A stretch of DNA of 64,000 nucleotides. It comes from Bacteroidota bacterium. GTDB lineage: Bacteria; Bacteroidota; Bacteroidia; Chitinophagales; Chitinophagaceae. The number at the start of each line of letters is the position of its first letter. The first letter of the stretch is position 1. Positions 1 to 64,000 of the stretch are shown piece by piece. Below the pieces are notes generated by a model. It made no database searches. It was not told the DNA's origin and saw only the letters and a list, made by a program, of their open reading frames with translations. Location: contig JAFDXL010000010.1 of assembly GCA_018267955.1 (NCBI GenBank), positions 186,001 through 250,000 of the forward strand, written 5' to 3'. The position numbers were made by a program, and so were the translations under genes.

Positions 1-2
1 CC

Positions 3-2000
3 TTGCTGGCAAATGGTATATTAAATACCAAACTGGTTGCCGAAAACCTGAATACCAACCCACAAGCTAAAGGTAGCCTGCAGATACAGGACCTCTCCGT
101 GAAAAACGACACAGTCGGCAACCTGGATGTTCAGTTAACAGATGCATCTGCCAATGAAGTGAATGCAAAAATAACCGTAACCGGACGCGGTAACGATATT
201 GCTGTGAATGGCAGCTATTATCCTAAACCTGTCAATAACAACAGCTTTGACCTGCGGGTACTGATCAACTCCCTGAACCTGCGCAGCATGGAGGGATTGA
301 CCGCGAACCAGATAAAGAATAGCAAAGGAAATATTAAAGGAGATCTTACCGTGAAAGGCACGGTGAGCGCACCTAATGTGAATGGATCTATACAAACGGA
401 TAACCTTACCACTACCGTGACCATGCTGGGTACCCCCTATAAGATGCCGCATGAAAAGATCGCTTTGTCATCAGAGGGAATAGAGTTTGACAACTTCAAT
501 ATTATAGACACGACAGGTAATAAGGCTACTATTGACGGTGGTATCCGCACCCGCGATTTTCGCAATATGGACCTGGATATGCATGTGCGTGCAAGGAAAT
601 GGCAGGCGTTGAATTCGACCGCAAAAGATAATAAACTGTTCTATGGAAGGCTAGTACTGAGTACAGATCTGAACCTGAAAGGCACACCGCAGGCACCTGT
701 TCTTGACGGAACACTAAAAATACACGACACTACGAAGCTGACCGTAGTAATACCACAAACCCAACCCGGCGTAGAAGAACGCAAGGGCATAGTGGAATTT
801 GTAGACATGCAGCACCCGGAAATGAATTCAATGCTATTGCCTAAAGACACCATGCCGAAACTGGCCATGCGTACGGGCGCTAAACTAGATGTAAATGTAG
901 GCATTGAAAAAAATGCAGAATTCAATGTAATCATAGACCAGGCCACGGGAGACTTCCTGCGTGTACGCGGCGAAGCTGCTTTAAATACTGCAGTTAACCC
1001 CGACGGCACTATTGGCCTTACCGGAACATACGAATTGAAAAGCGGATCCTACGAGCTGAATTATAATTTGATCAAACGTCGCTTTAATATTCAGAATGGA
1101 AGTACCATCACCTTTACCGGTGATCCTTTACGCGCGCAGGTAGATATTACAGCAGTATATACGGCTAACGTACCACCGTACGACCTTGTGGAAAAACAAG
1201 TATCTGATCCGGCACAACTTAATTATTATAAACAGAGATTGCCATTTGATGTACAGCTAAAACTGAATGGCCCGTTGATGAAACCTGCTATTGCTTTTGA
1301 TGTGGTATTACCTGAAGAAAAGAAATATCGTGTAAGCTCAGATGTGCTGACCCTGGTACAGGGCAAGCTGGCAGAGATGCGTAATAATCCATCTGAACTA
1401 AATAAGCAGGTTTTTGCACTATTGCTACTGAACAGGTTCGTATCCGACAATCCGTTTGAATCAGGAGCCGGCGGTACTAGTGCAGAATTCATAGCACGCC
1501 AGAGTGCCAGCCGTTTCCTGAGCGAGCAACTGAACCAATATGCCAGCCAGCTGATCAATGGCTTTGAACTGAATGTAGACCTGGAGAGCACAGAAGATTA
1601 CACCACTGGAGAAAAACGCAACCAGACCAACCTCAATGTATCTGCATCTAAAAGGTTACTTAATGATCGCCTGACAGTAACCGTAGGTAATGATTTTGGT
1701 ATTGAAGGGCAGAATCAGAATACCAACCAGAACTCTACACTGGTACCAGGCAACCTTGCAGCAGACTATCAACTGACACCCGACGGAAGATACATGGTAC
1801 GCATCTACCGCAGGGATGAGCTGCAGGATATTGTAGAAGGTTATGTGGTAGAAACAGGAGTTAGCTTTATTGTAACAGTAGAATACAACAAGTTCAAAAA
1901 TCTATTCATCAGCAAAAAGAAACGGAAGGAACAGAGAGAAAGAAGAAGAGAACAGGAAATGAATGATAACGATAATAAAACAAGAGGCGCGGGTAACTAG
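3..2000 (+). CDS. tamB: TamB family translocation/assembly protein, C-terminal part (5' end outside window)
   Basis: This is the C-terminal 665 residues of a TamB (DUF490) protein. The reading frame is open to the window edge, so the start lies upstream. TamB is a long periplasm-spanning beta-taco protein that works with a TamA/TamL barrel in outer-membrane assembly and lipid transport. The visible part has the repetitive short beta-strand pattern of the family and the conserved C-terminal TamB domain (about residues 230-620). It ends in a charged tail rich in K, R, E and N. The stop is 3 bp before the tamL start, so the two are co-transcribed. The family call is secure; the symbol rests on family and context. 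Confidence 0.9.
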   Translation: MLANGILNTKLVAENLNTNPQAKGSLQIQDLSVKNDTVGNLDVQLTDASANEVNAKITVTGRGNDIAVNGSYYPKPVNNNSFDLRVLINSLNLRSMEGLTANQIKNSKGNIKGDLTVKGTVSAPNVNGSIQTDNLTTTVTMLGTPYKMPHEKIALSSEGIEFDNFNIIDTTGNKATIDGGIRTRDFRNMDLDMHVRARKWQALNSTAKDNKLFYGRLVLSTDLNLKGTPQAPVLDGTLKIHDTTKLTVVIPQTQPGVEERKGIVEFVDMQHPEMNSMLLPKDTMPKLAMRTGAKLDVNVGIEKNAEFNVIIDQATGDFLRVRGEAALNTAVNPDGTIGLTGTYELKSGSYELNYNLIKRRFNIQNGSTITFTGDPLRAQVDITAVYTANVPPYDLVEKQVSDPAQLNYYKQRLPFDVQLKLNGPLMKPAIAFDVVLPEEKKYRVSSDVLTLVQGKLAEMRNNPSELNKQVFALLLLNRFVSDNPFESGAGGTSAEFIARQSASRFLSEQLNQYASQLINGFELNVDLESTEDYTTGEKRNQTNLNVSASKRLLNDRLTVTVGNDFGIEGQNQNTNQNSTLVPGNLAADYQLTPDGRYMVRIYRRDELQDIVEGYVVETGVSFIVTVEYNKFKNLFISKKKRKEQRERRREQEMNDNDNKTRGAGN

Positions 2001-2003
2001 TTT

Positions 2004-4337
2004 ATGATTGGCAAAGGAGTAAAAATAGCACTGTTCCTGTACTGCGCGCTTATAATGGCTTCGTGTAGCAATACCAAACATTTGCCGGCAGGCGATTCTC
2101 TTTTCCTTGGCGCCAAGGTAGACATCAAAGACAGGCAAACAAGTAAACGCGAACGGAAGACCATAGAAGGCGACCTGGAAAAATCTGTACGCCCGACACC
2201 CAACAAAACAATACTGGGCATGCGCTTAAAGCTTACTATATACAACCTGGCCGGGGAGCCCAAAAAGCCCAAAGGGTTAAGGCACTGGCTAAGGACAAAG
2301 GTAGGCGAACCTCCTGCACTTACCAGCCAGTTTTATATGGACAAGTCGACCCAACTGATGCAAAACATTTTGGAGAATCGAGGCTTCTTCTACCCTACCG
2401 TTACGGGTACCACTAAAACACGAAACCAAAAGACCAAGGCATATTTTGATGTAACCACGGGTTATCAATACAAAATGCGTAAAGTGGAATTCGTTACAGA
2501 TAGCAGCCAGGTATCAAAAGATGTGGCAGCCACTAAAGAGAAATCATTACTGCAACCGGAAGCACCTTATAACCTGGACCTGATAAAAGGTGAAAGGGAA
2601 CGCATTGATAAGCAACTAAAACAGAAAGGATACTTTTATTTTAAGAGTGATTACCTGCTGGCAAAGGTAGATAGCAGTATTGGTAACCACCAGGTAGATA
2701 TCTACATGACGGTGAAGCCAGAAATTTCGGAGGAGGCCACCATTCAATACACTATCAATAAAGTATTTATATTTCCCGACCTTAGAAGAAAATATAATAA
2801 ACAGAACAAAGCAAAAGGATTAGTATCTACAGACTCCTCTACCAAACAGTTGGATACCTTATTTTATGAGCGCTATTATATAGTAGGACATACAAAAAAA
2901 TATAAGCCCATCGTATTTACCCAGGCCATGCAATTTCAGCCGGGCGAATTATATAATCGCCGCGATCAGAACATATCGCTGAACAGGTTGGTAAATATGG
3001 GCACTTTCAAGTTTGTGAAAAATGAATTTGAGAAAGTAGATGCAGACAAGCTTAATGCCTACTATTACCTTACATCCTATCCCAAGAAATCGTTGCGTAC
3101 AGAACTTGGCGGGCTCACCAAAAATGATAGCCGTGTTGGCTCGCAGATCAGTATCAGCTGGCGAAACAGGAATACCTTCAGGGGAGCAGAGCTACTATCG
3201 ATCAAAGGAACAGCAGGCTTTGAAACACAGGTAGGCGGCAATATTACCAGGCCCGGCACCTACGAATTTGGATTTGAACCCAGCCTTACTTTTCCAAGAT
3301 TCATCGTTCCATTTTTTCACCCATCTTCATCAAGTGTATTTGTACCACATACCGTCATCAGGCTAAAATATGATGACCTGTTGCGAACCAAACTTTATGC
3401 AATACAATCATTCAGCGCAGGATATGGATTTGTATGGAAAGAAGATGTGCGCAAGCAACACCAGTTCTTCCCCATAAACATCACCTATGTAAAAACAGAT
3501 ACGCTGAATAAGGATACGGTATTGCAGATCAACTACAGCAACCTGGTATTTAATGGCCTTATCATTGGCCCTACTTACCAGTTTACTTATAATTCAAGAG
3601 GTAATGGGCCACCACATCATGACGATATTTATTTTGACGGACTGGCTGATCTTTCGGGTAATATCCTTGGATTAGCGCAAGGAGCTGATGTAAATAAAAA
3701 TCCATCTGACGTACCAAAGAAAATATTTGGGGCCGCCTATGCACAGTATGTAAAGCTGCAGGCCGATTTTAGATATTATATGAACTACAATAATAACCCT
3801 AACTCTATCTGGGCCAACCGCATATTGATAGGGTATGGTTTCCCTTATGGCAACTCTATGCAACTGCCAAACGTGAAGCAGTTCTTCAGTGGTGGTAACA
3901 GTAGCTTACGTGGTTTCCCATCGCGCTTGCTGGGACCGGGGCGGTTCTATTATAAGCAAGATGGCACGCAAACTTATATCGAAACGTCCGGGGATATTAA
4001 ACTTGAATTAAATACAGAACTGAGGGCACAACTTATCAACTTTGTACACGGGGCTATATTTATAGATGCCGGTAACGTGTGGACGTATAGGAAAAATCCA
4101 CTCTACCCGAATGGCGAATTCAGGAGTGATTTTTATAAAGATATAGCGGTAAGTGTAGGTGCCGGCCTGCGCTTTGACTTTAAGATATTAGTGTTGCGGT
4201 TAGATCTTGGCATCCCGATGCGTAAGCCATGGTTGCCGGATGGACAGCAATGGGTGTATAATGACCTTAAATTCGGCGATCCGTCCTGGAGAAAGGATAA
4301 CCTGATATTGAACCTGGGTATAGGCTACCCATTCTAA
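2004..4337 (+). CDS. tamL: TamL-like BamA/TamA family outer-membrane lipoprotein
   Basis: A 777-aa Omp85-family protein. The N-terminus is a signal peptide ending in a lipobox (I-M-A-S-C, Cys21), as in the lipidated TamA variant TamL of Bacteroidota. Residues of about 100-370 look like POTRA-type repeats. The last about 400 residues form the D15/bacterial surface antigen barrel, with a G-N-S-S-L-R-G-F loop motif like the conserved VRGF/Y motif, and the protein ends in an aromatic strand (GIGYPF). It follows tamB by 3 bp, which supports a TamB-TamL complex in envelope biogenesis. A plain BamA role is less likely because of the lipobox and the tamB neighbour. Confidence 0.9.
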   Translation: MIGKGVKIALFLYCALIMASCSNTKHLPAGDSLFLGAKVDIKDRQTSKRERKTIEGDLEKSVRPTPNKTILGMRLKLTIYNLAGEPKKPKGLRHWLRTKVGEPPALTSQFYMDKSTQLMQNILENRGFFYPTVTGTTKTRNQKTKAYFDVTTGYQYKMRKVEFVTDSSQVSKDVAATKEKSLLQPEAPYNLDLIKGERERIDKQLKQKGYFYFKSDYLLAKVDSSIGNHQVDIYMTVKPEISEEATIQYTINKVFIFPDLRRKYNKQNKAKGLVSTDSSTKQLDTLFYERYYIVGHTKKYKPIVFTQAMQFQPGELYNRRDQNISLNRLVNMGTFKFVKNEFEKVDADKLNAYYYLTSYPKKSLRTELGGLTKNDSRVGSQISISWRNRNTFRGAELLSIKGTAGFETQVGGNITRPGTYEFGFEPSLTFPRFIVPFFHPSSSSVFVPHTVIRLKYDDLLRTKLYAIQSFSAGYGFVWKEDVRKQHQFFPINITYVKTDTLNKDTVLQINYSNLVFNGLIIGPTYQFTYNSRGNGPPHHDDIYFDGLADLSGNILGLAQGADVNKNPSDVPKKIFGAAYAQYVKLQADFRYYMNYNNNPNSIWANRILIGYGFPYGNSMQLPNVKQFFSGGNSSLRGFPSRLLGPGRFYYKQDGTQTYIETSGDIKLELNTELRAQLINFVHGAIFIDAGNVWTYRKNPLYPNGEFRSDFYKDIAVSVGAGLRFDFKILVLRLDLGIPMRKPWLPDGQQWVYNDLKFGDPSWRKDNLILNLGIGYPF

Positions 4338-4373
4338 ACGGGAACAATTAGTTCACCATATTGTTATGATGCT

Positions 4374-5411
4374 ATGGTTAGTTTTGATGATAACGGTATT
4401 TATTGCGCACAGGCAGATGTGTACATCGACCCATGGAAACCTGTAGGCAAAGCCATCATTACACATGCCCATTCAGACCACGCACGCTGGGGTATGGGCT
4501 CTTACCTCGCGCATCATGACAGCATACCTGTTTTGCATTACCGCCTGGGGCAAGACATCAAGGCACAAGGATTGGCTTATGGTGAGTCTATAGATATAAA
4601 TGGTGTACGCATTAGCCTGCATCCTGCAGGGCATATATGGGGTTCTGCACAGGTACGACTGGAATATAAAGGCGAGATATGGGTCGTTAGCGGAGATTAT
4701 AAATTGCAACATGATGGTATATCGCAACCTTTTGAGCCCATCCAATGTCATAGCTTCATTACCGAAAGCACCTTCGGATTACCCATTTATAATTTCCCGG
4801 ATCCTTTAACTGTACACCAGGAAATCAACAACTGGTGGCGGCAAAACAAAGAAGAAGGAAAGAATACCATTATCATAGCTTATGCATTAGGCAAGGCGCA
4901 AAGAATTTTAAAGCACCTCGATACCTCAATCGGCAATGTTTTCACGCATGGCGCTGTAGATAACATTAACAAACTATTCGAGCAAACTATAGGAGCGCTG
5001 CCACCCGCCAGGCGCATAGATGCTACTATTGATAAAAAAGAGATAGAAGGCAGCCTTATCATTGCGCCACCATCAGCATTAAGCACCCCATGGCTGCGCA
5101 AACTGAATCCGTACAAACTGGGCATATGCAGCGGATGGATGCAGCTTCGTGGTGCGCGTAGGAGAAGAGGGGCGGACAGAGGCTTTGTACTATCAGATCA
5201 TTGCGACTGGGAACAACTTAATACCGCAATAAAAGAAACAGGTGCTTCCAATATCTATGTAACGCATGGCTACAAATCTATCTATGCAAAATGGGCACAA
5301 GACGAGTATGGCGTAAAAGCTACGGAAGTGGAAACACTGTATACCGGCGAGCAGGTAGATGATGCTACTGATAACCCTGAAAAAGGAGATGTGAGCAATG
5401 AAGGACTTTAG
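4374..5411 (+). CDS. Ligase-associated MBL-fold DNA exonuclease
   Basis: A 345-aa metallo-beta-lactamase/beta-CASP protein of the ligase-associated exonuclease family. The metal-binding signature HAHSDH is at residues 31-36, the Asp of SGDYK and the HPAGHIWGS segment follow, and a C-terminal HGYKS segment is present. Characterised members are DNA nucleases encoded with ATP-dependent ligase, Lhr-Core helicase and PdeM/MPE. It lies 36 bp after tamL, and its last 14 bp overlap the ligase start, so translation is probably coupled. The order Exo-ligase-helicase-phosphodiesterase points to DNA end processing and repair. Confidence 0.93.
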   Translation: MVSFDDNGIYCAQADVYIDPWKPVGKAIITHAHSDHARWGMGSYLAHHDSIPVLHYRLGQDIKAQGLAYGESIDINGVRISLHPAGHIWGSAQVRLEYKGEIWVVSGDYKLQHDGISQPFEPIQCHSFITESTFGLPIYNFPDPLTVHQEINNWWRQNKEEGKNTIIIAYALGKAQRILKHLDTSIGNVFTHGAVDNINKLFEQTIGALPPARRIDATIDKKEIEGSLIIAPPSALSTPWLRKLNPYKLGICSGWMQLRGARRRRGADRGFVLSDHCDWEQLNTAIKETGASNIYVTHGYKSIYAKWAQDEYGVKATEVETLYTGEQVDDATDNPEKGDVSNEGL

Positions 5412-6999
5412 CCGGCTGTTTACCGAAATAGACCAGACCACATCTACCAATGATAAGATAGATGCGCTCGCACGTTATTTTGCTGTCGCCGCACCCGAAG
5501 ACGCTACCTGGTGCGTGGCGTTGCTGACAGGCAAGCGGCCCAAACGCACGATAAGATCGGGGGAACTACGTGATTGGTGTTCACAACTGATAAAGATACC
5601 TGTATGGCTAATGGAAGAGTCGTACCACGTGGTAGGCGACCTTGCAGAAACAATCACTTTACTACTACCCGAGCCGGAGCAAACTAACGAGCAACACCTT
5701 AGCAATATCATCACCAACCTGATGGCCTTACAGGACAAAGCTGAAGATGTAAGGCGAGCTTTTATTGTAACCATGTGGCAGCAACTGGATAAGCAGGAAC
5801 TATTCATTTTCAATAAACTCATCACGGGAAATTTCCGCATGGGTGTATCGGATAAGATAGTGATGAAGGCGCTTGCCAAAGCATTTGAAATAGACGAGAA
5901 CATTGTAGCACACAGGTTATCAGGCAACTGGAATCCCCTCACAACAAAACTGGATCAGCTACTGGGTGCAACAGATGCTACTGACGATATTTCACGTCCC
6001 TACCCTTTTTACCTGGCCTATCCTTTGGAGACTGCGCCTGAAGAACTTGGTGCGATAGATGACTGGTTTATAGAAAGGAAATATGATGGCATACGCGGGC
6101 AGATCATTATACGCAACAGCCAACTTTTTGTCTGGAGCCGGGGCGAAGACCTGATGACAGAAAAGTTCCCCGAGTTTCATCAATTGATAAATATGCTGCC
6201 GAATGGCACTGTAATAGATGGCGAGATCATTCCCCTAAAAGATGAGCAGCTACTACCCTTTCACCTGATGCAAACGCGCATAGGAAGAAAGAACCTAACT
6301 AAAAAAGCACTGCAGGACGCGCCGCTGGTAATGATATGCTACGACCTTATAGAATACTACGGAGAGGATATCAGGGAAAAATCATTGACTGAACGGCGCC
6401 TGTTGTTGACCGAAATGCTTAGTCAATTGCAGGAAAAATTTCCGGCCGTCCCACTGCAGATATCTCCCCTGGTTATCTGCGAAAACTGGGAAGAAGTAGC
6501 CAGCGAACGCCTGAACGCAAGGGATCATGGCTGCGAAGGCCTGATGCTAAAAAGAAAGGACAGCGTTTATAAGACCGGCCGCAAAAGGGGTGATTGGTGG
6601 AAATGGAAAGTGGACCCGTTATCTATAGATGGTGTGTTAATATATGCCCAACGCGGACATGGCAGGCGCGCTAATTTATACACAGACTTTACCTTTGCCG
6701 TATGGAACGGAGATGAACTGGTACCTTTTGCCAAAGCATATTCCGGCCTCACAGATAAAGAACTGGTGGAAGTGGACAACTGGATCAAGAAAAACACACT
6801 CGATAAATTTGGCCCTGTGCGCAGTGTTACACCTGAGTTGGTGTTTGAGATAGGCTTTGAAGGCATTAACCCATCACCACGACACAAATCAGGAATTGCA
6901 TTGCGTTTTCCTCGTATCTTAAGGTGGCGAAAAGATAAAAGCGCAGATCAGGCCAACACCCGGCAAGACCTGCAGGACATGTTAAAAGCACAGCACTGA
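5398..6999 (+). CDS. ATP-dependent DNA ligase (Lhr-Core-associated type)
   Basis: A 533-aa ATP-dependent ligase. The N-terminal about 200 residues are the helical DNA-binding domain. The nucleotidyltransferase domain has motif I K-Y-D-G-I-R with the adenylated Lys at about residue 228. Other ligase motifs (DGE in VIDGEII, EGLMLKR, and WWKWK) follow, then an OB-fold. It seals nicks using ATP and works with the exonuclease, helicase and PdeM encoded around it. It overlaps the exonuclease by 14 bp, and its TGA stop overlaps the apparent CTG start of the helicase. It is distinct from the NAD-dependent LigA expected elsewhere in the genome. Confidence 0.93.
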   Translation: MKDFSRLFTEIDQTTSTNDKIDALARYFAVAAPEDATWCVALLTGKRPKRTIRSGELRDWCSQLIKIPVWLMEESYHVVGDLAETITLLLPEPEQTNEQHLSNIITNLMALQDKAEDVRRAFIVTMWQQLDKQELFIFNKLITGNFRMGVSDKIVMKALAKAFEIDENIVAHRLSGNWNPLTTKLDQLLGATDATDDISRPYPFYLAYPLETAPEELGAIDDWFIERKYDGIRGQIIIRNSQLFVWSRGEDLMTEKFPEFHQLINMLPNGTVIDGEIIPLKDEQLLPFHLMQTRIGRKNLTKKALQDAPLVMICYDLIEYYGEDIREKSLTERRLLLTEMLSQLQEKFPAVPLQISPLVICENWEEVASERLNARDHGCEGLMLKRKDSVYKTGRKRGDWWKWKVDPLSIDGVLIYAQRGHGRRANLYTDFTFAVWNGDELVPFAKAYSGLTDKELVEVDNWIKKNTLDKFGPVRSVTPELVFEIGFEGINPSPRHKSGIALRFPRILRWRKDKSADQANTRQDLQDMLKAQH

Positions 7000-9425
7000 G
7001 TAAAGAACACTACATAGCAAACGAATGGTTTTCCCGTAACGACTGGACACCCCATGATTTTCAGAAACAATGCTGGGATGCCATAACCAGCGGCAACTCG
7101 GGAATGCTGAATGCACCTACCGGTTTTGGGAAAACCTATGCACTATGGTTGGGCATACTGGAAAGCTATTTTGCAAAACCAAAACGCAAAAAAGGGTTAC
7201 ACTGCCTTTGGATCACGCCACTGCGCGCATTGTCAAAAGAAATACACTATGCCACCCAGCGCGTAAGTGATGAACTGGGTATAGATTATACCATAGGCCT
7301 GCGCACGGGAGACACCTCTGCCAAAGAGCGGGCGCAACAAAAGAAATCGAGCCCCGAAGCATTGATCACTACGCCGGAGAGTATACATATATTATTGGCA
7401 CAGAAGGGTTATGCGGATTTCTTTAAAACACTGGAATTTGTAGTAATAGATGAGTGGCATGAACTGCTGGGCAGTAAGCGACAGGTATTGGTAGAGCTGG
7501 CATTGGCACACCTGAAAGCATTGAATCCTAAACTTAAGGTTTGGGGTATATCCGCTACCATTGGCAACCTGGATGAAGCTAAGGAAATATTACTGGGTAC
7601 TAACCCGGGAAAGAATAAACTCATCAGGGCAAAGCTTGACAAAAAGATAGAAGTACATACCATATTGCCCGATGTGATAGAAGAATATCCATGGTCGGGG
7701 CACATGGGCATAAAACTGCTGGGTAAGGTATTGCCTATTATACACAACAGCCGGTCGTGCCTGATATTTACCAATACAAGATCTCAGTGCGAGATATGGT
7801 ATCAACGTTTGCTGGACCGTGACCCTGACCTTGCAGGCATCATAGCCTTACACCACGGATCGCTGGGAGAAGAAATACGGCTATGGGTGGAAGACGCCCT
7901 ACACGAAGGCATATTGAAAGTAGTAGTGTGTACCAGCAGCCTGGATCTTGGTGTAGACTTTCGCCCTGTAGATACCGTTATACAGATAGGATCGCCCAGA
8001 GGTGTAGCGCGTTTTATGCAACGCGCGGGTCGTAGCGGCCACCAACCCGGCGCAACCAGTACCATACACTTTTTGCCCACTCATTCACTCGAGATCATTG
8101 AAGGAAGCGCCTTGCGCCATGCTATTAAGCATCAGCATATAGAACAGCGCATACCTTATATCCGCTCGTTTGATGTATTGATTCAATTCTTGGTAACGCT
8201 TGCAGTTTCTGACGGCTTCACACCCGATGATATATATAATGAGATCATCACTACCTACTCTTTTGCTTCTGTAACGCGTGAGGAATTTGAATGGTGCCTT
8301 TCCTTTATAACTGTGGGCGGCACTACACTCGATAACTACGACGAGTTTCATAAGGTAGTCATCATTGACGGCGTATATAGAGTTACCAGCAAAAAAGTAG
8401 CCATGCGGCACAGGCTCAGCATCGGCGCTATTGTAAGCGACAGCATGATGAATATTAAATTCCTTGGGGGCGCAAGGCTCGGAACTGTGGAAGAAGGATT
8501 TATCTCCAGGCTGAACGTTGGTGATGTATTCTGGTTTGCTGGTCGCAACCTGGAGGTTGTACGCATCAGCGGTATGGATGTATTTGTAAAAAAGAGTAAT
8601 AGTAATAAAGCGCAGTTCCCATCGTGGCAGGGAGGGCGCATGTCTTTATCAAACGAGCTGACCACTACCATACGCCTGAAACTGGACGAGGCGTATAGGC
8701 CGGGCAAGAAGGATCCCGAACTGGAGAAAATGATGCCTTTGTTTGAAGAGCAGGAACGGCGCTCTCATATACCTCACCTGAGCGAATTACTCATAGAGAA
8801 GGCACAGACAAGGGAAGGGTATCATGTTTTCATGTATCCTTTTGAGGGCCGTAATGTACACGAAGGGCTCGGCGCCATACTGGCTTATCGCATTGCACAG
8901 ATAAAACCGCTTAGCTTTTCCATAGCAGTAAACGACTATGGGCTGGAACTGCTGAGCGACCAGGAAATACCCATAGAACAAGCATTGGAAAATAACCTTT
9001 TCTCTACCGAGAATCTATCTGATGACATCTTCCGCAGTGTGAATATCACCGAAATGGCCAAGCGCAAGTTCAGGGACATTGCCAGCATTGCAGGCCTTGT
9101 ATTTAATGGCTACCCCGGCAAACAATTGAAAACAAGGCATGTACAGGCATCGTCACAACTGTTCTTCTCTGTATTCTCCGATTTCGACCAGGATAATTTA
9201 TTGCTGCGAGAGGCATTTGATGAGGTAATGACCTTCCAGATGGAGCAGGTACGCATGCGCGAAGGGCTGGAACGCATGCAAAAATTAAAAATAGTGATCC
9301 GTGAACTGGAGAGGCTAAGTCCGTTTTCTTTCCCGATATTTGCAGAACACCTGCAACGAAACAAACTAAGCAACGAGCAGTTTGAAGATAAGGTGAATAA
9401 ATTGATAAGCAGGTTGAAGAAATAG
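6996..9425 (+). CDS. Ligase-associated DEXH-box helicase, Lhr-Core type (probable CTG start)
   Basis: A superfamily-2 helicase of about 809 aa if started at CTG 6996. It has Walker A A-P-T-G-F-G-K-T (Lys46), motif II D-E-W-H, SAT (motif III) and the motif VI region Q-R-A-G-R-S-G. The C-terminal part matches the Lhr-Core winged-helix and beta-barrel region. The first ATG (7104) is only four codons before Walker A and would delete the conserved N-terminal segment (WFSRNDWTPHDFQKQCW). The frame is open upstream to 6939 and holds no ATG. CTG 6996 overlaps the ligase TGA as CTGA, the position where ATGA would be expected. Product identity is firm; the start is inferred. Confidence 0.85.
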   Translation: MSKEHYIANEWFSRNDWTPHDFQKQCWDAITSGNSGMLNAPTGFGKTYALWLGILESYFAKPKRKKGLHCLWITPLRALSKEIHYATQRVSDELGIDYTIGLRTGDTSAKERAQQKKSSPEALITTPESIHILLAQKGYADFFKTLEFVVIDEWHELLGSKRQVLVELALAHLKALNPKLKVWGISATIGNLDEAKEILLGTNPGKNKLIRAKLDKKIEVHTILPDVIEEYPWSGHMGIKLLGKVLPIIHNSRSCLIFTNTRSQCEIWYQRLLDRDPDLAGIIALHHGSLGEEIRLWVEDALHEGILKVVVCTSSLDLGVDFRPVDTVIQIGSPRGVARFMQRAGRSGHQPGATSTIHFLPTHSLEIIEGSALRHAIKHQHIEQRIPYIRSFDVLIQFLVTLAVSDGFTPDDIYNEIITTYSFASVTREEFEWCLSFITVGGTTLDNYDEFHKVVIIDGVYRVTSKKVAMRHRLSIGAIVSDSMMNIKFLGGARLGTVEEGFISRLNVGDVFWFAGRNLEVVRISGMDVFVKKSNSNKAQFPSWQGGRMSLSNELTTTIRLKLDEAYRPGKKDPELEKMMPLFEEQERRSHIPHLSELLIEKAQTREGYHVFMYPFEGRNVHEGLGAILAYRIAQIKPLSFSIAVNDYGLELLSDQEIPIEQALENNLFSTENLSDDIFRSVNITEMAKRKFRDIASIAGLVFNGYPGKQLKTRHVQASSQLFFSVFSDFDQDNLLLREAFDEVMTFQMEQVRMREGLERMQKLKIVIRELERLSPFSFPIFAEHLQRNKLSNEQFEDKVNKLISRLKK

Positions 9426-10058
9426 ATGCAGATAAGGCTTCGCAATTCAGACTTTAAATTATTACCCGAAAAAGCGATCTATAAAGAAGATGAAGGATTG
9501 CTGATACTCGCTGATGTGCACCTTGGCAAAGGATCGCACTTCAGGAAAGCGGGGCTGCCCATACCTATCAATGCCCAAAAGAATGATTACGAAAACCTGC
9601 ACAAACTATTTACTAAAATAGCCCCGCGGAAGGTCTATTTCCTTGGCGACCTGTTTCACAGCTCTATTAACAACGACTGGGTATACTTTGCACGCCTTAT
9701 TAATGAATTCCCCGGTATTGCCTTCACACTCATAAAAGGCAACCACGATATTATTAATACAGAACTCTTCCGGGAGCTGGACATCCTGGTAGTGGATGAC
9801 TATATAGAAACCGAAGACTTTATCTACTCTCATGAACCATTGGAACCCGGCGAAAAGATCAATTTTGTGGGCCATATCCATCCCGGCATTTGCCTATCGG
9901 GACAAGGGCGGCAAAGCGTTACTATCCCCTGCTTTCACCTGGAACGTAATGTAATGGTGCTGCCGGCCTTTGGTGTATTAACCGGGCTCTACAGGATGCC
10001 CGTGAACAATAGTAACAGGGTGTTTGCTGTGCTACCCAGCAGTATCCGGGAACTTTAA
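9426..10058 (+). CDS. pdeM: Ligase-associated DNA damage response endonuclease PdeM
   Basis: A 210-aa calcineurin-like metallophosphoesterase. It shows the metal-ligand set D-V-H (LADVHLGKG), G-D-L-F-H, G-N-H-D, and the His residues in SHEP and GHIHPG. The segment H-L-G-K-G-S-H-F-R-K-A-G is typical of the ligase-associated PdeM/MPE family. Characterised members are manganese-dependent phosphodiesterases and endonucleases on DNA. The ATG follows the helicase TAG directly, which makes it the last gene of the repair module. Confidence 0.92.
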   Translation: MQIRLRNSDFKLLPEKAIYKEDEGLLILADVHLGKGSHFRKAGLPIPINAQKNDYENLHKLFTKIAPRKVYFLGDLFHSSINNDWVYFARLINEFPGIAFTLIKGNHDIINTELFRELDILVVDDYIETEDFIYSHEPLEPGEKINFVGHIHPGICLSGQGRQSVTIPCFHLERNVMVLPAFGVLTGLYRMPVNNSNRVFAVLPSSIREL

Positions 10059-10130
10059 GGTTTTCTCCACATACCCACATTGCCCAGCCGTATATAAAAT
10101 ATCCTGCTTTCTATATAAGTGGTATTTACC

Positions 10131-10138
10131 TATTTTTG
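10131..10138 (+). promoter_or_regulatory. Candidate -7 promoter element (TAnnTTTG) for NADP-IDH
   Basis: TATTTTTG matches the Bacteroidota sigma-ABfr -7 consensus TAnnTTTG and lies 46 bp before the IDH ATG. No good -33 TTG is seen at ideal spacing. This is a sequence match only. Confidence 0.4.
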
Positions 10139-10184
10139 CCCACCTGCTGTTACATTTATAACAATAAACACGCATATAAATAAC

Positions 10185-11414
10185 ATGAGCAAAATAAAAG
10201 TAGCCAATCCCGTTGTGGAGCTTGATGGTGATGAAATGACACGCATCATCTGGAAATTCATCAAAGACAAACTGATCACTCCGTACGTGGAAGTGGACAT
10301 TAAATATTACGACCTGGGCATAGAGCATCGTGATGCTACCAACGACCAGGTAACTGTTGATGCGGCTAATGCGATCAAGGAATGTGGTGTTGGTATCAAA
10401 TGTGCTACCATCACACCGGATGAAGCAAGGGTAAAGGAATTCAGCCTGAAACAAATGTGGAAGAGCCCGAATGGTACTATCCGTAACATACTGGACGGTA
10501 CCGTATTTCGCGAGCCTATCGTTATCAATAATATTCCCCGCCTGGTTACCAATTGGGATGCGCCGATCATCGTTGGCCGTCACGCTTTTGGCGATCAGTA
10601 CCGTGCTACAGATTTTGTAGTAAAAGGTAAAGGTAAACTGACCATCAAATTTGAAGGTGAGAATGGTGAAACCATTGAGCATGAAGTATATAACTTCAAA
10701 GGCGATGGCGTAGCAATGGCTATGTACAATACAGATGAGTCTATCAAGGGCTTCGCACGCTCTTGCTTCAACATGGCGCTGCAGAAACAATGGCCGCTGT
10801 ACCTGTCTACCAAAAATACCATCCTGAAAAAATATGATGGCCGCTTCAAAGATATTTTTGAAGATATCTATCAAAACGAATTCAAAGCCGCATTTGAACA
10901 GGCAGGCATTACTTATGAGCACCGCCTGATAGATGACATGGTTGCCAGCGCATTGAAGTGGAATGGTAACTTTGTATGGGCTTGTAAAAACTATGATGGC
11001 GACGTACAAAGCGATACTGTAGCACAAGGTTTCGGTTCACTTGGTTTAATGACCTCTGTACTGGTTACCCCTGACGGCCAAACAATGGAAGCGGAAGCTG
11101 CACACGGTACGGTAACGCGCCACTACCGCGATCATCAACAAGGCAAACCAACATCTACCAACCCGATCGCCTCGATTTTTGCATGGACACGCGGGCTGGC
11201 TTTCCGTGGTAAACTGGATAACAACCAGGAACTGATAGATTTCTGTAATGCGCTGGAAGCAGTATGTATTGAAACTGTAGAAAGCGGTAAAATGACCAAA
11301 GACCTGGCAGTATGCATCCACGGCAATAAAGTAAGCCATGGGGAACATTATTTATATACAGAAGAATTCCTGGATGCCTTAGACCAAAACCTGAAAAAGA
11401 AGCTGGGCAAATAA
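10185..11414 (+). CDS. icd: NADP-dependent isocitrate dehydrogenase, eukaryote-like (type II) form
   Basis: A 409-aa enzyme converting isocitrate to 2-oxoglutarate with NADP+. It resembles the homodimeric eukaryotic-type IDH. It has S-P-N-G-T-I-R-N (substrate Ser, Asn, Arg), [10 protein letters not shown] (the Arg matching human IDH1 R132), and H-G-T-V-T-R-H-Y-R (the Arg/His that read the NADP 2'-phosphate). The ATG at 10185 is chosen because MSKIKV is the family N-terminus; the frame is open 66 bp further upstream. A strong terminator follows. A second, unrelated-type IDH lies at 36103. Confidence 0.94.
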
Positions 11415-11437
11415 ATCACATATAAATTATAGCTTTT

Positions 11438-11468
11438 ACAAAACCGGCTCATTATAGCCGGTTTTTGT
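11438..11468 (+). terminator. Rho-independent terminator of icd
   Basis: AACCGGCT and AGCCGGTT pair in a long GC-rich stem (11441-11449 with 11456-11464) with a six-base loop and then a T-run. Flanking ACAAA/TTTGT extends the stem. It lies 24 bp after the icd stop. Confidence 0.85.
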
Positions 11469-11632
11469 ATTTAATAAAGCCCGAGAAAGCCAAAACATTT
11501 AGGTTTTTATTATCTAAAAAAATCAACTTAAAATAAGTATTTTCGCGCTTCAATATAGGTTAACACATCATTAAATAATTCATACTCGATGTTGTAGTTT
11601 ACTACAATTGTCGATCAGGTTTTTTGTAATAA

Positions 11633-11640
11633 TATTTTTG
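11633..11640 (+). promoter_or_regulatory. Candidate -7 promoter element for the SDR gene
   Basis: TATTTTTG fits TAnnTTTG, with a TTG at 11608-11610 about 22 bases upstream. It would give a leader of only about 10 bases before ATG 11655. A second candidate, TATTTTCG, is at 11538-11545. Confidence 0.35.
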
Positions 11641-11654
11641 AGGTCGTTTTTTTT

Positions 11655-12815
11655 ATGAATATTTTTTTAACCGGTGCTACTGGTCTTGTAGGTGGTGAAT
11701 TGCTCGTTACGCTTTCGCAGCGTAAAGAAGTCAATAAGATATATTGTCTTATCCGCTCTAAATCCGAAGCGGAAGCTACTCAAAGGTTAGAGAAAGTGTT
11801 TGCCCTGCACAATGATCACTTTGACCGTGAAAAGATCGTGCCGGTACTGGGCAACCTGTTTGACGATAACCTTACCAATTCCCTGATTGAGAACACGACC
11901 ATATCAGACACGGACGTGATCATTCACTCTGCGGCTAATACATCCTTCTCCCGTGTAAATGATGATCTTGTAGAGAAAGCTAATATCGGCGGGCTTACCA
12001 AGATATTGCTGTGGGCAAAGCAATTGCCACACCTGCAAACATTTGTTTACATTGGTACTGCTACCATTTGCGGTAAAGATGTAAAAGACCGTATTGTAAC
12101 AGAAGATGAATCTCCGAACCTGAATGCAACGCACCTGGTAAAATATACCTATACCAAGATGCGCGGTGAGATCATCATCCGCGAGCATTTACCGGAAGAT
12201 AAAATACTCATTACCCGTCCATCGATCATCATGGGCGATAGCAGGCCTATTATACCGCGTTCGCCGGTAATATTGTGGGCAATGGCTACCATCAACCACC
12301 TGCGCCTGATACCTGTAAATGAACATGCTCAACTGGATATGATACCTGTGAACTATGCAGCAGAAGCGATCGTAAATCTGCTGTTTGCTAACAGGAAATA
12401 CCATGTGTATCACATCTCGGCAGGTGAAGCCGGATCTACTACCGCGCTGAAGCTTTCAAAAACGCTGGAATCTTACTTTGATGATATGCCGCCGTTCAAC
12501 TTCATCAACAAATCGTTGCTGAACCAGGTGAAGCATTGGACAAAAGGAAAGCTGCAGCCTGAAAGCGAATTATATACATACAGGCAATACCTTGATTACT
12601 GGAAGGAAACTTTTGAAGACAAGAGCAAGTTAAGGCTGTTGTTTACAGGCCTTGACCCATACCTGGAGTTCATGGAGCTGGGCCACGTGTTTGATAACAG
12701 CAGGCTGCTGGAAGATACAGGCATGGCCAACAGCGAACCGGCAGACGTGTATATGAACAATTCGATGAACTTTGTAGAGAAGATAGATATACTGGAAGGT
12801 GCCATCGACCCATAG
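11655..12815 (+). CDS. SDR-family NAD(P)-binding protein, thioester/fatty acyl reductase-like
   Basis: A 386-aa extended short-chain dehydrogenase. The N-terminal Rossmann motif is T-G-A-T-G-L-V-G-G (residues 7-15), and an active-site Y-x-x-x-K (YTYTK) lies near residue 168. It most resembles the NAD_binding_4 (male-sterility/thioester reductase) group, which reduces acyl thioesters or acyl-CoA to aldehydes or alcohols. It stands alone between two terminators, so the context gives no substrate. The fold is certain; the substrate is unknown. Confidence 0.8.
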   Translation: MNIFLTGATGLVGGELLVTLSQRKEVNKIYCLIRSKSEAEATQRLEKVFALHNDHFDREKIVPVLGNLFDDNLTNSLIENTTISDTDVIIHSAANTSFSRVNDDLVEKANIGGLTKILLWAKQLPHLQTFVYIGTATICGKDVKDRIVTEDESPNLNATHLVKYTYTKMRGEIIIREHLPEDKILITRPSIIMGDSRPIIPRSPVILWAMATINHLRLIPVNEHAQLDMIPVNYAAEAIVNLLFANRKYHVYHISAGEAGSTTALKLSKTLESYFDDMPPFNFINKSLLNQVKHWTKGKLQPESELYTYRQYLDYWKETFEDKSKLRLLFTGLDPYLEFMELGHVFDNSRLLEDTGMANSEPADVYMNNSMNFVEKIDILEGAIDP

Positions 12816-12836
12816 TCGAGCTCCCCGAAAAAATAT

Positions 12837-12870
12837 AAAGGATCAGGCCTCACGGTATTGATCCTTTTCT
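12837..12870 (+). terminator. Rho-independent terminator after the SDR gene
   Basis: AAAGGATCA (12837-12845) pairs with TGATCCTTT (12859-12867) around a 13-base loop, followed by a T-rich tract. Confidence 0.7.
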
Positions 12871-12968
12871 TTTATACACCAATTAGTTTACTTATAAGAT
12901 AAACTACCTATAAAACTAGTAACTTCGCTGCGCAAGTAAGTTTACCTTTTTACACATTACACAAACTC

Positions 12969-13946
12969 ATGGGGTTATTCGATAAACTCTTTAAACGCAA
13001 TAAAGAACAACAGGAGCAGAAAGAAGCGCTGGATGAGGGCCTTAAAAAAACCAAGGAAGGTTTTTTCTCGCGCATCACCAAAGCCATAGCCGGTAAGGAT
13101 AAAGTTGACGAAGAAGTACTGGATCAGCTGGAAGAAGCACTGATAACTGCCGATGTGGGCCTGGATACTACCGTTGCCATTATCAAACGCATTGAAGAAA
13201 GGGTTGCCAGGGATAAGTTTGTAGGTACATCTGAGCTAAACAACATACTGCAGGAAGAGATCATGGGGATGCTGACTCAGGCACCTGATAGCAAGTTTGA
13301 AACCTTTGACCTGCCCGCAGATAAGAAACCATACGTATTGCTTGTAGTAGGCGTGAATGGTGTAGGTAAAACCACTACCATAGGTAAGCTGGCCTATAAC
13401 TTTAAAAAGAACGGTAAAAAGGTAGTACTGGGTGCGGCAGATACCTTCCGTGCTGCAGCGGTAGACCAACTGACTATCTGGAGCGAACGTGTAGGCGTAG
13501 ATATAGTGAAGAAAGAAATGGGCAGCGACCCGGGGTCTGTAGCATTTGACGCGGTGCAAAGCGCCATGGCTAAGGAAGCCGATATCGTGATCATTGACAC
13601 AGCAGGCCGCCTGCACAATAAGGCTTACCTGATGGATGAGCTGAGCAAGATACGCAGGGTAATATCTAAGAAAATGCCGGATGCACCGCATGAGGTACTA
13701 TTGGTATTGGATGGCAGCACCGGTCAGAATGCTATAGAACAAGCCAAGCAATTTACTGCGGCAACAGATGTAACATCGCTCGCTATTACCAAGCTGGATG
13801 GCACTGCTAAAGGTGGTGTTGTATTAGCTATAGCTAACCAGTTTAAAATACCGGTGAAGTATATAGGCGTAGGCGAAAAAATGGAAGATCTGCAGATCTT
13901 CAACAAACGTGAGTTTGTAGATAGCCTGTTTAGCCTGGAAGGATAA
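12969..13946 (+). CDS. ftsY: Signal recognition particle receptor FtsY
   Basis: A 325-aa SRP GTPase that docks SRP-ribosome complexes at the inner membrane. A short charged A-region and the four-helix N domain (about residues 20-110) precede the NG GTPase domain. G-V-N-G-V-G-K-T-T is the P-loop (G1), D-T-F-R-A-A-A is the SRP-GTPase insert-box motif, D-T-A-G-R is G3, and T-K-L-D is G4. It ends in the conserved [22 protein letters not shown]. The length is typical for Bacteroidota FtsY. TAACTTCG at 12920 could be a weak -7 element. Confidence 0.96.
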
Positions 13947-14022
13947 TGTCTTTCCCATATTCCTATTTCATAGTTTCCATTGCAATAAGCAAGCGGAAAT
14001 TTATGCTTATCTTTTAGCTTCG

Positions 14023-14379
14023 ATGAAGGCATTTACCGTCATTTCTATATTGCTATTGTCCATCGCTGTATCTGCGGCTTTGCATTATCAAAAGTTTGCA
14101 CATGCAGAGGATGAGATAGATATGGTAGACAACAGCCTAAAGGGCGCCAGGACATTCATTAAACCAAATTCAAGGCTGCGGTTTTCGGGAGAAGAGGAAC
14201 GTATGGAACTCTTTGCCTGGGCCCGGTATCTGCAGGCACCGGCAGTACTGGAAGAACAAGCCAATGAAGATACCACCCTATCTATTAAATACCTTAACAC
14301 CGCGAAGGATGACACTACAGGCCACGTGCTATGGGAAACCAGCGATAAGCTATATCGCTATAAACTGATAGTGAGATAG
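14023..14379 (+). CDS. Small exported or membrane-anchored hypothetical protein
   Basis: A 118-aa protein I do not recognise. Residues 5-19 form one hydrophobic segment followed by AALHYQ, so it is a signal peptide or a single-span anchor. The rest is soluble, acidic and alpha/beta-like, with no clear motif. It ends 2 bp before the next gene, a multi-span membrane protein with glycosyltransferase-C features, so the two are probably made together. It could be an accessory subunit, but this is context only. Confidence 0.65.
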   Translation: MKAFTVISILLLSIAVSAALHYQKFAHAEDEIDMVDNSLKGARTFIKPNSRLRFSGEEERMELFAWARYLQAPAVLEEQANEDTTLSIKYLNTAKDDTTGHVLWETSDKLYRYKLIVR

Positions 14380-14381
14380 CC

Positions 14382-15620
14382 ATGCAAAAAAGCAGCATTT
14401 ACATATTATGCTTTGCTGCCGGTATAGGCATCGTTAGCGTATTATATTTCCTGTCGCTGATATTGCACATCCCTTATATTGCCTGTGTGTTATTAAGCCT
14501 GACCGCTTTGACTTTATTTTGCAGGTGGACAAATAAATTAAACACGGAAGAGTCACCAGCCAATAGTTTCTTACCGCTGCTGATACTATTAACGGGTGTC
14601 ATTATCATCACTAACGAAACTTATTACCAGGCTACTAAATATGGGGCGTGGGACGCATGGGCTATCTGGGACCTGCACGCACATTATCTTACAGATGCTG
14701 ATAACTGGAAGAATATGTTCCTGAACAAAGAACATGCGCATCCTGATTATCCTTTGGCCTTACCTGCTACACTCGCATTCTTATATGATCCCTTCCCTGG
14801 TGCAGTTCATTATCTTATTTCCTTTGCACTGCACTATTCTATTATGCTTTGCGTACCGGTTCTATTGTTGCTACAGACCTATAAAAGAAGCATTTTGCTG
14901 GCGGGTATAGCTTTCTTTTACTTACTGACACGGGATATTTATTTGATACAGGGTACTTATTACCTCGCGGATACACTACTCGCTTTATTCTTTATGTCTG
15001 CTTTTATAGCTGTGGATAGCTGTGAAAGTGATAATCGCTATATAGTGTTGTGTGCAGCTATGCTAGGATGTAGCGCGTGGACCAAAAATGAAGGCATTGT
15101 ACTGTCTATTGTCTTTATGGTATTCTATTGGCGGATGTTATTCGCAAGAAAGAATCTTAAATATACATTCATTGGCCTGTCACCATTTCTGTTGGTGTTA
15201 CTGATTTTTAAAGGATTTTACGCGCCGGGGAACGACCTGGTCACTTCTCAGCACGGAGATGCACTGAATAAAATAATGAACGGTGCCAGGTATAAAACAG
15301 TATGGCTGGCATTCAAGAAATCGGTAAGCAATTACTATTATTTGCCCGCTTGCGGCGTGGCTTTAACCGTGTTAATCTCCATTGTTCGGCGAAAGGCATT
15401 ACCCAAAGCAATTTCAGTAATACTGGCCTGCTGCTTTATATACCTGCTCGTGTATATTGTAACTCCACTAGACCTCGAATGGCATCTCAAAACCTCTATA
15501 GACCGCGTGCTGTACCAGCTGATACCGGCAACGCTCTACATTTTGGTGATGTATTTTACCGGCGGTTCTCTTATTCGCTTTCGAGGAGGATTTTCTTCAA
15601 TTCGGTCATTCCCTCGGTAG
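14382..15620 (+). CDS. Multi-pass membrane protein, GT-C glycosyltransferase-like
   Basis: A 412-aa integral membrane protein with roughly ten hydrophobic segments. After the second or third of these comes Y-G-A-W-D-A-W-A-I-W-D-L-H, and then K-E-H-A-H-P-D-Y-P-L. This layout, an acidic/aromatic periplasmic loop after TM1-3, recalls ArnT/PMT-type GT-C glycosyltransferases that use polyprenyl-phosphate sugars. The last 50 bp overlap the 3' end of the oppositely oriented sirtuin gene. The final about 17 residues (R-F-R-G-G-F-S-S-I-R-S-F-P-R) are therefore read from sirtuin antisense, and the natural C-terminus may have been lost or replaced. Function is not assigned. Confidence 0.7.
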   Translation: MQKSSIYILCFAAGIGIVSVLYFLSLILHIPYIACVLLSLTALTLFCRWTNKLNTEESPANSFLPLLILLTGVIIITNETYYQATKYGAWDAWAIWDLHAHYLTDADNWKNMFLNKEHAHPDYPLALPATLAFLYDPFPGAVHYLISFALHYSIMLCVPVLLLLQTYKRSILLAGIAFFYLLTRDIYLIQGTYYLADTLLALFFMSAFIAVDSCESDNRYIVLCAAMLGCSAWTKNEGIVLSIVFMVFYWRMLFARKNLKYTFIGLSPFLLVLLIFKGFYAPGNDLVTSQHGDALNKIMNGARYKTVWLAFKKSVSNYYYLPACGVALTVLISIVRRKALPKAISVILACCFIYLLVYIVTPLDLEWHLKTSIDRVLYQLIPATLYILVMYFTGGSLIRFRGGFSSIRSFPR

Positions 15621-16263
15621 CGATTTTTTCTATGGCTATTATATTGCTGTAACGGCTAACCGGCGGTATTTTCCTATCGACTATATATTTGGGGACATGG
15701 TGCTGTATGTAGTCAACCAATCCTGCTGCAGGGTAAACAACGAGTGAAGTGCCGACCAGTATGAATATATCTGCTGACTGCATTACAGGTATCGCGTGTT
15801 CGATCATGGGTACTGCTTCCTCGAACCAAACGATGGCGGGCCTTAGCTGCACCCCATGTTTGTCCACATCGCCCAGCTTCATATCACCTTTAATAGGGTA
15901 AGTAGTGTATTCATCGTGCTCACTGCGCATTTTGAATATCTCTCCATGCAGGTGCATTACATGATTAGAACCTGCACGCTCATGAAGATCATCTATGTTT
16001 TGGGTAATAATATGGACATCGTATCTGTCCTGTAATGCAGCAAGGGCATAATGGGCTGCATTAGGTTGTGCGTCCAGCACGTTGCGGCGACGCATATTAT
16101 AGAAATCAAGCACCAGTTGCGGGTTGCGCCTCCAGGCGCGAGGGGTGGCTACTTCTTCAATATCGTAACCTTCCCATAGCCCATCACTGTCCCGAAAAGT
16201 TTTTAAACCACTTTCAGCACTAATGCCGGCGCCTGTTAGTACTACGATCTTTTGCCTGTCCAT
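15571..16263 (-). CDS. Sir2-family NAD-dependent lysine deacylase (cysteine-free)
   Basis: A 230-aa sirtuin that removes acyl groups from lysine using NAD+. It has G-A-G-I-S (11-15), T-Q-N-I-D (87-91), the catalytic His106 in H-L-H-G, and G-T-S-L-V-V-Y-P. Tyr55-x-x-Arg58 (FYNMR) matches the SIRT5/CobB pair that binds succinyl or malonyl groups. The protein has no cysteine, so the usual CxxC...CxxC zinc site is absent, as I recall for other Bacteroidota sirtuins. TATTTTTG at 16269-16276 lies five bases before the ATG on this strand. Confidence 0.9.
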   Translation of the reverse strand: MDRQKIVVLTGAGISAESGLKTFRDSDGLWEGYDIEEVATPRAWRRNPQLVLDFYNMRRRNVLDAQPNAAHYALAALQDRYDVHIITQNIDDLHERAGSNHVMHLHGEIFKMRSEHDEYTTYPIKGDMKLGDVDKHGVQLRPAIVWFEEAVPMIEHAIPVMQSADIFILVGTSLVVYPAAGLVDYIQHHVPKYIVDRKIPPVSRYSNIIAIEKIATEGMTELKKILLESE

Positions 16264-16268
16264 AGAGA

Positions 16269-16276
16269 CAAAAATA
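16269..16276 (-). promoter_or_regulatory. Candidate -7 element, near-leaderless sirtuin mRNA
   Basis: On the minus strand TATTTTTG fits TAnnTTTG and ends five bases before the sirtuin ATG, so transcription would start at or next to the start codon. Confidence 0.35.
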
Positions 16277-16296
16277 CTGACCGATGACTAAACCGA

Positions 16297-16446
16297 CTAT
16301 GAAAAATAAAGGAAATAAACAGGTATGCTCAATAACAGAACAGAACCGGTAACGGCAAATAATTTCTGCATCTTCTTCCTTCTACGTGTACCGTGGTGTT
16401 TTTCGAGCTTAACCTGCCTTTCAGATTTTTTACTCTTTTGTTTCAT
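16297..16446 (-). CDS. 49-aa basic single-span membrane peptide
   Basis: A small ATG-to-TAG frame of 49 codons. The first half is strongly basic (MKQKSKKSERQVKLEKHHGT, then RRRKKMQK). The second half is one hydrophobic span (LFAVTGSVLLLSIPVYFLYFS). The positive-inside rule predicts an Nin-Cout topology. It lies in the gap between tdh and the sirtuin gene, on the same strand as both. No clear ribosome site is visible, which is normal for this phylum. Function is unknown; the charge and hydrophobic layout argues for a real gene, but homologues would be needed to confirm it. Confidence 0.5.
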   Translation of the reverse strand: MKQKSKKSERQVKLEKHHGTRRRKKMQKLFAVTGSVLLLSIPVYFLYFS

Positions 16447-16519
16447 GCTATAAAATTGCAACCTGGCAGATGGCTTTACAAGGATTTGCAGGTATTTAAC
16501 CAGCGATTAACACTGCAAA

Positions 16520-17482
16520 CTATACTGTTTGCAATTGTTCTTTCAAATGCAGCAACATATCGGCAGTCATCTTTTCAAGATCGAACTCGTGCTTCCAGCC
16601 CCAGTCTGCCCTTGCAGCGCTGTCGTCTATACTTTGCGGCCAGCCATCTGCAATTTGCTGACGGAAATCAGGAGCATAATCGATCTGAAAACCAGGGATG
16701 TGTTTCCTGATGGCTTCAGCTATTTCTTTAGGAGAGAAGCTCATGGCACTGAGATTATATGCCATACGCGATTTTATCTTTTCTTCCGGTGCTTCCATCA
16801 ATTCAATGGTAGCGCGGATAGCATCATCCATATACATCATAGGCAGATAAGTACCTTCTGACAGGAATGATGTGTATTTGCCATGTTTCAAGGCCTCGTG
16901 GTATATTTCTACAGCGTAGTCTGTTGTGCCACCACCCGGTTCAGACTTCCAGCTGATGAGGCCCGGATAACGCAGGCTACGAACATCGAGTCCCCAGCGC
17001 TGATTGTAATATTGACACCAAAGCTCACCGGCATATTTACTGATACCGTAAACAGTACGTGGCTCAATGATAGTTTTTTGAGGAGTGTCCTGTTTAGGAG
17101 TAGTAGTACCAAATACAGCGATAGAACTAGGCCAGTAAACTTTTGTAAGCTTTTCCTGTACAGCAATATCCAATACCTGTAACAGGCTTTGCATGTTGAT
17201 GTCCCATGCGCGTTTAGGATCCTTTTCACCCGTAGCAGACAATAAAGCTGCCAACAGGTAAACCTGCGTGATATTTTCTTTCTTAATTAAAGCAAGCGTA
17301 GCAGCAGCGTCCATAGCATTCAAAGTATAGTACGGACCTGTACCTTCTAACAACGGGTGTTGTGCTTCCCTGATATCGCTGGCGATGACGTTATCTGCGC
17401 CATATAGCTTGCGCAATGCCAATGTCAGTTCCACTCCAATCTGCCCGCAGGCACCCATTATCAGTACTTTTTCTTTTTTCAT
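16520..17482 (-). CDS. tdh: L-threonine 3-dehydrogenase, SDR (epimerase-like) type
   Basis: A 320-aa extended SDR. The N-terminal NAD-binding motif is G-A-C-G-Q-I-G (residues 10-16), and the catalytic Tyr-Lys is in Y-G-I-S-K. Family-typical segments are Y-P-G-L-I-S, P-G-G-G-T-T-D-Y-A-V-E-I and the C-terminal S-I-D-D-S-A-A-R-A-D-W-G-W. These identify the short-chain type of threonine dehydrogenase, which oxidises threonine to 2-amino-3-oxobutyrate for glycine and acetyl-CoA formation. It is on the same strand as carA, 44 bp downstream of it. Its partner 2-amino-3-ketobutyrate ligase is not in this window. Confidence 0.88.
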   Translation of the reverse strand: MKKEKVLIMGACGQIGVELTLALRKLYGADNVIASDIREAQHPLLEGTGPYYTLNAMDAAATLALIKKENITQVYLLAALLSATGEKDPKRAWDINMQSLLQVLDIAVQEKLTKVYWPSSIAVFGTTTPKQDTPQKTIIEPRTVYGISKYAGELWCQYYNQRWGLDVRSLRYPGLISWKSEPGGGTTDYAVEIYHEALKHGKYTSFLSEGTYLPMMYMDDAIRATIELMEAPEEKIKSRMAYNLSAMSFSPKEIAEAIRKHIPGFQIDYAPDFRQQIADGWPQSIDDSAARADWGWKHEFDLEKMTADMLLHLKEQLQTV

Positions 17483-17526
17483 TTCTTGCTTTAATAGTGG
17501 CTTTGTATTTTAAATAAATGAGCTTG

Positions 17527-18645
17527 TTAAGATAGGTTATTATTCTGCTTTATCATAGCAAGAAAATCATCGAAAAGATAACGCGAATCGAACGGGCCCG
17601 GCGTGCTTTCAGGGTGGTATTGTACAGAGAAGGCAGGGCTGTTTTTCATACGAATACCTTCGATGGAGCCATCGTTGAGGTTCACGTGTGTTATTTCCAC
17701 CTTATCAGATTTTTGTGCGGCATCAGGGTCTACACCAAAGCCGTGGTTCTGTGTAGTGATCTCGCTCTTTCCCGTAACAAGGTTCTTCACCGGGTGATTT
17801 AAACCACGGTGTCCATGGTGCATTTTAAAAGTAGGAATATCATTGGCCCTGGCTAATAACTGGTGGCCCAGGCAGATGCCAAACATAGGCTTTTTGTCTT
17901 CTACAATATTCCTGACTGTTGTCACAGCATAGTCCATAGAAGCAGGGTCGCCGGGACCGTTGCTTACAAATACACCATGTGGATTGAATTGCTTTATTTC
18001 TTCGTAGCTGGTCTTTGCGGGGAAAACCTTTAAGTATGCGCCCCTATCCGTCATGCACTGCAGGATGTTGCGTTTCACACCATAGTCCAGCACAGCTATG
18101 CGTATGGAAGATTCAGGATTACCGTACGTATATGGTTCTTTTGTGCTGATCTCAGAAGAAAGCTCCAGGCCATCCATATTAGGCACTTTCGCCAGCTCTT
18201 TCTTCAGTTCTTCAGGATCGCTTATTTCTGTGCTGACGATACAGTTCATCGCACCTTTGGTACGGATATGCTGCACCAATGAGCGAGTATCAACATCGTA
18301 AATAGCTACAATATTATTTTGCTGCAGGTAATGCTCCAGGCTGTCATCTGCCGTCATGCGGCTGTAGCGGTGAGAGATATTCTTGCAGATCAGCGCTTTG
18401 ATGGTAACGCGATCGCTTTCGGTATCCTCATTTTTAACACCATAATTACCAATATAGACTGTGTTCATTATGAGCACCTGTCCTGTGTAAGAAGGATCGG
18501 TAAACACTTCCTGGTAGCCCGTCATGCCGGTGTTGAAGCATATCTCTCCACCACTGGTTCCTTTGGCACCAAAGGCCTTACCCTTGAAAAATGTTCCGTC
18601 CTCTAAAAGTAAATAAGCAGTATCAGCTAAAGATTGCGCAGGCAT
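17527..18645 (-). CDS. carA: Carbamoyl-phosphate synthase small subunit
   Basis: A 372-aa glutaminase subunit that supplies ammonia to CarB for arginine and pyrimidine synthesis. The N-terminal CPSase small domain (LEDGTFFKGKAFG..., TGMTGYQEVFTDPSYTGQ) is followed by a class I glutamine amidotransferase domain. The nucleophilic Cys is in F-G-I-C-L-G-H-Q, and the catalytic His and Glu are in Q-Y-H-P-E-S. The short N-terminal extension MPAQSLAD may or may not be translated. carB is not adjacent. TACTTTTG at 18663-18670 is a good -7 candidate. Confidence 0.95.
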   Translation of the reverse strand: MPAQSLADTAYLLLEDGTFFKGKAFGAKGTSGGEICFNTGMTGYQEVFTDPSYTGQVLIMNTVYIGNYGVKNEDTESDRVTIKALICKNISHRYSRMTADDSLEHYLQQNNIVAIYDVDTRSLVQHIRTKGAMNCIVSTEISDPEELKKELAKVPNMDGLELSSEISTKEPYTYGNPESSIRIAVLDYGVKRNILQCMTDRGAYLKVFPAKTSYEEIKQFNPHGVFVSNGPGDPASMDYAVTTVRNIVEDKKPMFGICLGHQLLARANDIPTFKMHHGHRGLNHPVKNLVTGKSEITTQNHGFGVDPDAAQKSDKVEITHVNLNDGSIEGIRMKNSPAFSVQYHPESTPGPFDSRYLFDDFLAMIKQNNNLS

Positions 18646-18662
18646 AGAAAAAACAAATTGCG

Positions 18663-18670
18663 CAAAAGTA
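18663..18670 (-). promoter_or_regulatory. Candidate -7 promoter element for carA
   Basis: On the minus strand TACTTTTG fits TAnnTTTG and ends 17 bases before the carA ATG. No clear -33 element is seen. Confidence 0.4.
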
Positions 18671-18737
18671 AGAAATCAAGAGCATTTTTCGAGGAAAAAA
18701 TACCAATGATTTTCAAATGGGGATAAAATGTAAATAG

Positions 18738-19403
18738 CTACTCGTAGAATACAGCAATATCCTTAAGCCCCTTGCGGATAAGCTTGGGTACATAACATTC
18801 TTCGCCGGGGTATCCTACCGCAATCACCAGGAAAGGCTCTTCATTTGCCGGGCGGCCCAGCATAGCCTTAATAGTTTGCGCTGAAGATATACCATGCGTC
18901 ATAGCCACCAGCCCAGCATTGTGTATAGCTGTAAGCAACATGCCGGATGCTATACCCAGGCTTTCGGTAGCATGAAATATTTCCTGTGGAAGCCCTTTTT
19001 GTTTACATACCACAATCAGCCATGGAGCGGTTTCGAGAAAAGACTTATCTGTTATTGGCTGCAAAGGGTACATCTCTTTAAGCCAAACTTCAGCACCGGG
19101 ATCCTGATGAATTTCTTTTTCAGCTTTTTCAGCTTCGAGCCGGATACCTAATTTAATATCGTTATTGCTGACAGCACAAAATGTCCAGGGCTGCTTATGG
19201 CCTCCAGAGGGTGCCGTAGATGCCGTTAATACCAGGTTTTCTATCACCTCTCGTGGGACATACTTATCTGAGAACCCGGTTACAGAACGACGTTTTTCCA
19301 TAAAACGCAGAAAATCTGCGCTTTTTTTGATGACCTGCGGCGTATCGTAGGTATCTTTTTTATATAGCTGGAAAATATACCCGTTAATATTCTTTTCCTT
19401 CAT
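18738..19403 (-). CDS. Nitroreductase-family flavoprotein, iodotyrosine-deiodinase-like
   Basis: A 221-aa FMN-dependent nitroreductase-fold enzyme. FMN-binding segments are R-R-S-V (34-37), T-A-P-S-G-G-H-K-Q-P-W and G-R-P-A-N-E-E-P-F-L-V-I-A-V-G-Y-P. The order and wording of these motifs follow the IYD/BluB-like subgroup that includes iodotyrosine deiodinase. Aligned from memory to human IYD, the active-site-lid Glu and Lys appear to be kept and the lid Tyr is His. It could reduce halophenols, quinones or nitro compounds; the substrate is not known. It is transcribed towards carA but probably separately. Confidence 0.82.
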   Translation of the reverse strand: MKEKNINGYIFQLYKKDTYDTPQVIKKSADFLRFMEKRRSVTGFSDKYVPREVIENLVLTASTAPSGGHKQPWTFCAVSNNDIKLGIRLEAEKAEKEIHQDPGAEVWLKEMYPLQPITDKSFLETAPWLIVVCKQKGLPQEIFHATESLGIASGMLLTAIHNAGLVAMTHGISSAQTIKAMLGRPANEEPFLVIAVGYPGEECYVPKLIRKGLKDIAVFYE

Positions 19404-19576
19404 TTGTTATCCCTGATACTTTCGGGCAGTAAAATACTAAAGTATCCGCATTTTTCACAGCACACATCATCAGCCGGTTAAATATTTAGCATTTTAAATT
19501 AGATTTTAATTAGGCATAGTTTTTTAACCTTTGCACAATATTGGAGTCCTAAAGAGGCTTGTTTTATTTTTATTGT

Positions 19577-20776
19577 TTGACAGAAACGCGATTATATGGC
19601 ACCCTTGTTCTTTTATTAGCGTCCTTTGCACTAAGGGCGCAAGACAACAGGCAGGCATCTAAGAGCATTGACATTGTTGACGTAGGGCGTGGTATCTTCT
19701 ACCATAAACCTCCACGCGAATTTTCAGACACATCTAAAAAGAAAGGCGAAACTGAGATATCTGTACTACCCGCATTCGGATATACTTTGCAGACAGGATT
19801 TGCCGTGGTGCTTTCGGGAAATGCAACGTTCAAAACCAATGATGATTCCGTAACAAAAACCTCGGTGGTATTGTCTAACATTACTTATTCTCAATACCAG
19901 CAGATCATATTTCCTTTTCAGAGTTACATCTGGACCAAAAACAATAAGTATAACCTCAACTCTGACTGGCGGTTTATGAAATATCCGCAGTACACATACG
20001 GGCTGGGGGGTAATTCGGATATTAATGGCGGGTATAGGATAGATTATGCCAACATACACCTGTACGAAACCGTGCTAAGAAAGATATCTCCGGCTGTATA
20101 CGCCGGACTGGGATACAATTTTGACTATTACTGGGATGTACATGAAGTGGATCCGCCATCAAATACAGCGACAGATTTTCAAACTTACGGACTGTCGAAA
20201 ACAGTGGTGGCATCAGGTATAACGGCCAACCTGCTATTTGACAACCGGGACAACCCTGTAAACGCGCAAAAAGGCAGCTTTGCCAGGCTTAGCTACAGGC
20301 CAAACTTCACATTCCTGGGCAGTGATGCCAATTGGTCTTCTATGACTATAGATCTGCGACACTATATTCAGCTGCCGGGCCACAGCCGCAATGTGCTTGC
20401 TATCTGGAACTATGACTGGTTTACCGTAGATGGCACACCACCCTACCTGATGCTACCCAGCACTGGATGGGACCCCAACAGCAACACAGGACGTGGTTAT
20501 ATACAAGGCCGCTACCGCGGACGCAATATGCTATACCTGGAAACAGAGTACCGCTTTGGTATTACCAATAATGGACTACTGGGTGGTGTAGTATATGGCA
20601 ATGCACAATCCGTTAGTGAACCTCTCAGCAATAAGTTCGTGTATATATCGCCGGGAGCCGGCGTTGGTATCCGCATCAAACTTAACAAGTTCTCCAATAC
20701 CAATATTGCTGTTGATTATGCAATAGGCAAGGAAGGATCGCGCGGCTTTTGGGTAAACCTTGGTGAAGTCTTTTAA
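19577..20776 (+). CDS. Omp85/surface-antigen-like outer-membrane beta-barrel protein
   Basis: A protein of about 399 aa. No in-frame ATG precedes the signal peptide; TTG 19577 gives (M)TETRLYGTLVLLLASFALRAQ, a good signal peptide, and TTG 19559 is an alternative. The mature part lacks obvious POTRA domains and is mostly beta-barrel, with F-D-N-R-D-N-P-V-N-A-Q-K-G-S and R-G-Y-I-Q-G-R-Y-R-G-R-N, which are typical of the BamA/TamA C-terminal surface antigen family. It is probably a POTRA-less barrel. It converges with the DUF2147 gene with a 4-bp overlap. Confidence 0.75.
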   Translation: MTETRLYGTLVLLLASFALRAQDNRQASKSIDIVDVGRGIFYHKPPREFSDTSKKKGETEISVLPAFGYTLQTGFAVVLSGNATFKTNDDSVTKTSVVLSNITYSQYQQIIFPFQSYIWTKNNKYNLNSDWRFMKYPQYTYGLGGNSDINGGYRIDYANIHLYETVLRKISPAVYAGLGYNFDYYWDVHEVDPPSNTATDFQTYGLSKTVVASGITANLLFDNRDNPVNAQKGSFARLSYRPNFTFLGSDANWSSMTIDLRHYIQLPGHSRNVLAIWNYDWFTVDGTPPYLMLPSTGWDPNSNTGRGYIQGRYRGRNMLYLETEYRFGITNNGLLGGVVYGNAQSVSEPLSNKFVYISPGAGVGIRIKLNKFSNTNIAVDYAIGKEGSRGFWVNLGEVF

Positions 20777-21213
20777 TCAGCAAGTGTCCATGTAGATGTA
20801 CGGCCGATAAGAGAGATACCTACATAACCCCGCAGATCGAGCGTCTTACCTTTATAGGTGATCTTGCAGGAATAAGTTTTACCGTTTTTAGGATCGTATA
20901 TTTTACCGTCGCTGTATTCTTTATCGCCATCTTTTTCCAGGCCTCTTAGTATCACTAATCCAATGATAGGTACATTACGCTTTTTCTCATCGGGATTGTT
21001 ATCATCAGTTTTAGGATTACCATTCTTAAGCGGTTCTTTCAGCCAAATGATCTTACCATAGAATTTGCCATCACGGGCTTTATACACCTGTATCTTAGAA
21101 GTCTTTTCCTGGTTGTACCAAACCTTTTCTATCTGATCCTGCGCTTTTGCAATATGGGTGGCAACGATCAATATTATGCTTAGGAAAGCAGTTCTTACAG
21201 TTGTATAAAACAT
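20773..21213 (-). CDS. Exported DUF2147 family protein
   Basis: A 146-aa protein with a signal peptide (MFYTTVRTAFLSIILIVATHIAKAQ) and a DUF2147 domain. Typical segments are V-W-Y-N-Q-E-K-T-S-K-I-Q-V-Y and Y-G-K-I-I-W-L-K-E-P, then D-G-K-I-Y-D-P-K-N-G-K-T-Y-S-C and L-R-G-Y-V-G-I-S-L-I-G-R-T. The family is periplasmic with no firm function. A perfect 15-bp hairpin stands two bases before its ATG, so its expression may be terminated or translationally blocked in read-through mRNA. Confidence 0.85.
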   Translation of the reverse strand: MFYTTVRTAFLSIILIVATHIAKAQDQIEKVWYNQEKTSKIQVYKARDGKFYGKIIWLKEPLKNGNPKTDDNNPDEKKRNVPIIGLVILRGLEKDGDKEYSDGKIYDPKNGKTYSCKITYKGKTLDLRGYVGISLIGRTSTWTLAD

Positions 21214-21215
21214 AA

Positions 21216-21257
21216 CAGGCTGATTATTTAATTCTAATGTACTAAATAATCAGCCTG
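21216..21257 (-). terminator. Perfect 15-bp inverted repeat: terminator of the DUF2807 gene abutting the DUF2147 start
   Basis: CAGGCTGATTATTTA (21216-21230) and its exact complement (21243-21257) flank a 12-base loop. For minus-strand transcripts it follows the DUF2807 stop by 25 bp, and its last stem base is two bases before the DUF2147 ATG. The following bases are moderately T-rich. It may be a terminator, a translation-blocking hairpin, or both. Confidence 0.65.
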
Positions 21258-21282
21258 CGTCCGCAATAGAAAATGTTATTAT

Positions 21283-22011
21283 TTAATCTTCGGCTTCGAG
21301 GGAACCTACGCCATTGATATCAGAAGATACCACAGGCTTGCCTTTATACTTTACGGAGCCTGCACCACTAATGTGCACATCCAGCTTTTCGCTGGCAGAA
21401 AGGTTTATGTCACCTGCACCGGAAACAACGCTTTTCGCCTGGCGGCATTGCAGATCATAGGCGTCTACATCACCGGCACCGGTTACTTTATAGCTGGCAT
21501 AATTCACCGTTCCGCTGTCAATGGTAAGGCTGCCTGCGCCGGAAAGCGTAGTTATTAAAGTATTGGTATGGATACTTTGTATCTTCACATCGCCTGCCCC
21601 ACTTACTTTTAAAGTGAATTCATTACCGGTGATATCACCATCCAGGTTGGCATCTGCAGCTCCGGATATGGTTAACGAACTCAGGGATGGCACGGTGATG
21701 GTTGCGGTAACATCTTTATCTATATCAAAATCAAGAAAACCGTCTTTATCAACTATCAGTGTATTGTTCTTTACCTCTGATTTTATCTTGTGTAAAACAT
21801 TGCCATAACCATTCAATTGCAGGGAAGGTGCTGCAGCCGGATCTATTTTTATGGTGGCAGTTAACGGAGCAGAGAGCTGGATAGCTGAGAAGCTGCCTAC
21901 AGAACGGTTTTCCGTTTTAGTAGCACCTTCACCTTTTACCTTTACATGTCGGCAAGATGATACGAAGAAGGTAAGAGAAATTATGCCGGCAAGCACTAGT
22001 ATCTTGTTCAT
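21283..22011 (-). CDS. Head-GIN (DUF2807) lipoprotein
   Basis: A 242-aa putative lipoprotein with a signal peptide ending V-S-S-C (Cys20). The mature part is a DUF2807 (putative auto-transporter adhesin, head GIN) beta-solenoid. It carries at least five repeats of the form S/T-G-A-G-D/S (SGAADA, SGAGDV, SGAGSL, TGAGDV, SGAGDI, SGAGSV). The family is common in Bacteroidota envelopes and has no firm function. TAGCTTTG at 22041-22048 is a likely -7 element. Confidence 0.88.
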   Translation of the reverse strand: MNKILVLAGIISLTFFVSSCRHVKVKGEGATKTENRSVGSFSAIQLSAPLTATIKIDPAAAPSLQLNGYGNVLHKIKSEVKNNTLIVDKDGFLDFDIDKDVTATITVPSLSSLTISGAADANLDGDITGNEFTLKVSGAGDVKIQSIHTNTLITTLSGAGSLTIDSGTVNYASYKVTGAGDVDAYDLQCRQAKSVVSGAGDINLSASEKLDVHISGAGSVKYKGKPVVSSDINGVGSLEAED

Positions 22012-22040
22012 AAAAAGCGATTATAGATTTAGATATGATG

Positions 22041-22048
22041 CAAAGCTA
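22041..22048 (-). promoter_or_regulatory. Candidate -7 promoter element for the DUF2807 gene
   Basis: On the minus strand TAGCTTTG fits TAnnTTTG and lies about 30 bases before the ATG. Confidence 0.4.
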
Positions 22049-22137
22049 CACAGCACACCAGATGTCAGAAATACGTATTCGGCTAAATACGAGCGTTTAT
22101 CGGTAAACGCTTTGAAAACAACGGTAAAGAAAAACGG

Positions 22138-22359
22138 CTAGGACGCAGTTCTTGCTTTATTGCCGCGCCACCATATAAAACCTACCGTACCCATAATACC
22201 CAGTGGCAGCAATGCAAGATACAGGATACCACCGTTGAGGCCACGTGCACTTTTTTCATCAAGGCTGCTAGCTGTTTTAGTACACATAGCACAACCCTGG
22301 GCATGTAATTCCTGCGCAGTAGCAAATGCCAACAGACCAATGAATACCAGCTTCTTCAT
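22138..22359 (-). CDS. Small exported CxxC membrane protein of the cytochrome oxidase operon
   Basis: A 73-aa protein with a signal peptide (MKKLVFIGLLAFATAQELHAQ), then G-C-A-M-C-T-K-T-A, and one transmembrane span near the C-terminus (LYLALLPLGIMGTVGFIWW). The Cys-x-x-Cys next to the cleavage site would face the periplasm. It is the last gene of the ctaB-cox3-cox3-cox4-sco-DUF420 run. A role in copper or heme redox handling is possible from the CxxC and context but not shown. I do not know a named family for it. Confidence 0.75.
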   Translation of the reverse strand: MKKLVFIGLLAFATAQELHAQGCAMCTKTASSLDEKSARGLNGGILYLALLPLGIMGTVGFIWWRGNKARTAS

Positions 22360-22386
22360 ACTATAAAGTTAACCTTATTTAAAACA

Positions 22387-22938
22387 CTAAGCGTAATATG
22401 GAGCTATCAATATATAGACCAATACCCCTGTAACGCTTACATACAACCATAAAGGCCATGTATATCTTGCCAATTTCTTATGCTTATCGTATTCGCCGGT
22501 AAGGGAGCGATATGCCGTGAATAAAATAAACGGCAGTATTACCGCTGCGAGGAAGATATGTGTGGCAAGCAGCGTAAAATAGAAATAACGGATAGCCCCT
22601 ACGCCGCCAAATTTAGTATCTCCTGCAAGCAAATGGTGCGCTATATAAGAGACCAGAAATAATATAGACAATACCATTGCCGTTAGCATCAGCCTTTTAT
22701 GCAGTAAAAACTTTCTTTTTCGAACGGCAGCTAATGCCCATACCAACAATACAGAAACGGTGGAATTGATCACCGCATTGAATGTAGCAAAGATGTGCTT
22801 ATTGAAACCGAGGTCTACATCCTTTAATTGAAATTTAGGATAGCCAAGGGATACTACAATTGCAAATACTACAAATGAAAAAGTGAGTATCAGCAGCCTT
22901 GCCTGTTTATCATTTTTTTTAAGTGCAGGTGTAAGCAT
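22387..22938 (-). CDS. DUF420 family membrane protein
   Basis: A 183-aa protein with about five transmembrane helices and the DUF420 pattern: F-N-A-V-I-N-S-T after the first span, H-K-R-L-M-L, A-H-H and L-L-A-T-H-I-F-L-A-A. Family members (CtaM/YozB-like) sit in cytochrome oxidase loci and are thought to help oxidase assembly. The paired His residues may bind heme or metal. It follows sco with almost no gap. Confidence 0.87.
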   Translation of the reverse strand: MLTPALKKNDKQARLLILTFSFVVFAIVVSLGYPKFQLKDVDLGFNKHIFATFNAVINSTVSVLLVWALAAVRKRKFLLHKRLMLTAMVLSILFLVSYIAHHLLAGDTKFGGVGAIRYFYFTLLATHIFLAAVILPFILFTAYRSLTGEYDKHKKLARYTWPLWLYVSVTGVLVYILIAPYYA

Positions 22939-22939
22939 C

Positions 22940-23671
22940 TTAATGGTGTTTTCTTTTCTTTTCTACTGTTAGTAAAACAATATCGTCTGCGCAACGTTTG
23001 ATATCTGCCGTATCCAGGCCATCATAATATCCTCTTATATTACGATCGAAATCCAGCAGCACCAGCTTCTGGCTATGGATAAAATCTTCGGCACCGCCAT
23101 TAGCAGGCTGCATGGAAACATGCAGTTCGTTCCGCGCAAAATTATAGATTTCCCCTCTATCCCCAGTAAAAAAAGACCAGTTATCATGGTTCACATGAAA
23201 CCTGTCTGAATACTCACGAAGCACAGGAACGGAGTCGTGTACGGGATCTATGCTGATAGACACTATCTGGATGGCTGTATCGAGCGAGGCCTCTTTTTTA
23301 GGATCGCGGCGGAAGGCCTTCTGTAGCATCGTCAGGTTGCCGGTAAGATTCGGGCAAACCGTAGTGCAATTGGCAAAGAAAAAATTAACGATCAGTATCC
23401 TGTTTTTCAGGTCCTTGTTCAGCGACACTTGTTTGCCAAATTCGTTGGTAAGTGTTATATCAGCTGCGCGATGATAAATTGTGTCATATTGATTGCTCCC
23501 ATCATCACTCTTCACCACCTTATCCGGTATATAATACCCGGGTAGTTTGATGATCTTCTTGGAGACAGACATCTGCACCTTTATCTCGTAATAGACGAAA
23601 AAAGCGAACGGTAGCAATAATGCTACCGTCAAGCCTAGTATAAAAGTTTTATTCGATTTTTTTTGTGCCAT
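22940..23671 (-). CDS. SCO1/SenC copper chaperone-like protein
   Basis: A 243-aa membrane-anchored thioredoxin-fold protein. One N-terminal span (about residues 10-27) tethers it. The copper-binding C-T-T-V-C-P motif follows F-F-F-A-N, and the distal His is in D-F-I-H-S-Q. SCO proteins deliver copper to, or reduce, the CuA site of cytochrome c oxidase subunit II. Genes around it encode oxidase subunits III and IV and heme O synthase; subunit II itself is not in the window. Confidence 0.92.
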   Translation of the reverse strand: MAQKKSNKTFILGLTVALLLPFAFFVYYEIKVQMSVSKKIIKLPGYYIPDKVVKSDDGSNQYDTIYHRAADITLTNEFGKQVSLNKDLKNRILIVNFFFANCTTVCPNLTGNLTMLQKAFRRDPKKEASLDTAIQIVSISIDPVHDSVPVLREYSDRFHVNHDNWSFFTGDRGEIYNFARNELHVSMQPANGGAEDFIHSQKLVLLDFDRNIRGYYDGLDTADIKRCADDIVLLTVEKKRKHH

Positions 23672-23686
23672 TGATATTTACTTAGA

Positions 23687-24106
23687 TTACCTGGTAACCG
23701 CTGTGCTATTCATGTGCAACCAGAAACCACCGTCTGCAAGGAAAGCAATAACGAACCAAATGAATAAGGTAAGTGGTATCAATACCATTATCAGGAAAGA
23801 CCTGATCTCATCGCCGAGGTGCATAAACACAGAAACGATAAAGCTGGCTTTGAAAAGTGTAAGTATCAGGAAGAAGGCATTTGTAAGGCCCCTTGGCATG
23901 CCCCACTGATAACCATACATCCCCAGCAATACTTCTACTACAGTAACGATCAGCAATATCCAGAATACCCTCCAGATACGGCCAACTTGTTTTTTACTTT
24001 CAGGAGAGGCGATATCTGTATGGTGTTGCATTACACCTGAATACAATTTTGACTGGTCGCCTTCGTATAAATGCTGAATGCTATTAGTATTATGATGAGC
24101 TGACAT
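23687..24106 (-). CDS. Cytochrome c oxidase subunit IV (prokaryotic type)
   Basis: A 139-aa membrane protein with a soluble N-terminal part and three hydrophobic spans from residue 47. The S-K-K-Q-V-G-R-I-W-R-V-F-W, F-K-A-S-F-I-V-S-V-F-M-H-L and F-L-A-D-G-G-F-W pattern is typical of the Bacteroidota oxidase subunit IV. It is part of the terminal oxidase complex in the inner membrane and lies between cox3 and sco. Confidence 0.88.
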   Translation of the reverse strand: MSAHHNTNSIQHLYEGDQSKLYSGVMQHHTDIASPESKKQVGRIWRVFWILLIVTVVEVLLGMYGYQWGMPRGLTNAFFLILTLFKASFIVSVFMHLGDEIRSFLIMVLIPLTLFIWFVIAFLADGGFWLHMNSTAVTR

Positions 24107-24148
24107 TTCTTTAAATGAGTTATTGTGATTAATAGATTTCTTTCAGGA

Positions 24149-24889
24149 TTAAAGCAGGTAGAAGCAAGTGAATACGAATACCCAAACCAGATCTACAAAG
24201 TGCCAGTAGAGGCCTATTTTTTCCACCATTTCGTAGTGTCCCCTTTGGTCGTATGTACCGTTTACGGTATTGATCAATACCATGATAAGGAACACAACAC
24301 CGCTGGCAACGTGGCCGCCGTGGAAGCCTGTGATCGTAAAGAAATAATTATAGAAGTCGTGCGTAGCCTGCATACCATGCGCTGGTAAGGCAGCAGCTAC
24401 TGCTGGTTCCTTCATGTTAAAGAAGTGCTCAATGCCTGACAGAGGTGCAGATGCATCTGTGAAAGATCCCCACCATGCGCCCTGGCTATGTAAGTGTGTC
24501 CATTCCCAAGCCTGGCAGCTAAGGAAGCATATACCACCTACAATGGTCCACAGCAACCATTTGATAACGCCATTGCGATCGCCATAGTGGCCTGCGTGCA
24601 CTGCAAGCACCATTGTTACAGAGCTCATGATGAGTATGAAAGTCATCAAGCTCACGAACAACAAAGGCAGGTTTGCTTCGCCCGCGAATGGGAAGGCGTG
24701 GAATACGTGGTTGGCATCAGGCCATACAGCGCTGAAAAAACGGGTGGTACCGTAAGAAATAAGGAAAGCACCGAATGTGAAAGCATCCGATAACAGGAAG
24801 AACCACATCATCATCTTACCATAACTCACGTTGAACGGTGACCGTCCACCTCCCCATAATTTTACATCTGCTGTAGTAGCTTGTGACAT
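24149..24889 (-). CDS. Heme-copper oxidase subunit III (first of two adjacent)
   Basis: A 246-aa subunit III with about six to seven helices. It shows K-M-M-M-W-F-F-L-L-S-D, C-Q-A-W-E-W, G-F-H-G-G-H-V-A-S-G-V and the C-terminal Y-W-H-F-V-D-L-V-W-V-F, which is the subunit III signature. It has a longer loop between helices III and IV than its neighbour. It is downstream of the second cox3 gene in one operon. It is probably an inner-membrane component of the caa3-type oxidase. Confidence 0.92.
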   Translation of the reverse strand: MSQATTADVKLWGGGRSPFNVSYGKMMMWFFLLSDAFTFGAFLISYGTTRFFSAVWPDANHVFHAFPFAGEANLPLLFVSLMTFILIMSSVTMVLAVHAGHYGDRNGVIKWLLWTIVGGICFLSCQAWEWTHLHSQGAWWGSFTDASAPLSGIEHFFNMKEPAVAAALPAHGMQATHDFYNYFFTITGFHGGHVASGVVFLIMVLINTVNGTYDQRGHYEMVEKIGLYWHFVDLVWVFVFTCFYLL

Positions 24890-24955
24890 AGAAGATTTGT
24901 TGCTATTTAAGTTTAATTGTTAGTTGTGAATTTGGGTGCAAATTTCGAAACAATT

Positions 24956-25531
24956 TTATTGATTTACCAGAAAGAACACAAATAAATAAATCCACAATAC
25001 ATCTACGAAATGCCAGTAGCTGGCAACTATTTCGAGACCTGTAGTATTGTAAACCTTTACACGCTTCCTAAAGGCACGGAAAAATACTATTAAAAGTGCA
25101 ATTATCCCACCCAATATGTGCAATAAGTGCAAACCTGCTATTATAAATATGAAAGAATCTGCCGGGTTGCCGTCTATACGAATGTTATTTGCATATAACT
25201 GTACAAAGCCTTCGTATTGCAATATGCCGAACAGAACACCTAATATCAACGTGGTGGTGATCAATGCCCGGTAAGCAGTCATCCTGCGTTCCTTAAATGC
25301 TTTGAGCCCAAGTATTATGGTAATACTGCTGGCAAATATGGCTACGGTAGATACCCAGAAGATGGGAGGAAGTTTGAAATAATGCCAGTTGCCCTGGGCT
25401 TCCCTAACCATATAAGCGCTGGTAAGGCCCGCAAACATCATCGCAATACTACCCATAGCTATCCACAAAGCGAATTTATGGGGATGTATCTTTCTTCTTT
25501 CTTTCACTGAACTCACAATTCCTTCTTGCAT
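24956..25531 (-). CDS. Heme-copper oxidase subunit III (second, shorter paralogue)
   Basis: A 191-aa subunit III paralogue with about five helices. It has M-V-R-E-A-Q-G-N-W-H-Y-F-K-L-P, A-G-L-H-L-L-H-I-L-G-G and the signature Y-W-H-F-V-D-V-L-W-I-Y-L-F. It is shorter than its 246-aa neighbour. Two adjacent cox3 genes are a recurring arrangement in Bacteroidota oxidase loci. It lies 12 bp after ctaB. Confidence 0.9.
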   Translation of the reverse strand: MQEGIVSSVKERRKIHPHKFALWIAMGSIAMMFAGLTSAYMVREAQGNWHYFKLPPIFWVSTVAIFASSITIILGLKAFKERRMTAYRALITTTLILGVLFGILQYEGFVQLYANNIRIDGNPADSFIFIIAGLHLLHILGGIIALLIVFFRAFRKRVKVYNTTGLEIVASYWHFVDVLWIYLFVFFLVNQ

Positions 25532-25543
25532 AACTAATAAATA

Positions 25544-26443
25544 TTATAGCTTATCAAACAACAAAGACAACAGCACAACGGGTAAATATATAAATGAAGA
25601 GAACATTACCCTCTTTGCCGATGGGTAATCATTCTTCAGATAAAATGCAAAGGATGCAACAAAATACATAAAGCCACAAGCCATGCTCACCCACATACCA
25701 ATGTTACCACTGATACCTATCATGCGGGGCATTACTGCTGCCGGTATCAATACAATGCTATAAAACATGCATTGCAATGCAGTAAACTTAGAAGTGCGCT
25801 CTTGCGATGGCAACATACTGATGCCTGCTTTTTTATACTCATCGTAGCCTACCCATGCAATAGCCCAGTAATGGGGAAATTGCCAGAAGAACTGCAGGGT
25901 GAACAATATCCATCCCCCGGCGCTGAGCCCGTTAGTAGCTGCTGCCCAGCCCAAAAGTGGCGGCATAGCTCCCGGAATAGCACCTATCAATACTGCAATG
26001 GGATGCACACGCTTCATAGGCGTGTAGGCAAATGCGTATAATAAAAGAGAAATAAGGCTAAGAATGCCGGTGAGGGTGTTGAAATAAAGCCCAAGCAGTA
26101 AAACACCGGAAAGGCCCGCAGCTATGGCTATGATCCACGCTTCGGTGAGCCCCATACGCTGATCGGGCAACGGCCTGATCATGGTGCGCTTCATCATGGC
26201 ATCGCCTTCGCGTTCCAATATCTGATTAATAGTATTAGCACCACCGGTAACCAGGGTGCCGCCTATGAAAAGTAATAAGACCTTATCCCACTCAAACACA
26301 ATACCCGGTGCAAGTAAATAGCCTATAACACTGGAGAAAACTACCATGAAGCTGAGATTGGGCTTCAGGAGTTGGCTATAATCCTTGATCTTAGCAACAA
26401 GAAACATGCTTTCTTTTGCCTTGATGGGTTGTTCCCTCAACAT
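25544..26443 (-). CDS. ctaB: Protoheme IX farnesyltransferase (heme O synthase)
   Basis: A 299-aa UbiA-superfamily prenyltransferase with about nine transmembrane helices. The first Asp-rich motif is N-T-I-N-Q-I-L-E-R-E-G-D, followed by M-K-R-T-x-x-R-P-L-P, and the second is in Y-D-E-Y-K-K-A-G-I-S-M-L-P. It converts heme B and farnesyl diphosphate to heme O for the oxidase. It is the first gene of the minus-strand oxidase run. A good -7 element directly upstream shows that the run starts here, without coxA or coxB. Confidence 0.94.
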   Translation of the reverse strand: MLREQPIKAKESMFLVAKIKDYSQLLKPNLSFMVVFSSVIGYLLAPGIVFEWDKVLLLFIGGTLVTGGANTINQILEREGDAMMKRTMIRPLPDQRMGLTEAWIIAIAAGLSGVLLLGLYFNTLTGILSLISLLLYAFAYTPMKRVHPIAVLIGAIPGAMPPLLGWAAATNGLSAGGWILFTLQFFWQFPHYWAIAWVGYDEYKKAGISMLPSQERTSKFTALQCMFYSIVLIPAAVMPRMIGISGNIGMWVSMACGFMYFVASFAFYLKNDYPSAKRVMFSSFIYLPVVLLSLLFDKL

Positions 26444-26476
26444 TACTTAACAGAAGATTAATGTAAAATTCAGGTG

Positions 26477-26484
26477 CAAATGTA
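26477..26484 (-). promoter_or_regulatory. Candidate -7 promoter element for the ctaB-cox3 operon
   Basis: On the minus strand TACATTTG fits TAnnTTTG and lies about 34 bases before the ctaB ATG. Confidence 0.45.
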
Positions 26485-26533
26485 GGCATTGAAAAGCAAG
26501 GATGCTAATTCTGCCTTCAAAAATTCCGAAGAT

Positions 26534-27334
26534 TTACCAGCTGCCGCTGGCGCCGCCGCCACCAAAACTGCCCCCGCCGAAACTACCTCCGCCACCACCG
26601 GAACCTCCGCCCCAGCTTCCTCCGCCGAAGCCACCACCCCAGCCTCCGCCAAAGCCCCCATAGCCACCCCAGCGACGATACCCGCGGCCGCTCATGTAGT
26701 TACCGCCGCCACCGCCGCCAATCTTACTTAATATCCAAAGGACTATATATACAATTAAGATAAGAATGATAACGATAGGGGCAGATGGATGTTTCCTTTT
26801 CCCCTGGTTATCACTTTCATCAGGCTGGTATTCGCCCTTAGTGGCTGCTATGATAGCATCTGCTGCCTTATTAAAACCTTCGTAGTAGTTGCCTTGTTTG
26901 AAGCTGGGCACCATTTCATTGCGGATGATACGCCCGCATTGAGCATCAGTCAATGCACCTTCCAGGCCGTAACCTGTAGAAATATTCAATTTATGATCGT
27001 CTAAAGACGCCAAAATCACTACCCCGTTATCCTTGCCTTTGCGGCCTACACCCCAGCGGTTCCCTAATTCTATTGCATACTGCGCCACTTCATAGGAGCC
27101 GATGCTTTTCACCGTAACCACGGTTATTTGTGTAGATGTTTGCTGGTCGAATTGCTGGAGCTTGGCTTCCAGTTGTGCATCCTCAGATGCTGACAACATG
27201 CCTGCAAGGTCATTTACATACCTGATCGGCTCCGGCTTGGGTGGAAAATCCTTGTCATCCCGCGCACGAACCGTGAAGAAAGTAAGAGCGACAAGCAAAA
27301 AAGAGGCAATATATCTGAAAAGCCGGGGCATCAT
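26534..27334 (-). CDS. TPM-domain protein with glycine-rich tail (YgcG-like)
   Basis: A 266-aa protein. It has an N-terminal signal peptide (about residues 1-24), a TPM domain at about 38-165 (V-N-D-L-A-G-M-L-S, G-K-D-N-G-V-V-I-L, G-Y-G-L-E-G-A-L-T-D), one membrane span near 183-200, and a C-terminal tail of Gly, Ser, Trp and Tyr repeats. TPM proteins have been linked to acid phosphatase or photosystem-repair roles, but the function of the bacterial YgcG group is open. It follows a second TPM gene with a 4-bp overlap in a lemA operon. Confidence 0.88.
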   Translation of the reverse strand: MMPRLFRYIASFLLVALTFFTVRARDDKDFPPKPEPIRYVNDLAGMLSASEDAQLEAKLQQFDQQTSTQITVVTVKSIGSYEVAQYAIELGNRWGVGRKGKDNGVVILASLDDHKLNISTGYGLEGALTDAQCGRIIRNEMVPSFKQGNYYEGFNKAADAIIAATKGEYQPDESDNQGKRKHPSAPIVIILILIVYIVLWILSKIGGGGGGNYMSGRGYRRWGGYGGFGGGWGGGFGGGSWGGGSGGGGGSFGGGSFGGGGASGSW

Positions 27335-27789
27335 TTTCCAAAAACTATTTCGTCGGGTAATTCATTTTTTGTGATCGTTGGGTCGTAAGGGAAATGTGTC
27401 GCCATGGCATCTCCAAGCTTATCAACACAACTAACGAGCCCCTCAGCCATCTTACCGTTTTTCAGGTATTCCTTCAGTGATTCTGCGGCTTTTTCCCAAA
27501 AAAGAGGGCCGCCGGCTTTTTTATAAATTTCCTCGTCTCCTACCAATGCAAATTGTTTATCAACTGTTGCCAGGTACACCAGCACCGCATTTCGGCGCTC
27601 TGTTGCCGCCATATTCAGATTATGGAATACTTCCCAGGCACGATCCATAGCATCAACATAACTGCAATGTGTTTCTACAAACACCCGCAATTCGCCGGTT
27701 GTGCGGCTTTCAGCATTTCGGATAGAAGCCACTACGCGCTCCTGGTCTGCAGGATCGAGCAATGGCTTCTTTTTAGAAAAAGGAAACAT
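27331..27789 (-). CDS. TPM-domain protein without signal peptide
   Basis: A 152-aa protein that is nearly all TPM domain: A-E-S-R-T-T-G-E-L-R-V-F-V-E, R-R-N-A-V-L-V-Y-L-A and F-A-L-V-G-D-E. It has no signal peptide. It starts 11 bp after lemA and overlaps the next TPM gene by 4 bp, so lemA-TPM-TPM is one transcription unit. The pairing of LemA with one cytosolic-looking and one exported TPM protein is common in Bacteroidota. Its function is not known. Confidence 0.87.
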   Translation of the reverse strand: MFPFSKKKPLLDPADQERVVASIRNAESRTTGELRVFVETHCSYVDAMDRAWEVFHNLNMAATERRNAVLVYLATVDKQFALVGDEEIYKKAGGPLFWEKAAESLKEYLKNGKMAEGLVSCVDKLGDAMATHFPYDPTITKNELPDEIVFGK

Positions 27790-27800
27790 TATATCAGTTT

Positions 27801-28391
27801 CTAGAATTGTACAGTTGGTGCCTTCTGTGCAGAAGCATCTGCTTCGAACATGCCTTTAATATGGTAGCCCATCATACCTGCGAAGATATTATTAGGGAAT
27901 ATCCTCAGCTTGGTATTGTAGTCCTGAACCGCATCGTTGTAATTTTTACGTGCAACAGTGATACGATTTTCTGTACCCTCCAATTGAACCTGCAGATCCC
28001 GGAAAGCTTCTGTAGCCCTCAGCTCAGGATAAGCTTCTGATACTACCATTAACCTACCTAAAGCCTGGCTCAGTTCGCCCTGTGCCTGTTGGAATTCCTT
28101 CAATTTTTCAGGGGTTAGGTTATCTGGATTAACTTGTATAGACGTAGCTTTTGCTCTTGCATTAATTACATCAGTAAGCGTCTTTTGCTCGAAGTTAGCA
28201 GCGCCTTTAACTGTATTCACGAGATTTGGCACCAGGTCAGAGCGACGCTGATATTGGTTTTGAACTTCACCCCATTTGCTCTTCGCATTTTCGTCAAGTG
28301 TTACGAGGGATCTTTGAACATTACAGGTCATGCAACCGCCGATGAGCAAAATGCCCAGCAATATCACAAGTAGAAGCGAACCTTTTTTCAT
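27801..28391 (-). CDS. LemA family protein
   Basis: A 196-aa LemA protein. I chose MKKGSLL at 28391 because it starts the hydrophobic anchor; an upstream ATG gives 10 extra residues outside the family. After the anchor (with G-C-M-T-C, possibly a lipobox) comes the helical LemA domain: W-G-E-V-Q-N-Q-Y-Q-R-R-S-D-L-V-P-N-L-V-N-T-V-K-G, A-Y-P-E-L-R-A and F-P-N-N-I-F-A. It leads the lemA-TPM-TPM operon. A TATTTTTG element lies at 28410-28417. The function of LemA is unresolved. Confidence 0.92.
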   Translation of the reverse strand: MKKGSLLLVILLGILLIGGCMTCNVQRSLVTLDENAKSKWGEVQNQYQRRSDLVPNLVNTVKGAANFEQKTLTDVINARAKATSIQVNPDNLTPEKLKEFQQAQGELSQALGRLMVVSEAYPELRATEAFRDLQVQLEGTENRITVARKNYNDAVQDYNTKLRIFPNNIFAGMMGYHIKGMFEADASAQKAPTVQF

Positions 28392-28420
28392 GCTATTTTC
28401 AATTTTAACCAAAAATAGCA
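28391..28420 (-). promoter_or_regulatory. lemA -7 element inside a 9-bp inverted repeat
   Basis: TGCTATTTT (28391-28399) and AAAATAGCA (28412-28420) are exact inverted repeats reaching from the start codon to the candidate -7 element TATTTTTG (28410-28417, minus strand). It could be an operator or a leader hairpin; the AT-rich content makes chance possible. Confidence 0.35.
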
Positions 28421-28433
28421 TTTACTAATAACA

Positions 28434-28464
28434 AAAAGACACGGCCATTAGGCCAGTGTCTTTT
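28434..28464 (-). terminator. Rho-independent terminator of the small OMP gene
   Basis: AAAAGACAC (28434-28442) pairs with GTGTCTTTT (28456-28464), and an inner GGCC/GGCC pair extends the stem with one bulged base. On the minus strand a T-run follows. It separates the OMP gene from lemA. Confidence 0.8.
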
Positions 28465-28505
28465 ATAAATCGGTAAAGTTCAATTATATGTAGGTGAATG
28501 CAGCC

Positions 28506-29009
28506 CTAGAAATAGAATCTTGCTGCCAAACCGAACATATTATGGTCAAAAAAGCCAGGTTCTGCAAGGAAGTTTACGGCAGGTTTGATATCGGCACTCA
28601 ACCCCAGGGGGATATGTTTAAACTTATACTCTACACCGCCAATACCATCTATGCCGAAAATACCACGTTTATCATCCATATAACGGCCTTCGTCACTTAC
28701 ATAACGGTAACCGCGATCCCATACGCCTGTATGCAAACCTGCACCGAAAAATATACGCCAGGAAGGATCTGGTAATACAATATGAAACTCCAATAAACCT
28801 ACTGCATTAAAGCTTTGACCTTCCAGGGCAAGGATACCACCGGCATTCAGCTGCCCTTCAAATGCCAGGTAACGGTTGAAGAAACTTTTTACCGTAAAGC
28901 CGCCGCCATCAGGTGTAGCCCTTAATCCTATACCTGTCTGGGCGCTTACCTGTGTTGTTAACAGCGCACACATTAAAACGCTTGCTAATAATAAACTCAG
29001 CTTTTTCAT
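28506..29009 (-). CDS. Small outer-membrane beta-barrel protein, hypothetical
   Basis: A 167-aa protein. I chose MKKLSLLL (29009) because it starts a clean signal peptide ending S-A-Q; an upstream ATG adds nine residues. The mature part alternates short beta strands (GIGLRATPDGGGFTVKSFF..., FFGAGLHTGVWDRGY, IGGVEYKF) and ends in aromatic F-Y-F, as in 8-stranded OmpW/OmpX-like barrels. It has its own terminator. Function is unknown. Confidence 0.75.
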   Translation of the reverse strand: MKKLSLLLASVLMCALLTTQVSAQTGIGLRATPDGGGFTVKSFFNRYLAFEGQLNAGGILALEGQSFNAVGLLEFHIVLPDPSWRIFFGAGLHTGVWDRGYRYVSDEGRYMDDKRGIFGIDGIGGVEYKFKHIPLGLSADIKPAVNFLAEPGFFDHNMFGLAARFYF

Positions 29010-29095
29010 ATCAAAATACATTTGTTCGATTGACAACCAATAAATTCCGTGCCAGCTAATCGTAAAAATGGGTACTCATTATGATTGACCTTCAT

Positions 29096-29103
29096 TACTT
29101 TTG
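29096..29103 (+). promoter_or_regulatory. Candidate -7 promoter element for kynU
   Basis: TACTTTTG fits TAnnTTTG and ends 17 bases before the kynU ATG. Confidence 0.45.
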
Positions 29104-29120
29104 CGCCATAAACAGAGATC

Positions 29121-30386
29121 ATGCCAACTTCTTACGAAGCAAGTTTATCATACGCACAAAGCCAGGACGAGATAGATATATTATTTCCATTCAGGGAACG
29201 CTTTCATTTTCCGAAGCATGAGGGTAAAGACGTTGCCTATTTTTGTGGTAATTCATTGGGCCTGCAGCCCAAAAGTGTAGGCTACCTGATGCAACAGGAA
29301 CTGGACGACTGGGCTAAATATGGCGTAGAAGGGCATTTTGAAGCAAGAAACCCATGGTTTTCTTACCATCACCTGTTCAGCGAAAGGCTAGCGAAGATAG
29401 TAGGCGCAAAAAAAGAGGAGGTGGTCGCCACGAATACTCTTACCGTGAACCTGCACCTGCTGATGCTCTCATTTTACCGCCCGCAAGGCAAACGGTATAA
29501 AATATTAATGGAAGCGGGCGCTTTCCCGTCTGACCAGTATGCGGTAGAAACGCAGGTACGGATGTACGGTTTTGATCCCGAGGATGCCATAATTGAAATA
29601 AGCCCCAAGGAAGGCGCATACATTACAGAAGAAGAAGATATCATCCAAAAAATAGAAGAAGCTGGGGAATCGCTGGCACTGGTGATGATTGGTGGTGTCA
29701 ATTATTATACCGGGCAATTCTTTGATCTGAAAAGGATCACTGAGGCGGCGCACAAAGCAGGCGCATATGCAGGCTTTGACCTGGCACATGCTGTGGGTAA
29801 TATTCCATTACAACTACACGACTGGACGGTAGACTTTGCCTGCTGGTGCTCTTATAAATATATGAACTCAGGCCCCGGTGGCATTGGCGGACTGTATGTG
29901 CATGAACATCATTGCAGCAATCCGAAGATATTTCGCCTTGGCGGCTGGTGGGGTAATGATGAGAAGACCCGATTTAAAATGGAGAAAGGCTTCATTCCCC
30001 AAAACAATGCAGGCAGCTGGCAAATGAGTAACGCCCCGGTATTTAATATGGTAGCCCATAACGCTGCCCTGGATATATTTGACAAAGCAGGCATAGCAGC
30101 GCTTCGCGAAAAAAGCGAACGCATGACGGGCTACATGGAATGGCTGCTGAAACAAGTGAAGCATCTGCCATTTACAATTATTACCCCAGCAGACCCTAAA
30201 CGCAGGGGTTGCCAGTTATCTATGCTGTTTGGCGACCGCGGACGGGAAGTATTTGATAAACTGACCAATGCCGGCGTAGTAGCTGACTGGAGGGAGCCTA
30301 ATGTAATACGCATTGCACCTGTACCTCTATACAATACCTTTGAGGATTGCTACAGGCTTTACGAAGTTTTGATGAGTATAGAATAA
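29121..30386 (+). CDS. kynU: Kynureninase
   Basis: A 421-aa PLP-dependent aminotransferase-fold enzyme that cleaves kynurenine or 3-hydroxykynurenine to (hydroxy)anthranilate and alanine. It has the family segments Y-F-C-G-N-S-L-G-L-Q-P, F-D-L-A-H-A-V-G-N and W-C-S-Y-K-Y-M-N-S-G-P-G-G, where Lys246 should form the PLP aldimine. No other tryptophan-to-NAD pathway gene is near; ribF follows after 16 bp and may be co-transcribed. Length and motifs are full. Confidence 0.95.
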   Translation: MPTSYEASLSYAQSQDEIDILFPFRERFHFPKHEGKDVAYFCGNSLGLQPKSVGYLMQQELDDWAKYGVEGHFEARNPWFSYHHLFSERLAKIVGAKKEEVVATNTLTVNLHLLMLSFYRPQGKRYKILMEAGAFPSDQYAVETQVRMYGFDPEDAIIEISPKEGAYITEEEDIIQKIEEAGESLALVMIGGVNYYTGQFFDLKRITEAAHKAGAYAGFDLAHAVGNIPLQLHDWTVDFACWCSYKYMNSGPGGIGGLYVHEHHCSNPKIFRLGGWWGNDEKTRFKMEKGFIPQNNAGSWQMSNAPVFNMVAHNAALDIFDKAGIAALREKSERMTGYMEWLLKQVKHLPFTIITPADPKRRGCQLSMLFGDRGREVFDKLTNAGVVADWREPNVIRIAPVPLYNTFEDCYRLYEVLMSIE

Positions 30387-30402
30387 GATACGATATTGCA
30401 GG

Positions 30403-31335
30403 ATGGCCATATTTTACGACACTAATAATCTGCCCGCATTTAAGAACCCTGTTATCACCATTGGCACTTTTGACGGAGTGCACCTGGGCCATCATGTAAT
30501 ACTGCAGCAAGTAGTAGCACATGCTAAAGAGGTAAAAGGTGAAAGTGTGCTGCTAACATTTGAGCCACACCCAAGGAAGTTATTGTTTCCTGACCAGCCG
30601 CTGAAACTGATAACACCGTTGCAGCAGAAACTGGGGCTCATAACAAGTGCCGGCATAGACCATGTGATCGTAGTGCCTTTTACAAGAGATTTTGCCAATC
30701 TTTCTGCGGAAGAATATATACTGGATTTCCTGGTAAAGAAGTTTTCTCCCAACAGCATTATTATAGGATATGACCACCAGTTTGGGCACGACCGCAGAGG
30801 AAATATAAAACTGTTGGAAGCACATGCCGGCGATTGTAATTATCGTGTGTACGAAATATCTGCACAGCTAATAGACGAAGCTGCGGTAAGCTCTACCAAG
30901 ATACGCCACGCTTTGCAGGATGGCCATGTAAAGGAGGCAGCACACATGCTGGGCCGTCCTTACAGCATAAAAGGCAAAGTGGTGAAAGGCGCTCAACTGG
31001 GAAGGACAATCGGCTACCCTACTGCTAATATTCAGCCGTCGGATCCCGAGCAATTAGTACCGGCCAATGGTGTGTACGCCATACGCGCTGAATACGATGG
31101 CAGGATCTATGATGGCATGCTCAATATTGGTGTGCGGCCAACCGTCAGCAAAGAACTGACATTGCATATTGAGGCCAATCTGTTTGATTTTACAGGCGAC
31201 CTTTATGATCATGAACTGGAAATATCATTTATCGACAGGCTTCGCAATGAAGAGAAATTCCCGTCAATAGATGCCCTGAAAGAACAACTGGGTAAGGATA
31301 AAGTTGCGGCACAAAAAGTATTGGGAGCATCTTAA
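30403..31335 (+). CDS. ribF: Bifunctional riboflavin kinase / FAD synthetase
   Basis: A 310-aa enzyme making FMN and FAD. The N-terminal nucleotidyltransferase half has G-T-F-D-G-V-H-L-G-H-H and the late S-S-T-K-I-R motif. The C-terminal kinase half has K-G-A-Q-L-G-R-T-I-G-Y-P-T-A-N-I and the catalytic Glu region H-I-E-A-N-L-F-D-F. It follows kynU closely and converges with holA with a 4-bp overlap. Confidence 0.96.
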   Translation: MAIFYDTNNLPAFKNPVITIGTFDGVHLGHHVILQQVVAHAKEVKGESVLLTFEPHPRKLLFPDQPLKLITPLQQKLGLITSAGIDHVIVVPFTRDFANLSAEEYILDFLVKKFSPNSIIIGYDHQFGHDRRGNIKLLEAHAGDCNYRVYEISAQLIDEAAVSSTKIRHALQDGHVKEAAHMLGRPYSIKGKVVKGAQLGRTIGYPTANIQPSDPEQLVPANGVYAIRAEYDGRIYDGMLNIGVRPTVSKELTLHIEANLFDFTGDLYDHELEISFIDRLRNEEKFPSIDALKEQLGKDKVAAQKVLGAS

Positions 31336-32336
31336 ATACTCTCCAACCTTCCCACTAATTCCTTCAGCAATTCGGTATCTCCGGCAGTATTATCAATACC
31401 AACTGCTTTAGTGCTGTAGTTGCCTAATATCATTAAGCTCTCCTCCACTTTGGGCAATGGCCAGCGGGCCGCTGCGCTCATTATCTCCCTAACACGCGAT
31501 GGGTAGGTACCCAAAGCTGCTGCCTGTTCTTTTTCGGGCTTGCCATGCAGGAAATGCGCCTGGTATATCCTGTTGAAATGATTGTAGAAAGAACCTATGA
31601 TCAGTACTATAGGAGCAGACTTGGGATTGGCCACAAAATAGCTCAGCATCCGGTAAAGCTTATCCTTATCCCCATTAGTAAGCGCTTCCGGAAATTCAAA
31701 TACATTATACTCGCGGCTAATACCGATATATTTTTGTATCAGGTCTGCCGTAAGCCTTGGTTCATCCGGCACATTAATACGCACCTTCTCAATCTCGTTT
31801 ACGATCTTCTGCAGATCATTACCCAGGTAGGTGGCCAGTATCTGCGATTCGCGCTCCCCTATCTCAAACTTTATTTCATGGCCATAGCCCTGTATCCACC
31901 CCGGCACATGATCGTCCTTTATTTTATCGGATGTAAAGTGAAAACCTTTCTCTTTGGCGTACTTCACCACCTTGCTACGTCCATCCGCTTTTTTGAAGCG
32001 GTGCTCTATCAGTAATACTGTAGTTGGCGAAGGATTTTCAAGATAGCCGGCGAGCTCATTAAAGCCACGCATCTGCGCAGCGTCCTTTAATATCACTACC
32101 TGGCGTTCTGCAAACATGGGAAAGCGACGGCAACTGTTCACTACATCTGCCCATTCCACATCCTTGCCATACAATACCATCAGGTTGAAATCCCTTTCGT
32201 GTGGCGGCAGTATCTGTTCCTCAAAATAATTGGTAATGATATCCAGGTAAAAAGCTTCCTCTCCATCTATCAGGTACACAGGTGCGTATTGCTTTGCCTG
32301 CAATGCCTGCATCATCTTTTTATATTCCGCCGTCAT
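31332..32336 (-). CDS. holA: DNA polymerase III subunit delta
   Basis: A 334-aa clamp-loader subunit with the AAA-like fold of HolA. It has P-V-Y-L-I-D-G-E-E-A-F-Y, C-R-R-F-P-M-F-A-E-R-Q-V-V-I-L-K, L-I-E-H-R-F-K-K-A-D-G-R-S-K and Y-L-G-N-D-L-Q-K-I-V-N-E-I-E-K. It opens and loads the beta clamp in the replisome. It starts 5 bp after the PolB-like exonuclease gene on the same strand, so the two form a short replication/repair operon. Confidence 0.93.
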   Translation of the reverse strand: MTAEYKKMMQALQAKQYAPVYLIDGEEAFYLDIITNYFEEQILPPHERDFNLMVLYGKDVEWADVVNSCRRFPMFAERQVVILKDAAQMRGFNELAGYLENPSPTTVLLIEHRFKKADGRSKVVKYAKEKGFHFTSDKIKDDHVPGWIQGYGHEIKFEIGERESQILATYLGNDLQKIVNEIEKVRINVPDEPRLTADLIQKYIGISREYNVFEFPEALTNGDKDKLYRMLSYFVANPKSAPIVLIIGSFYNHFNRIYQAHFLHGKPEKEQAAALGTYPSRVREIMSAAARWPLPKVEESLMILGNYSTKAVGIDNTAGDTELLKELVGRLESI

Positions 32337-32341
32337 AAGAA

Positions 32342-33067
32342 TTAATCGTTCACGTAAACCGGTTGCAAATCTATATCATGTATTCCTTTTAACCGCAGGA
32401 ATACACGCGCTGTAGTCAACACATCGAAGGTGCAATATTTAGCAATGCGTGCAAGGTCTTTTTCCTGCCAGTACACTTTTCCTACCATGCTGCCATCCAT
32501 GTCGTCTTTGGGCGAAGGTATGCCTAATATCTCAGCCAGTAAGTTGAGCGAAGTATAATGTTTGTGATCGCCAAACTTCCATAATTCCAGGGTATCGATA
32601 TGGTTTACCTCCCATGGCTTTTTACCGCTCAGCTGCAGCATATTTGGCAGTTCTATACCGTTAATTACCATCCTCCGGCAGATGAATGGTATATCAAACT
32701 CCTTGATATTATGACCACAAAAAATGATGTCTGTGTAGTAATATCCAAACTTTACGATCAGCTCTTTAAAATCATTTAACAAAACTTTTTCATCATCATT
32801 TGCCAACGATTTGAGTCTTAAATTCCACACATCGCCATCTTTTCTCATGCTGCCAACCACGATGCACACTATCTTTCCGAATTCAGAAAAAACTCCCGCA
32901 TTTTCGGTGAAAAGCATGGAATCCTCAGAATTTTCCTCTATCTTTTTCCTGAGAAAAACAGCCTTGCGTGACCACTCTTTTTGCAAACCTTCTGTTAAAG
33001 TATTATAATCATCGGTTAGTGGCACGGTTTCGATGTCGAGGAAAAGAATATGTTTAAGATGCTCCAT
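32342..33067 (-). CDS. PolB-like 3'-5' exonuclease domain protein
   Basis: A 241-aa stand-alone DEDDy exonuclease-like protein. Exo I is F-L-D-I-E-T-V-P, Exo II is C-G-H-N-I-K-E-F-D-I-P-F-I, and Exo III is Y-C-T-F-D-V (Tyr-x3-Asp). It belongs to the predicted PolB-type exonuclease family found without a polymerase domain in many bacteria. It is upstream of holA, so a DNA role is likely. Substrate and partner are not known. Confidence 0.88.
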   Translation of the reverse strand: MEHLKHILFLDIETVPLTDDYNTLTEGLQKEWSRKAVFLRKKIEENSEDSMLFTENAGVFSEFGKIVCIVVGSMRKDGDVWNLRLKSLANDDEKVLLNDFKELIVKFGYYYTDIIFCGHNIKEFDIPFICRRMVINGIELPNMLQLSGKKPWEVNHIDTLELWKFGDHKHYTSLNLLAEILGIPSPKDDMDGSMVGKVYWQEKDLARIAKYCTFDVLTTARVFLRLKGIHDIDLQPVYVND

Positions 33068-33145
33068 CAGGTAATTGGATATTTATAATTTGCTTTTATT
33101 TGCTTTCTAATCCTAAATTAAAAAACTAACCAATACTACATAAAT

Positions 33146-34108
33146 ATGAGCCAGGAATCAAACACTTCTGCTTCAGGAACGCCGCTGCAACCGATGCAGC
33201 CGCAGCAGCCAAAAAAGAACAACACATGGATATACATCGGTATCATCGCTGTGTTATTAGGTACTAACATCTACCTGTTTACCAGCCGCAGCAAAATGTC
33301 ATCAGACCTTGCTACATCACAAACCAATTTTAATACCGCAGACTCCTCCCGCAGGGCTGTGGAAGGAGACTACACAGCTGCGCTTGCACGCCTGGATGAA
33401 CTGGTGTCTAAGAACACCCAAATGGATAGCGTTATTGCCAACCAGAATGGCGAGATCGCTAACTTGAGAAGGCAGATCGATGCCATAGTGAAGAACAAAA
33501 ATGCAACTGCTGCAGACCTTGGCAAGGCTAAGCGCCTGATAGCCCAGTTGAACAGTAAAGTAACAAGCTATGAAGAACGCATTGCTCAGTTGGAAAAGGA
33601 GAATACAGACCTTACCAATACCAATGCAGTAGTTACTCATGAACGCGATTCTGCGGTAACTCAAAACATAGGCCTGCAGCAAAAAGCGAAGCTGGGCGCT
33701 GTGCTCCACGCATCTAACATACGCATGACGCCGATAGACCTGCGCCGCGGTGGTAAGAAAGAGAAAGAAACCACCAAAGCCGGCAAAGTGGATGAGATGC
33801 GCATTAAATTCGACATTGACGAAAACAGGGTTGCCGAAAGTGGCAAAAAAGACATCTACCTGCGGATAACAGGGCCTAACGGCAATATACTGAGCAATGC
33901 AGCCTATGGTTCCGGCGTAACTGAAACAGCAGATGGTAATTCACTAAACTATACCCTGCTAAAGCAAGTAGACCTGGTAACAGACCAGCCGGTGAAGGAC
34001 GTAACCGTAGATTGGCACCAGGACAGCGAATTCCAAAAAGGATCGTACAACATAGAGCTGTATAACGAAGGTTATAAGATAGGCGGAGGTACCGTTACAT
34101 TGAGGTAA
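33146..34108 (+). CDS. Membrane-anchored coiled-coil protein, hypothetical
   Basis: A 320-aa protein. A Pro/Gln-rich N-terminus (about residues 10-27) is followed by one transmembrane span (TWIYIGIIAVLLGTNIYLF), a long coiled coil (about 50-190) and a C-terminal beta-rich domain (R-I-K-F-D-I-D-E-N-R...D-I-Y-L-R-I-T-G-P-N-G) resembling an Ig-like or C2-like sandwich. This domain plan is seen in other Chitinophagaceae proteins without a named function. It stands alone and ends in a strong terminator. Confidence 0.75.
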   Translation: MSQESNTSASGTPLQPMQPQQPKKNNTWIYIGIIAVLLGTNIYLFTSRSKMSSDLATSQTNFNTADSSRRAVEGDYTAALARLDELVSKNTQMDSVIANQNGEIANLRRQIDAIVKNKNATAADLGKAKRLIAQLNSKVTSYEERIAQLEKENTDLTNTNAVVTHERDSAVTQNIGLQQKAKLGAVLHASNIRMTPIDLRRGGKKEKETTKAGKVDEMRIKFDIDENRVAESGKKDIYLRITGPNGNILSNAAYGSGVTETADGNSLNYTLLKQVDLVTDQPVKDVTVDWHQDSEFQKGSYNIELYNEGYKIGGGTVTLR

Positions 34109-34133
34109 TTTTAGCCACCAAAACATTGATAAT

Positions 34134-34186
34134 AAAGGGATGCTGCGTTAGTTGGTAACAATTATATAACGTAGCATTCCTTTTTT
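34134..34186 (+). terminator. Rho-independent terminator of the coiled-coil protein gene
   Basis: Bases 34134-34150 pair with 34167-34183 over 17 positions including two G-U pairs, followed by TTTTTTG. It lies 25 bp after the stop. Confidence 0.8.
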
Positions 34187-34231
34187 GTTCACATAAGCTG
34201 ATTTAATATTGTGCCGGATTTAGAAGAACAT

Positions 34232-34918
34232 ATGGAAGTGCTACCAGGCAAAATACTGATCGTTGATGATGAACCGGATATAGTTGAGTTTATTAGCTAT
34301 AATCTTAAGGGGAAAGGCTATCTCATCTCTACAGCCCGCGACGGTGTGGAAGCTATAAGGAAGGCAAAAGATTTCAGGCCAGACCTGATATTGCTGGATA
34401 TTATGATGCCGAACAAAGATGGTATCCAAACCATCAAGGAACTACGCCAGATGCCGGAATTTGAAGATACAGCCATCATCTTTCTTACAGCGCTCAGTGA
34501 TGAAAAATCAGAAATTGAAGGGTTGAAAATTGGTGCGGACGATTACATTGCCAAGCCCATAAAACCGGAACTGCTTACTACCCGTATACGCACTGCACTC
34601 CGCAGGCTGCGCAAAGACGATGAACAGGATCAGAAGCTCACTTTTGGTGACCTCGAGATCAACAAGAGCAAGTTTACCGTTAGCTACAAAGGCCAGGAGA
34701 TCATCCTTGCCAAAAAAGAATTCGAACTACTTTCCCTTCTTGCTTCAAAACCGGGCCGTGTATTTCTTCGCAACGAGATACTGCAACGCGTATGGGGAAC
34801 TGAAGTAATTGTAGGCGACCGTACCATCGATGTACACATCAGGAAGATACGCCAGAAGATAGGGATAGACCTGATCACTACCGTTAAGGGTATAGGTTAT
34901 AAGTTTGAAATGGCGTAG
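34232..34918 (+). CDS. OmpR/PhoB-family response regulator
   Basis: A 228-aa two-component regulator from ATG 34232; GTG 34211 would add seven residues. The receiver domain has D-D-E at the acidic pocket, the phospho-acceptor Asp56 in L-L-D-I-M-M-P, T/S in F-L-T-A and Lys in A-K-P-I-K-P. The C-terminal winged helix has F-E-L-L-S-L-L-A-S-K-P-G-R and R-T-I-D-V-H-I-R-K-I-R-Q-K-I. It pairs with the kinase encoded 8 bp downstream. The PhoB/PhoP-like layout does not by itself reveal the signal. Confidence 0.92.
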   Translation: MEVLPGKILIVDDEPDIVEFISYNLKGKGYLISTARDGVEAIRKAKDFRPDLILLDIMMPNKDGIQTIKELRQMPEFEDTAIIFLTALSDEKSEIEGLKIGADDYIAKPIKPELLTTRIRTALRRLRKDDEQDQKLTFGDLEINKSKFTVSYKGQEIILAKKEFELLSLLASKPGRVFLRNEILQRVWGTEVIVGDRTIDVHIRKIRQKIGIDLITTVKGIGYKFEMA

Positions 34919-34926
34919 ATTGTACC

Positions 34927-36009
34927 ATGTCTACGGTACTCAACACTAAGTCAACGGTACTCAATACTAAAAACCTTTCCCCAAGGCTTTTATCCTTTAT
35001 TACAGCGCTGATCATTTCGGTCATCAACGCGCTTATGAGCCTGGTGTTGCAACCGGAATGGTATATCCCCCTTATCGTATTTGCCATCACCTTTGTTGTC
35101 ATCTACTGGATATATTACTATACCCTGCAGCGTTTCATCTACCGTAAGATAAAGCTCATCTACAAACTGATATTCCAGACTAAGGCTACCAAAAAAGAAG
35201 AGTTTTTTTACAACAATATCCTTCCTCAAAAATCGCTGGACGAAGTAAGTGAAGAAGTAGGTCGCTGGGCGCTACAACGCCGCGACGAGATCAATATGCT
35301 GCGTGCCAATGAAAAATTCAGGAAGGAGTTCCTGGCCAACTTATCACACGAGTTAAGAACCCCTGTATTTACTATACAAGGCTATGTAGATACCCTGCTT
35401 AACGGCGCATTGGAAGACCCTGCGGTGAACAGGAAGTTCCTCACTAATGCTACCAAAAGCATCGACAGGCTGACAAGGCTGCTGGATGACCTGGACGAGA
35501 TATCCAAGCTGGAATCGGGCAAGATGCCGATCATACAGGAATCATTCGTGATACAAGACCTTGTAAAAGATGTATTTGAAGAACTTTCCCTGCAGGCGAA
35601 AGCCAGAAGCATAGAAATGCATATTAAGAAGGGAACAGAGCGCCCGCTTACTGTATATGCCGATAAGCCTAAGATAAAACAAGTGCTGGTGAACCTGGTG
35701 CAAAACGCCCTGAAATATGGTAGCGAAAACGGTAATGTTACAGCCGGCTTTTACGAAGTTGATGATAAGCATGTTTATGTAGAAATATCGGACGATGGGC
35801 CGGGCATTGCGGAAGAACACCTACCACGCATCTTTGAACGCTTTTACCGTGCAGACCGCAGCAGAAGCAGGGAGATAGGCGGTACCGGACTGGGGCTTGC
35901 GATTGTAAAACATATTATAGAAGCTCATAATCAGACAGTAACGGCGCGTAGCACGCAAGGTGTCGGCTCCTCTTTTGGCTTCACGTTAGAAAAAGGCAGG
36001 GGAGAATAA
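34927..36009 (+). CDS. Sensor histidine kinase (PhoR-like)
   Basis: A 360-aa kinase. Two transmembrane spans (about residues 22-42 and 46-66) with almost no periplasmic loop are followed by a HisKA domain with His141 in N-L-S-H-E-L-R-T-P and a HATPase domain with N-x-x-Q-N-A-L-K, D-D-G-P-G-I and G-G-T-G-L-G-L-A. No PAS domain is seen. The N-terminus carries a tandem 7-residue repeat, S-T-V-L-N-T-K twice. The lack of a sensor loop suggests membrane or protein-partner sensing, as in PhoR. Confidence 0.92.
   Translation: MSTVLNTKSTVLNTKNLSPRLLSFITALIISVINALMSLVLQPEWYIPLIVFAITFVVIYWIYYYTLQRFIYRKIKLIYKLIFQTKATKKEEFFYNNILPQKSLDEVSEEVGRWALQRRDEINMLRANEKFRKEFLANLSHELRTPVFTIQGYVDTLLNGALEDPAVNRKFLTNATKSIDRLTRLLDDLDEISKLESGKMPIIQESFVIQDLVKDVFEELSLQAKARSIEMHIKKGTERPLTVYADKPKIKQVLVNLVQNALKYGSENGNVTAGFYEVDDKHVYVEISDDGPGIAEEHLPRIFERFYRADRSRSREIGGTGLGLAIVKHIIEAHNQTVTARSTQGVGSSFGFTLEKGRGE
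34930..34971 (+). repeat. Tandem 21-bp repeat in the kinase N-terminus
   Basis: Bases 34930-34950 and 34951-34971 are 21-bp direct repeats with three differences and encode two copies of STVLNTK straight after the start Met. Confidence 0.85.
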
Positions 36010-36102
36010 TCAATCGCCTTCCTCATTTTACACTTGCTTTTAGCATATTATAAGGCTGTTTTGTGCTAACTTCGCGCGCGTACTAAAAAAACAGCCAGGA
36101 CA

Positions 36103-37374
36103 ATGTCTTCTCAGAAAATAACCATGGGTGCGAACGGTAAAGTTAATGTACCCGACAATCCAATCATTCCATTTATAGAAGGTGACGGTATCGGCCCCGA
36201 TGTATGGAGCGCCAGTAAAAAAGTACTGGATGCAGCCGTAGAAAAATGCTATGGCGGCAAGCGCAAAATAGAATGGAAAGAAATGCTAGCAGGCGAAAAA
36301 GCCTTTAAGCAAACCGGAGAATGGTTACCAAAAGAGACCCTGGATATAGCAAAAGAATACCTTGTATCTATAAAAGGCCCATTGACCACGCCCGTAGGCG
36401 GTGGCATCCGTTCGCTGAACGTAGCGCTGCGCCAGGAACTGGACCTGTATGTATGCCTTCGCCCGGTACAATGGTTCCATGGTGTACCGTCACCGGTAGT
36501 ACATCCTGAGAATGTAGACATGGTGATCTTCCGCGAGAATACGGAAGATATCTATGCAGGTATCGAATTCAACTACGATACACCGGAAGCAAAGAAATTA
36601 TTGGCCTTCCTTACGGATGAACTGGGAGCAGGCAAGAAAATACGTTTCCCCGAAACTACTTCGCTGGGTATCAAACCTGTTTCTAAAGAAGGATCTGAGC
36701 GCCTGGTTCGTGCCGCTATCGCATATGCGCTGGAGCACAAACGTCCATCTGTTACGCTGGTGCACAAAGGCAATATCATGAAGTTTACCGAAGGTGGATT
36801 CAAAACTTGGGGTTATGCTGTTGCCGAAAAAGAGTTTACCGATAAGGTATATACATGGGATCAATGGGAAAAGACCAAGAAAGAAAAAGGTGAAGAGATT
36901 GCCAATGAAGAAATGAAGCATGCCGTAGCAGATGGCAAGCTCATCGTTAAAGATGTGATCGCTGACAACTTCCTCCAACAAATACTACTGGCACCTAAGG
37001 ATTATTCTGTAGTTGCTACGCTTAACCTGAACGGTGACTATATATCTGATGCACTGGCTGCGGCGGTAGGCGGCATCGGAATAGCACCGGGCGCTAATAT
37101 CAACTACCTGACCGGCCACGCTGTATTTGAAGCTACCCACGGTACTGCTCCACGCTTTGCCAATACAGATACCATGAACCCATCGAGCCTGCTGCTGAGC
37201 GGTGTAATGATGCTCGAATACATGGGCTGGAAAGAAGCTGCAGACTGCATATTGAACGCGCTTAGTGTTACCATCAAACGCAAAAGGGTTACAATAGACT
37301 TTTATAACCTGATGCATGATGCCACTTTATTAAAAACAAGCGAATTTGCATTGGAGCTGATCAAGAATCTCTAA
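36103..37374 (+). CDS. icd: Isocitrate dehydrogenase, bacterial (E. coli Icd-like) type
   Basis: A 423-aa IDH of the E. coli type, a different family branch from the one at 10185. It has G-D-G-I-G-P-D, the substrate loop [18 protein letters not shown], and the cofactor segment [15 protein letters not shown]. Against E. coli Icd from memory, the NADP determinants K344, Y345, V351, Y391 and R395 are here R, F, M, I and N. R344 still suggests NADP, but specificity is uncertain. It overlaps deoC by one base. TAACTTCG at 36067 is a weak promoter candidate. Confidence 0.92.
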
Positions 37375-38036
37375 TGATTGATATTGCCAGTTATATTGAC
37401 CATACCATATTAAAGCCAACGACAAAGCCGGACGATATCGTTCGGCTTTGTGCAGAAGCTAAAGAGTATGGCTTTGCAGCTGTATGCGTACCACCCTACT
37501 ATGTAGCAGCCGCCATTAATATACTACAGGGAAGCGGTGTGCATATAGCAACGGTGATAGGTTTCCCATTCGGATATAGTACCACTGCAGCAAAGCTGGC
37601 AGAAATAAGTGCAGCAATAGATGCAGGTGCCACTGAACTGGACGTTGTACATGATCTTGCAGCCCTGAAATCGGGCGACTGGCAATACCTGCAACAAGAG
37701 ATAAAAGCATGTACAGACCTCGTTCATAGTCATGGCTGCATCATAAAAGTGATCATAGAATCGGGAGTATTAACAGATGATGAGATCATGAAATGTTGCG
37801 AGGTATATAGTGCTGCGGGTGTTGACTTTATGAAAACGTCCACGGGCTATGCAGAAACCGGCGCTACCATTCATGCAGTACAATTAATGCGAGAGCACCT
37901 TCCTGCAGAGATTGCCATCAAGGCTTCCGGTGGTATTCGTACCTTTGCTTTTGCAGAAGAATTGATCAATGCAGGAGCTACCCGCATCGGCACCTCTTCC
38001 GGCATAGCTATAGTAAAAGAAAGTAAAGAACCGTAG
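37374..38036 (+). CDS. deoC: Deoxyribose-phosphate aldolase
   Basis: A 220-aa class I aldolase that splits 2-deoxyribose-5-phosphate into glyceraldehyde-3-phosphate and acetaldehyde. It has Y-I-D-H-T-I-L-K-P, E-L-D-V-V-H-D, the Schiff-base Lys in F-M-K-T-S-T-G-Y, and K-A-S-G-G-I-R. Its ATG shares one base with the IDH stop (TAATG), which couples translation of the two. Confidence 0.95.
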   Translation: MIDIASYIDHTILKPTTKPDDIVRLCAEAKEYGFAAVCVPPYYVAAAINILQGSGVHIATVIGFPFGYSTTAAKLAEISAAIDAGATELDVVHDLAALKSGDWQYLQQEIKACTDLVHSHGCIIKVIIESGVLTDDEIMKCCEVYSAAGVDFMKTSTGYAETGATIHAVQLMREHLPAEIAIKASGGIRTFAFAEELINAGATRIGTSSGIAIVKESKEP

Positions 38037-38049
38037 ATTAGCATAAGAG

Positions 38050-38496
38050 ATGAAACAATTTGCCTGTTGTATATTATTTATCTTATCCGCATTTGCCATG
38101 CCGGCAAAAGCCCAGATACATGTAAATGAAAATGCAGGCACAGCCATCGCCTCCACTACAGGCGTGGTGATGCATTCTGACCCGAGGCTGGCTATACTGC
38201 TGAAGAAATACAGAAATGTACAATTAGGTGTTATCCGTTCGGGCAGAGGCTACCGTGTGCAGATATATAATGGCAACGACCGTGTTAAAGCAAACCAGAT
38301 ACGTGTTGACTTTATGCGGAGATATCCTAATGTAAGAACCTACCTCACCTATGTACAACCACAGTTCCGCGTTAAAGTGGGCGATTTTACATCGCGCGGA
38401 GAAGCCTATAAGTTTTATGTTGAGGTCAGTAATATCTACGACCCTTGTATGATAGTACCCGACATTGTTGTTATCAATACACTGAAAGATGATTAA
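38050..38496 (+). CDS. Exported SPOR-domain-like protein
   Basis: A 148-aa protein with a signal peptide (MKQFACCILFILSAFAMPAKAQ) and a C-terminal SPOR-like domain: G-Y-R-V-Q-I-Y-N-G-N-D, A-N-Q-I-R-V-D-F-M-R-R-Y-P and F-R-V-K-V-G-D-F-T-S-R-G-E-A. SPOR domains bind denuded peptidoglycan glycan strands. It starts 13 bp after deoC and overlaps the next gene by 8 bp. It is probably periplasmic and cell-wall associated. Confidence 0.85.
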   Translation: MKQFACCILFILSAFAMPAKAQIHVNENAGTAIASTTGVVMHSDPRLAILLKKYRNVQLGVIRSGRGYRVQIYNGNDRVKANQIRVDFMRRYPNVRTYLTYVQPQFRVKVGDFTSRGEAYKFYVEVSNIYDPCMIVPDIVVINTLKDD

Positions 38497-39673
38497 CCGC
38501 ATACGCGAAAAAGCAGAACAGCATTTTCCTGAAGTACAGGCAATACGCCACCATATACATACCTACCCCGAGCTTTCTTTTGAAGAACATAATACCGCTG
38601 CATTCATATCGCGCCAGCTGACCAGCTGGGGTATAGAGCACCAGACAGGCATAGCCGGTACCGGCATTGTTGCACTGATAAAAGGAAAGAACCCGGATAG
38701 CAAATGCATAGCACTGCGTGCAGATATGGATGCACTACCTATACAGGAAGCAAACGACACCAGCTATCGTTCTCAAAACGATGGCATAATGCACGCATGC
38801 GGACATGATGTGCATACCAGTTGCTTGCTCGGCACAGCAAAAGTGCTGAACGAATTAAAGGATGAATTTGAAGGTACACTGAAGTTGATATTTCAACCGG
38901 GAGAAGAAAAACACCCCGGTGGCGCCAGCCTGATGATAGAAGCCGGTGTGCTGGAAAATCCTAAACCACAGGCTATATACGCGCTGCACGTGTATCCACA
39001 CCTGCCATCGGGAACCGCAGGCTTCCGTGCAGGACAATATATGGCCAGTGCAGATGAAATATATGTAACCATTGAAGGCAAAGGCGGACATGCTGCCCTG
39101 CCCCATCAAACAATAGATCCGATCGCTATTGCTGCGCAAGTGATCACCGGCCTGCAGCAGGTAGTATCGCGCAAAAGCAACCCACTGATGCCAAGTGTGC
39201 TCACATTCGGCATGATCAAAGGAGGCTTTGCTACCAATGTAGTACCTGACAAAGTAGAGATGATGGGTACGCTGCGCACTATGGATGAAAAATGGCGTGC
39301 TGAGGCCCGTAAATGGATAAAAGACATTATAGAACAAACCTGTAATGCCTACGGCGCTAAGGCAATAGTAGATATGCCACCGGGTTATCCTTCTCTATAC
39401 AATGACCCTGCGACATCAAACCAGGCAGAAGATTGGGCCAAAGAATACCTGGGCAAAGAGAAAGTACATACGCTGGATATGCGCATGGCCGGCGAAGACT
39501 TTAGCTTTTATACGCACCACATGCCGGGCTGTTTCTTTAGAATAGGTACCAATAAAAACAATGAGCAATTTACCGCACCGGTACATAACGCCAAGTTTGA
39601 CATTGATGAGGAAGCTATGAAAACCGGCGTGGGCTTATTTAGCTGGATAGCATATAACGCTTTGAAAAAATAA
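38489..39673 (+). CDS. M20-family amidohydrolase
   Basis: A 394-aa metallopeptidase-family amidohydrolase of the hippurate/IAA-amino-acid/N-acetyldiaminopimelate deacetylase group. Metal ligands sit in H-A-C-G-H-D-V-H, Q-P-G-E-E-K, A-L-H-V-Y-P and the C-terminal M-A-G-E-D-F-S-F-Y. The dimerisation domain (about residues 185-300) is present, with G-K-G-G-H-A-A-L-P-H. It probably hydrolyses N-acyl amino acids. It overlaps the SPOR gene by 8 bp. The substrate cannot be told from sequence alone. Confidence 0.9.
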   Translation: MINRIREKAEQHFPEVQAIRHHIHTYPELSFEEHNTAAFISRQLTSWGIEHQTGIAGTGIVALIKGKNPDSKCIALRADMDALPIQEANDTSYRSQNDGIMHACGHDVHTSCLLGTAKVLNELKDEFEGTLKLIFQPGEEKHPGGASLMIEAGVLENPKPQAIYALHVYPHLPSGTAGFRAGQYMASADEIYVTIEGKGGHAALPHQTIDPIAIAAQVITGLQQVVSRKSNPLMPSVLTFGMIKGGFATNVVPDKVEMMGTLRTMDEKWRAEARKWIKDIIEQTCNAYGAKAIVDMPPGYPSLYNDPATSNQAEDWAKEYLGKEKVHTLDMRMAGEDFSFYTHHMPGCFFRIGTNKNNEQFTAPVHNAKFDIDEEAMKTGVGLFSWIAYNALKK

Positions 39674-39677
39674 AACC

Positions 39678-40103
39678 ATGGAAAAGTTTCACCTAACAGA
39701 ACTCGCCAACAAATTATTTATGTACACAGATGCGCAACGCTGGCAGGATCTGCTGGACGAAGTATTTGTGGAAGAACTTTGGTTTGACATGTCGTCTGCA
39801 GGTGGCGGTGAACCACGTAAGCTACCGGCTGCAGAACTATGCGATATGTGGGCCGAAGGATTTAAGGGACTGGATGAGGTACATCACCAGGCGGGTCACT
39901 ACCTGATAGATGTAAGAAAAGAGGAAGCTTCCATCTTCGCATACGCAGTAGCATACCATTATAAGAATAGCGCCGTAAACGGAAAGACAAGAGTATTTGT
40001 AGGCAGTTATGATCTCAATGCCATCAACACATCAAAAGGCTGGAGACTGAACCAATTCAAATACAATTTGAAATTTATAGACGGGAACGCTAATCTAGAC
40101 TAA
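39678..40103 (+). CDS. NTF2-like (SnoaL-type) protein
   Basis: A 141-aa protein with the NTF2-like alpha+beta cone pattern: an N-terminal helix pair (LTELANKLFMYTDAQRWQDLLDEVF), a strand-rich middle (H-H-Q-A-G-H-Y-L-I-D-V) and a final W-R-L-N-Q-F-K-Y-N-L-K-F. SnoaL-like proteins include cyclases, isomerases and ligand-binding proteins, so no activity is assigned. It follows the amidohydrolase by 4 bp and converges with the KAS gene 5 bp away. Confidence 0.75.
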   Translation: MEKFHLTELANKLFMYTDAQRWQDLLDEVFVEELWFDMSSAGGGEPRKLPAAELCDMWAEGFKGLDEVHHQAGHYLIDVRKEEASIFAYAVAYHYKNSAVNGKTRVFVGSYDLNAINTSKGWRLNQFKYNLKFIDGNANLD

Positions 40104-40108
40104 GCAGA

Positions 40109-41257
40109 TTACGCCTTAGCCCAGATGGCTGTTGCATTGCTGCCGCCAAATCCGGAGGCTGTCTTTAATACATAATTGATCTCAGCCGGCGTTGCAGCAG
40201 TAGTAATACTTATAGACACCGGCACTCCATGTTCTTCATACCCTATGGTAGGTATCAATTCCTGGTGCTGGATACTTTCAATAACCAATACACTTTCTAA
40301 CACACCGGCAGCGCCCAGCGTGTGCCCTGTATATCCTTTGGTACTGTGAACCGGGGTAGTTGCAAATCCACACAGATCAAAAGCACGCGCCTCCATTTCA
40401 TCATTATACTTTGTTGCAGTACCATGTGCTGATATCATATCAATTTTGCTAGCATCAAGCTTTGCTTCGTTCAACGCAGCATGAATAGCCAGTCCCAATT
40501 CTTCACCCGTACGGGAAGGGCCTGAAATATGATTGGCATCGTTGGAAGAACTACCTGCAATGATCTTTGCCAATGGAATATGCAGATCATCTGTAGATAA
40601 TATTACTGTAGCGGCAGCCTCACCTAAATTTATACCAGACCTTGCGGCATCAAATGGACGGCATGCCTGCTTATCTATTGCATGGAATGACTGGAAGCCG
40701 CTCAGCACAAATTTGGTAAGCCGATCGCAACCAATAACGATGGCATTTTTGTACCGGCCAGATTGCAATAACCGCATAGCATATACGGATGCTAAAACGC
40801 CGGAAACACAGGCATGAGAGATCACCTGCGGCTTTACGTTATCAAACCCTAAAGCATTTGATATAACCCCTGCACTATGCGCCAGCGAAACCCGCTCATC
40901 ATCAATGCGATCCAGTAATTCTACATTCCCTTTTGTAGTGGACAATAAGACGATGGTCTCATTGGGATTCAGCGGTTCATCTAATTGCTCTAATGCCTGC
41001 TTTGTAGAAAACATGGCAAGTTGCTCAAAAGGCGTAAGCGACTGCCCGGTTTTGGACCGTTCCTGTATATATTGCCATTGTGCAACATCCAGTTTAGAAG
41101 CCCAGAAGGGAAGTTTGCTGAAAGCTTCGTCGCTGTACTCTTTTACACCACGGGTACCGGACATGATGGCCTGCCAGTGTGCATGAGTATCTAAACCCAA
41201 TGCACTGGTGATATTAGTAGCTATTGCATATACCGATTTCCTCACTTGTTCAGCCAT
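40109..41257 (-). CDS. Beta-ketoacyl-ACP synthase of the ACP operon
   Basis: A 382-aa FabB/FabF-like condensing enzyme. The nucleophilic Cys is in S-H-A-C-V-S-G, and the catalytic His residues are in S-A-H-G-T-A-T-K-Y-N-D and G-Y-T-G-H-T-L-G-A-A-G. All three catalytic residues are present, so it should be active and not a chain-length-factor-like subunit. ATG 41257 overlaps the thioesterase by 16 bp; GTG 41245 gives a 4-bp GTGA overlap and is equally plausible. It is the last gene of the six-gene ACP operon. Confidence 0.88.
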   Translation of the reverse strand: MAEQVRKSVYAIATNITSALGLDTHAHWQAIMSGTRGVKEYSDEAFSKLPFWASKLDVAQWQYIQERSKTGQSLTPFEQLAMFSTKQALEQLDEPLNPNETIVLLSTTKGNVELLDRIDDERVSLAHSAGVISNALGFDNVKPQVISHACVSGVLASVYAMRLLQSGRYKNAIVIGCDRLTKFVLSGFQSFHAIDKQACRPFDAARSGINLGEAAATVILSTDDLHIPLAKIIAGSSSNDANHISGPSRTGEELGLAIHAALNEAKLDASKIDMISAHGTATKYNDEMEARAFDLCGFATTPVHSTKGYTGHTLGAAGVLESVLVIESIQHQELIPTIGYEEHGVPVSISITTAATPAEINYVLKTASGFGGSNATAIWAKA

Positions 41258-41667
41258 TTTTCTTTCCAATCGAGCATGAATTGCGGATAGTTCCACATTA
41301 ACTCAAGACTCTCTTTATCCATGAATACCTGCGTAGAAGTGCCTGTTGCTACTTTTTCATCGGTATCCAGGTCGTATATAGCATAATGGAAAATAAGCTT
41401 CGCTGCCTGGCAATCTTCATATGTTGTCTGCAACCTTATCTTGTGCCCATATCGCAGTATACGCTTATAATCGCAACTGATCTTAACAATAGGCACAACG
41501 ATATTACTCCTGTAAAAATCGAGATAGCGAAGCCCATAAGCCTCCCCGAAAGCCTCTCGGCCATCTTCAAAATATCTTATAAAATGTCCATGCCACACGA
41601 TACCCAGGGGATCCGCTTCGCTAAACTTCACTACCAGTTCGGTGGTATGTGTCAGAGTTTTATTCAA
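41242..41667 (-). CDS. YbgC/4HBT-like acyl thioesterase
   Basis: A 141-aa hotdog-fold thioesterase. The active-site region S-E-A-D-P-L-G-I-V-W-H-G-H-F-I-R-Y-F-E-D-G-R-E matches the 4-hydroxybenzoyl-CoA thioesterase/YbgC pattern with the catalytic Asp. It would release or proofread acyl chains from ACP or CoA. Its TGA overlaps the KAS start region. It follows an exported protein of unknown function in the ACP operon. Confidence 0.87.
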   Translation of the reverse strand: MNKTLTHTTELVVKFSEADPLGIVWHGHFIRYFEDGREAFGEAYGLRYLDFYRSNIVVPIVKISCDYKRILRYGHKIRLQTTYEDCQAAKLIFHYAIYDLDTDEKVATGTSTQVFMDKESLELMWNYPQFMLDWKEKWLNK

Positions 41668-41678
41668 AATGCTTTTTC

Positions 41679-42314
41679 CTATTTATTCTTCCAATCATTC
41701 CAGTCGTCCTTCACATCTTTCAGCACATTATAGAACGTTTTAGCCCAATAATTGCGAAAACCGAATCCGCCCGCTTTACCTTCCATCTGTTTTGTAAGCA
41801 AAACAGTCTTTGATTTCATATCTACAAAGGTAACCCACATAGAGGCATGTTCCCTGCCTTTGCTCATGCCCTCTACAAAGAACATCATACCAATACCGGA
41901 CTTCCCTTTGAAATCATATTTTTTAACAAGTGCCGCCACTTTTTGTTCGCTTAATGCCTGGTACAAGTTACCATCGTTCTCAAAGAAATTACCCTTTAGG
42001 CTATTGTTAACTTTTTCGGTGATATCAATAGCATAATCTACCTCCGTCCGTCCCACGGCATCTGCTACTTTATACTTGTCTTTTTCCTTGATGAAAAGCT
42101 CATTCCAGCTAGGGAAAAATTTATCCCGGAGTTGACTATTGGTGATCTCACCGGCATCTTTCCACTGAGTGGCCTCACCAATAAATTTCATTTGCGAAAA
42201 ATCGAGCCCCAGCCATGTTACGGTCTGATTAGCGTCAAACAAATCAGGCTTTTTCTGCGCAAAGGAAGTGGTTGCCAGTAAAAGGCAGCATACAAAGAAC
42301 AATAACTTTTTCAT
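41679..42314 (-). CDS. Exported hypothetical protein of the ACP operon
   Basis: A 211-aa protein. MKKLLFF at 42314 is chosen because it starts a signal peptide ending T-S-F-A-Q; the frame is open upstream. The mature part has no motif I recognise. It has alternating helix and strand segments and ends in a charged D-W-N-D-W-K-N-K. It sits between the hotdog protein and the thioesterase with short gaps, so it probably serves the same pathway at the cell envelope, for instance in handling the lipid product. That is inference from position only. Confidence 0.7.
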   Translation of the reverse strand: MKKLLFFVCCLLLATTSFAQKKPDLFDANQTVTWLGLDFSQMKFIGEATQWKDAGEITNSQLRDKFFPSWNELFIKEKDKYKVADAVGRTEVDYAIDITEKVNNSLKGNFFENDGNLYQALSEQKVAALVKKYDFKGKSGIGMMFFVEGMSKGREHASMWVTFVDMKSKTVLLTKQMEGKAGGFGFRNYWAKTFYNVLKDVKDDWNDWKNK

Positions 42315-42324
42315 ATGTGTGATT

Positions 42325-42741
42325 TTATGATTCCTGTAAGAAGATCTTAAGTTCACAATTTGCTATTTCCTTATTGTTAAGATATATCCTGCCCTGTACA
42401 ATATGTACGTTCAATACCTGGTTGAGAAAATTCACCTCCGTTTTGATGGTATCGCCAACCTTTGGTAGTTCTATAATATTCAAATTCTTTAAAGCACCAA
42501 TAAAACCCACAGGCGCAGGTTTACCCGCAAGCTGCGCGTAATAGCCGGTACCCGCTGCCGCGGTTTGTGCCATATTCTCTACCAGGCCCGGCTCTGTAAA
42601 ACGTCCCTCGTTCACAAAAAGATGTCCGTCCCTGATGTGGAGTGTGGTAACAGACAATTTTTCATCGGCAGAAACAATATCATCTATCATCACGAACGGA
42701 GTCCGTTGCGGAATAAAACTGGTTATATCTGCTGTTTTCAT
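42325..42741 (-). CDS. Hotdog-fold 3-hydroxyacyl-ACP dehydratase-like protein, His replaced by Gln
   Basis: A 138-aa single hotdog domain related to FabZ/ApeP. The start at 42741 forms an ATGA overlap with the acyltransferase stop. In FabZ the catalytic His is in P-H-R-Y-P-F; here the aligned segment is P-Q-R-T-P-F, with Gln12. The Glu of the L-x-E-x-x-A-Q motif is kept (Glu55 in L-V-E-N-M-A-Q). I recall PQ-x-P-F versions in other Bacteroidota, so it may be a family trait. Activity as a dehydratase is doubtful. Confidence 0.78.
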   Translation of the reverse strand: MKTADITSFIPQRTPFVMIDDIVSADEKLSVTTLHIRDGHLFVNEGRFTEPGLVENMAQTAAAGTGYYAQLAGKPAPVGFIGALKNLNIIELPKVGDTIKTEVNFLNQVLNVHIVQGRIYLNNKEIANCELKIFLQES

Positions 42742-43625
42742 TTTTTCCAAAAGTCAAAATAGTTAAACCACTGTTCCGGGTATTGTTTCAGCATTTTTTC
42801 CAGGAGGGCTACATAGTCGTCCAGCATTCGTTCCATTCCCGTCGTACCTCTGCCTTCGTATACCTTTCCCGGATATGCATAAAAATGGTAATGAAAATTA
42901 GTCTCTTTGAAAGCAAAAACAAAGCAAACAGGTGCTTTTAATTTAGAAGCCAAAATAAATGGCCCTGCAGGGAATAATGCATTTTCTCCGAGGAACTCGT
43001 GTTCCATTGTCCTGTTGCCAGGCCTGAAACGGTCGGCATGCAGGCATATCAGTTCATTCCTGTTGAGTGCAGCCGACATCTCGTATATATGCGACTGATC
43101 TTCGCGGATGTAAATGATATTAAAAGAGCGCTTACTGTCAAATTGCTCCATATAAGCCTTCATCTGCTCCCCTTCCCCATCGTACATCACAATATTGATA
43201 GGTGCTTCCACACGTTTCAATAAGTGGCCTGCCACTTCCCAATTACCAAGATGCGCACTTACCAGCACCCCACCCTTACCATCCTTTACCAATTGCTCAA
43301 TATGCTCTACGCCCTCATGCGCAAAAGTGAGTGGCGTTTGCATACCTGCCAATACCGCAATCTTATCTATCAGCGTTTGTCCGAAGATGATGATGTTTCG
43401 TTTGATATAGCGATTGGTTGTGCGCTTATCAAAACCCATGCGCTGCCTGTAAAGATATTGCAGCGGTGCTGTAGCCGACTTTACAAAAAGCCTGTAATAA
43501 AGGGTAACAAAATGTAGTAAAGCGTAGGCAGGCTTCAGCCCGCCGGCTTTTAATAATGCTACAAATATCCTGTAACCTAATGGAGTACCTTTAGAGCGTC
43601 CCTGCCAGGTAGCTGTATCAGGCAT
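42738..43625 (-). CDS. LpxL/HtrB-like lysophospholipid/lipid A-type acyltransferase
   Basis: A 295-aa acyltransferase. The catalytic H-x4-E/D motif is H-L-G-N-W-E (His125, Glu130). Later blocks, H-A-D-R-F-R-P-G-N and F-P-A-G-P-F-I-L-A, match the LpxL/HtrB family. It would move an acyl chain from ACP to an acceptor. Homologues occur in aryl polyene and flexirubin clusters. It overlaps the ACP gene by 8 bp and the hotdog gene by 4 bp, so the three are translationally coupled. Confidence 0.85.
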   Translation of the reverse strand: MPDTATWQGRSKGTPLGYRIFVALLKAGGLKPAYALLHFVTLYYRLFVKSATAPLQYLYRQRMGFDKRTTNRYIKRNIIIFGQTLIDKIAVLAGMQTPLTFAHEGVEHIEQLVKDGKGGVLVSAHLGNWEVAGHLLKRVEAPINIVMYDGEGEQMKAYMEQFDSKRSFNIIYIREDQSHIYEMSAALNRNELICLHADRFRPGNRTMEHEFLGENALFPAGPFILASKLKAPVCFVFAFKETNFHYHFYAYPGKVYEGRGTTGMERMLDDYVALLEKMLKQYPEQWFNYFDFWKK

Positions 43626-43872
43626 TTTTTATTTGCAATCGGTTGGAAACATAATTATAGAAATCCTGGATGGTTACCATTTGCTGAAAATCTTCGGGCT
43701 TTACTTTAAAGCCGAAGTTTTGTTCTATCACCACCACCAGGTCTATATAATCAAGGCTATCCAGGTCAAGGGTTTCTTTAAGATCAGCATCAGGTTTAAT
43801 AGCAGATGCATCTACTTCAAAGTCTTCGACCATGAAATTATTGATACGATCTATTATCTCTTGTTGTTCCAT
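43618..43872 (-). CDS. Acyl carrier protein
   Basis: An 84-aa ACP with the phosphopantetheine attachment site D-S-L at Ser39 (LDLDSLDYIDLV). It is the first gene of the minus-strand operon ACP, acyltransferase, hotdog, exported protein, thioesterase, KAS. The housekeeping acpP is expected elsewhere next to fabF, so this is a dedicated carrier. The gene is separated from the 88-aa gene by a strong terminator. Confidence 0.9.
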   Translation of the reverse strand: MEQQEIIDRINNFMVEDFEVDASAIKPDADLKETLDLDSLDYIDLVVVIEQNFGFKVKPEDFQQMVTIQDFYNYVSNRLQIKNA

Positions 43873-43914
43873 TTTGATGTCAAAAACGCCGGGGTAAACG
43901 TTTTGTGTTTAAGT

Positions 43915-43957
43915 ATAAAAAATGCAGTGCCCTAAGCACCCTGCTTAAAGCACTGCA
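43915..43957 (-). terminator. Rho-independent terminator of the 88-aa gene
   Basis: TGCAGTGC (43923-43930) pairs with GCACTGCA (43950-43957), and an inner TAAGCA/TGCTTA pair nearly closes the loop. The minus strand continues with TTTTTT. It isolates the ACP operon. Confidence 0.85.
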
Positions 43958-44002
43958 AATTTAATAAAACCCTTGGGATTAATACAGTAACAAAATACAA
44001 TT

Positions 44003-44266
44003 CTAAAAATGTACATCCAGGATGCTGTTCAGCGGAATATTGGTGCCGCCTTTTATCTGTACAAACCTGTCCGTGACCGACCACACCGTGGTGCTGATAC
44101 TGCGCGCACCTTCTGTTGTTTCAAATGTAATATGCGTTTTGCTCTTGAATTCATTACCCAGGCGGGTAGCATACTGGAGCTCTCGTAACCAGCGGACGGT
44201 ATTGTCAACAAATGCGGGTACGATCTTGTACAAGGGAACATCTTCCTTTGCAATTAGGGTTGCCAT
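44003..44266 (-). CDS. Conserved small hypothetical protein
   Basis: An 87-aa cytosolic protein with no signal peptide. ATG 44266 is chosen over the adjacent ATG 44269. It has a helical N-terminal half (IVPAFVDNTVRWLRELQYATRLG) and a beta-rich C-terminal half (T-H-I-T-F-E-T-T-E-G and F-V-Q-I-K-G-G-T-N-I-P-L-N-S-I-L-D-V). The last part reads like an SH3-like or Sm-like barrel. I recall near-identical proteins in many Chitinophagaceae, so it is a real gene, but I know no function. Confidence 0.72.
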   Translation of the reverse strand: MATLIAKEDVPLYKIVPAFVDNTVRWLRELQYATRLGNEFKSKTHITFETTEGARSISTTVWSVTDRFVQIKGGTNIPLNSILDVHF

Positions 44267-44342
44267 CATATCACTTAAATCTTTATACTAAATATACGAT
44301 GTTTAATAATAAAAAACACATATAGATAAGCTAAAAATTAAA

Positions 44343-46784
44343 CTATTTGAACCGCAGCGGTATCGATGCCATGATACTGAAGTTACGGCCCATATTATAG
44401 ATGCCCGTACGCCCGGTTGCATAGTTGACATCAGCATATTTCAGACGGTTCAGGTGGTCCTGGTAGGCTACATCGGTGATATTCTGGGTAGAAAGCGATA
44501 AGGTACAAACCGTTTTTTGCGCTTTGTTTACCAGGTCGAGCCCAAGGCCCGCGTTAAACAGGGTATAACCCGGGGTTGCTGTTTCCGTTCCATAGGCGCT
44601 AAAAATGTCATTTTGAGCAAATACGATATTGGTGCTCACCTTCACGTATCCGTTTTTGATCCACTTACCTAGCGATCGCTTTTCGGCCCTTAATTCTATC
44701 AGCCAGCGGGCGGGTGGCATGGATGGCAGGTTTCGTGTGCTGTCCGTACCATTGAATATCATACCACGTACGTAGGAGAAAGTATTAGCCAGATGCAGCC
44801 AGTCGAGCGGATGCGGGTGCAGATCTATGTATAACTCTCCCCCATAAAGCCCGGCATTGCTCTGTGCATAAGCGTAAGCACCAAAAGCCTGGTCGTTATG
44901 CTCAGCAGGGATGGAATCTGACCCATTAGCGCCTAACAATTTCTCCAGGTAGATGTAGTTGCTGATGTAATTATAAAATACAGAAGCGTTCAACTCAATA
45001 TGGTTAGCATTCCATGCCATGCCAAGATCACCCTGCATACTATTTTCTGCCTTAAGCCCAGGTGTGCCATACTCATAGCGTATAGTACCCTCGTGTACAC
45101 CATTAGCAGCTAATTCTGCGGCATTGGGCGAACGGAAACCTGTGGCAATATTAAATTTGAACGTCACCTGCTTTGAAGCAGCATAACTGGTACCAATACT
45201 ACCTACAAGGTTTGAAAAATTGCGGGTAAAGGGTGTGAACTGCTCAAAACCGCCTGGCATCAGTTGTTCTACCTTTTTATCTGTTGAATCGAGGTAAAGA
45301 GACTTCACCGTAAGTGTACGATAGTTGTACCGCAAACCACCGGATATTGCCCATTGCTTCCATTCCTTTTTTGCAATGGTATAAAGGCCTACGTCAAACA
45401 AGTTGTAATCAGGTATCAGGAATTCTATGCCTTTATTCGCATTGTTTTGCGCCATGCCATTAACACCGGTTGTTACCTGCCAGCCATTCCATACCGGGTA
45501 AAAGTACTTGACATCGTAGGTATAGGTGCGAAGCTGGAAATGCAGGCCTGGTTCGTCGGGGTTCAAAACATCGCCAAATTCCTTGCGTGAATTCTGCTGG
45601 TAGCCCAATATGACCCCTATCCTGCTGCCATTGTTCAGGTAAAAATTATTGTTCAAAACCAATTTGTGATGGTCTATGCGCTGCGAGGGCAATACCCTTG
45701 CGTAAGACTTACCATCTTCATCTGTAACCAGTTGCTCTTCTGCCACCCCACCATTGTTTACTGTTTTAATGAATTTACCTGTGGCGCTATCGCGTTCACC
45801 TTCTGCAAGCCCCAGCGTTTGCCCGAAAGAAGTATAAGACAAACGAGAATAACCCCATTTTTTATTGATGCCAATTGTAGCGCCATAATTGAGATTGTGG
45901 AAACGGGTATCGAACACATAGCCATCATAGGCATTATGATAATCGTGCGATTGCTTACCTGTTGCATACGCATTCCAGCTGATACCATTGATATTACCTC
46001 CAAGATCGCCATGCAATGCACCAAGGCCACTATTGGTTTGATAATTGGCAATAACATTACCTTGAATTTTGCCTTGCGGCAGAGGCTCATCGGAAACAAT
46101 ATTGATAACGCCCGCCAAGGCATCTGAACCATAAGCGAGAGACGCAGGGCCTTTCAGCACTTCTATGCGGGAGACATTGTAATCGTCTATCTCTATACCA
46201 TGCTCATCGCCCCATTGCTGCCCTTCCTGGCGAACACCATCGTTTAGAGTAATGACACGATTATAACCCAAACCACGTATCACAGGTTTAGATATAGCCG
46301 GGCCGGTACTTACCTGGCTGATGCCCGGTAGTTTGGCAATGGCATCTACCACATTGGTAAACGCATTTTGCCTTAGCTCCTGCATCCTTACCATTTGTAT
46401 CGGCGTTACACTTCTGCGTTGTTCTGTAGCCATGCTGGTACCCGTCACCACTACTTCATTTTTCTCAATGATACTTTCCTTCAGCGTGAAGTTTTGCTCT
46501 ACCTGATTGCTTATATCTACAGTGCGGGTAATGGTCTCAAAACCCAGCATCTTTACCTGTACTAAGAAACGCCCTTTGGGCAAAGCGGATAAACTATAGT
46601 TACCTTTTTCATCGGTAACGGTACCAAGCTTCAAATCGGGAATAGCAACCGTCGCACCGATTAAAGGTGCTTTATTTACATCTGTTACCGTACCCTTTAA
46701 AATATTTTCGGGTGCCGCCATTAGCAGCATAGGCAGCATACACAATAATGCTGCAATAAATAATGATCTATAATAACGATCCAT
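44343..46784 (-). CDS. TonB-dependent outer-membrane receptor with carboxypeptidase-like N-terminal domain
   Basis: An 813-aa receptor. A signal peptide (to about residue 24) is followed by a CarboxypepD_reg-like Ig domain (L-K-G-T-V-T-D-V-N-K-A-P-L-I-G-A-T-V), a TonB plug (about 115-235, with V-I-R-G-L-G-Y-N-R-V and I-E-V-L-K-G-P-A-S-L-A-Y-G-S-D-A-L-A-G-V-I-N-I) and a 22-strand-type barrel ending in S-I-P-L-R-F-K. It is not SusC-like in length and has no SusD partner. A His-rich exported protein is encoded 71 bp upstream on the same strand, which suggests metal or metallophore uptake. Confidence 0.93.
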   Translation of the reverse strand: MDRYYRSLFIAALLCMLPMLLMAAPENILKGTVTDVNKAPLIGATVAIPDLKLGTVTDEKGNYSLSALPKGRFLVQVKMLGFETITRTVDISNQVEQNFTLKESIIEKNEVVVTGTSMATEQRRSVTPIQMVRMQELRQNAFTNVVDAIAKLPGISQVSTGPAISKPVIRGLGYNRVITLNDGVRQEGQQWGDEHGIEIDDYNVSRIEVLKGPASLAYGSDALAGVINIVSDEPLPQGKIQGNVIANYQTNSGLGALHGDLGGNINGISWNAYATGKQSHDYHNAYDGYVFDTRFHNLNYGATIGINKKWGYSRLSYTSFGQTLGLAEGERDSATGKFIKTVNNGGVAEEQLVTDEDGKSYARVLPSQRIDHHKLVLNNNFYLNNGSRIGVILGYQQNSRKEFGDVLNPDEPGLHFQLRTYTYDVKYFYPVWNGWQVTTGVNGMAQNNANKGIEFLIPDYNLFDVGLYTIAKKEWKQWAISGGLRYNYRTLTVKSLYLDSTDKKVEQLMPGGFEQFTPFTRNFSNLVGSIGTSYAASKQVTFKFNIATGFRSPNAAELAANGVHEGTIRYEYGTPGLKAENSMQGDLGMAWNANHIELNASVFYNYISNYIYLEKLLGANGSDSIPAEHNDQAFGAYAYAQSNAGLYGGELYIDLHPHPLDWLHLANTFSYVRGMIFNGTDSTRNLPSMPPARWLIELRAEKRSLGKWIKNGYVKVSTNIVFAQNDIFSAYGTETATPGYTLFNAGLGLDLVNKAQKTVCTLSLSTQNITDVAYQDHLNRLKYADVNYATGRTGIYNMGRNFSIMASIPLRFK

Positions 46785-46855
46785 GGATCTTTAAGTATTA
46801 TTCATGAAGAAAACCTGCGCATTTGCACAGCAATAAAATCAATGATAGAAAATGA

Positions 46856-47188
46856 TCAGATCGTGGGAGGACCGCGGAGGTAAGCCGTAGCAGTAAATGC
46901 GAGCGTATGACCTGCTACATCAATAGCATGATATTGCGGATAAGTTAAAGGTTCGTGATAAGTAAATACAGGCTGTGCATCGTCCTTGACAAACAGAGGC
47001 AATGCATAGCTAAGAAAAGTACAGTGGTGGTGTATGGGATCAAATACCAGCCCATCCTTCTCATGTGCCGAATGGACAGTATCTGTGTGGTGTGTAAAAA
47101 GGTGTATGAACTCCTTAGGCGTACTGCCGAAGAACAGCACTAATGCCAGCCAAACAGAAAGGATAATATGTGATATCCGCTTCAACAC
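46856..47188 (-). CDS. His-rich small exported protein upstream of a TonB receptor
   Basis: A 110-aa protein with an N-terminal hydrophobic segment (about residues 8-21) and about twelve His residues. These occur in E-F-I-H-L-F-T-H-H-T-D-T-V-H-S-A-H and D-P-I-H-H-H-C-T-F. The spacing suggests a metal site in the periplasm. It sits between the paralogous envelope proteins and the TonB receptor, all on one strand. I do not know a named family. Zinc or copper capture is inference from His content and neighbourhood. Confidence 0.72.
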   Translation of the reverse strand: MLKRISHIILSVWLALVLFFGSTPKEFIHLFTHHTDTVHSAHEKDGLVFDPIHHHCTFLSYALPLFVKDDAQPVFTYHEPLTYPQYHAIDVAGHTLAFTATAYLRGPPTI

Positions 47189-47206
47189 AACACTGCAAAT
47201 ATATAA

Positions 47207-48061
47207 TTATTCCTGCTGCATAGCCGCTTTCTCTTTCATACGGCGCTTGTAGCTATACTTGCGGAAGTTGACATCGAAGCCAAAAGTGCCTATGATCTCA
47301 CCAAACCAGAAGTGATGATGGATACGGCCGCCGTCGGCAACGGTGAGTACATTCAGGTAGTTGGCGAAACCACCCTTGCCGGTTGCCTCGAAGAAGAAGT
47401 TGCGGAAAGGATATATTCTCAGCCCGCCTTCTATACCGGCTATGTAACCTGCTACATGAAACTTGTTATCCAGGTGCTGGCCCATCAGGAAGATATCTGA
47501 CTTCGGCACAACGATACCTGCACCCGCTTTCCATATTACAGAGGCACGCATGAAATCACGTTTCTTATCGTGCAGCAATTCCTGCTGGCCTACATAATTG
47601 ATATGGTAGAAATTCGCCCCGTTGGTATGCTCCATGTGTACGAAGTAGGGATACAGTATCGTATCCTGCCTGTCGAATGTTTCGCCACCTATTTGTCCTT
47701 TTATATGCACCTTTTGATAATCGGTAACTACATACTTGGCATGGTCGAAATTGATCTCGATAGCGTGTGTATGCTTTTTGTTTAGATAGAATCCTATGCG
47801 ATAAACATTCTGCGGTATGGTGATATCAATAGGATTGGTTCGAAAACCGGAGAAATCGGGCTGATCATGTGCCTTTGCACCGTAAATGGTAAAGTTGTAA
47901 TCGTTGCCATTCACAAAATGCAGATCGCTTTTAGAATAGATATCCCTGTTATATCCCCATTGAAAATACATACCTGTGAAAACCACATTCGGTATTTTCA
48001 GCTTCGCCTGCGCATCGGTGATCATCAAACAAGCTATCAATAACAGTAAAAAGGAGCGCAT
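47207..48061 (-). CDS. Envelope beta-rich protein, tandem paralogue B
   Basis: A 284-aa protein with a signal peptide (to about residue 19). The mature part is beta-rich with F-Q-W-G-Y-N-R, K-K-H-T-H-A-I-E-I-N-F-D-H, V-H-M-E-H-T-N-G-A-N-F-Y-H, and G-K-G-G-F-A-N-Y-L-N-V-L. It ends in a charged helix (KRRMKEKAAMQQE). It is closely similar along its whole length to the gene just upstream. An outer-membrane barrel is likely from the strand pattern. Function is unknown. Confidence 0.75.
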   Translation of the reverse strand: MRSFLLLLIACLMITDAQAKLKIPNVVFTGMYFQWGYNRDIYSKSDLHFVNGNDYNFTIYGAKAHDQPDFSGFRTNPIDITIPQNVYRIGFYLNKKHTHAIEINFDHAKYVVTDYQKVHIKGQIGGETFDRQDTILYPYFVHMEHTNGANFYHINYVGQQELLHDKKRDFMRASVIWKAGAGIVVPKSDIFLMGQHLDNKFHVAGYIAGIEGGLRIYPFRNFFFEATGKGGFANYLNVLTVADGGRIHHHFWFGEIIGTFGFDVNFRKYSYKRRMKEKAAMQQE

Positions 48062-48086
48062 AGAAATTGTTTAGGGATATGAGCAA

Positions 48087-48935
48087 TTATTCTTCTTTGC
48101 CTTTATTCTTATTAGGTAATTTATAACGGTATTTACCAAAGTTAATATCATAACCAATAGTAAACACACCTTCCGCATACCCAAAATTGTGATGAATACG
48201 GCCACCATCTGCTACCGTAAGTACATTCAGGTAATCGGCAAAGCCACCTTTACCGGTTAACTCCAGGAACAGGTTTCTTGCAGGATAGAACCGAACACCT
48301 GCCTCCCCGCTTACGACAAAGCCCGCAACGTGGAATACATTATCCAGGTGCTTACCAAACAGGAAGATATCTGATTTAGGTACTACAACGCCGGCACCGG
48401 CTTTCCATACGGCGGTAAGCCTTGGGCTGTATCTTTTCTTGCTCTTTATTATTTCGTATTGTCCCACATAGTTCAGGTGGAAGAAATTAGCACCATTGGT
48501 ATGCTCTACATGCAGGTACTGCGGATTGAGGATGGTATCCTTCCAATTAACGGATTGCCCACCGATCTGCCCCGTGATGTTATACGGCTGATAATCGGTA
48601 ACGATGTACTTGGTATGATCGAAATTGATCTCTATAGCGTGGGTATGCTTCTTGTTTAGATAAAACCCAATGCGATAATTATACTGCGGAATGGAAATAT
48701 CCAGCGGATTGGTGCGCCAGCCGGAAAAGTCTGGCTGATCGTTAGACCTCACTTTATGAACCGTGAAATTGTATTGATCGCCGTTTACAAAATGCAGGTC
48801 GCTTTTGGTATAGCCCACACGGTTATACCCCCACTGCAGGTACATACCCGTAAGTATAGGTTTCTTAAACAACTGTGCATGAACAGGAAGAGCTGCGAGG
48901 GCTGAACCCAAAAGGGTCAACAATATTTTGCGCAT
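48087..48935 (-). CDS. Envelope beta-rich protein, tandem paralogue A
   Basis: A 282-aa protein with a signal peptide (MRKILLTLLGSALAALPVHAQ). It shares the full domain and nearly all motifs of its neighbour (L-Q-W-G-Y-N-R, K-K-H-T-H-A-I-E-I-N-F-D-H, E-H-T-N-G-A-N-F-F-H, G-K-G-G-F-A-D-Y-L-N-V-L-T-V-A-D-G-G-R-I-H-H). The pair arose by tandem duplication. TAATTTTG at 48958-48965 lies 22 bp before its ATG. It is the first gene of a run leading to the His-rich protein and the TonB receptor. Confidence 0.75.
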   Translation of the reverse strand: MRKILLTLLGSALAALPVHAQLFKKPILTGMYLQWGYNRVGYTKSDLHFVNGDQYNFTVHKVRSNDQPDFSGWRTNPLDISIPQYNYRIGFYLNKKHTHAIEINFDHTKYIVTDYQPYNITGQIGGQSVNWKDTILNPQYLHVEHTNGANFFHLNYVGQYEIIKSKKRYSPRLTAVWKAGAGVVVPKSDIFLFGKHLDNVFHVAGFVVSGEAGVRFYPARNLFLELTGKGGFADYLNVLTVADGGRIHHNFGYAEGVFTIGYDINFGKYRYKLPNKNKGKEE

Positions 48936-48957
48936 GAAGAAATATTCTTAGACGCCG

Positions 48958-48965
48958 CAAAATTA
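48958..48965 (-). promoter_or_regulatory. Candidate -7 promoter element for the paralogue/His-rich/TonB receptor run
   Basis: On the minus strand TAATTTTG fits TAnnTTTG and ends 22 bases before the ATG of paralogue A. Confidence 0.42.
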
Positions 48966-48991
48966 GGGTATTCCTGATATAAAAAGCTGGT

Positions 48992-50167
48992 TTACAATCG
49001 CTCGATAATGCCGGCTATGCCCTGGCCGCCACCTACACAGGCTGTAACCATACCGTATTTCTTACCCAGGCGTTCCAGGTCGTGCAGTATCTGAACGGTT
49101 AATTTAGCACCTGTACAGCCCAACGGATGGCCTAGTGAGATTGCTCCACCGTTGATATTAACCTTTTCTTCGTCCATGCCAAGCTCGCGTATCACCGCCA
49201 GCGACTGGGAAGCAAATGCTTCGTTTAGCTCTACCAGGTCTATATCGCTAACAGACATATTTACCTGTTTTAATGCTTTAGGAACTGCTGCAACAGGGCC
49301 TATACCCATAATACGCGGATCAACACCTGCACTGGCACATGCTATTAAGCGTCCCCAGGGCTTCAGTCCTAGTTGGTTCATCAGCTTTTCACTCATTACG
49401 ATAACAAAAGCTGCGCCGTCTGATGTCTGCGAGCTGTTACCTGCGGTAACGGAACCACCCGCGGCAAACACTGCCGGCAGCTTTGCCAGTACTTCCATAG
49501 AAGTATCTGCACGTGGCCCTTCGTCCGTATCAAAAACTACTTCGCGTTCTGCCCGCTTGCTTTTAGCATCGAGATAAACTTCCTTTATAGTAACCGGTAA
49601 AATCCCTTTTTTAAAATATCCTTTTTCGATGGCGTTAATTGCACGCTGGTGTGAACGCAGAGAAAAAGCGTCCTGGTCCTCGCGGGAAACTTTAAAGTCT
49701 TTAGCTACCTGCTCTGCAGTAAGCCCCATGCTCAGGTAATAATCGCCGTTATCTTTTACCAGTTCGTAATTGGGCATGGTACGCCATCCGGCTGTGGGTA
49801 CGAGGCTCATACTTTCTGTACCACCGGCGATGATGCAGTCGGCAAGGCCCATGCGTATTTTGGCAGTTGCAGTAGCAATAGCATCCAGCCCTGATGCGCA
49901 GTAGCGATTGAGGGTAACACCTGCCACACCCTCACCCAATGCACGGTTAGCAATGATACGCCCTACCTGCAAGCCCTGTTCAGCTTCCGGCACTGCATTA
50001 CCTACGATCACATCATCTATCTGTTTTACATCCAGTTGCGGTACGCTGGCTACCAATCCCCTGATCACATCTACCGCAAGGTCATCCGGACGATAAAATC
50101 GTAGTGTGCCTCTTTTTGCCTTTCCTACTGCTGAACGGTAACCTGCTATGATATATGCTTCCTGCAT
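48992..50167 (-). CDS. Acetyl-CoA C-acyltransferase (thiolase)
   Basis: A 391-aa thiolase. The acyl-accepting Cys is Cys90 in N-R-Y-C-A-S-G-L; the catalytic His is in N-G-G-A-I-S-L-G-H-P-L-G-C-T-G-A, and the second Cys is in T-A-C-V-G-G-G-Q-G. It carries out the last step of beta-oxidation or acetoacetyl-CoA formation. It stands alone here and diverges from the CoA-binding gene. FadA and AtoB types cannot be separated with confidence. Confidence 0.93.
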   Translation of the reverse strand: MQEAYIIAGYRSAVGKAKRGTLRFYRPDDLAVDVIRGLVASVPQLDVKQIDDVIVGNAVPEAEQGLQVGRIIANRALGEGVAGVTLNRYCASGLDAIATATAKIRMGLADCIIAGGTESMSLVPTAGWRTMPNYELVKDNGDYYLSMGLTAEQVAKDFKVSREDQDAFSLRSHQRAINAIEKGYFKKGILPVTIKEVYLDAKSKRAEREVVFDTDEGPRADTSMEVLAKLPAVFAAGGSVTAGNSSQTSDGAAFVIVMSEKLMNQLGLKPWGRLIACASAGVDPRIMGIGPVAAVPKALKQVNMSVSDIDLVELNEAFASQSLAVIRELGMDEEKVNINGGAISLGHPLGCTGAKLTVQILHDLERLGKKYGMVTACVGGGQGIAGIIERL

Positions 50168-50300
50168 GTGTATGATTTAAACGACCAACTAAAGTTAATC
50201 AATCCGCAGTAAAAATAACCGTCAACAAATTGTGAAATAGCATAAATACCCGTTATGACGGCATTAGTTTTATGATATCAATAGAACGCGGTATCATTTG

Positions 50301-50308
50301 TAAATTTG
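50301..50308 (+). promoter_or_regulatory. Candidate -7 element, leaderless CoA-binding protein mRNA
   Basis: TAAATTTG fits TAnnTTTG and is only four bases before the ATG, so transcription would start at the start codon. Confidence 0.4.
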
Positions 50309-50312
50309 CGAT

Positions 50313-50675
50313 ATGAGTAAGAAGACGGTAATATTAGGGGCATCAGAAAACCCTTCCCGATATAGCTACCTGGCACTAAACCGCCTGAGGGGCAAAGGGC
50401 ATCCTGTGGTGGCCATAGGCAATCGTACGGGCCAGGTGGGCGATACACCCATTATTACCGAGCACCCTGCTATGGAAGATGTAGACACGGTTACCCTGTA
50501 CCTGAACCCCACCAACCAGAAACCGTACTATGATTATATCCTTTCTTTAAAACCAAAACGTGTCATCTTTAACCCCGGCACGGAAAATCCGGAACTGGAG
50601 CGTATGATAGAAGACGAGGGAGGCGATGCCGTGGAAGCCTGCACACTCGTATTGCTAAGCACAGGGCAGTACTAA
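50313..50675 (+). CDS. CoA-binding domain protein (YccU-like)
   Basis: A 120-aa Rossmann-like CoA-binding protein. It has V-I-L-G-A-S-E-N-P-S-R-Y-S-Y, the central D-V-D-T-V-T-L-Y-L-N-P, and P-K-R-V-I-F-N-P-G-T-E-N-P-E-L. The size and motifs are those of the CoA_binding_2 family (YccU), whose cellular role is still unclear. It is transcribed away from the thiolase. Confidence 0.88.
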   Translation: MSKKTVILGASENPSRYSYLALNRLRGKGHPVVAIGNRTGQVGDTPIITEHPAMEDVDTVTLYLNPTNQKPYYDYILSLKPKRVIFNPGTENPELERMIEDEGGDAVEACTLVLLSTGQY

Positions 50676-50731
50676 CCCCTACAAATATTAAATATTTACT
50701 TTTTTGTGGAAATTCTCTGATAAGAGCATCC

Positions 50732-50739
50732 TACCTTAG
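50732..50739 (+). promoter_or_regulatory. Weak -7-like element before the Cys4 operon
   Basis: TACCTTAG is one mismatch from TAnnTTTG and lies 14 bases before the ATG. A TTG at 50704-50706 is about 25 bases upstream, a little far for a -33 element. Confidence 0.3.
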
Positions 50740-50753
50740 TAGAACTATTTACT

Positions 50754-51356
50754 ATGAGTAAGCCTATACAGATAAACATCCCCAATCCCTGCCACGAGGA
50801 CTGGAACAAAATGACACCAGCAGAGCAAGGCAGGTTTTGTAATAGTTGCCAGAAAACGGTGGTGGACCTTAGAAATTATAGTGATACACAGCTATACAAT
50901 TATATACAGCAACATAAGGGAGAATCTATATGCGGCAGGCTATATGCTACTCAACTAAACAGGAGCATTCACATTCCGTATCAGCCGCATAGCCGGTTGT
51001 ATAGATATTTTATTTGGCTTGGATTAGCCTTGATATTCACACAAGCGCCAACAGAACAATTACATGCTAAAGCCCCGTACACATACAACTCTTTTAATGC
51101 AGCATCTAACGATTCCACAAAAACGAAACGCCGGAGAGCAAAGCACATAAATGACACAACGAAATACTACGTAATTGATGGAAGAAAATATAAGATAGAA
51201 GACATACATCAGCAAGAGATGTCTGGAAGCCTCGAATATGTGGACATTACATTGCCTGGCACACCAGCCAGTAGCAGCGGTACAATCGATAAAAATGTTT
51301 ATGTGCCAAAACCACGGAAAAACGGTCCACGAAATTTAGACCCGGGAAATAAATAG
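50754..51356 (+). CDS. Cys4-module membrane protein, copy 1
   Basis: A 200-aa protein of a family I recognise from other Bacteroidota but cannot name. The N-terminal module is P-N-P-C13-H-E-D-W17-N-K-M-T...G-R-F-C29-N-S-C32-Q-K-T-V-V-D and ends in C60-G-R; four Cys suggest a zinc ribbon. No signal peptide precedes it. One transmembrane span (about 83-99) follows, then a basic linker and a short beta segment (T-K-Y-Y-V-I-D-G-R-K-Y). Topology is probably cytoplasmic Cys4 domain, one span, outer C-terminal tail. It is first in a four-gene operon; the next ORF begins 2 bp after its stop. Confidence 0.75.
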   Translation: MSKPIQINIPNPCHEDWNKMTPAEQGRFCNSCQKTVVDLRNYSDTQLYNYIQQHKGESICGRLYATQLNRSIHIPYQPHSRLYRYFIWLGLALIFTQAPTEQLHAKAPYTYNSFNAASNDSTKTKRRRAKHINDTTKYYVIDGRKYKIEDIHQQEMSGSLEYVDITLPGTPASSSGTIDKNVYVPKPRKNGPRNLDPGNK

Positions 51357-51358
51357 GC

Positions 51359-51931
51359 ATGTCTGAGCAAGTATACATATCACTAATCAATCCATGTGCT
51401 GAAAAATGAAGCGAAATGACATCTACCGAACGCGGCAGGTTTTGCAATAGCTGCCAGAAAACGGTAATCGATTTTACCGGATTTACAGATGCACAATTAC
51501 ATGCGTTCTTCAGTTCTTCAAAATGCAGCAATGTATGTGGCAGGTTTTATGATGATCAGCTCAGCCGGGGAATAGCTGCACCTGCTAAACCACGCAATAG
51601 AGTATACCAATGGCTGTTACAATTGAGTGCCTCATTTCTATTGTTCTCATCACAAGAATCTTCCGCAAAAACTAATCCGCCAACATATACCGCCAGCGAC
51701 ACTACCAGGCAAAACAATAAAGCAGCAATAGAAAAAGAGATAGCAGCAGTAGAGGCTGAACGCCGTGAAATAAAAGATATTAAAGTAGAACGGACAATAT
51801 CACTGGGTGGAGCCTCATCCGAAGGTGCCGTTTACATTATTGATGGTTTTGCCTACGATAAAGATGGCAACAAAGTAAAGTTGCACAGAAGAAACCTTGC
51901 ACGTAGAATATTGGACTGGCTGAGCCGGTAA
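51359..51931 (+). pseudogene. Cys4-module membrane protein, copy 2, interrupted by in-frame TGA
   Basis: Read from ATG 51359, the first 16 codons give MSEQVYISLINPCAEK and match the sister genes, but codon 17 is TGA (51407-51409) where copies 1 and 3 have TGG for the conserved Trp. The frame then goes on without a break through S-E-M-T-S-T-E-R-G-R-F-C-N-S-C-Q-K to 51931. It has a span (about 81-98), a charged helix and Y-I-I-D-G-F-A-Y-D-K-D-G-N-K-V. ATG 51416, three codons later, could restart translation and give 171 aa without the first Cys. It is a nonsense mutation, a reinitiating gene or a sequence error. Confidence 0.7.
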
Positions 51932-51942
51932 AAGTATTTGCT

Positions 51943-52761
51943 ATGAAGAGATCTAAACCGATACAAATATCCATTCCCAATCCCTGCCACGAAGATTGGA
52001 ACAAGATGACACCGGCAGAGCAAGGCAGGTTTTGTAATAGCTGTCAAAAGGTGGTAACAGATTTTACTAGCTTCACAGATGCCCAGTTGCATAGCTTTTT
52101 CAGCGACCGTAGCAAACAAGTTTGCGGCAGATTTTATAACCACCAACTCAACATTCCAATTTCTGTACCACCACAACCTCATAGCAGGCTGTATAGATAT
52201 TTCATAGGGTTTGGCCTTACCCTGTTATTTACACAATTGCCGGAAACAAGATTAAGAGCCCAAACACCGCATGCGCATATAGACCCACAACTTGATAAAA
52301 AAAATAAGAACGAAAATGATACTTCCATAATCATTAAGGGAAAAGTAATTGACGAACTTAAAGAGCCAATGTTGGGAGCAATAGTATCCGCGTATTGCAA
52401 TGGTACCATGGTGGCAGGAACTGTAACAGATTACGATGGCAATTATAAGTTATACATCTATAGCAGCTCACCGAAAAAATATGATCTCGTGCTAAATCAC
52501 ACAGGATATAAACCTAAAAGCGTGCATGACCTGAGTTTAAGCCCCGGTACGACGATTGTTATTGACGCCCGGATGGAAGCAGATACTGTCATAAACAAAA
52601 ATGTCATTACTACCACCGGTTTACCAATAATAATAATGCCCGTAGAACCTAAAAGTTCTGTTATCATGCGTGATAGCCAGGATCAGCCTCCATTGGTCGA
52701 CCCATTTGAACCCAACAAAACTATTATTGATAGCAAGGAGATAGACCACAGGGCACACTAA
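51943..52761 (+). CDS. Cys4-module membrane protein with carboxypeptidase-like domain, copy 3
   Basis: A 272-aa protein. The N-terminal module (C15, C31, C34, C61) is almost identical to copy 1 in protein and DNA. A transmembrane span (about 83-101) is followed by a CarboxypepD_reg-like Ig domain (I-I-I-K-G-K-V-I-D-E-L-K-E-P-M-L-G-A-I-V...G-T-V-T-D-Y-D-G-N-Y-K-L) and a Pro-rich tail. The Ig-like domain should be outside the cytoplasmic membrane. It starts 11 bp after copy 2 and ends 11 bp before the next gene. Confidence 0.78.
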   Translation: MKRSKPIQISIPNPCHEDWNKMTPAEQGRFCNSCQKVVTDFTSFTDAQLHSFFSDRSKQVCGRFYNHQLNIPISVPPQPHSRLYRYFIGFGLTLLFTQLPETRLRAQTPHAHIDPQLDKKNKNENDTSIIIKGKVIDELKEPMLGAIVSAYCNGTMVAGTVTDYDGNYKLYIYSSSPKKYDLVLNHTGYKPKSVHDLSLSPGTTIVIDARMEADTVINKNVITTTGLPIIIMPVEPKSSVIMRDSQDQPPLVDPFEPNKTIIDSKEIDHRAH

Positions 52762-52772
52762 TTGACCAAGTC

Positions 52773-53240
52773 ATGAAGAAATCAATTCAATTAAGGTTCC
52801 CGCTCTTTCTACTTAACCTGGTATTATTCCTGACAAGTATTGCTATACCTGCTTTTGCAAAAAATAAGAATGATAAAAGCAAACGCACTGTTAGTATAAC
52901 TATCGCCTTCATAGAAAACACTCCTGCATCTGACCTGAAGCTTATAGTAACAAAGGATAATAAACTTTTTGCCTCAGGCATTACCAACAGAAATGGGATA
53001 TTTAACTTGCACAACCCGTCAAATGGTACTTACCGGATTGAGCAACAAGATCCTGATCTTGTTCGTTACTTTGATCAATTCTTAAGGTTGGTGATAACCG
53101 ACACAACGAAAAACGTAATACTCTACTTACAGCCTTTATTTAAGTTCCCCACGCGTTGGGTGAAATTAAATTGCCTGGACAGCGATTTGATATTTAGAAA
53201 AAGAGAAGTCCCGGTTTATCCAATAGCAGGAAAACACTAA
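52773..53240 (+). CDS. Exported Ig-like (carboxypeptidase-regulatory-like) protein
   Basis: A 155-aa protein with a signal peptide (MKKSIQLRFPLFLLNLVLFLTSIAIPAFA) and a single beta-sandwich-like domain: V-S-I-T-I-A-F-I-E-N-T-P, F-A-S-G-I-T-N-R-N-G-I-F-N-L and G-T-Y-R-I-E-Q-Q-D. It lacks the Cys4 module of its operon mates but resembles the outer Ig-like part of copy 3. It is last in the operon and overlaps the end of anmK by 4 bp. Function is unknown. Confidence 0.68.
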   Translation: MKKSIQLRFPLFLLNLVLFLTSIAIPAFAKNKNDKSKRTVSITIAFIENTPASDLKLIVTKDNKLFASGITNRNGIFNLHNPSNGTYRIEQQDPDLVRYFDQFLRLVITDTTKNVILYLQPLFKFPTRWVKLNCLDSDLIFRKREVPVYPIAGKH

Positions 53241-54328
53241 TAACTATGCCCCATCCACAATGCACCACCAATACTATCGCGTGATGCCCCGGTAGTACTT
53301 GCCTGCACATTGGTTTCTTCGCGCCAGCGCAGGGTGCCTATCAATGCCATCACCAATGCTTCCTTAAATTTTATGGTGGTCTCATCGGGCAATTGCACCA
53401 TTACATTATGCTGCTCTAAAGCTACCTGTATCTTATGCACCAGGTAGGTATTGAATGCTCCCCCACCCGTTATCAGCATTGTAGCGGTCTCTTTACCTGC
53501 AGGATATTGCTTCACTGCTGTAGCTACCTGGTCTGCTATATGCTGTACATAGGTATGTAACATGTCCTGCACACTATGCGGACTTTCCATCAGGGAAGGG
53601 AAAGCCAGTTCTATAGCTGCTTCATTGCTGAGCGATTTAGGGGCGGGCTTACTATAATATGCCTGGCTGTTCAGTTCAGAAAGCACATCCAATAAGATGG
53701 ATCCTTGTGCCGCCATCTCTCCATTCTCGTCCATTTCCTTGTCTGCTTTCGCAGCCAGTGCATTCAAAGCCTGGTTGGCAGTGCAAACATCAAACGCCAA
53801 CACATCTCCGTTATGCGGAACAGTGATATTGGCAATACCGCCAATGTTTAGTTTATAATCGTACTGGCCAAAGAGTAGTTTATCACCTATAGGAACAATA
53901 GGCGCTCCCTGTCCGCCCAAAGCCACATCTATGGAACGGAGATCCGTAATAACAGGCAGCGAAGTAATGGCAGCTATAGTAGCACCATCGCCTATTTGCG
54001 TAGAGGTATGGTTTGCAGGATCATGAAAAACGGTATGCCCGTGCGATGCTATGAAATGCACTTTATGATCGAGCGCATGTGTGTTTATAAACTCATTGAT
54101 GGCTTCGCCGATGTACCTGCCATAAGCAGTATTCAGCTTCAGGTATTCGGGCACGGATACCTGCGATGCGTGCTTCAGTTGCTGGTGCCATTCTGCCGGG
54201 TACGGTATGCAAGCCGCATTCAATACCTGGTAAGTCCAGTTACCTCTTATCTCATCCAGTTGAACAAAAGCTATATCCAGACCATCCAGCGAACTGCCGG
54301 ACATAATACCGATCACGTTATAAACCAT
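53237..54328 (-). CDS. anmK: Anhydro-N-acetylmuramic acid kinase
   Basis: A 363-aa sugar kinase of peptidoglycan recycling that phosphorylates and opens 1,6-anhydro-MurNAc. ATG 54328 (MVYNVIGIMSG) is chosen because the ATP-binding G-I-M-S-G-S-S-L-D-G-L-D is always N-terminal; the frame is open 48 bp upstream through repeat DNA. Other motifs are S-H-G-H-T-V-F-H, L-N-I-G-G-I-A-N-I-T and L-I-T-G-G-G-A-F-N. TACTTTTG at 54333-54340 is four bases before this ATG. Confidence 0.93.
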   Translation of the reverse strand: MVYNVIGIMSGSSLDGLDIAFVQLDEIRGNWTYQVLNAACIPYPAEWHQQLKHASQVSVPEYLKLNTAYGRYIGEAINEFINTHALDHKVHFIASHGHTVFHDPANHTSTQIGDGATIAAITSLPVITDLRSIDVALGGQGAPIVPIGDKLLFGQYDYKLNIGGIANITVPHNGDVLAFDVCTANQALNALAAKADKEMDENGEMAAQGSILLDVLSELNSQAYYSKPAPKSLSNEAAIELAFPSLMESPHSVQDMLHTYVQHIADQVATAVKQYPAGKETATMLITGGGAFNTYLVHKIQVALEQHNVMVQLPDETTIKFKEALVMALIGTLRWREETNVQASTTGASRDSIGGALWMGHSY

Positions 54329-54332
54329 GCGG

Positions 54333-54340
54333 CAAAAGTA
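54333..54340 (-). promoter_or_regulatory. Candidate -7 element, leaderless anmK mRNA
   Basis: On the minus strand TACTTTTG fits TAnnTTTG and is four bases before the anmK ATG. Confidence 0.4.
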
Positions 54341-54348
54341 GCACTTTT

Positions 54349-54438
54349 GAGTCGTCAGTGGTGAGTCGTAAGTCATGAGTATTAAGAGTACTTAATTATT
54401 TCTAACCAACCCGGCTCACGACTCATGCCTCACGACTT
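54349..54438. repeat. Inverted heptamer repeats between anmK and paiB
   Basis: GAGTCGT occurs at 54349-54355 and 54363-54369; its complement ACGACTC is at 54418-54424, with ACGACTT at 54432-54438. Copies within each arm are 14 bases apart, and the arms face each other across about 48 bases. Confidence 0.7.
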
Positions 54439-54455
54439 ATGCCTAAATTTAACCC

Positions 54456-55079
54456 ATGTACAAAATGCCTCATTTTACAGAGCAGGACCATGCAGCAGTG
54501 GTTGCATTCATGAAAGCACATCCTTTTGTTACCCTAATTGCAACTGCTAATGATATACCGGTCGCCACGCAAGTCCCTGTGTTGATAGAGGAACGGGACG
54601 GACGCATTGTATTGCGCGGACATATCATGCGAAAGACCGACCATCACCTGGCATTGGAACAAAATCCGAAAGCATTGATACTATTCACAGGGCCACATTG
54701 CTATGTAAGCGCCAGCTGGTACACAGAACGCGGCCACGGCAGTACGTGGAATTATATGACCGTACATGCACGCGGACAGGTAAAATTGATGGATGATGCT
54801 TTTACCTTGCAATTGCTTACAGATCTCACACACAAATACGAGGATACACAGGCTCATCCTGAATTACTAGAACACATGAGCTTGGAACATTATGTGCAAC
54901 CGATGCTAAAGGCAATTGTTGGTTTCGAGATGGAAGTGGAATCGCTCTACCCTATTTTTAAACTCAGCCAAAACAAGGATGCTGAAAGCCATAGGAACAT
55001 CATACAACAGTTGAAAGCAAGGGGTGATTGCGGTAGCATGGAGATAGCGAAGGAGATGGAGAAAAGGAATATTGGATAA
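54456..55079 (+). CDS. PaiB-like FMN-binding negative regulator family protein
   Basis: A 207-aa protein of the PaiB/split-barrel flavin-binding family. It has M-Y-K-M-P-H-F, H-P-F-V-T-L-I, L-R-G-H-I-M-R-K-T-D-H-H, F-T-G-P-H-C-Y-V-S-A-S-W-Y, W-N-Y-M-T-V-H-A-R-G and the C-terminal K-L-S-Q-N-K helix. PaiB was described in Bacillus as a negative regulator, but the fold is that of flavin/heme-binding proteins, so a redox or degradation role is also possible. It ends right before the nested repeat island. Confidence 0.88.
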   Translation: MYKMPHFTEQDHAAVVAFMKAHPFVTLIATANDIPVATQVPVLIEERDGRIVLRGHIMRKTDHHLALEQNPKALILFTGPHCYVSASWYTERGHGSTWNYMTVHARGQVKLMDDAFTLQLLTDLTHKYEDTQAHPELLEHMSLEHYVQPMLKAIVGFEMEVESLYPIFKLSQNKDAESHRNIIQQLKARGDCGSMEIAKEMEKRNIG

Positions 55080-55095
55080 ACTTGTTTTGCCCACG

Positions 55096-55141
55096 CTTGC
55101 CCACGATGCCCACACGCCCACAGCGTGGGCACGTGGGCAAG
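55096..55141. repeat. GCCCAC/GTGGGC hairpin of the left arm
   Basis: Bases 55096-55113 pair with 55125-55141 with a one-base bulge, giving a very GC-rich stem. Confidence 0.75.
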
Positions 55142-55196
55142 ATCATTACAATCAGTGTAAATGAATGATGTTCGAGTTGTTCGCACCTGTTCGACA

Positions 55197-55225
55197 TGTT
55201 CGTTCTTGTTCGCGAACGAACAGAA
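55197..55225. repeat. 29-bp perfect inverted repeat, left copy
   Basis: These 29 bases are the exact complement of 55555-55583. The unit is made of GTTCG/CGAAC pieces and contains the self-palindrome GTTCGCGAAC. Confidence 0.88.
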
Positions 55226-55283
55226 TTCAAATATGAACTCACACCTATATATTGGCCGTACTATTAAGAATTACATAAGTAAA

Positions 55284-55353
55284 TGAATTAAGTATTGTAA
55301 CGTATTTACCGTAACCGGTAATCGTAGATACTGAATCAAGTTCAGCATGACGA
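55284..55353. repeat. 70-bp direct repeat, copy 1
   Basis: Matches 55463-55532 at 66 of 70 positions by eye. It ends in an imperfect palindrome, CTGAATCAAGTTCAG, of the kind seen in dispersed bacterial REP-like repeats. Confidence 0.85.
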
Positions 55354-55367
55354 ATAACTTCCCTGTC

Positions 55368-55388
55368 ATTGCGGGCCTGACCCGCAAT
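55368..55388. repeat. ATTGCGGG/CCCGCAAT palindrome in the spacer
   Basis: An 8-bp perfect inverted repeat (55368-55375 and 55381-55388) with a five-base loop, between the two 70-bp units. Confidence 0.75.
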
Positions 55389-55462
55389 CTACTATTGACG
55401 CAGTCAAGTATTTAATAATACTTATCATAATTAGTATCGCACTAGTAATTATGTATGTGAAT

Positions 55463-55532
55463 TGAATTAAGTATTATAATGTATTTACCGTAACCGGTAA
55501 TAGTAGATGCTGAATCAAGTTCAGCATGACGA
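55463..55532. repeat. 70-bp direct repeat, copy 2
   Basis: Second copy of 55284-55353. In this copy the palindrome TGCTGAA-TCAAG-TTCAGCA (55508-55526) is perfect over 7 bp. Confidence 0.85.
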
Positions 55533-55554
55533 TAGGTTTTCCTATAATCTTATG

Positions 55555-55583
55555 TTCTGTTCGTTCGCGAACAAGAACGAACA
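55555..55583. repeat. 29-bp perfect inverted repeat, right copy
   Basis: Exact complement of 55197-55225. Confidence 0.88.
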
Positions 55584-55672
55584 AAACGAACACGCGAACA
55601 TGATCCTGCTCATTTTGCCCACGCCAACGGTATGGGCATCGTGGGCACGTGGGCAAGCGTGGGCAAAAAATT

Positions 55673-55696
55673 AAGGCTGCCCAAAATGGACAGCCT
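55673..55696 (-). terminator. Rho-independent terminator of sucD
   Basis: GGCTGCCC (55674-55681) pairs with GGACAGCC (55688-55695) with one G-U. On the minus strand TTAATTTTTT follows. It lies 29 bp after the sucD stop and borders the repeat island. Confidence 0.75.
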
Positions 55697-55724
55697 CATT
55701 GTGTGTTTTTGTAATCAGTTATAA

Positions 55725-56612
55725 TTAAGCAGTAGCTAATTTTTTGCTCATTGCTTCTGCCATTGTTTTGCCAATATCAGCAGGGCTTGCTACTACGCTA
55801 ATGCCACATTCGCCCATGATCTTCATTTTAGCAGCAGCAGTATCATCTGCACCACCGATGATAGCACCTGCGTGGCCCATACGGCGTCCCGGAGGAGCTG
55901 TTTGACCTGCGATGAAACCAACTACTGGTTTGCGCATGTTATTTTTCAACCAGTTTGCAGCTTCTGCTTCCATATTACCACCGATCTCACCGATCATAAT
56001 GATACCATCGGTTTCAGGATCGTTCATCAGCAATTCTACCGCTTCTTTGGTAGTAGTACCGATGATCGGGTCGCCACCGATACCGATAGCTGTAGAGATA
56101 CCCAGTCCTGCTTTTACCACCTGGTCAGCAGCCTCATAAGTAAGCGTACCTGATTTTGATACGATACCGATACGGCCCGGTTTGAAGATAAAGCCCGGCA
56201 TAATACCTACTTTAGCCTCACCTGCTGTGATAACGCCCGGACAGTTAGGGCCTATCAGGCGGCAGTCTTTACCCCTAAGGAAATCACGAGCCTTTACCAT
56301 ATCCTGTACAGGAATACCTTCTGTGATACAGATGATCACTTTAACGCCAGCATCCGCAGCTTCCATAATAGCATCTGCAGCAAATGCAGGTGGCACGAAG
56401 ATGATAGACACATCAGCGCCTGTTTTATCTACCGCATCCTTTACGGTATTGAATACAGGACGATCCAGGTGCGTAGAACCACCTTTACCCGGTGTGATAC
56501 CGCCAACTACGTTGGTACCATATTCTATCATCTGTGTAGCGTGGAAAGTTCCTTCAGTACCGGTAAAACCCTGTACTATGATCTTGGAGTTTTTATTAAC
56601 TAAAACAGCCAT
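55725..56612 (-). CDS. sucD: Succinyl-CoA ligase (ADP-forming) subunit alpha
   Basis: A 295-aa TCA-cycle subunit. The CoA-binding N-terminal domain has [12 protein letters not shown] and P-G-K-G-G, a middle segment [10 protein letters not shown], and the phosphorylated His is in G-H-A-G-A-I-I-G-G. sucC is not adjacent, as is usual in Bacteroidota. TATTTTTG at 56643-56650 (minus) is a likely -7 element, and a terminator follows the gene. Confidence 0.96.
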
Positions 56613-56642
56613 CAGCTATAATATTTTATTTGAAAAGACGGG

Positions 56643-56650
56643 CAAAAATA
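56643..56650 (-). promoter_or_regulatory. Candidate -7 promoter element for sucD
   Basis: On the minus strand TATTTTTG fits TAnnTTTG and ends 30 bases before the sucD ATG. Confidence 0.42.
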
Positions 56651-56951
56651 AACTTTAATTGCTAAAAAGGGTAATTAAGTTCATAAAGCTTGCGGGCAGG
56701 CACTTCATATTTATGAAATTATCATGACAATATTTTTTATGTGGTAACCAACCTTTTACTTCGGCACCCAGTCTATTAATGCATAACAAGAGAATTTATC
56801 GCTTATAGATATAGAAAGTACTAAAGTTTGTAATGGGTAATCAATTCTAGATTTCGAAGTCCGGTTTCCACCGGGCTTCTTGTTTATAGATATATATTTT
56901 CTGCAATTCCCATGATGACGACTATATAAGGGTAATACAGTTGGAATTATG
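56651..56951. other. Intergenic region of about 300 bp between the mlaF-like gene and sucD
   Basis: I see no credible ORF and no tRNA. It holds the upstream part of the sucD promoter region and one clear hairpin: GAAGTCCGGT (56856-56865) with ACCGGGCTTC (56870-56879) around TTCC. On the plus strand the hairpin is followed by TTGTTT, so it may end a short plus-strand RNA or act for the mlaF-like transcript in the other direction. Confidence 0.45.
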
Positions 56952-57731
56952 CTATTTAGCCTTTCCTTCTGCTTCCATACGGCTCATTTCCTTAGCCTTG
57001 GCCAGGAATTCAGATGCGAAAATGAAGGAGTTCAGCTTCTCGTCTTCACTAAAAATGATGTCTTTGCTGCTACCTTGCCATTGTTTTTTGCCCTGGTACA
57101 TATACACAATATTATCGCCGCTTTCCATTACGGTATTCATATCATGGGTATTCACTATGGTGGTAATATTATACTCCGTAGTGATTTCTTTGATCAGTTT
57201 ATCTATCACAAGGGAAGTTTGCGGATCGAGGCCGGAGTTGGGTTCATCACAAAACAGGTATTTAGGGTTCAGCACTATAGCCCTTGCCAGCGCCACACGT
57301 TTTTTCATACCACCGCTTAGCTCGGCAGGGAATTTCTTGTTTACGCCCTCCAGGTTTACACGGGCAAGTACCTCATCCACCCGCTTACGTTTCTGCTCCG
57401 AGGTATTTTTGGTGAACATATCGAGGGGGAAACGGATGTTATGGGCTACGTCCATACTGTCAAATAAAGCGCTTCCCTGAAAGAGCATACCTATTTGCAT
57501 ACGCAGCTCCTTTAGTTCTTTATCGTCCATAGCACCGAGGTCTTTGCCCTCGTATAGTATGCTACCGGTATCAGGCTTTATTAGCCCGATCATACATTTC
57601 ATAAGAACCGTTTTTCCACTACCGCTGGTACCTATGATCAGGTTGGTTTTACCCGTCTGCATTATCGCCGAAACGTCCTGTAGTACAACTTTATCGCCAA
57701 AACTCTTTTTAATATTCTTTACCTCGATCAT
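56952..57731 (-). CDS. MlaF-like ABC transporter ATP-binding protein
   Basis: A 259-aa ABC ATPase. Walker A is G-T-S-G-S-G-K-T (34-41), the Q-loop region is F-Q-G-S-A-L-F-D-S-M, the signature is L-S-G-G-M-K-K-R-V-A-L-A-R-A, and Walker B is L-F-C-D-E-P-N-S-G-L-D-P. FQGSALFDSM and the order of motifs match MlaF/Mce-type lipid transport ATPases. The permease (MlaE) is expected just upstream on this strand, but a plus-strand Crp-like gene lies there, so it is separated from its partner. Confidence 0.88.
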   Translation of the reverse strand: MIEVKNIKKSFGDKVVLQDVSAIMQTGKTNLIIGTSGSGKTVLMKCMIGLIKPDTGSILYEGKDLGAMDDKELKELRMQIGMLFQGSALFDSMDVAHNIRFPLDMFTKNTSEQKRKRVDEVLARVNLEGVNKKFPAELSGGMKKRVALARAIVLNPKYLFCDEPNSGLDPQTSLVIDKLIKEITTEYNITTIVNTHDMNTVMESGDNIVYMYQGKKQWQGSSKDIIFSEDEKLNSFIFASEFLAKAKEMSRMEAEGKAK

Positions 57732-57827
57732 ATACCAAATGTAGTAAAAAGCCTATAACCGGTTATTCCTTAATAATTATGCCATACCTGCAAAAACCAT
57801 AGTTTATTAATATTTTACATCAGTATT

Positions 57828-58412
57828 ATGGATAGCCGCAGCCGTTTGATACATATGATACAATCTACCATTTCCATGCCTCATAGCAAGGCCAATGAGA
57901 TCGTGGATCGGTTTGAAGAGCGCAGCTATGAAAAAGGCAGCTATTTTCTTAAAGAAGGCAATTTGTCGAATGAATATATGTTTCTATCAGACGGCATGAT
58001 GCGCGGATATGCCACAGACCCGGAAGGCACAGAGATCACAACCACCTTTTATACTCCGGGGCAAATGGTATTTGAAGTATCTTCTTTTTTCAATCGCACC
58101 CATTCCAAAGAAAATATCGTTGCATTGACCCCATGTACGGGATTAGTATTTACCTACAGTACGCTCAATGACCTCTTCCACAACATGCCGGAATTCCGTG
58201 ATTTTGGCAGGGCTATACTGGTACGGGCATTAACTACACTGAAGGCAAGGATGCTATCTGCCATTACAGATACTGCAGAAGAACGCTACCTGATGCTGAT
58301 AAAAAATAACCCGGAAATATTCCAGCACGCTCCACTCAAAACCATAGCTTCTTACCTGGGCATTACAGACACCTCCCTTAGCCGTATACGCAAAGAATTA
58401 TCAAAAGGATGA
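57828..58412 (+). CDS. Crp/Fnr family transcriptional regulator
   Basis: A 194-aa regulator. The N-terminal cNMP-binding-like domain (F-E-E-R-S-Y-E-K-G-S-Y-F-L-K-E-G, then F-Y-T-P-G-Q-M-V-F-E) lacks the canonical cAMP phosphate-binding motif. A C-terminal helix-turn-helix (K-T-I-A-S-Y-L-G-I-T-D-T-S-L-S-R-I-R-K) binds DNA. There are no Cys clusters for Fe-S. This short Crp type is very common in Bacteroidota, often controlling a neighbour, here perhaps the membrane protein that follows. Confidence 0.9.
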   Translation: MDSRSRLIHMIQSTISMPHSKANEIVDRFEERSYEKGSYFLKEGNLSNEYMFLSDGMMRGYATDPEGTEITTTFYTPGQMVFEVSSFFNRTHSKENIVALTPCTGLVFTYSTLNDLFHNMPEFRDFGRAILVRALTTLKARMLSAITDTAEERYLMLIKNNPEIFQHAPLKTIASYLGITDTSLSRIRKELSKG

Positions 58413-58479
58413 TTTCTTGTCATTTGGCAAGATTAAAATTCTGTGGCTGGCTTTGTTTTGCATCATTAAACTGTAAAAC

Positions 58480-59157
58480 ATGAGTCATATTCCCTTTTCA
58501 ATTTCAGCGCTTTTTATTTGCTGTGTATTATTCACACTATACGCTTTATACAGGACCAGTAATAAAAGCCGGGCTGTAATGCTTATCAGCATACTGATCG
58601 TTATAATCCAGGGCTTTGTGGGGTTAACTGGCTTCTATACAAATAGCAATAGCAGACCTCTTCATTTTGTGTTACTCATGGCACCTGCCATCATGCTGAT
58701 AGCTATTGTATTTATATCACCCGGCGGCAGAAAAATGATGGATAAGATGAATACCGAATGGCTGATATTAATACACACCGTAAGGATACTTGTTGAGATC
58801 GTATTATTCAACCTGTACCTGCATAATACCATACCGCAATTAATGACTTTTGAAGGGCGCAACCCGGATATACTTTCAGGTATATCGGCACTGCTAGCGT
58901 GGTGGCTATACAAAAGGGGTAGCATATCTGCAAAGGTGCTGGTAGCCTGGAATATTATTTGCCTGCTGTTACTTGTGAATATCGTAACCAATGCTATCCT
59001 ATCTGTACCTTCTCCGCTGCAGCAATTCGCGTTCGATCAGCCGAATGTTGCGATCCTTTATTTCCCTTACGTATGGTTGCCTGCTTTCATTGTACCGGTT
59101 GTATTATTCGCACATCTTAGCAGCTTATACCTGCTGCGCAAGAAAATCAGTAACTAA
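58480..59157 (+). CDS. Multi-pass membrane protein, hypothetical
   Basis: A 225-aa protein with about seven hydrophobic segments and short loops. It includes W-L-I-L-I-H-T-V-R-I-L-V-E-I-V-L and a buried C-terminal H-L-S-S-L-Y-L-L-R-K-K. I do not recognise a named family. It is 67 bp after the Crp-like gene on the same strand and ends in a strong terminator. It could be regulated by that gene, which is inference only. Confidence 0.7.
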   Translation: MSHIPFSISALFICCVLFTLYALYRTSNKSRAVMLISILIVIIQGFVGLTGFYTNSNSRPLHFVLLMAPAIMLIAIVFISPGGRKMMDKMNTEWLILIHTVRILVEIVLFNLYLHNTIPQLMTFEGRNPDILSGISALLAWWLYKRGSISAKVLVAWNIICLLLLVNIVTNAILSVPSPLQQFAFDQPNVAILYFPYVWLPAFIVPVVLFAHLSSLYLLRKKISN

Positions 59158-59161
59158 AAGA

Positions 59162-59190
59162 AAACGCTGCATTTCTGCAGCGTTTATTTT
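59162..59190. terminator. Bidirectional rho-independent terminator
   Basis: AAACGCTGCA (59162-59171) and TGCAGCGTTT (59176-59185) form a 10-bp perfect stem with a TTTC loop and T-rich or A-rich flanks on both sides. It serves the membrane protein gene (+) and the DUF2383 gene (-). Confidence 0.85.
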
Positions 59191-59197
59191 CAATGCT

Positions 59198-59665
59198 TTA
59201 CTTCAGCGCCTCATGGGCATCCCTGTATTTTTTGATCAGGTCGTGCGATAGCCTAAGTGATCTCTGCTGGTCTTCAATCAATGTTGCTGCTTCCTCAGTC
59301 AATTCTTCTCTTCGGCTAAGGCTCTCCTCGTACACACGCTGTGCTGCATCCTCACCATATTCACAATTCTCCAGGATAGCACGCCTGTCTGCACCTGTAA
59401 AGGTAGCCTTCAGGTCCATCCATACACGGTATATTTTACCTGCAAGAGTATTGTCTTTAGGAACAGTGCCACCATATTTTGTCACTAATTCTGCAAGCTC
59501 GTTTTTATACTTTTCGCTCTCACCTATCATATTGTTGAAGGTGGCTTTCAGGTCAATGTCCAGGTCTTTTGTTTCATTGATGGCGCGCTGATAACCGGCT
59601 ATACGATCGTTATTGATACGTATCAGGTCATTCAGAATATTTACTGATAATTCGTTGGGTTCCAT
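59198..59665 (-). CDS. PA2169/DUF2383 four-helix-bundle protein
   Basis: A 155-aa all-helical protein. Segments L-N-D-L-I-R-I-N-N-D-R-I-A-G-Y-Q-R-A, F-N-N-M-I-G-E-S-E-K-Y-K-N-E-L and I-L-E-N-C-E-Y-G-E-D-A-A match the DUF2383 (PA2169-family) ferritin-like bundle. Members are linked to stress conditions in some bacteria, but no activity is known. The gene stands alone. Confidence 0.87.
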   Translation of the reverse strand: MEPNELSVNILNDLIRINNDRIAGYQRAINETKDLDIDLKATFNNMIGESEKYKNELAELVTKYGGTVPKDNTLAGKIYRVWMDLKATFTGADRRAILENCEYGEDAAQRVYEESLSRREELTEEAATLIEDQQRSLRLSHDLIKKYRDAHEALK

Positions 59666-59726
59666 AACAGTTTGTTTTACTAACAGGCATAATAAAATTG
59701 TGCCTGCAACTGTTAAGGTGATTTTA

Positions 59727-60215
59727 TCAATTTGTTTCGATTACCTTACGATAAGTAGGATCTGGATGCACCTTAAAACCATTCTTAATATACACCGGCT
59801 CGCCTTCTTTAGTAGCATGTAACTCAAAGGAGCTTAGCCCTATTTCTTTACCTGTTGCTACCAAATGATTAAGTATAGCACTGCAAATACCCATTTTACG
59901 ATATGCGGGTACTGTGTACATGCTCATGATATACCCCACTCTGCCGCTTGGGTTTTTAAAATTTCCCGGGTGTTGCCTCACTGTTAATCCTCCGGCAGCT
60001 ACCACAGTATCTCCGTCCTTTGCCAGCCAGCATATATAAAGCTGCGATGGCAAGGCTTCGCGCAGAAAAGCTTCGGTATTTGCCCGGAATGCTGCGATCG
60101 CTTCATCAGATTCCCGACCAAAGAGATCAATAAGAAATGCTATCCGCATATCAATTACTTCCTTGATATCTTCAATACCGGCTCGTCTATATTGTATATT
60201 TGGCAATGGATCCAT
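59727..60215 (-). CDS. GNAT-family N-acetyltransferase
   Basis: A 162-aa acetyltransferase. Motif A, the acetyl-CoA site, is M-S-M-Y-T-V-P-A-Y-R-K-M-G-I-C-S-A-I-L, and a C-terminal Y-I-K-N-G-F-K-V matches GNAT motif B. An N-terminal strand-helix pair fits the fold. The acceptor substrate is unknown. It lies 8 bp after the methyltransferase gene, so the two are co-transcribed. Confidence 0.9.
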   Translation of the reverse strand: MDPLPNIQYRRAGIEDIKEVIDMRIAFLIDLFGRESDEAIAAFRANTEAFLREALPSQLYICWLAKDGDTVVAAGGLTVRQHPGNFKNPSGRVGYIMSMYTVPAYRKMGICSAILNHLVATGKEIGLSSFELHATKEGEPVYIKNGFKVHPDPTYRKVIETN

Positions 60216-60223
60216 AGCGATAC

Positions 60224-61078
60224 TTATATTGCCTTCAAACGCCAGGTAGCCTGCATCTTTGGCAAGGGCCTGCTTTCGTAATCCGGAGGCAAAAGAGGCA
60301 TAATATGTTTTACCGCGCTCATTTTGGTATAATCTATTACCGCTTCCTTATCCAATACGAAACCTTGCTCTTTAAAAAATACTTCGGCCTGCTCATAGCT
60401 TTCAAACTTGTTCTCTTCAATATTATGCGCTGCAAAAAACTGTTCTTCCTTTGCAGATGAGGTAACTGCCCTGCGCTGCTCATCCAACCCTTTTACATAT
60501 ACATCTGCCGTTATCCAGTACCCTCCGTGCTCTTTCAGCAACTTATGAATATTCGCGCACAATTTCTTCTTCTCTTCAGTATCCAGGTACATCATCAACC
60601 CTTCGTTTACCACCGTTACGGGCCCTTCTGCAAACCTGCCTGTCACTTCTTCAAATTCTTTTTCGTCCACGGCGTTCATTGGTAAGGTTTCCAGTATACC
60701 TTTTTGCGCAGCAGGATCGGGTAACATATCGGTAATGAAAGCAGCTTTTGTTTCGATAACGCCGGGCAGGTCTGTATCTATATAGTGTACGGGATGGTGT
60801 AACACCATATCTAATCCTCTGAAGGAAAAGCCGGAAGAGATCTCCAGTACACTTTTAGCATCAACATCCTGCATCAGCATATTGATACTTTTATAACGGG
60901 CCTCGAAATGCAATACCCTTACCCAGTAACCTAATGCGTTGCTGTTGTCTTCAATACCGGCGGTACCTTCTTTGGGTAGCCTAGAAGCTGCCTCTTCGGC
61001 AAACGGAATATCAGTATGTGCTTTCATGATGAGCAAAGACCTTGCGGAAGGACTAATGCTGTCGTAGTTCTTATTCAT
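60224..61078 (-). CDS. Leucine-carboxyl-methyltransferase-like SAM methyltransferase
   Basis: A 284-aa class I methyltransferase. MNKNYDSIS (61078) is the preferred start; an upstream ATG adds six residues. It has the SAM-binding V-L-E-I-S-S-G-F-S-F-R-G, D-T-D-L-P-G-V-I and V-N-E-G-L-M-M-Y-L, which is typical of the LCMT/PPM1 family. Related bacterial proteins methylate carboxylates of small molecules, so no substrate is given. It is followed by a GNAT gene. Confidence 0.85.
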   Translation of the reverse strand: MNKNYDSISPSARSLLIMKAHTDIPFAEEAASRLPKEGTAGIEDNSNALGYWVRVLHFEARYKSINMLMQDVDAKSVLEISSGFSFRGLDMVLHHPVHYIDTDLPGVIETKAAFITDMLPDPAAQKGILETLPMNAVDEKEFEEVTGRFAEGPVTVVNEGLMMYLDTEEKKKLCANIHKLLKEHGGYWITADVYVKGLDEQRRAVTSSAKEEQFFAAHNIEENKFESYEQAEVFFKEQGFVLDKEAVIDYTKMSAVKHIMPLLPPDYESRPLPKMQATWRLKAI

Positions 61079-61124
61079 AGCATAATGTTGCAGCAAATTT
61101 ATGGTTATAATGCTATCAAACTAA

Positions 61125-61745
61125 TTATTGATGCAGGCCTATGATACCTTTTACCAGGCTTTTCCATTGAACATCCGAGAATCCCATCCTTGCAGTAGTG
61201 GCTACAACGGTATTGCGTACATGGTCTATCAATACATCAGCTTCCTTATTGGCCACTTCATTGCGGCCGGCATATTGTATGGAGATGACGTTACCCATTC
61301 GTTTCAGTATAAATGTGCTGGTAGCCTTATCGCTGAAAAAATGCATTATGGTTGCACCCGGTTTATCCGGTGCAGCCGATGGACGTACCCTTATCGCCGC
61401 GTATTCCTCATCATCATTTAGTTTCCCGGAGATGACATGCTCTATTTGCACCCAATCGTTACCTCCTGATGCCGCAGGGCCCGGGCCGGGAACATCTATC
61501 TTAATATACTGGCCTATAGTAGCTTTTATATGTAATTCCTTGCCGTAGTTGTCTGTGATCTTAAAAATGGCACTTGGAGCGCCACCGATGTTGTGCCAGT
61601 TATTAATATCCATCAGGCGGTCTTTACACCTCTGGAAGTATTGCTTCGCTTCCTCTGCAGACCGGCAGGTATATTCATACTCAAAATCCTTCTGGCTACC
61701 CTCTGCCTGGGCAGGTATTAATGCTTCGGGGTTTCTCATGGTCAT
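61125..61745 (-). CDS. Conserved hypothetical protein
   Basis: A 206-aa soluble protein without a signal peptide. It has a helical part rich in charge (Y-T-C-R-S-A-E-E-A-K-Q-Y-F-Q-R-C-K-D-R) and a beta-rich core with D-V-P-G-P-G-P-A-A-S-G-G-N-D-W-V-Q-I-E and A-A-I-R-V-R-P-S. I recall similar proteins in other Chitinophagaceae but no function. M3 could be the start instead of M1. Confidence 0.65.
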   Translation of the reverse strand: MTMRNPEALIPAQAEGSQKDFEYEYTCRSAEEAKQYFQRCKDRLMDINNWHNIGGAPSAIFKITDNYGKELHIKATIGQYIKIDVPGPGPAASGGNDWVQIEHVISGKLNDDEEYAAIRVRPSAAPDKPGATIMHFFSDKATSTFILKRMGNVISIQYAGRNEVANKEADVLIDHVRNTVVATTARMGFSDVQWKSLVKGIIGLHQ

Positions 61746-61787
61746 GAAAACTATAAGATTATGCCATGGCTACCTTACAACACTGCA

Positions 61788-61822
61788 CAAAAAAAGCGGT
61801 AGCCTCAGCCACCGCTTTTTTA
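61788..61822 (-). terminator. Rho-independent terminator of the deoxyhypusine-synthase-like gene
   Basis: AAAAAGCGGT (61791-61800) and ACCGCTTTTT (61811-61820) form a 10-bp stem around a 10-base loop, with A- and T-runs on both sides. Confidence 0.85.
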
Positions 61823-61849
61823 CTTTTTCTTTTTTCTTTTTGCTTTGTA

Positions 61850-62824
61850 TTACCATCCCAGCAGGTACGCAAATATCAACGGCGCCACAATAGTAGCATC
61901 GCTTTCTACGATGTACTTAGGAGTATTGATATCCAGCTTGCCCCAGGTAATTTTTTCGTTAGGTACGGCACCACTGTAAGAGCCATAAGAAGTAGTGCTA
62001 TCACTTATCTGGCAGAAATAGCTCCAGAAAGGTACATCGTGCCATTCCAGGTCCTGGTACATCATCGGCACTACACATATCGGGAAGTCGCCCGCGATAC
62101 CACCACCTATCTGGAAGAAGCCAACACCTTTACCGGCAGAATTGTTACGATACCAGTCTGCCAGCCACACCATGTATTCTATACCGCTCTTCATCGTGCT
62201 CGCTTTCAATTCGCCTTTGATGCAGTAAGATGCAAAGATGTTACCCATCGTACTGTCTTCCCAGCCCGGCACTACTATCGGCAGGTTTTTCTCAGCCGCA
62301 GCGATCATCCAGCTATGTTTAGGATCGATCTCATAATCTGGCTTCATCACTTCGCTCAGTAACAGCTTGTACATATACTCATGCGGAAAATAACGTTCTC
62401 CTTTATCTTCTGCATCTTTCCATATTTTGTGGATGTGACGCTGTATGCGGCGGAATGCTTCTTCTTCAGGGATACAAGTATCCGTAACACGGTTAAAGCC
62501 GCCTTCCAGCAGTTCCCATTCATCCTGTGGGCTCAGATCACGATAGTTAGGTACACGCTTGTAATGCGTATGTGCTACCAGGTTCATGATATCCTCTTCC
62601 AGGTTGGCACCGGTACAGCTAATGATAGCAATTTTATCCTGGCGGATCATTTCTGCCAGTGAAATGCCCAATTCGGCAGTACTCATAGCACCTGCAAGTG
62701 ATACCAGCATTTTACCACCTTCCAGCAAATGGGTTTCGTAACCTTTTGCTGCATCTACCAGCGCCGCAGCGTTGAAGTGACGGTAATGATGTTGTATAAA
62801 CTGTGAGATTGGCCCTTTATTCAT
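61850..62824 (-). CDS. Deoxyhypusine synthase-like protein
   Basis: A 324-aa member of the deoxyhypusine synthase family. It has S-C-T-G-A-N-L-E-E-D, P-G-W-E-D-S-T-M-G-N, G-G-G-I-A-G-D-F-P and W-G-K-L-D with Lys296, which aligns with the Lys that forms the enzyme intermediate in eukaryotic DHS. Bacteria have no eIF5A, so the likely substrates are polyamines or another protein; some bacterial homologues make homospermidine. It sits downstream of citrate synthase on the same strand with a terminator between. Confidence 0.88.
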   Translation of the reverse strand: MNKGPISQFIQHHYRHFNAAALVDAAKGYETHLLEGGKMLVSLAGAMSTAELGISLAEMIRQDKIAIISCTGANLEEDIMNLVAHTHYKRVPNYRDLSPQDEWELLEGGFNRVTDTCIPEEEAFRRIQRHIHKIWKDAEDKGERYFPHEYMYKLLLSEVMKPDYEIDPKHSWMIAAAEKNLPIVVPGWEDSTMGNIFASYCIKGELKASTMKSGIEYMVWLADWYRNNSAGKGVGFFQIGGGIAGDFPICVVPMMYQDLEWHDVPFWSYFCQISDSTTSYGSYSGAVPNEKITWGKLDINTPKYIVESDATIVAPLIFAYLLGW

Positions 62825-62865
62825 GTTATTATTTTTGATACTCGATTTAGAAACTTGATTTTAAA

Positions 62866-62899
62866 ATGAAAGAGCAAACAGTATTGCTGAATGCTCTTT
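62866..62899 (-). terminator. Likely rho-independent terminator of citrate synthase
   Basis: AAAGAGCA (62869-62876) pairs with TGCTCTTT (62892-62899) around a 15-base loop, with T-rich sequence following on the minus strand. Confidence 0.55.
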
Positions 62900-62935
62900 G
62901 TATAATATTAATCTGGCCGACAGCCTGCTTATCAA

Positions 62936-64000
62936 TTAAGCAACTGTCTGATTTTTAGCGATGAATTTCTGGATCCATTCCGTGGTCATAGACTTAGGAC
63001 GCTCAATAGGGAATCCTAATGCCCTGTCCCAGCAGAGGCTTGCCAGTACACCTAATGCACGGCTTACGCCAAACAGTACGGTATAGAAATCTTCTTCCAC
63101 CAGGCCATAGTGTTTCAGCAATGCACCTGAGTGCGCATCTACGTTAGGCCATGGGTTTTTGATCTTACCGGTGCTTTCCAGTATAGCAGGCGCTACTTCA
63201 TATACATTCCATACTGTTTTCACAGTAGGGTCGTCAGGACAATGCGTTTTCGCAAATTCCATCTGTGCAGTGAAGCGTGGATCTGTTTTACGCAATACAG
63301 CATGGCCATAGCCCGGTACTACTTTACCGGCAGCCAGTGTATCTTTTATGTATTGTGCAATTTGTTCTTTAGTTGGTTCCAGCGTACCCAGGTTTTCCTG
63401 CAGTTCTTCTATCCAGCGGATCACTTCCTGGTTTGCCAATCCGTGCAGCGGACCTGCAAGGCCGGTCATACCTGCGGTGAAAGCAAGGTAAGGATCGCTC
63501 AGTGCAGAACCTACCAGGTGCGTTGCATGTGCAGATACGTTACCACCTTCGTGGTCGGCATGGATGGTCAGATAGAGACGTATCAGCGCCCAGAAGCCTT
63601 TATCTTCAAAGCCCAGCATATGTGCAAAGTTCGCACCCCAGTCCAGCATACCATCCGGCTGAATATGTTCTCCGTTTTTGTATTTACGGCGATAGATATA
63701 AGCAGCGATGCGTGGCAGACGAGCGATGAGGGTCATCGTATCCTCGTACACATAATCCCAATGCTCTTTTTTGCTGATACCTTCTGTATATGCTTTTGCA
63801 AATTTTGATTCTGTCTGCAATGCCAGCACTGCAACGCAGAACTGTGTCATTGGGTGTGTAGATACCGGCAGCGCTTCGATGGTATCAAACACATGGTTAG
63901 GTACGTGCGAGCGGCGAGCCCATGTTGCAGAGATATGTTCTGCATCTTCCTGTGAAGGAACTGTGCCGGTAAGCATCAGGTAGAAAAGGCCTTCAGGCAG
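62936..64000 (-). CDS. gltA: Citrate synthase, eukaryote-like type (5' end outside window)
   Basis: At least 354 residues of citrate synthase; the frame is open to the window edge (codons for LPEGLFYL precede the first Met), so the start lies beyond it. It condenses oxaloacetate and acetyl-CoA. Catalytic residues are in [26 protein letters not shown] and [10 protein letters not shown]. The wording is of the mitochondrial-like type common in Bacteroidota and not the E. coli type. Together with two IDHs and SucD it makes this region rich in TCA genes. Confidence 0.95.

Follow-up and report, generated by a model that had tools for sequence, protein, structure and literature searches.

The alpha protein of phage P4 is an initiator with two separate iteron arrays (ori and crr), one of which lies near its own gene, and it is a fused primase-helicase of a different sequence family from the RepA-like proteins considered here. 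Earlier work on cargo has reportedly been carried out on Tn7-like elements. The Cch2 protein of SCCmec, by analogy with the Rep protein of SaPI, is described in the available part of the source as binding, through its C-terminal domain, repeats that are located just downstream of its own gene (PMC7581432). In the Vibrio cholerae satellite PLE, the DNA-binding domains of RepA covary with the origins, and these origins are cut by a RepA-mimicking phage nuclease, as far as the accessible text of that report goes (PMC8263062). The replication of excised IMEs, according to the corresponding part of a review, had no studies at the time of its writing (PMC5704250).

We describe here an island of short repeats found in a 64,000-nt stretch of DNA (the window) from a Bacteroidota bacterium of the family Chitinophagaceae, together with related loci in its genus. 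The island has mirrored arrays of short units around a core without genes, and it is probably a RepA-less member, either non-autonomous or relic, of a cassette family in this genus, in which the complete cassettes have the order RepA-HTH gene, array, cargo gene, and second array. What is new here is the second, mirrored copy of the array around exchangeable cargo, plus the existence of cassettes without RepA.

The likeness to SaPI Rep and SCCmec Cch2, in what the available text describes, lies in a helicase-type ATPase with a C-terminal DNA-binding part, short repeats after the stop codon, and a nearby primase gene (PMC7581432). In contrast, the protein of this genus is of the AAA_25 type with a very short HTH, and its site is a mirrored, hairpin-like array whose second copy encloses cargo and which also exists in RepA-less copies. 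As in PLE, the DNA-binding domain of the initiator and the repeats of the origin covary and are swapped as a module, whereas the PLE iterons are semi-palindromes of ~30 bp at one origin, and the accessible text describes no cargo between two origin copies (PMC8263062). Mobilisable elements of the Tn4555 type in Bacteroides (CP103138.1, NZ_CP103154.1) encode a homologous AAA_25-HTH ATPase (~44% identity), followed by a DUF6371 protein, and have a TGTCCC array at the repA end, the helix being GKSTVNRII; unlike in the genus, one array is seen, no cargo lies between arrays, and integrase and mobilisation genes are present. This TGTCCC array lies inside the repA reading frame, past the HTH codons (L231 ~1008-1070, CP103138.1), and its presence with a homologous ATPase in a Bacteroides plasmid element indicates an old array, linked to replication genes. 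REPIN/BIME and MITEs also have inverted palindromic repeats that are non-coding, nested and found at several sites, but the arms in this genus track the helicase HTH and enclose host or defence genes, and no Y1 transposase was found in three array-rich species. Integron cassettes are similar in having one gene, variable cargo and a palindromic site shortly past the stop, whereas the sites in this genus are mostly mirrored pairs. A literature search, which covered few subscription papers, found no description of array-bracketed defence cassettes.

Structure of the island

Two convergent genes, one for an FMN-binding protein and the other sucD, flank the island (Table 1). The three repeat classes in mirror order that a preliminary description had noticed in this DNA are all present. 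The arms are two nested pairs of short-unit arrays, with TGCCCA outside (the GCCCACG of that description) and TGTTCG inside (its GTTCG), and each array consists of direct units ~8-10 bp apart, then a loop, then inverted units, the right-hand arrays mirroring the left-hand ones. The outer arms (55085-55130 and 55623-55668) are complementary at 78% over 46 nt, and the inner arms (55188-55225 and 55555-55592) at 92% over 38 nt. The perfect inverted repeat of 29 bp reported earlier was recovered, against a longest perfect inverted repeat of 14 bp in 1000 dinucleotide shuffles. In the same number of such shuffles, TGTTCG/CGAACA, present in 11 copies in the island, has a mean of 0.44 and a maximum of 3, and GCCCAC/GTGGGC, present in 10 copies, has a mean of 0.14 and a maximum of 2. 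The interior had been described as gene-less, and indeed no ORF of at least 80 aa lies wholly within the island; one minus-strand ORF of 80 aa (55000-55242) overlaps its left edge. A search of the window's own genome for each arm class, as proposed earlier, found the triple-unit patterns restricted to the island (5/5 and 3/3 matches for the two classes). An Rfam scan of the window gave nothing at gathering thresholds.

Table 1. Positions of the repeats of the island and of its flanking genes in the window
Feature	Position	Strand	Remark
Flanking gene, FMN_bind_2 family	54456..55079	+	Stop codon 5 nt from the island edge
Outer left array, TGCCCA class, direct units, loop and inverted units	55085..55141	+	DNA hairpin fold, z -6.0
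Inner left array, TGTTCG class, five direct units and one inverted	55169..55222	+	Weak fold, z -0.9
Left arm, perfect 29-bp inverted repeat	55197..55225	+	Partner 55555-55583
Gene-less core, 328 bp	55227..55554		Opposite orientation in sister species G010
First 73-nt direct unit, REP-like, terminating in a TGCTGAATCAAGTTCAGCATGAC-type palindrome	55281..55353	+	Kin elsewhere in G010
REP-like palindrome TCATTGCGGGCCTGACCCGCAATC	55366..55389	+	11 other short matches in own genome
Second 73-nt direct unit	55460..55532	+	93% identity to the first
Right arm, perfect 29-bp inverted repeat	55555..55583	-	Partner 55197-55225
Inner right array, TGTTCG class, mirroring the inner left	55558..55600	-	Mirror image of 55169..55222
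Outer right array, TGCCCA class	55613..55668	-	DNA fold, z -2.7; best match 49/53 to a RepA-linked G010 array
Flanking gene sucD, succinyl-CoA ligase alpha type (CoA_binding, Ligase_CoA)	55725..56612	-	Convergent

The two central direct units of the preliminary description were found as well, although they are 73 rather than 70 nt long and a third REP-like palindrome lies between them; their starts are 179 nt apart. The palindrome is dispersed in the own genome, relatives of the direct units occur elsewhere in G010, and we read the central REP-like repeats as passengers of the island. Elsewhere in the same genome, positions 1300-6200 of L047 (G000:C9, ~232.3-237.2 kb) hold other intergenic repeats (CCGTCATGCCTTGCCCCGACAAGGCATCTAC, TCCTCCCCTTTAGGGGAG and TGCGGGTCAGGCCCGCAATGAC) packed into a dense mosaic, with periods of ~290 bp in part, which is found on both sides of a few genes. 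Another feature of the window is a tandem cluster of paralogues at 50754-52761, composed of three consecutive plus-strand ORFs (200, 171, and 272 aa) with shared N-terminal wording, such as TPAEQGRFCNSCQK and ERGRFCNSCQK.

The island in related genomes

The sample comprised 15 genomes of the genus, G000 being the window's own genome and G001 to G014 its congeners. The sister species G010 has the same island in the same place, with the arms and flanks in the same orientation and the core inverted, as the two cores are 91.5% identical when one is inverted versus 75.7% in the same orientation. Among the 14 genomes with sucD sequence, own genome included, arrays at this site were seen in the fetched flanks of G000 and G010 only, the G009 locus being cut short. 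In G003, the same gene pair is separated by 52 nt, versus 645 nt in the window, and the divergence of this gap is too great for any target duplication to be read; since the empty gap belongs to a more distant congener, the island may have been lost in G003.

When compared with the 20 arrays linked to RepA-like genes, the outer arms have their best match in a TGCCCA array of G010 (49/53 and 46/51) and the inner arms in a TGTTCG array of G008 (39/42 and 40/47). The order of TGCCCA outside and TGTTCG inside occurs at two further sites (phoH side and L121), making three independent sites in all, which are too few to prove a rule; a random scatter of the classes without recurrent nesting, the outcome that the preliminary description had set against its own reading, was not seen. 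That description had left three options, namely elements inserted into one another, a single non-autonomous mobile element whose terminal inverted repeats are compound, or a structured locus such as a recombination site, and the second fits best, given the recurrent nesting, the gap in G003 and the related arms around different genes. A second gene-less compound island, with TGCCCA/TGCTCA/TGTTCA/TGTTCG arms around a 420-bp core, is located in G007 (L087 2626-3507) and, G010 aside, is the locus most like the window island.

RepA-like helicases and their arrays

A RepA-like protein, in which the Pfam models identify an AAA_25 ATPase with a C-terminal HTH, is encoded by 20 genes in 10 of the 15 congeneric genomes, with no match in G000, G014, G003, G013 and G001. 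An array begins within about 14 nt of the stop codon in all 20 genes, with a unit that varies by gene. The family hence has the features of an initiator helicase, that is, an ATPase with a C-terminal DNA-binding domain and a short-repeat array directly downstream of its gene (20/20). In 18 of these loci, a further array of the matching class, with units in both direct and inverted orientation (one of each in L196), comes after the next gene, the exceptions being L185, with three genes and an array read by eye, and L200, with direct units only. In the structure model of one RepA the C-terminal HTH is confidently predicted, although the mean pLDDT is only 65.7, and the fold of the model matches DnaB, T7 gp4, and KaiC; searching PDB sequences with the RepA profile yielded a single weak match, in the HTH part. 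The island has no initiator gene to go with its arrays, its own genome having no RepA-like match, and for this reason it is not itself classed as a replicon and may be inert.

In homologues from outside the genus, the array is mostly single and lies between RepA and a primase-like gene, without cargo. Nine stretches of viral contigs fit the RepA-like pattern and none was confirmed, while in phage records RepA-like matches occur in three human-gut records labelled Bacteriophage sp. (query cover 79%, 79%, and 43%). Many DUF3987-type genes (L233-L251) have a palindrome within ~20 nt of the stop, with units differing by gene, and the DUF3987-type proteins with a basic C-terminal tail would be a parallel family. 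Arrays with an 8-bp pitch sometimes bracket other genes, for example a SIR2-type gene in L098.

The relation between protein and array was analysed in 35 proteins, comprising the 20 of the genus, 14 of 27 out-of-genus matches, and one Bacteroides plasmid protein, in a helix-unit table made by hand with both sides known. The other 13 out-of-genus matches were excluded because no symmetric array was seen, or because the gene was cut or repeated; inverted units are few or lacking in L216, L196 and L219, and L216 was retained with direct units only. The similarity of the nine-residue recognition helix follows that of the array unit with a Mantel r of 0.742 (0/10000 permutations as high), and the partial r is 0.755 given ATPase identity, versus 0.063 for ATPase identity alone. 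In the set of 24 TGYYCN units, base 4 is C wherever the helix has Lys at position 2 (10/10) and T wherever it has not (14/14); Gly at helix position 3 follows a weaker rule, being present for 5/5 TGC units, yet for 6/19 TGT units too. G010 has two RepA copies whose ATPase parts are 95.8% identical and whose helices and units are both different. The adjacency of arrays to RepA genes and the covariation of helix and unit make it most likely that the arrays are cognate initiator sites and candidate origins, and the arms of the island are very probably cognate sites of RepA-like helicases.

Array pairs and exchange of cargo

Summed over the 15 congeneric genomes, a loose pattern of three TGYYCR units matched 194 times, and the reversed control 14 times. 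G011 and G012 have RepA-like genes and few TGYYCR arrays, because the array units there are of other classes. A strict 52-nt geometry with all hexamer classes allowed gave 9 matches in 5 stretches in a collection of 84,980 species, with the window's own genome perhaps outside it, and these matches come from four congeners (G007, G002, G004, and G009) and from no other record in that scan. In a survey of 117 genomes of the family, only G111, besides G000, clearly exceeds the control (44 vs 2). The 44 matches of G111, which belongs to another genus of the family, are an 8-bp TGCCCAAC-type repeat.

For the pair test, 15 of 44 loci, those with short loops or an 8-bp pitch, were set aside, and of the 29 that entered 23 were scorable. 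The innermost left and right array classes agree in 20 of these (the misses are L046, L100, and L117), and with one locus per site the agreement is 13/14 versus 4.1 expected by shuffling (0/20000 shuffles). Asymmetric arrays have their unit-rich side outward, 13 to 2 on the left and 17 to 2 on the right.

Between paired arrays in the genus there is usually a single gene, in many cases for a predicted antiphage effector, and a second array of the same class follows most cargo stops by 0-14 nt. In a PADLOC scan that covers 15 RepA-linked cargo proteins, with five further ones outside it, 10 match at E 1e-5 or better, in the classes bSEFIR, TIR-type, ThsA-like SIR2, Old/GajA-like, AbiU, and Fic; 2/5 other cargo proteins also match (TIR-TM and ThsA-like SIR2). 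Among ten window genes used as a control there is one match, an ABC-type ATPase, and consequently the two ATPase cargo calls are the softest. The labels given by eye to L101 (HEPN) and L046 (PH-like) were dropped, as neither has a Pfam match.

Cargo replacement is seen at several sites. At one of them, G002 and G006 are ~90% identical through the flank and RepA until 137 nt before the RepA stop, after which the HTH, array and cargo differ, and identity returns at the outer end of the right array, the break points of the exchange falling at the HTH codons and the arrays. The loci L190/L191, as well as L196/L197, have a unit in common and are alike through the left array, then have unrelated cargo. 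At the phoH side site, G002 and G009 have a common 145-aa gene (75%), G002 with a second one, and G006 has an unrelated gene of 235 aa; in G007, which has one flank in common, no gene of at least 110 aa was found. At the radical-SAM site, G002 has a RepA, whereas in G009 and G006 arrays occur with other cargo and no RepA; G002 and G006 share one 61-nt array without any difference. These states with and without RepA at a single site indicate that the RepA-less cassettes belong to the same family. In another comparison (L084 2991-5886 vs L102), in G010 one extra unit, made of an ORF and a right-hand array, separates the left array from the gene that G000 also has, an apparent stepwise gain or loss of a cassette.

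Proposed explanation and alternatives

The evidence at the level of sequence comprises the anatomy of the island, class matching, RepA adjacency, HTH-unit covariation, cargo replacement, states with RepA present or absent, and core inversion. From this, we infer that RepA-like proteins bind the arrays and that the arrays are origins. Each cassette would be bounded by two mirrored copies of a short-unit array, which a RepA-like ATPase of the hexameric-helicase type with a C-terminal HTH would bind and probably use as its replication origin. The window copy would correspond to a cassette with two nested specificities, TGCCCA outside and TGTTCG inside, with a REP-like core and no cargo gene, and the enclosed DNA may be moved, swapped or flipped, either by a helper RepA that acts on the two arrays or through recombination of one array with another.

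It is a tentative suggestion that the arrays actively serve cargo exchange, and plain homologous recombination between arms would explain much. In an equally speculative extension, defence genes would be exchanged in a modular way: mirror-duplicated origin arrays would border interchangeable, mostly one-gene cassettes, an HTH-to-hexamer code would separate lineages, and RepA-less cassettes would stack concentric classes for different helper RepAs, so that the order of layers may record successive helpers and the window island would be a two-key cassette.

A serious competing explanation, to which we give a little less than an even chance, is that the arrays are origin relics acting as portable homology, with both exchange and core inversion due to ordinary RecA-dependent recombination between repeated arms and no dedicated mechanism. 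The inverted repeat of the inner arms, perfect over 29 bp and near-perfect over 38 bp, would suffice for rare homologous inversion, and the break points sit in repeated arrays; however, such recombination alone leaves unaccounted for the second array of the same class directly past most cargo stops, as well as the class-matched mirrored pairs kept in RepA-less arrays.

An improbable explanation is a MITE-like transposon, in which the arrays are terminal inverted repeats recognised by a further transposase. As in MITEs, terminal inverted repeats flank a non-coding core, and the empty gap in a congener, the multiple sites and the nesting agree with such an element, but no transposase lies within or adjoining the island and the unit tracks the helicase HTH. 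The Y1/RAYT transposase was rejected as the mobiliser, since Y1_Tnp (PF01797), present in 10/15 genomes, has no match in the array-rich G002, G006, and G005. With a similarly low probability, the arrays are operators or boundaries of a defence operon, and RepA-HTH bound on both sides controls cargo expression by looping. The left array does lie just before the cargo start and the right one just past its stop, with one class per locus, yet in the out-of-genus homologues and in a Bacteroides element the array lies between RepA and a primase-like gene with no cargo, and many cassettes have no adjacent RepA.

It is less probable again that the arrays are transcription terminators acting in both directions, or other RNA hairpins where genes converge: arrays often come after stop codons and the outer arms fold well as single strands, but the four arrays of the window have no T-run within 15 nt in either direction, which does not fit an intrinsic terminator, and the strength of a hairpin does not explain unit classes that track the HTH. 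Finally, a functionless pile-up of low-complexity repeats by chance or slippage, which the short units and the dispersed REP-like repeats of the core might suggest, is most improbable, as a chance origin of the arms is ruled out by the dinucleotide shuffles and the class matching, and the strict 52-nt geometry is, in the collection scanned, confined to four congeners.

Implications for the Bacteroidota

The reading of the arrays as cognate sites of RepA-like helicases gives a testable rule, according to which each gene for a RepA-like initiator ATPase in Bacteroidota elements would have an array at its end, and about nine residues would suffice to read the specificity. Class-matched array pairs would also be a new place in which to hunt for antiphage genes. 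Moreover, the spread of small cassettes without a visible integrase, the swapping of their cargo and their survival without a helicase are made testable.
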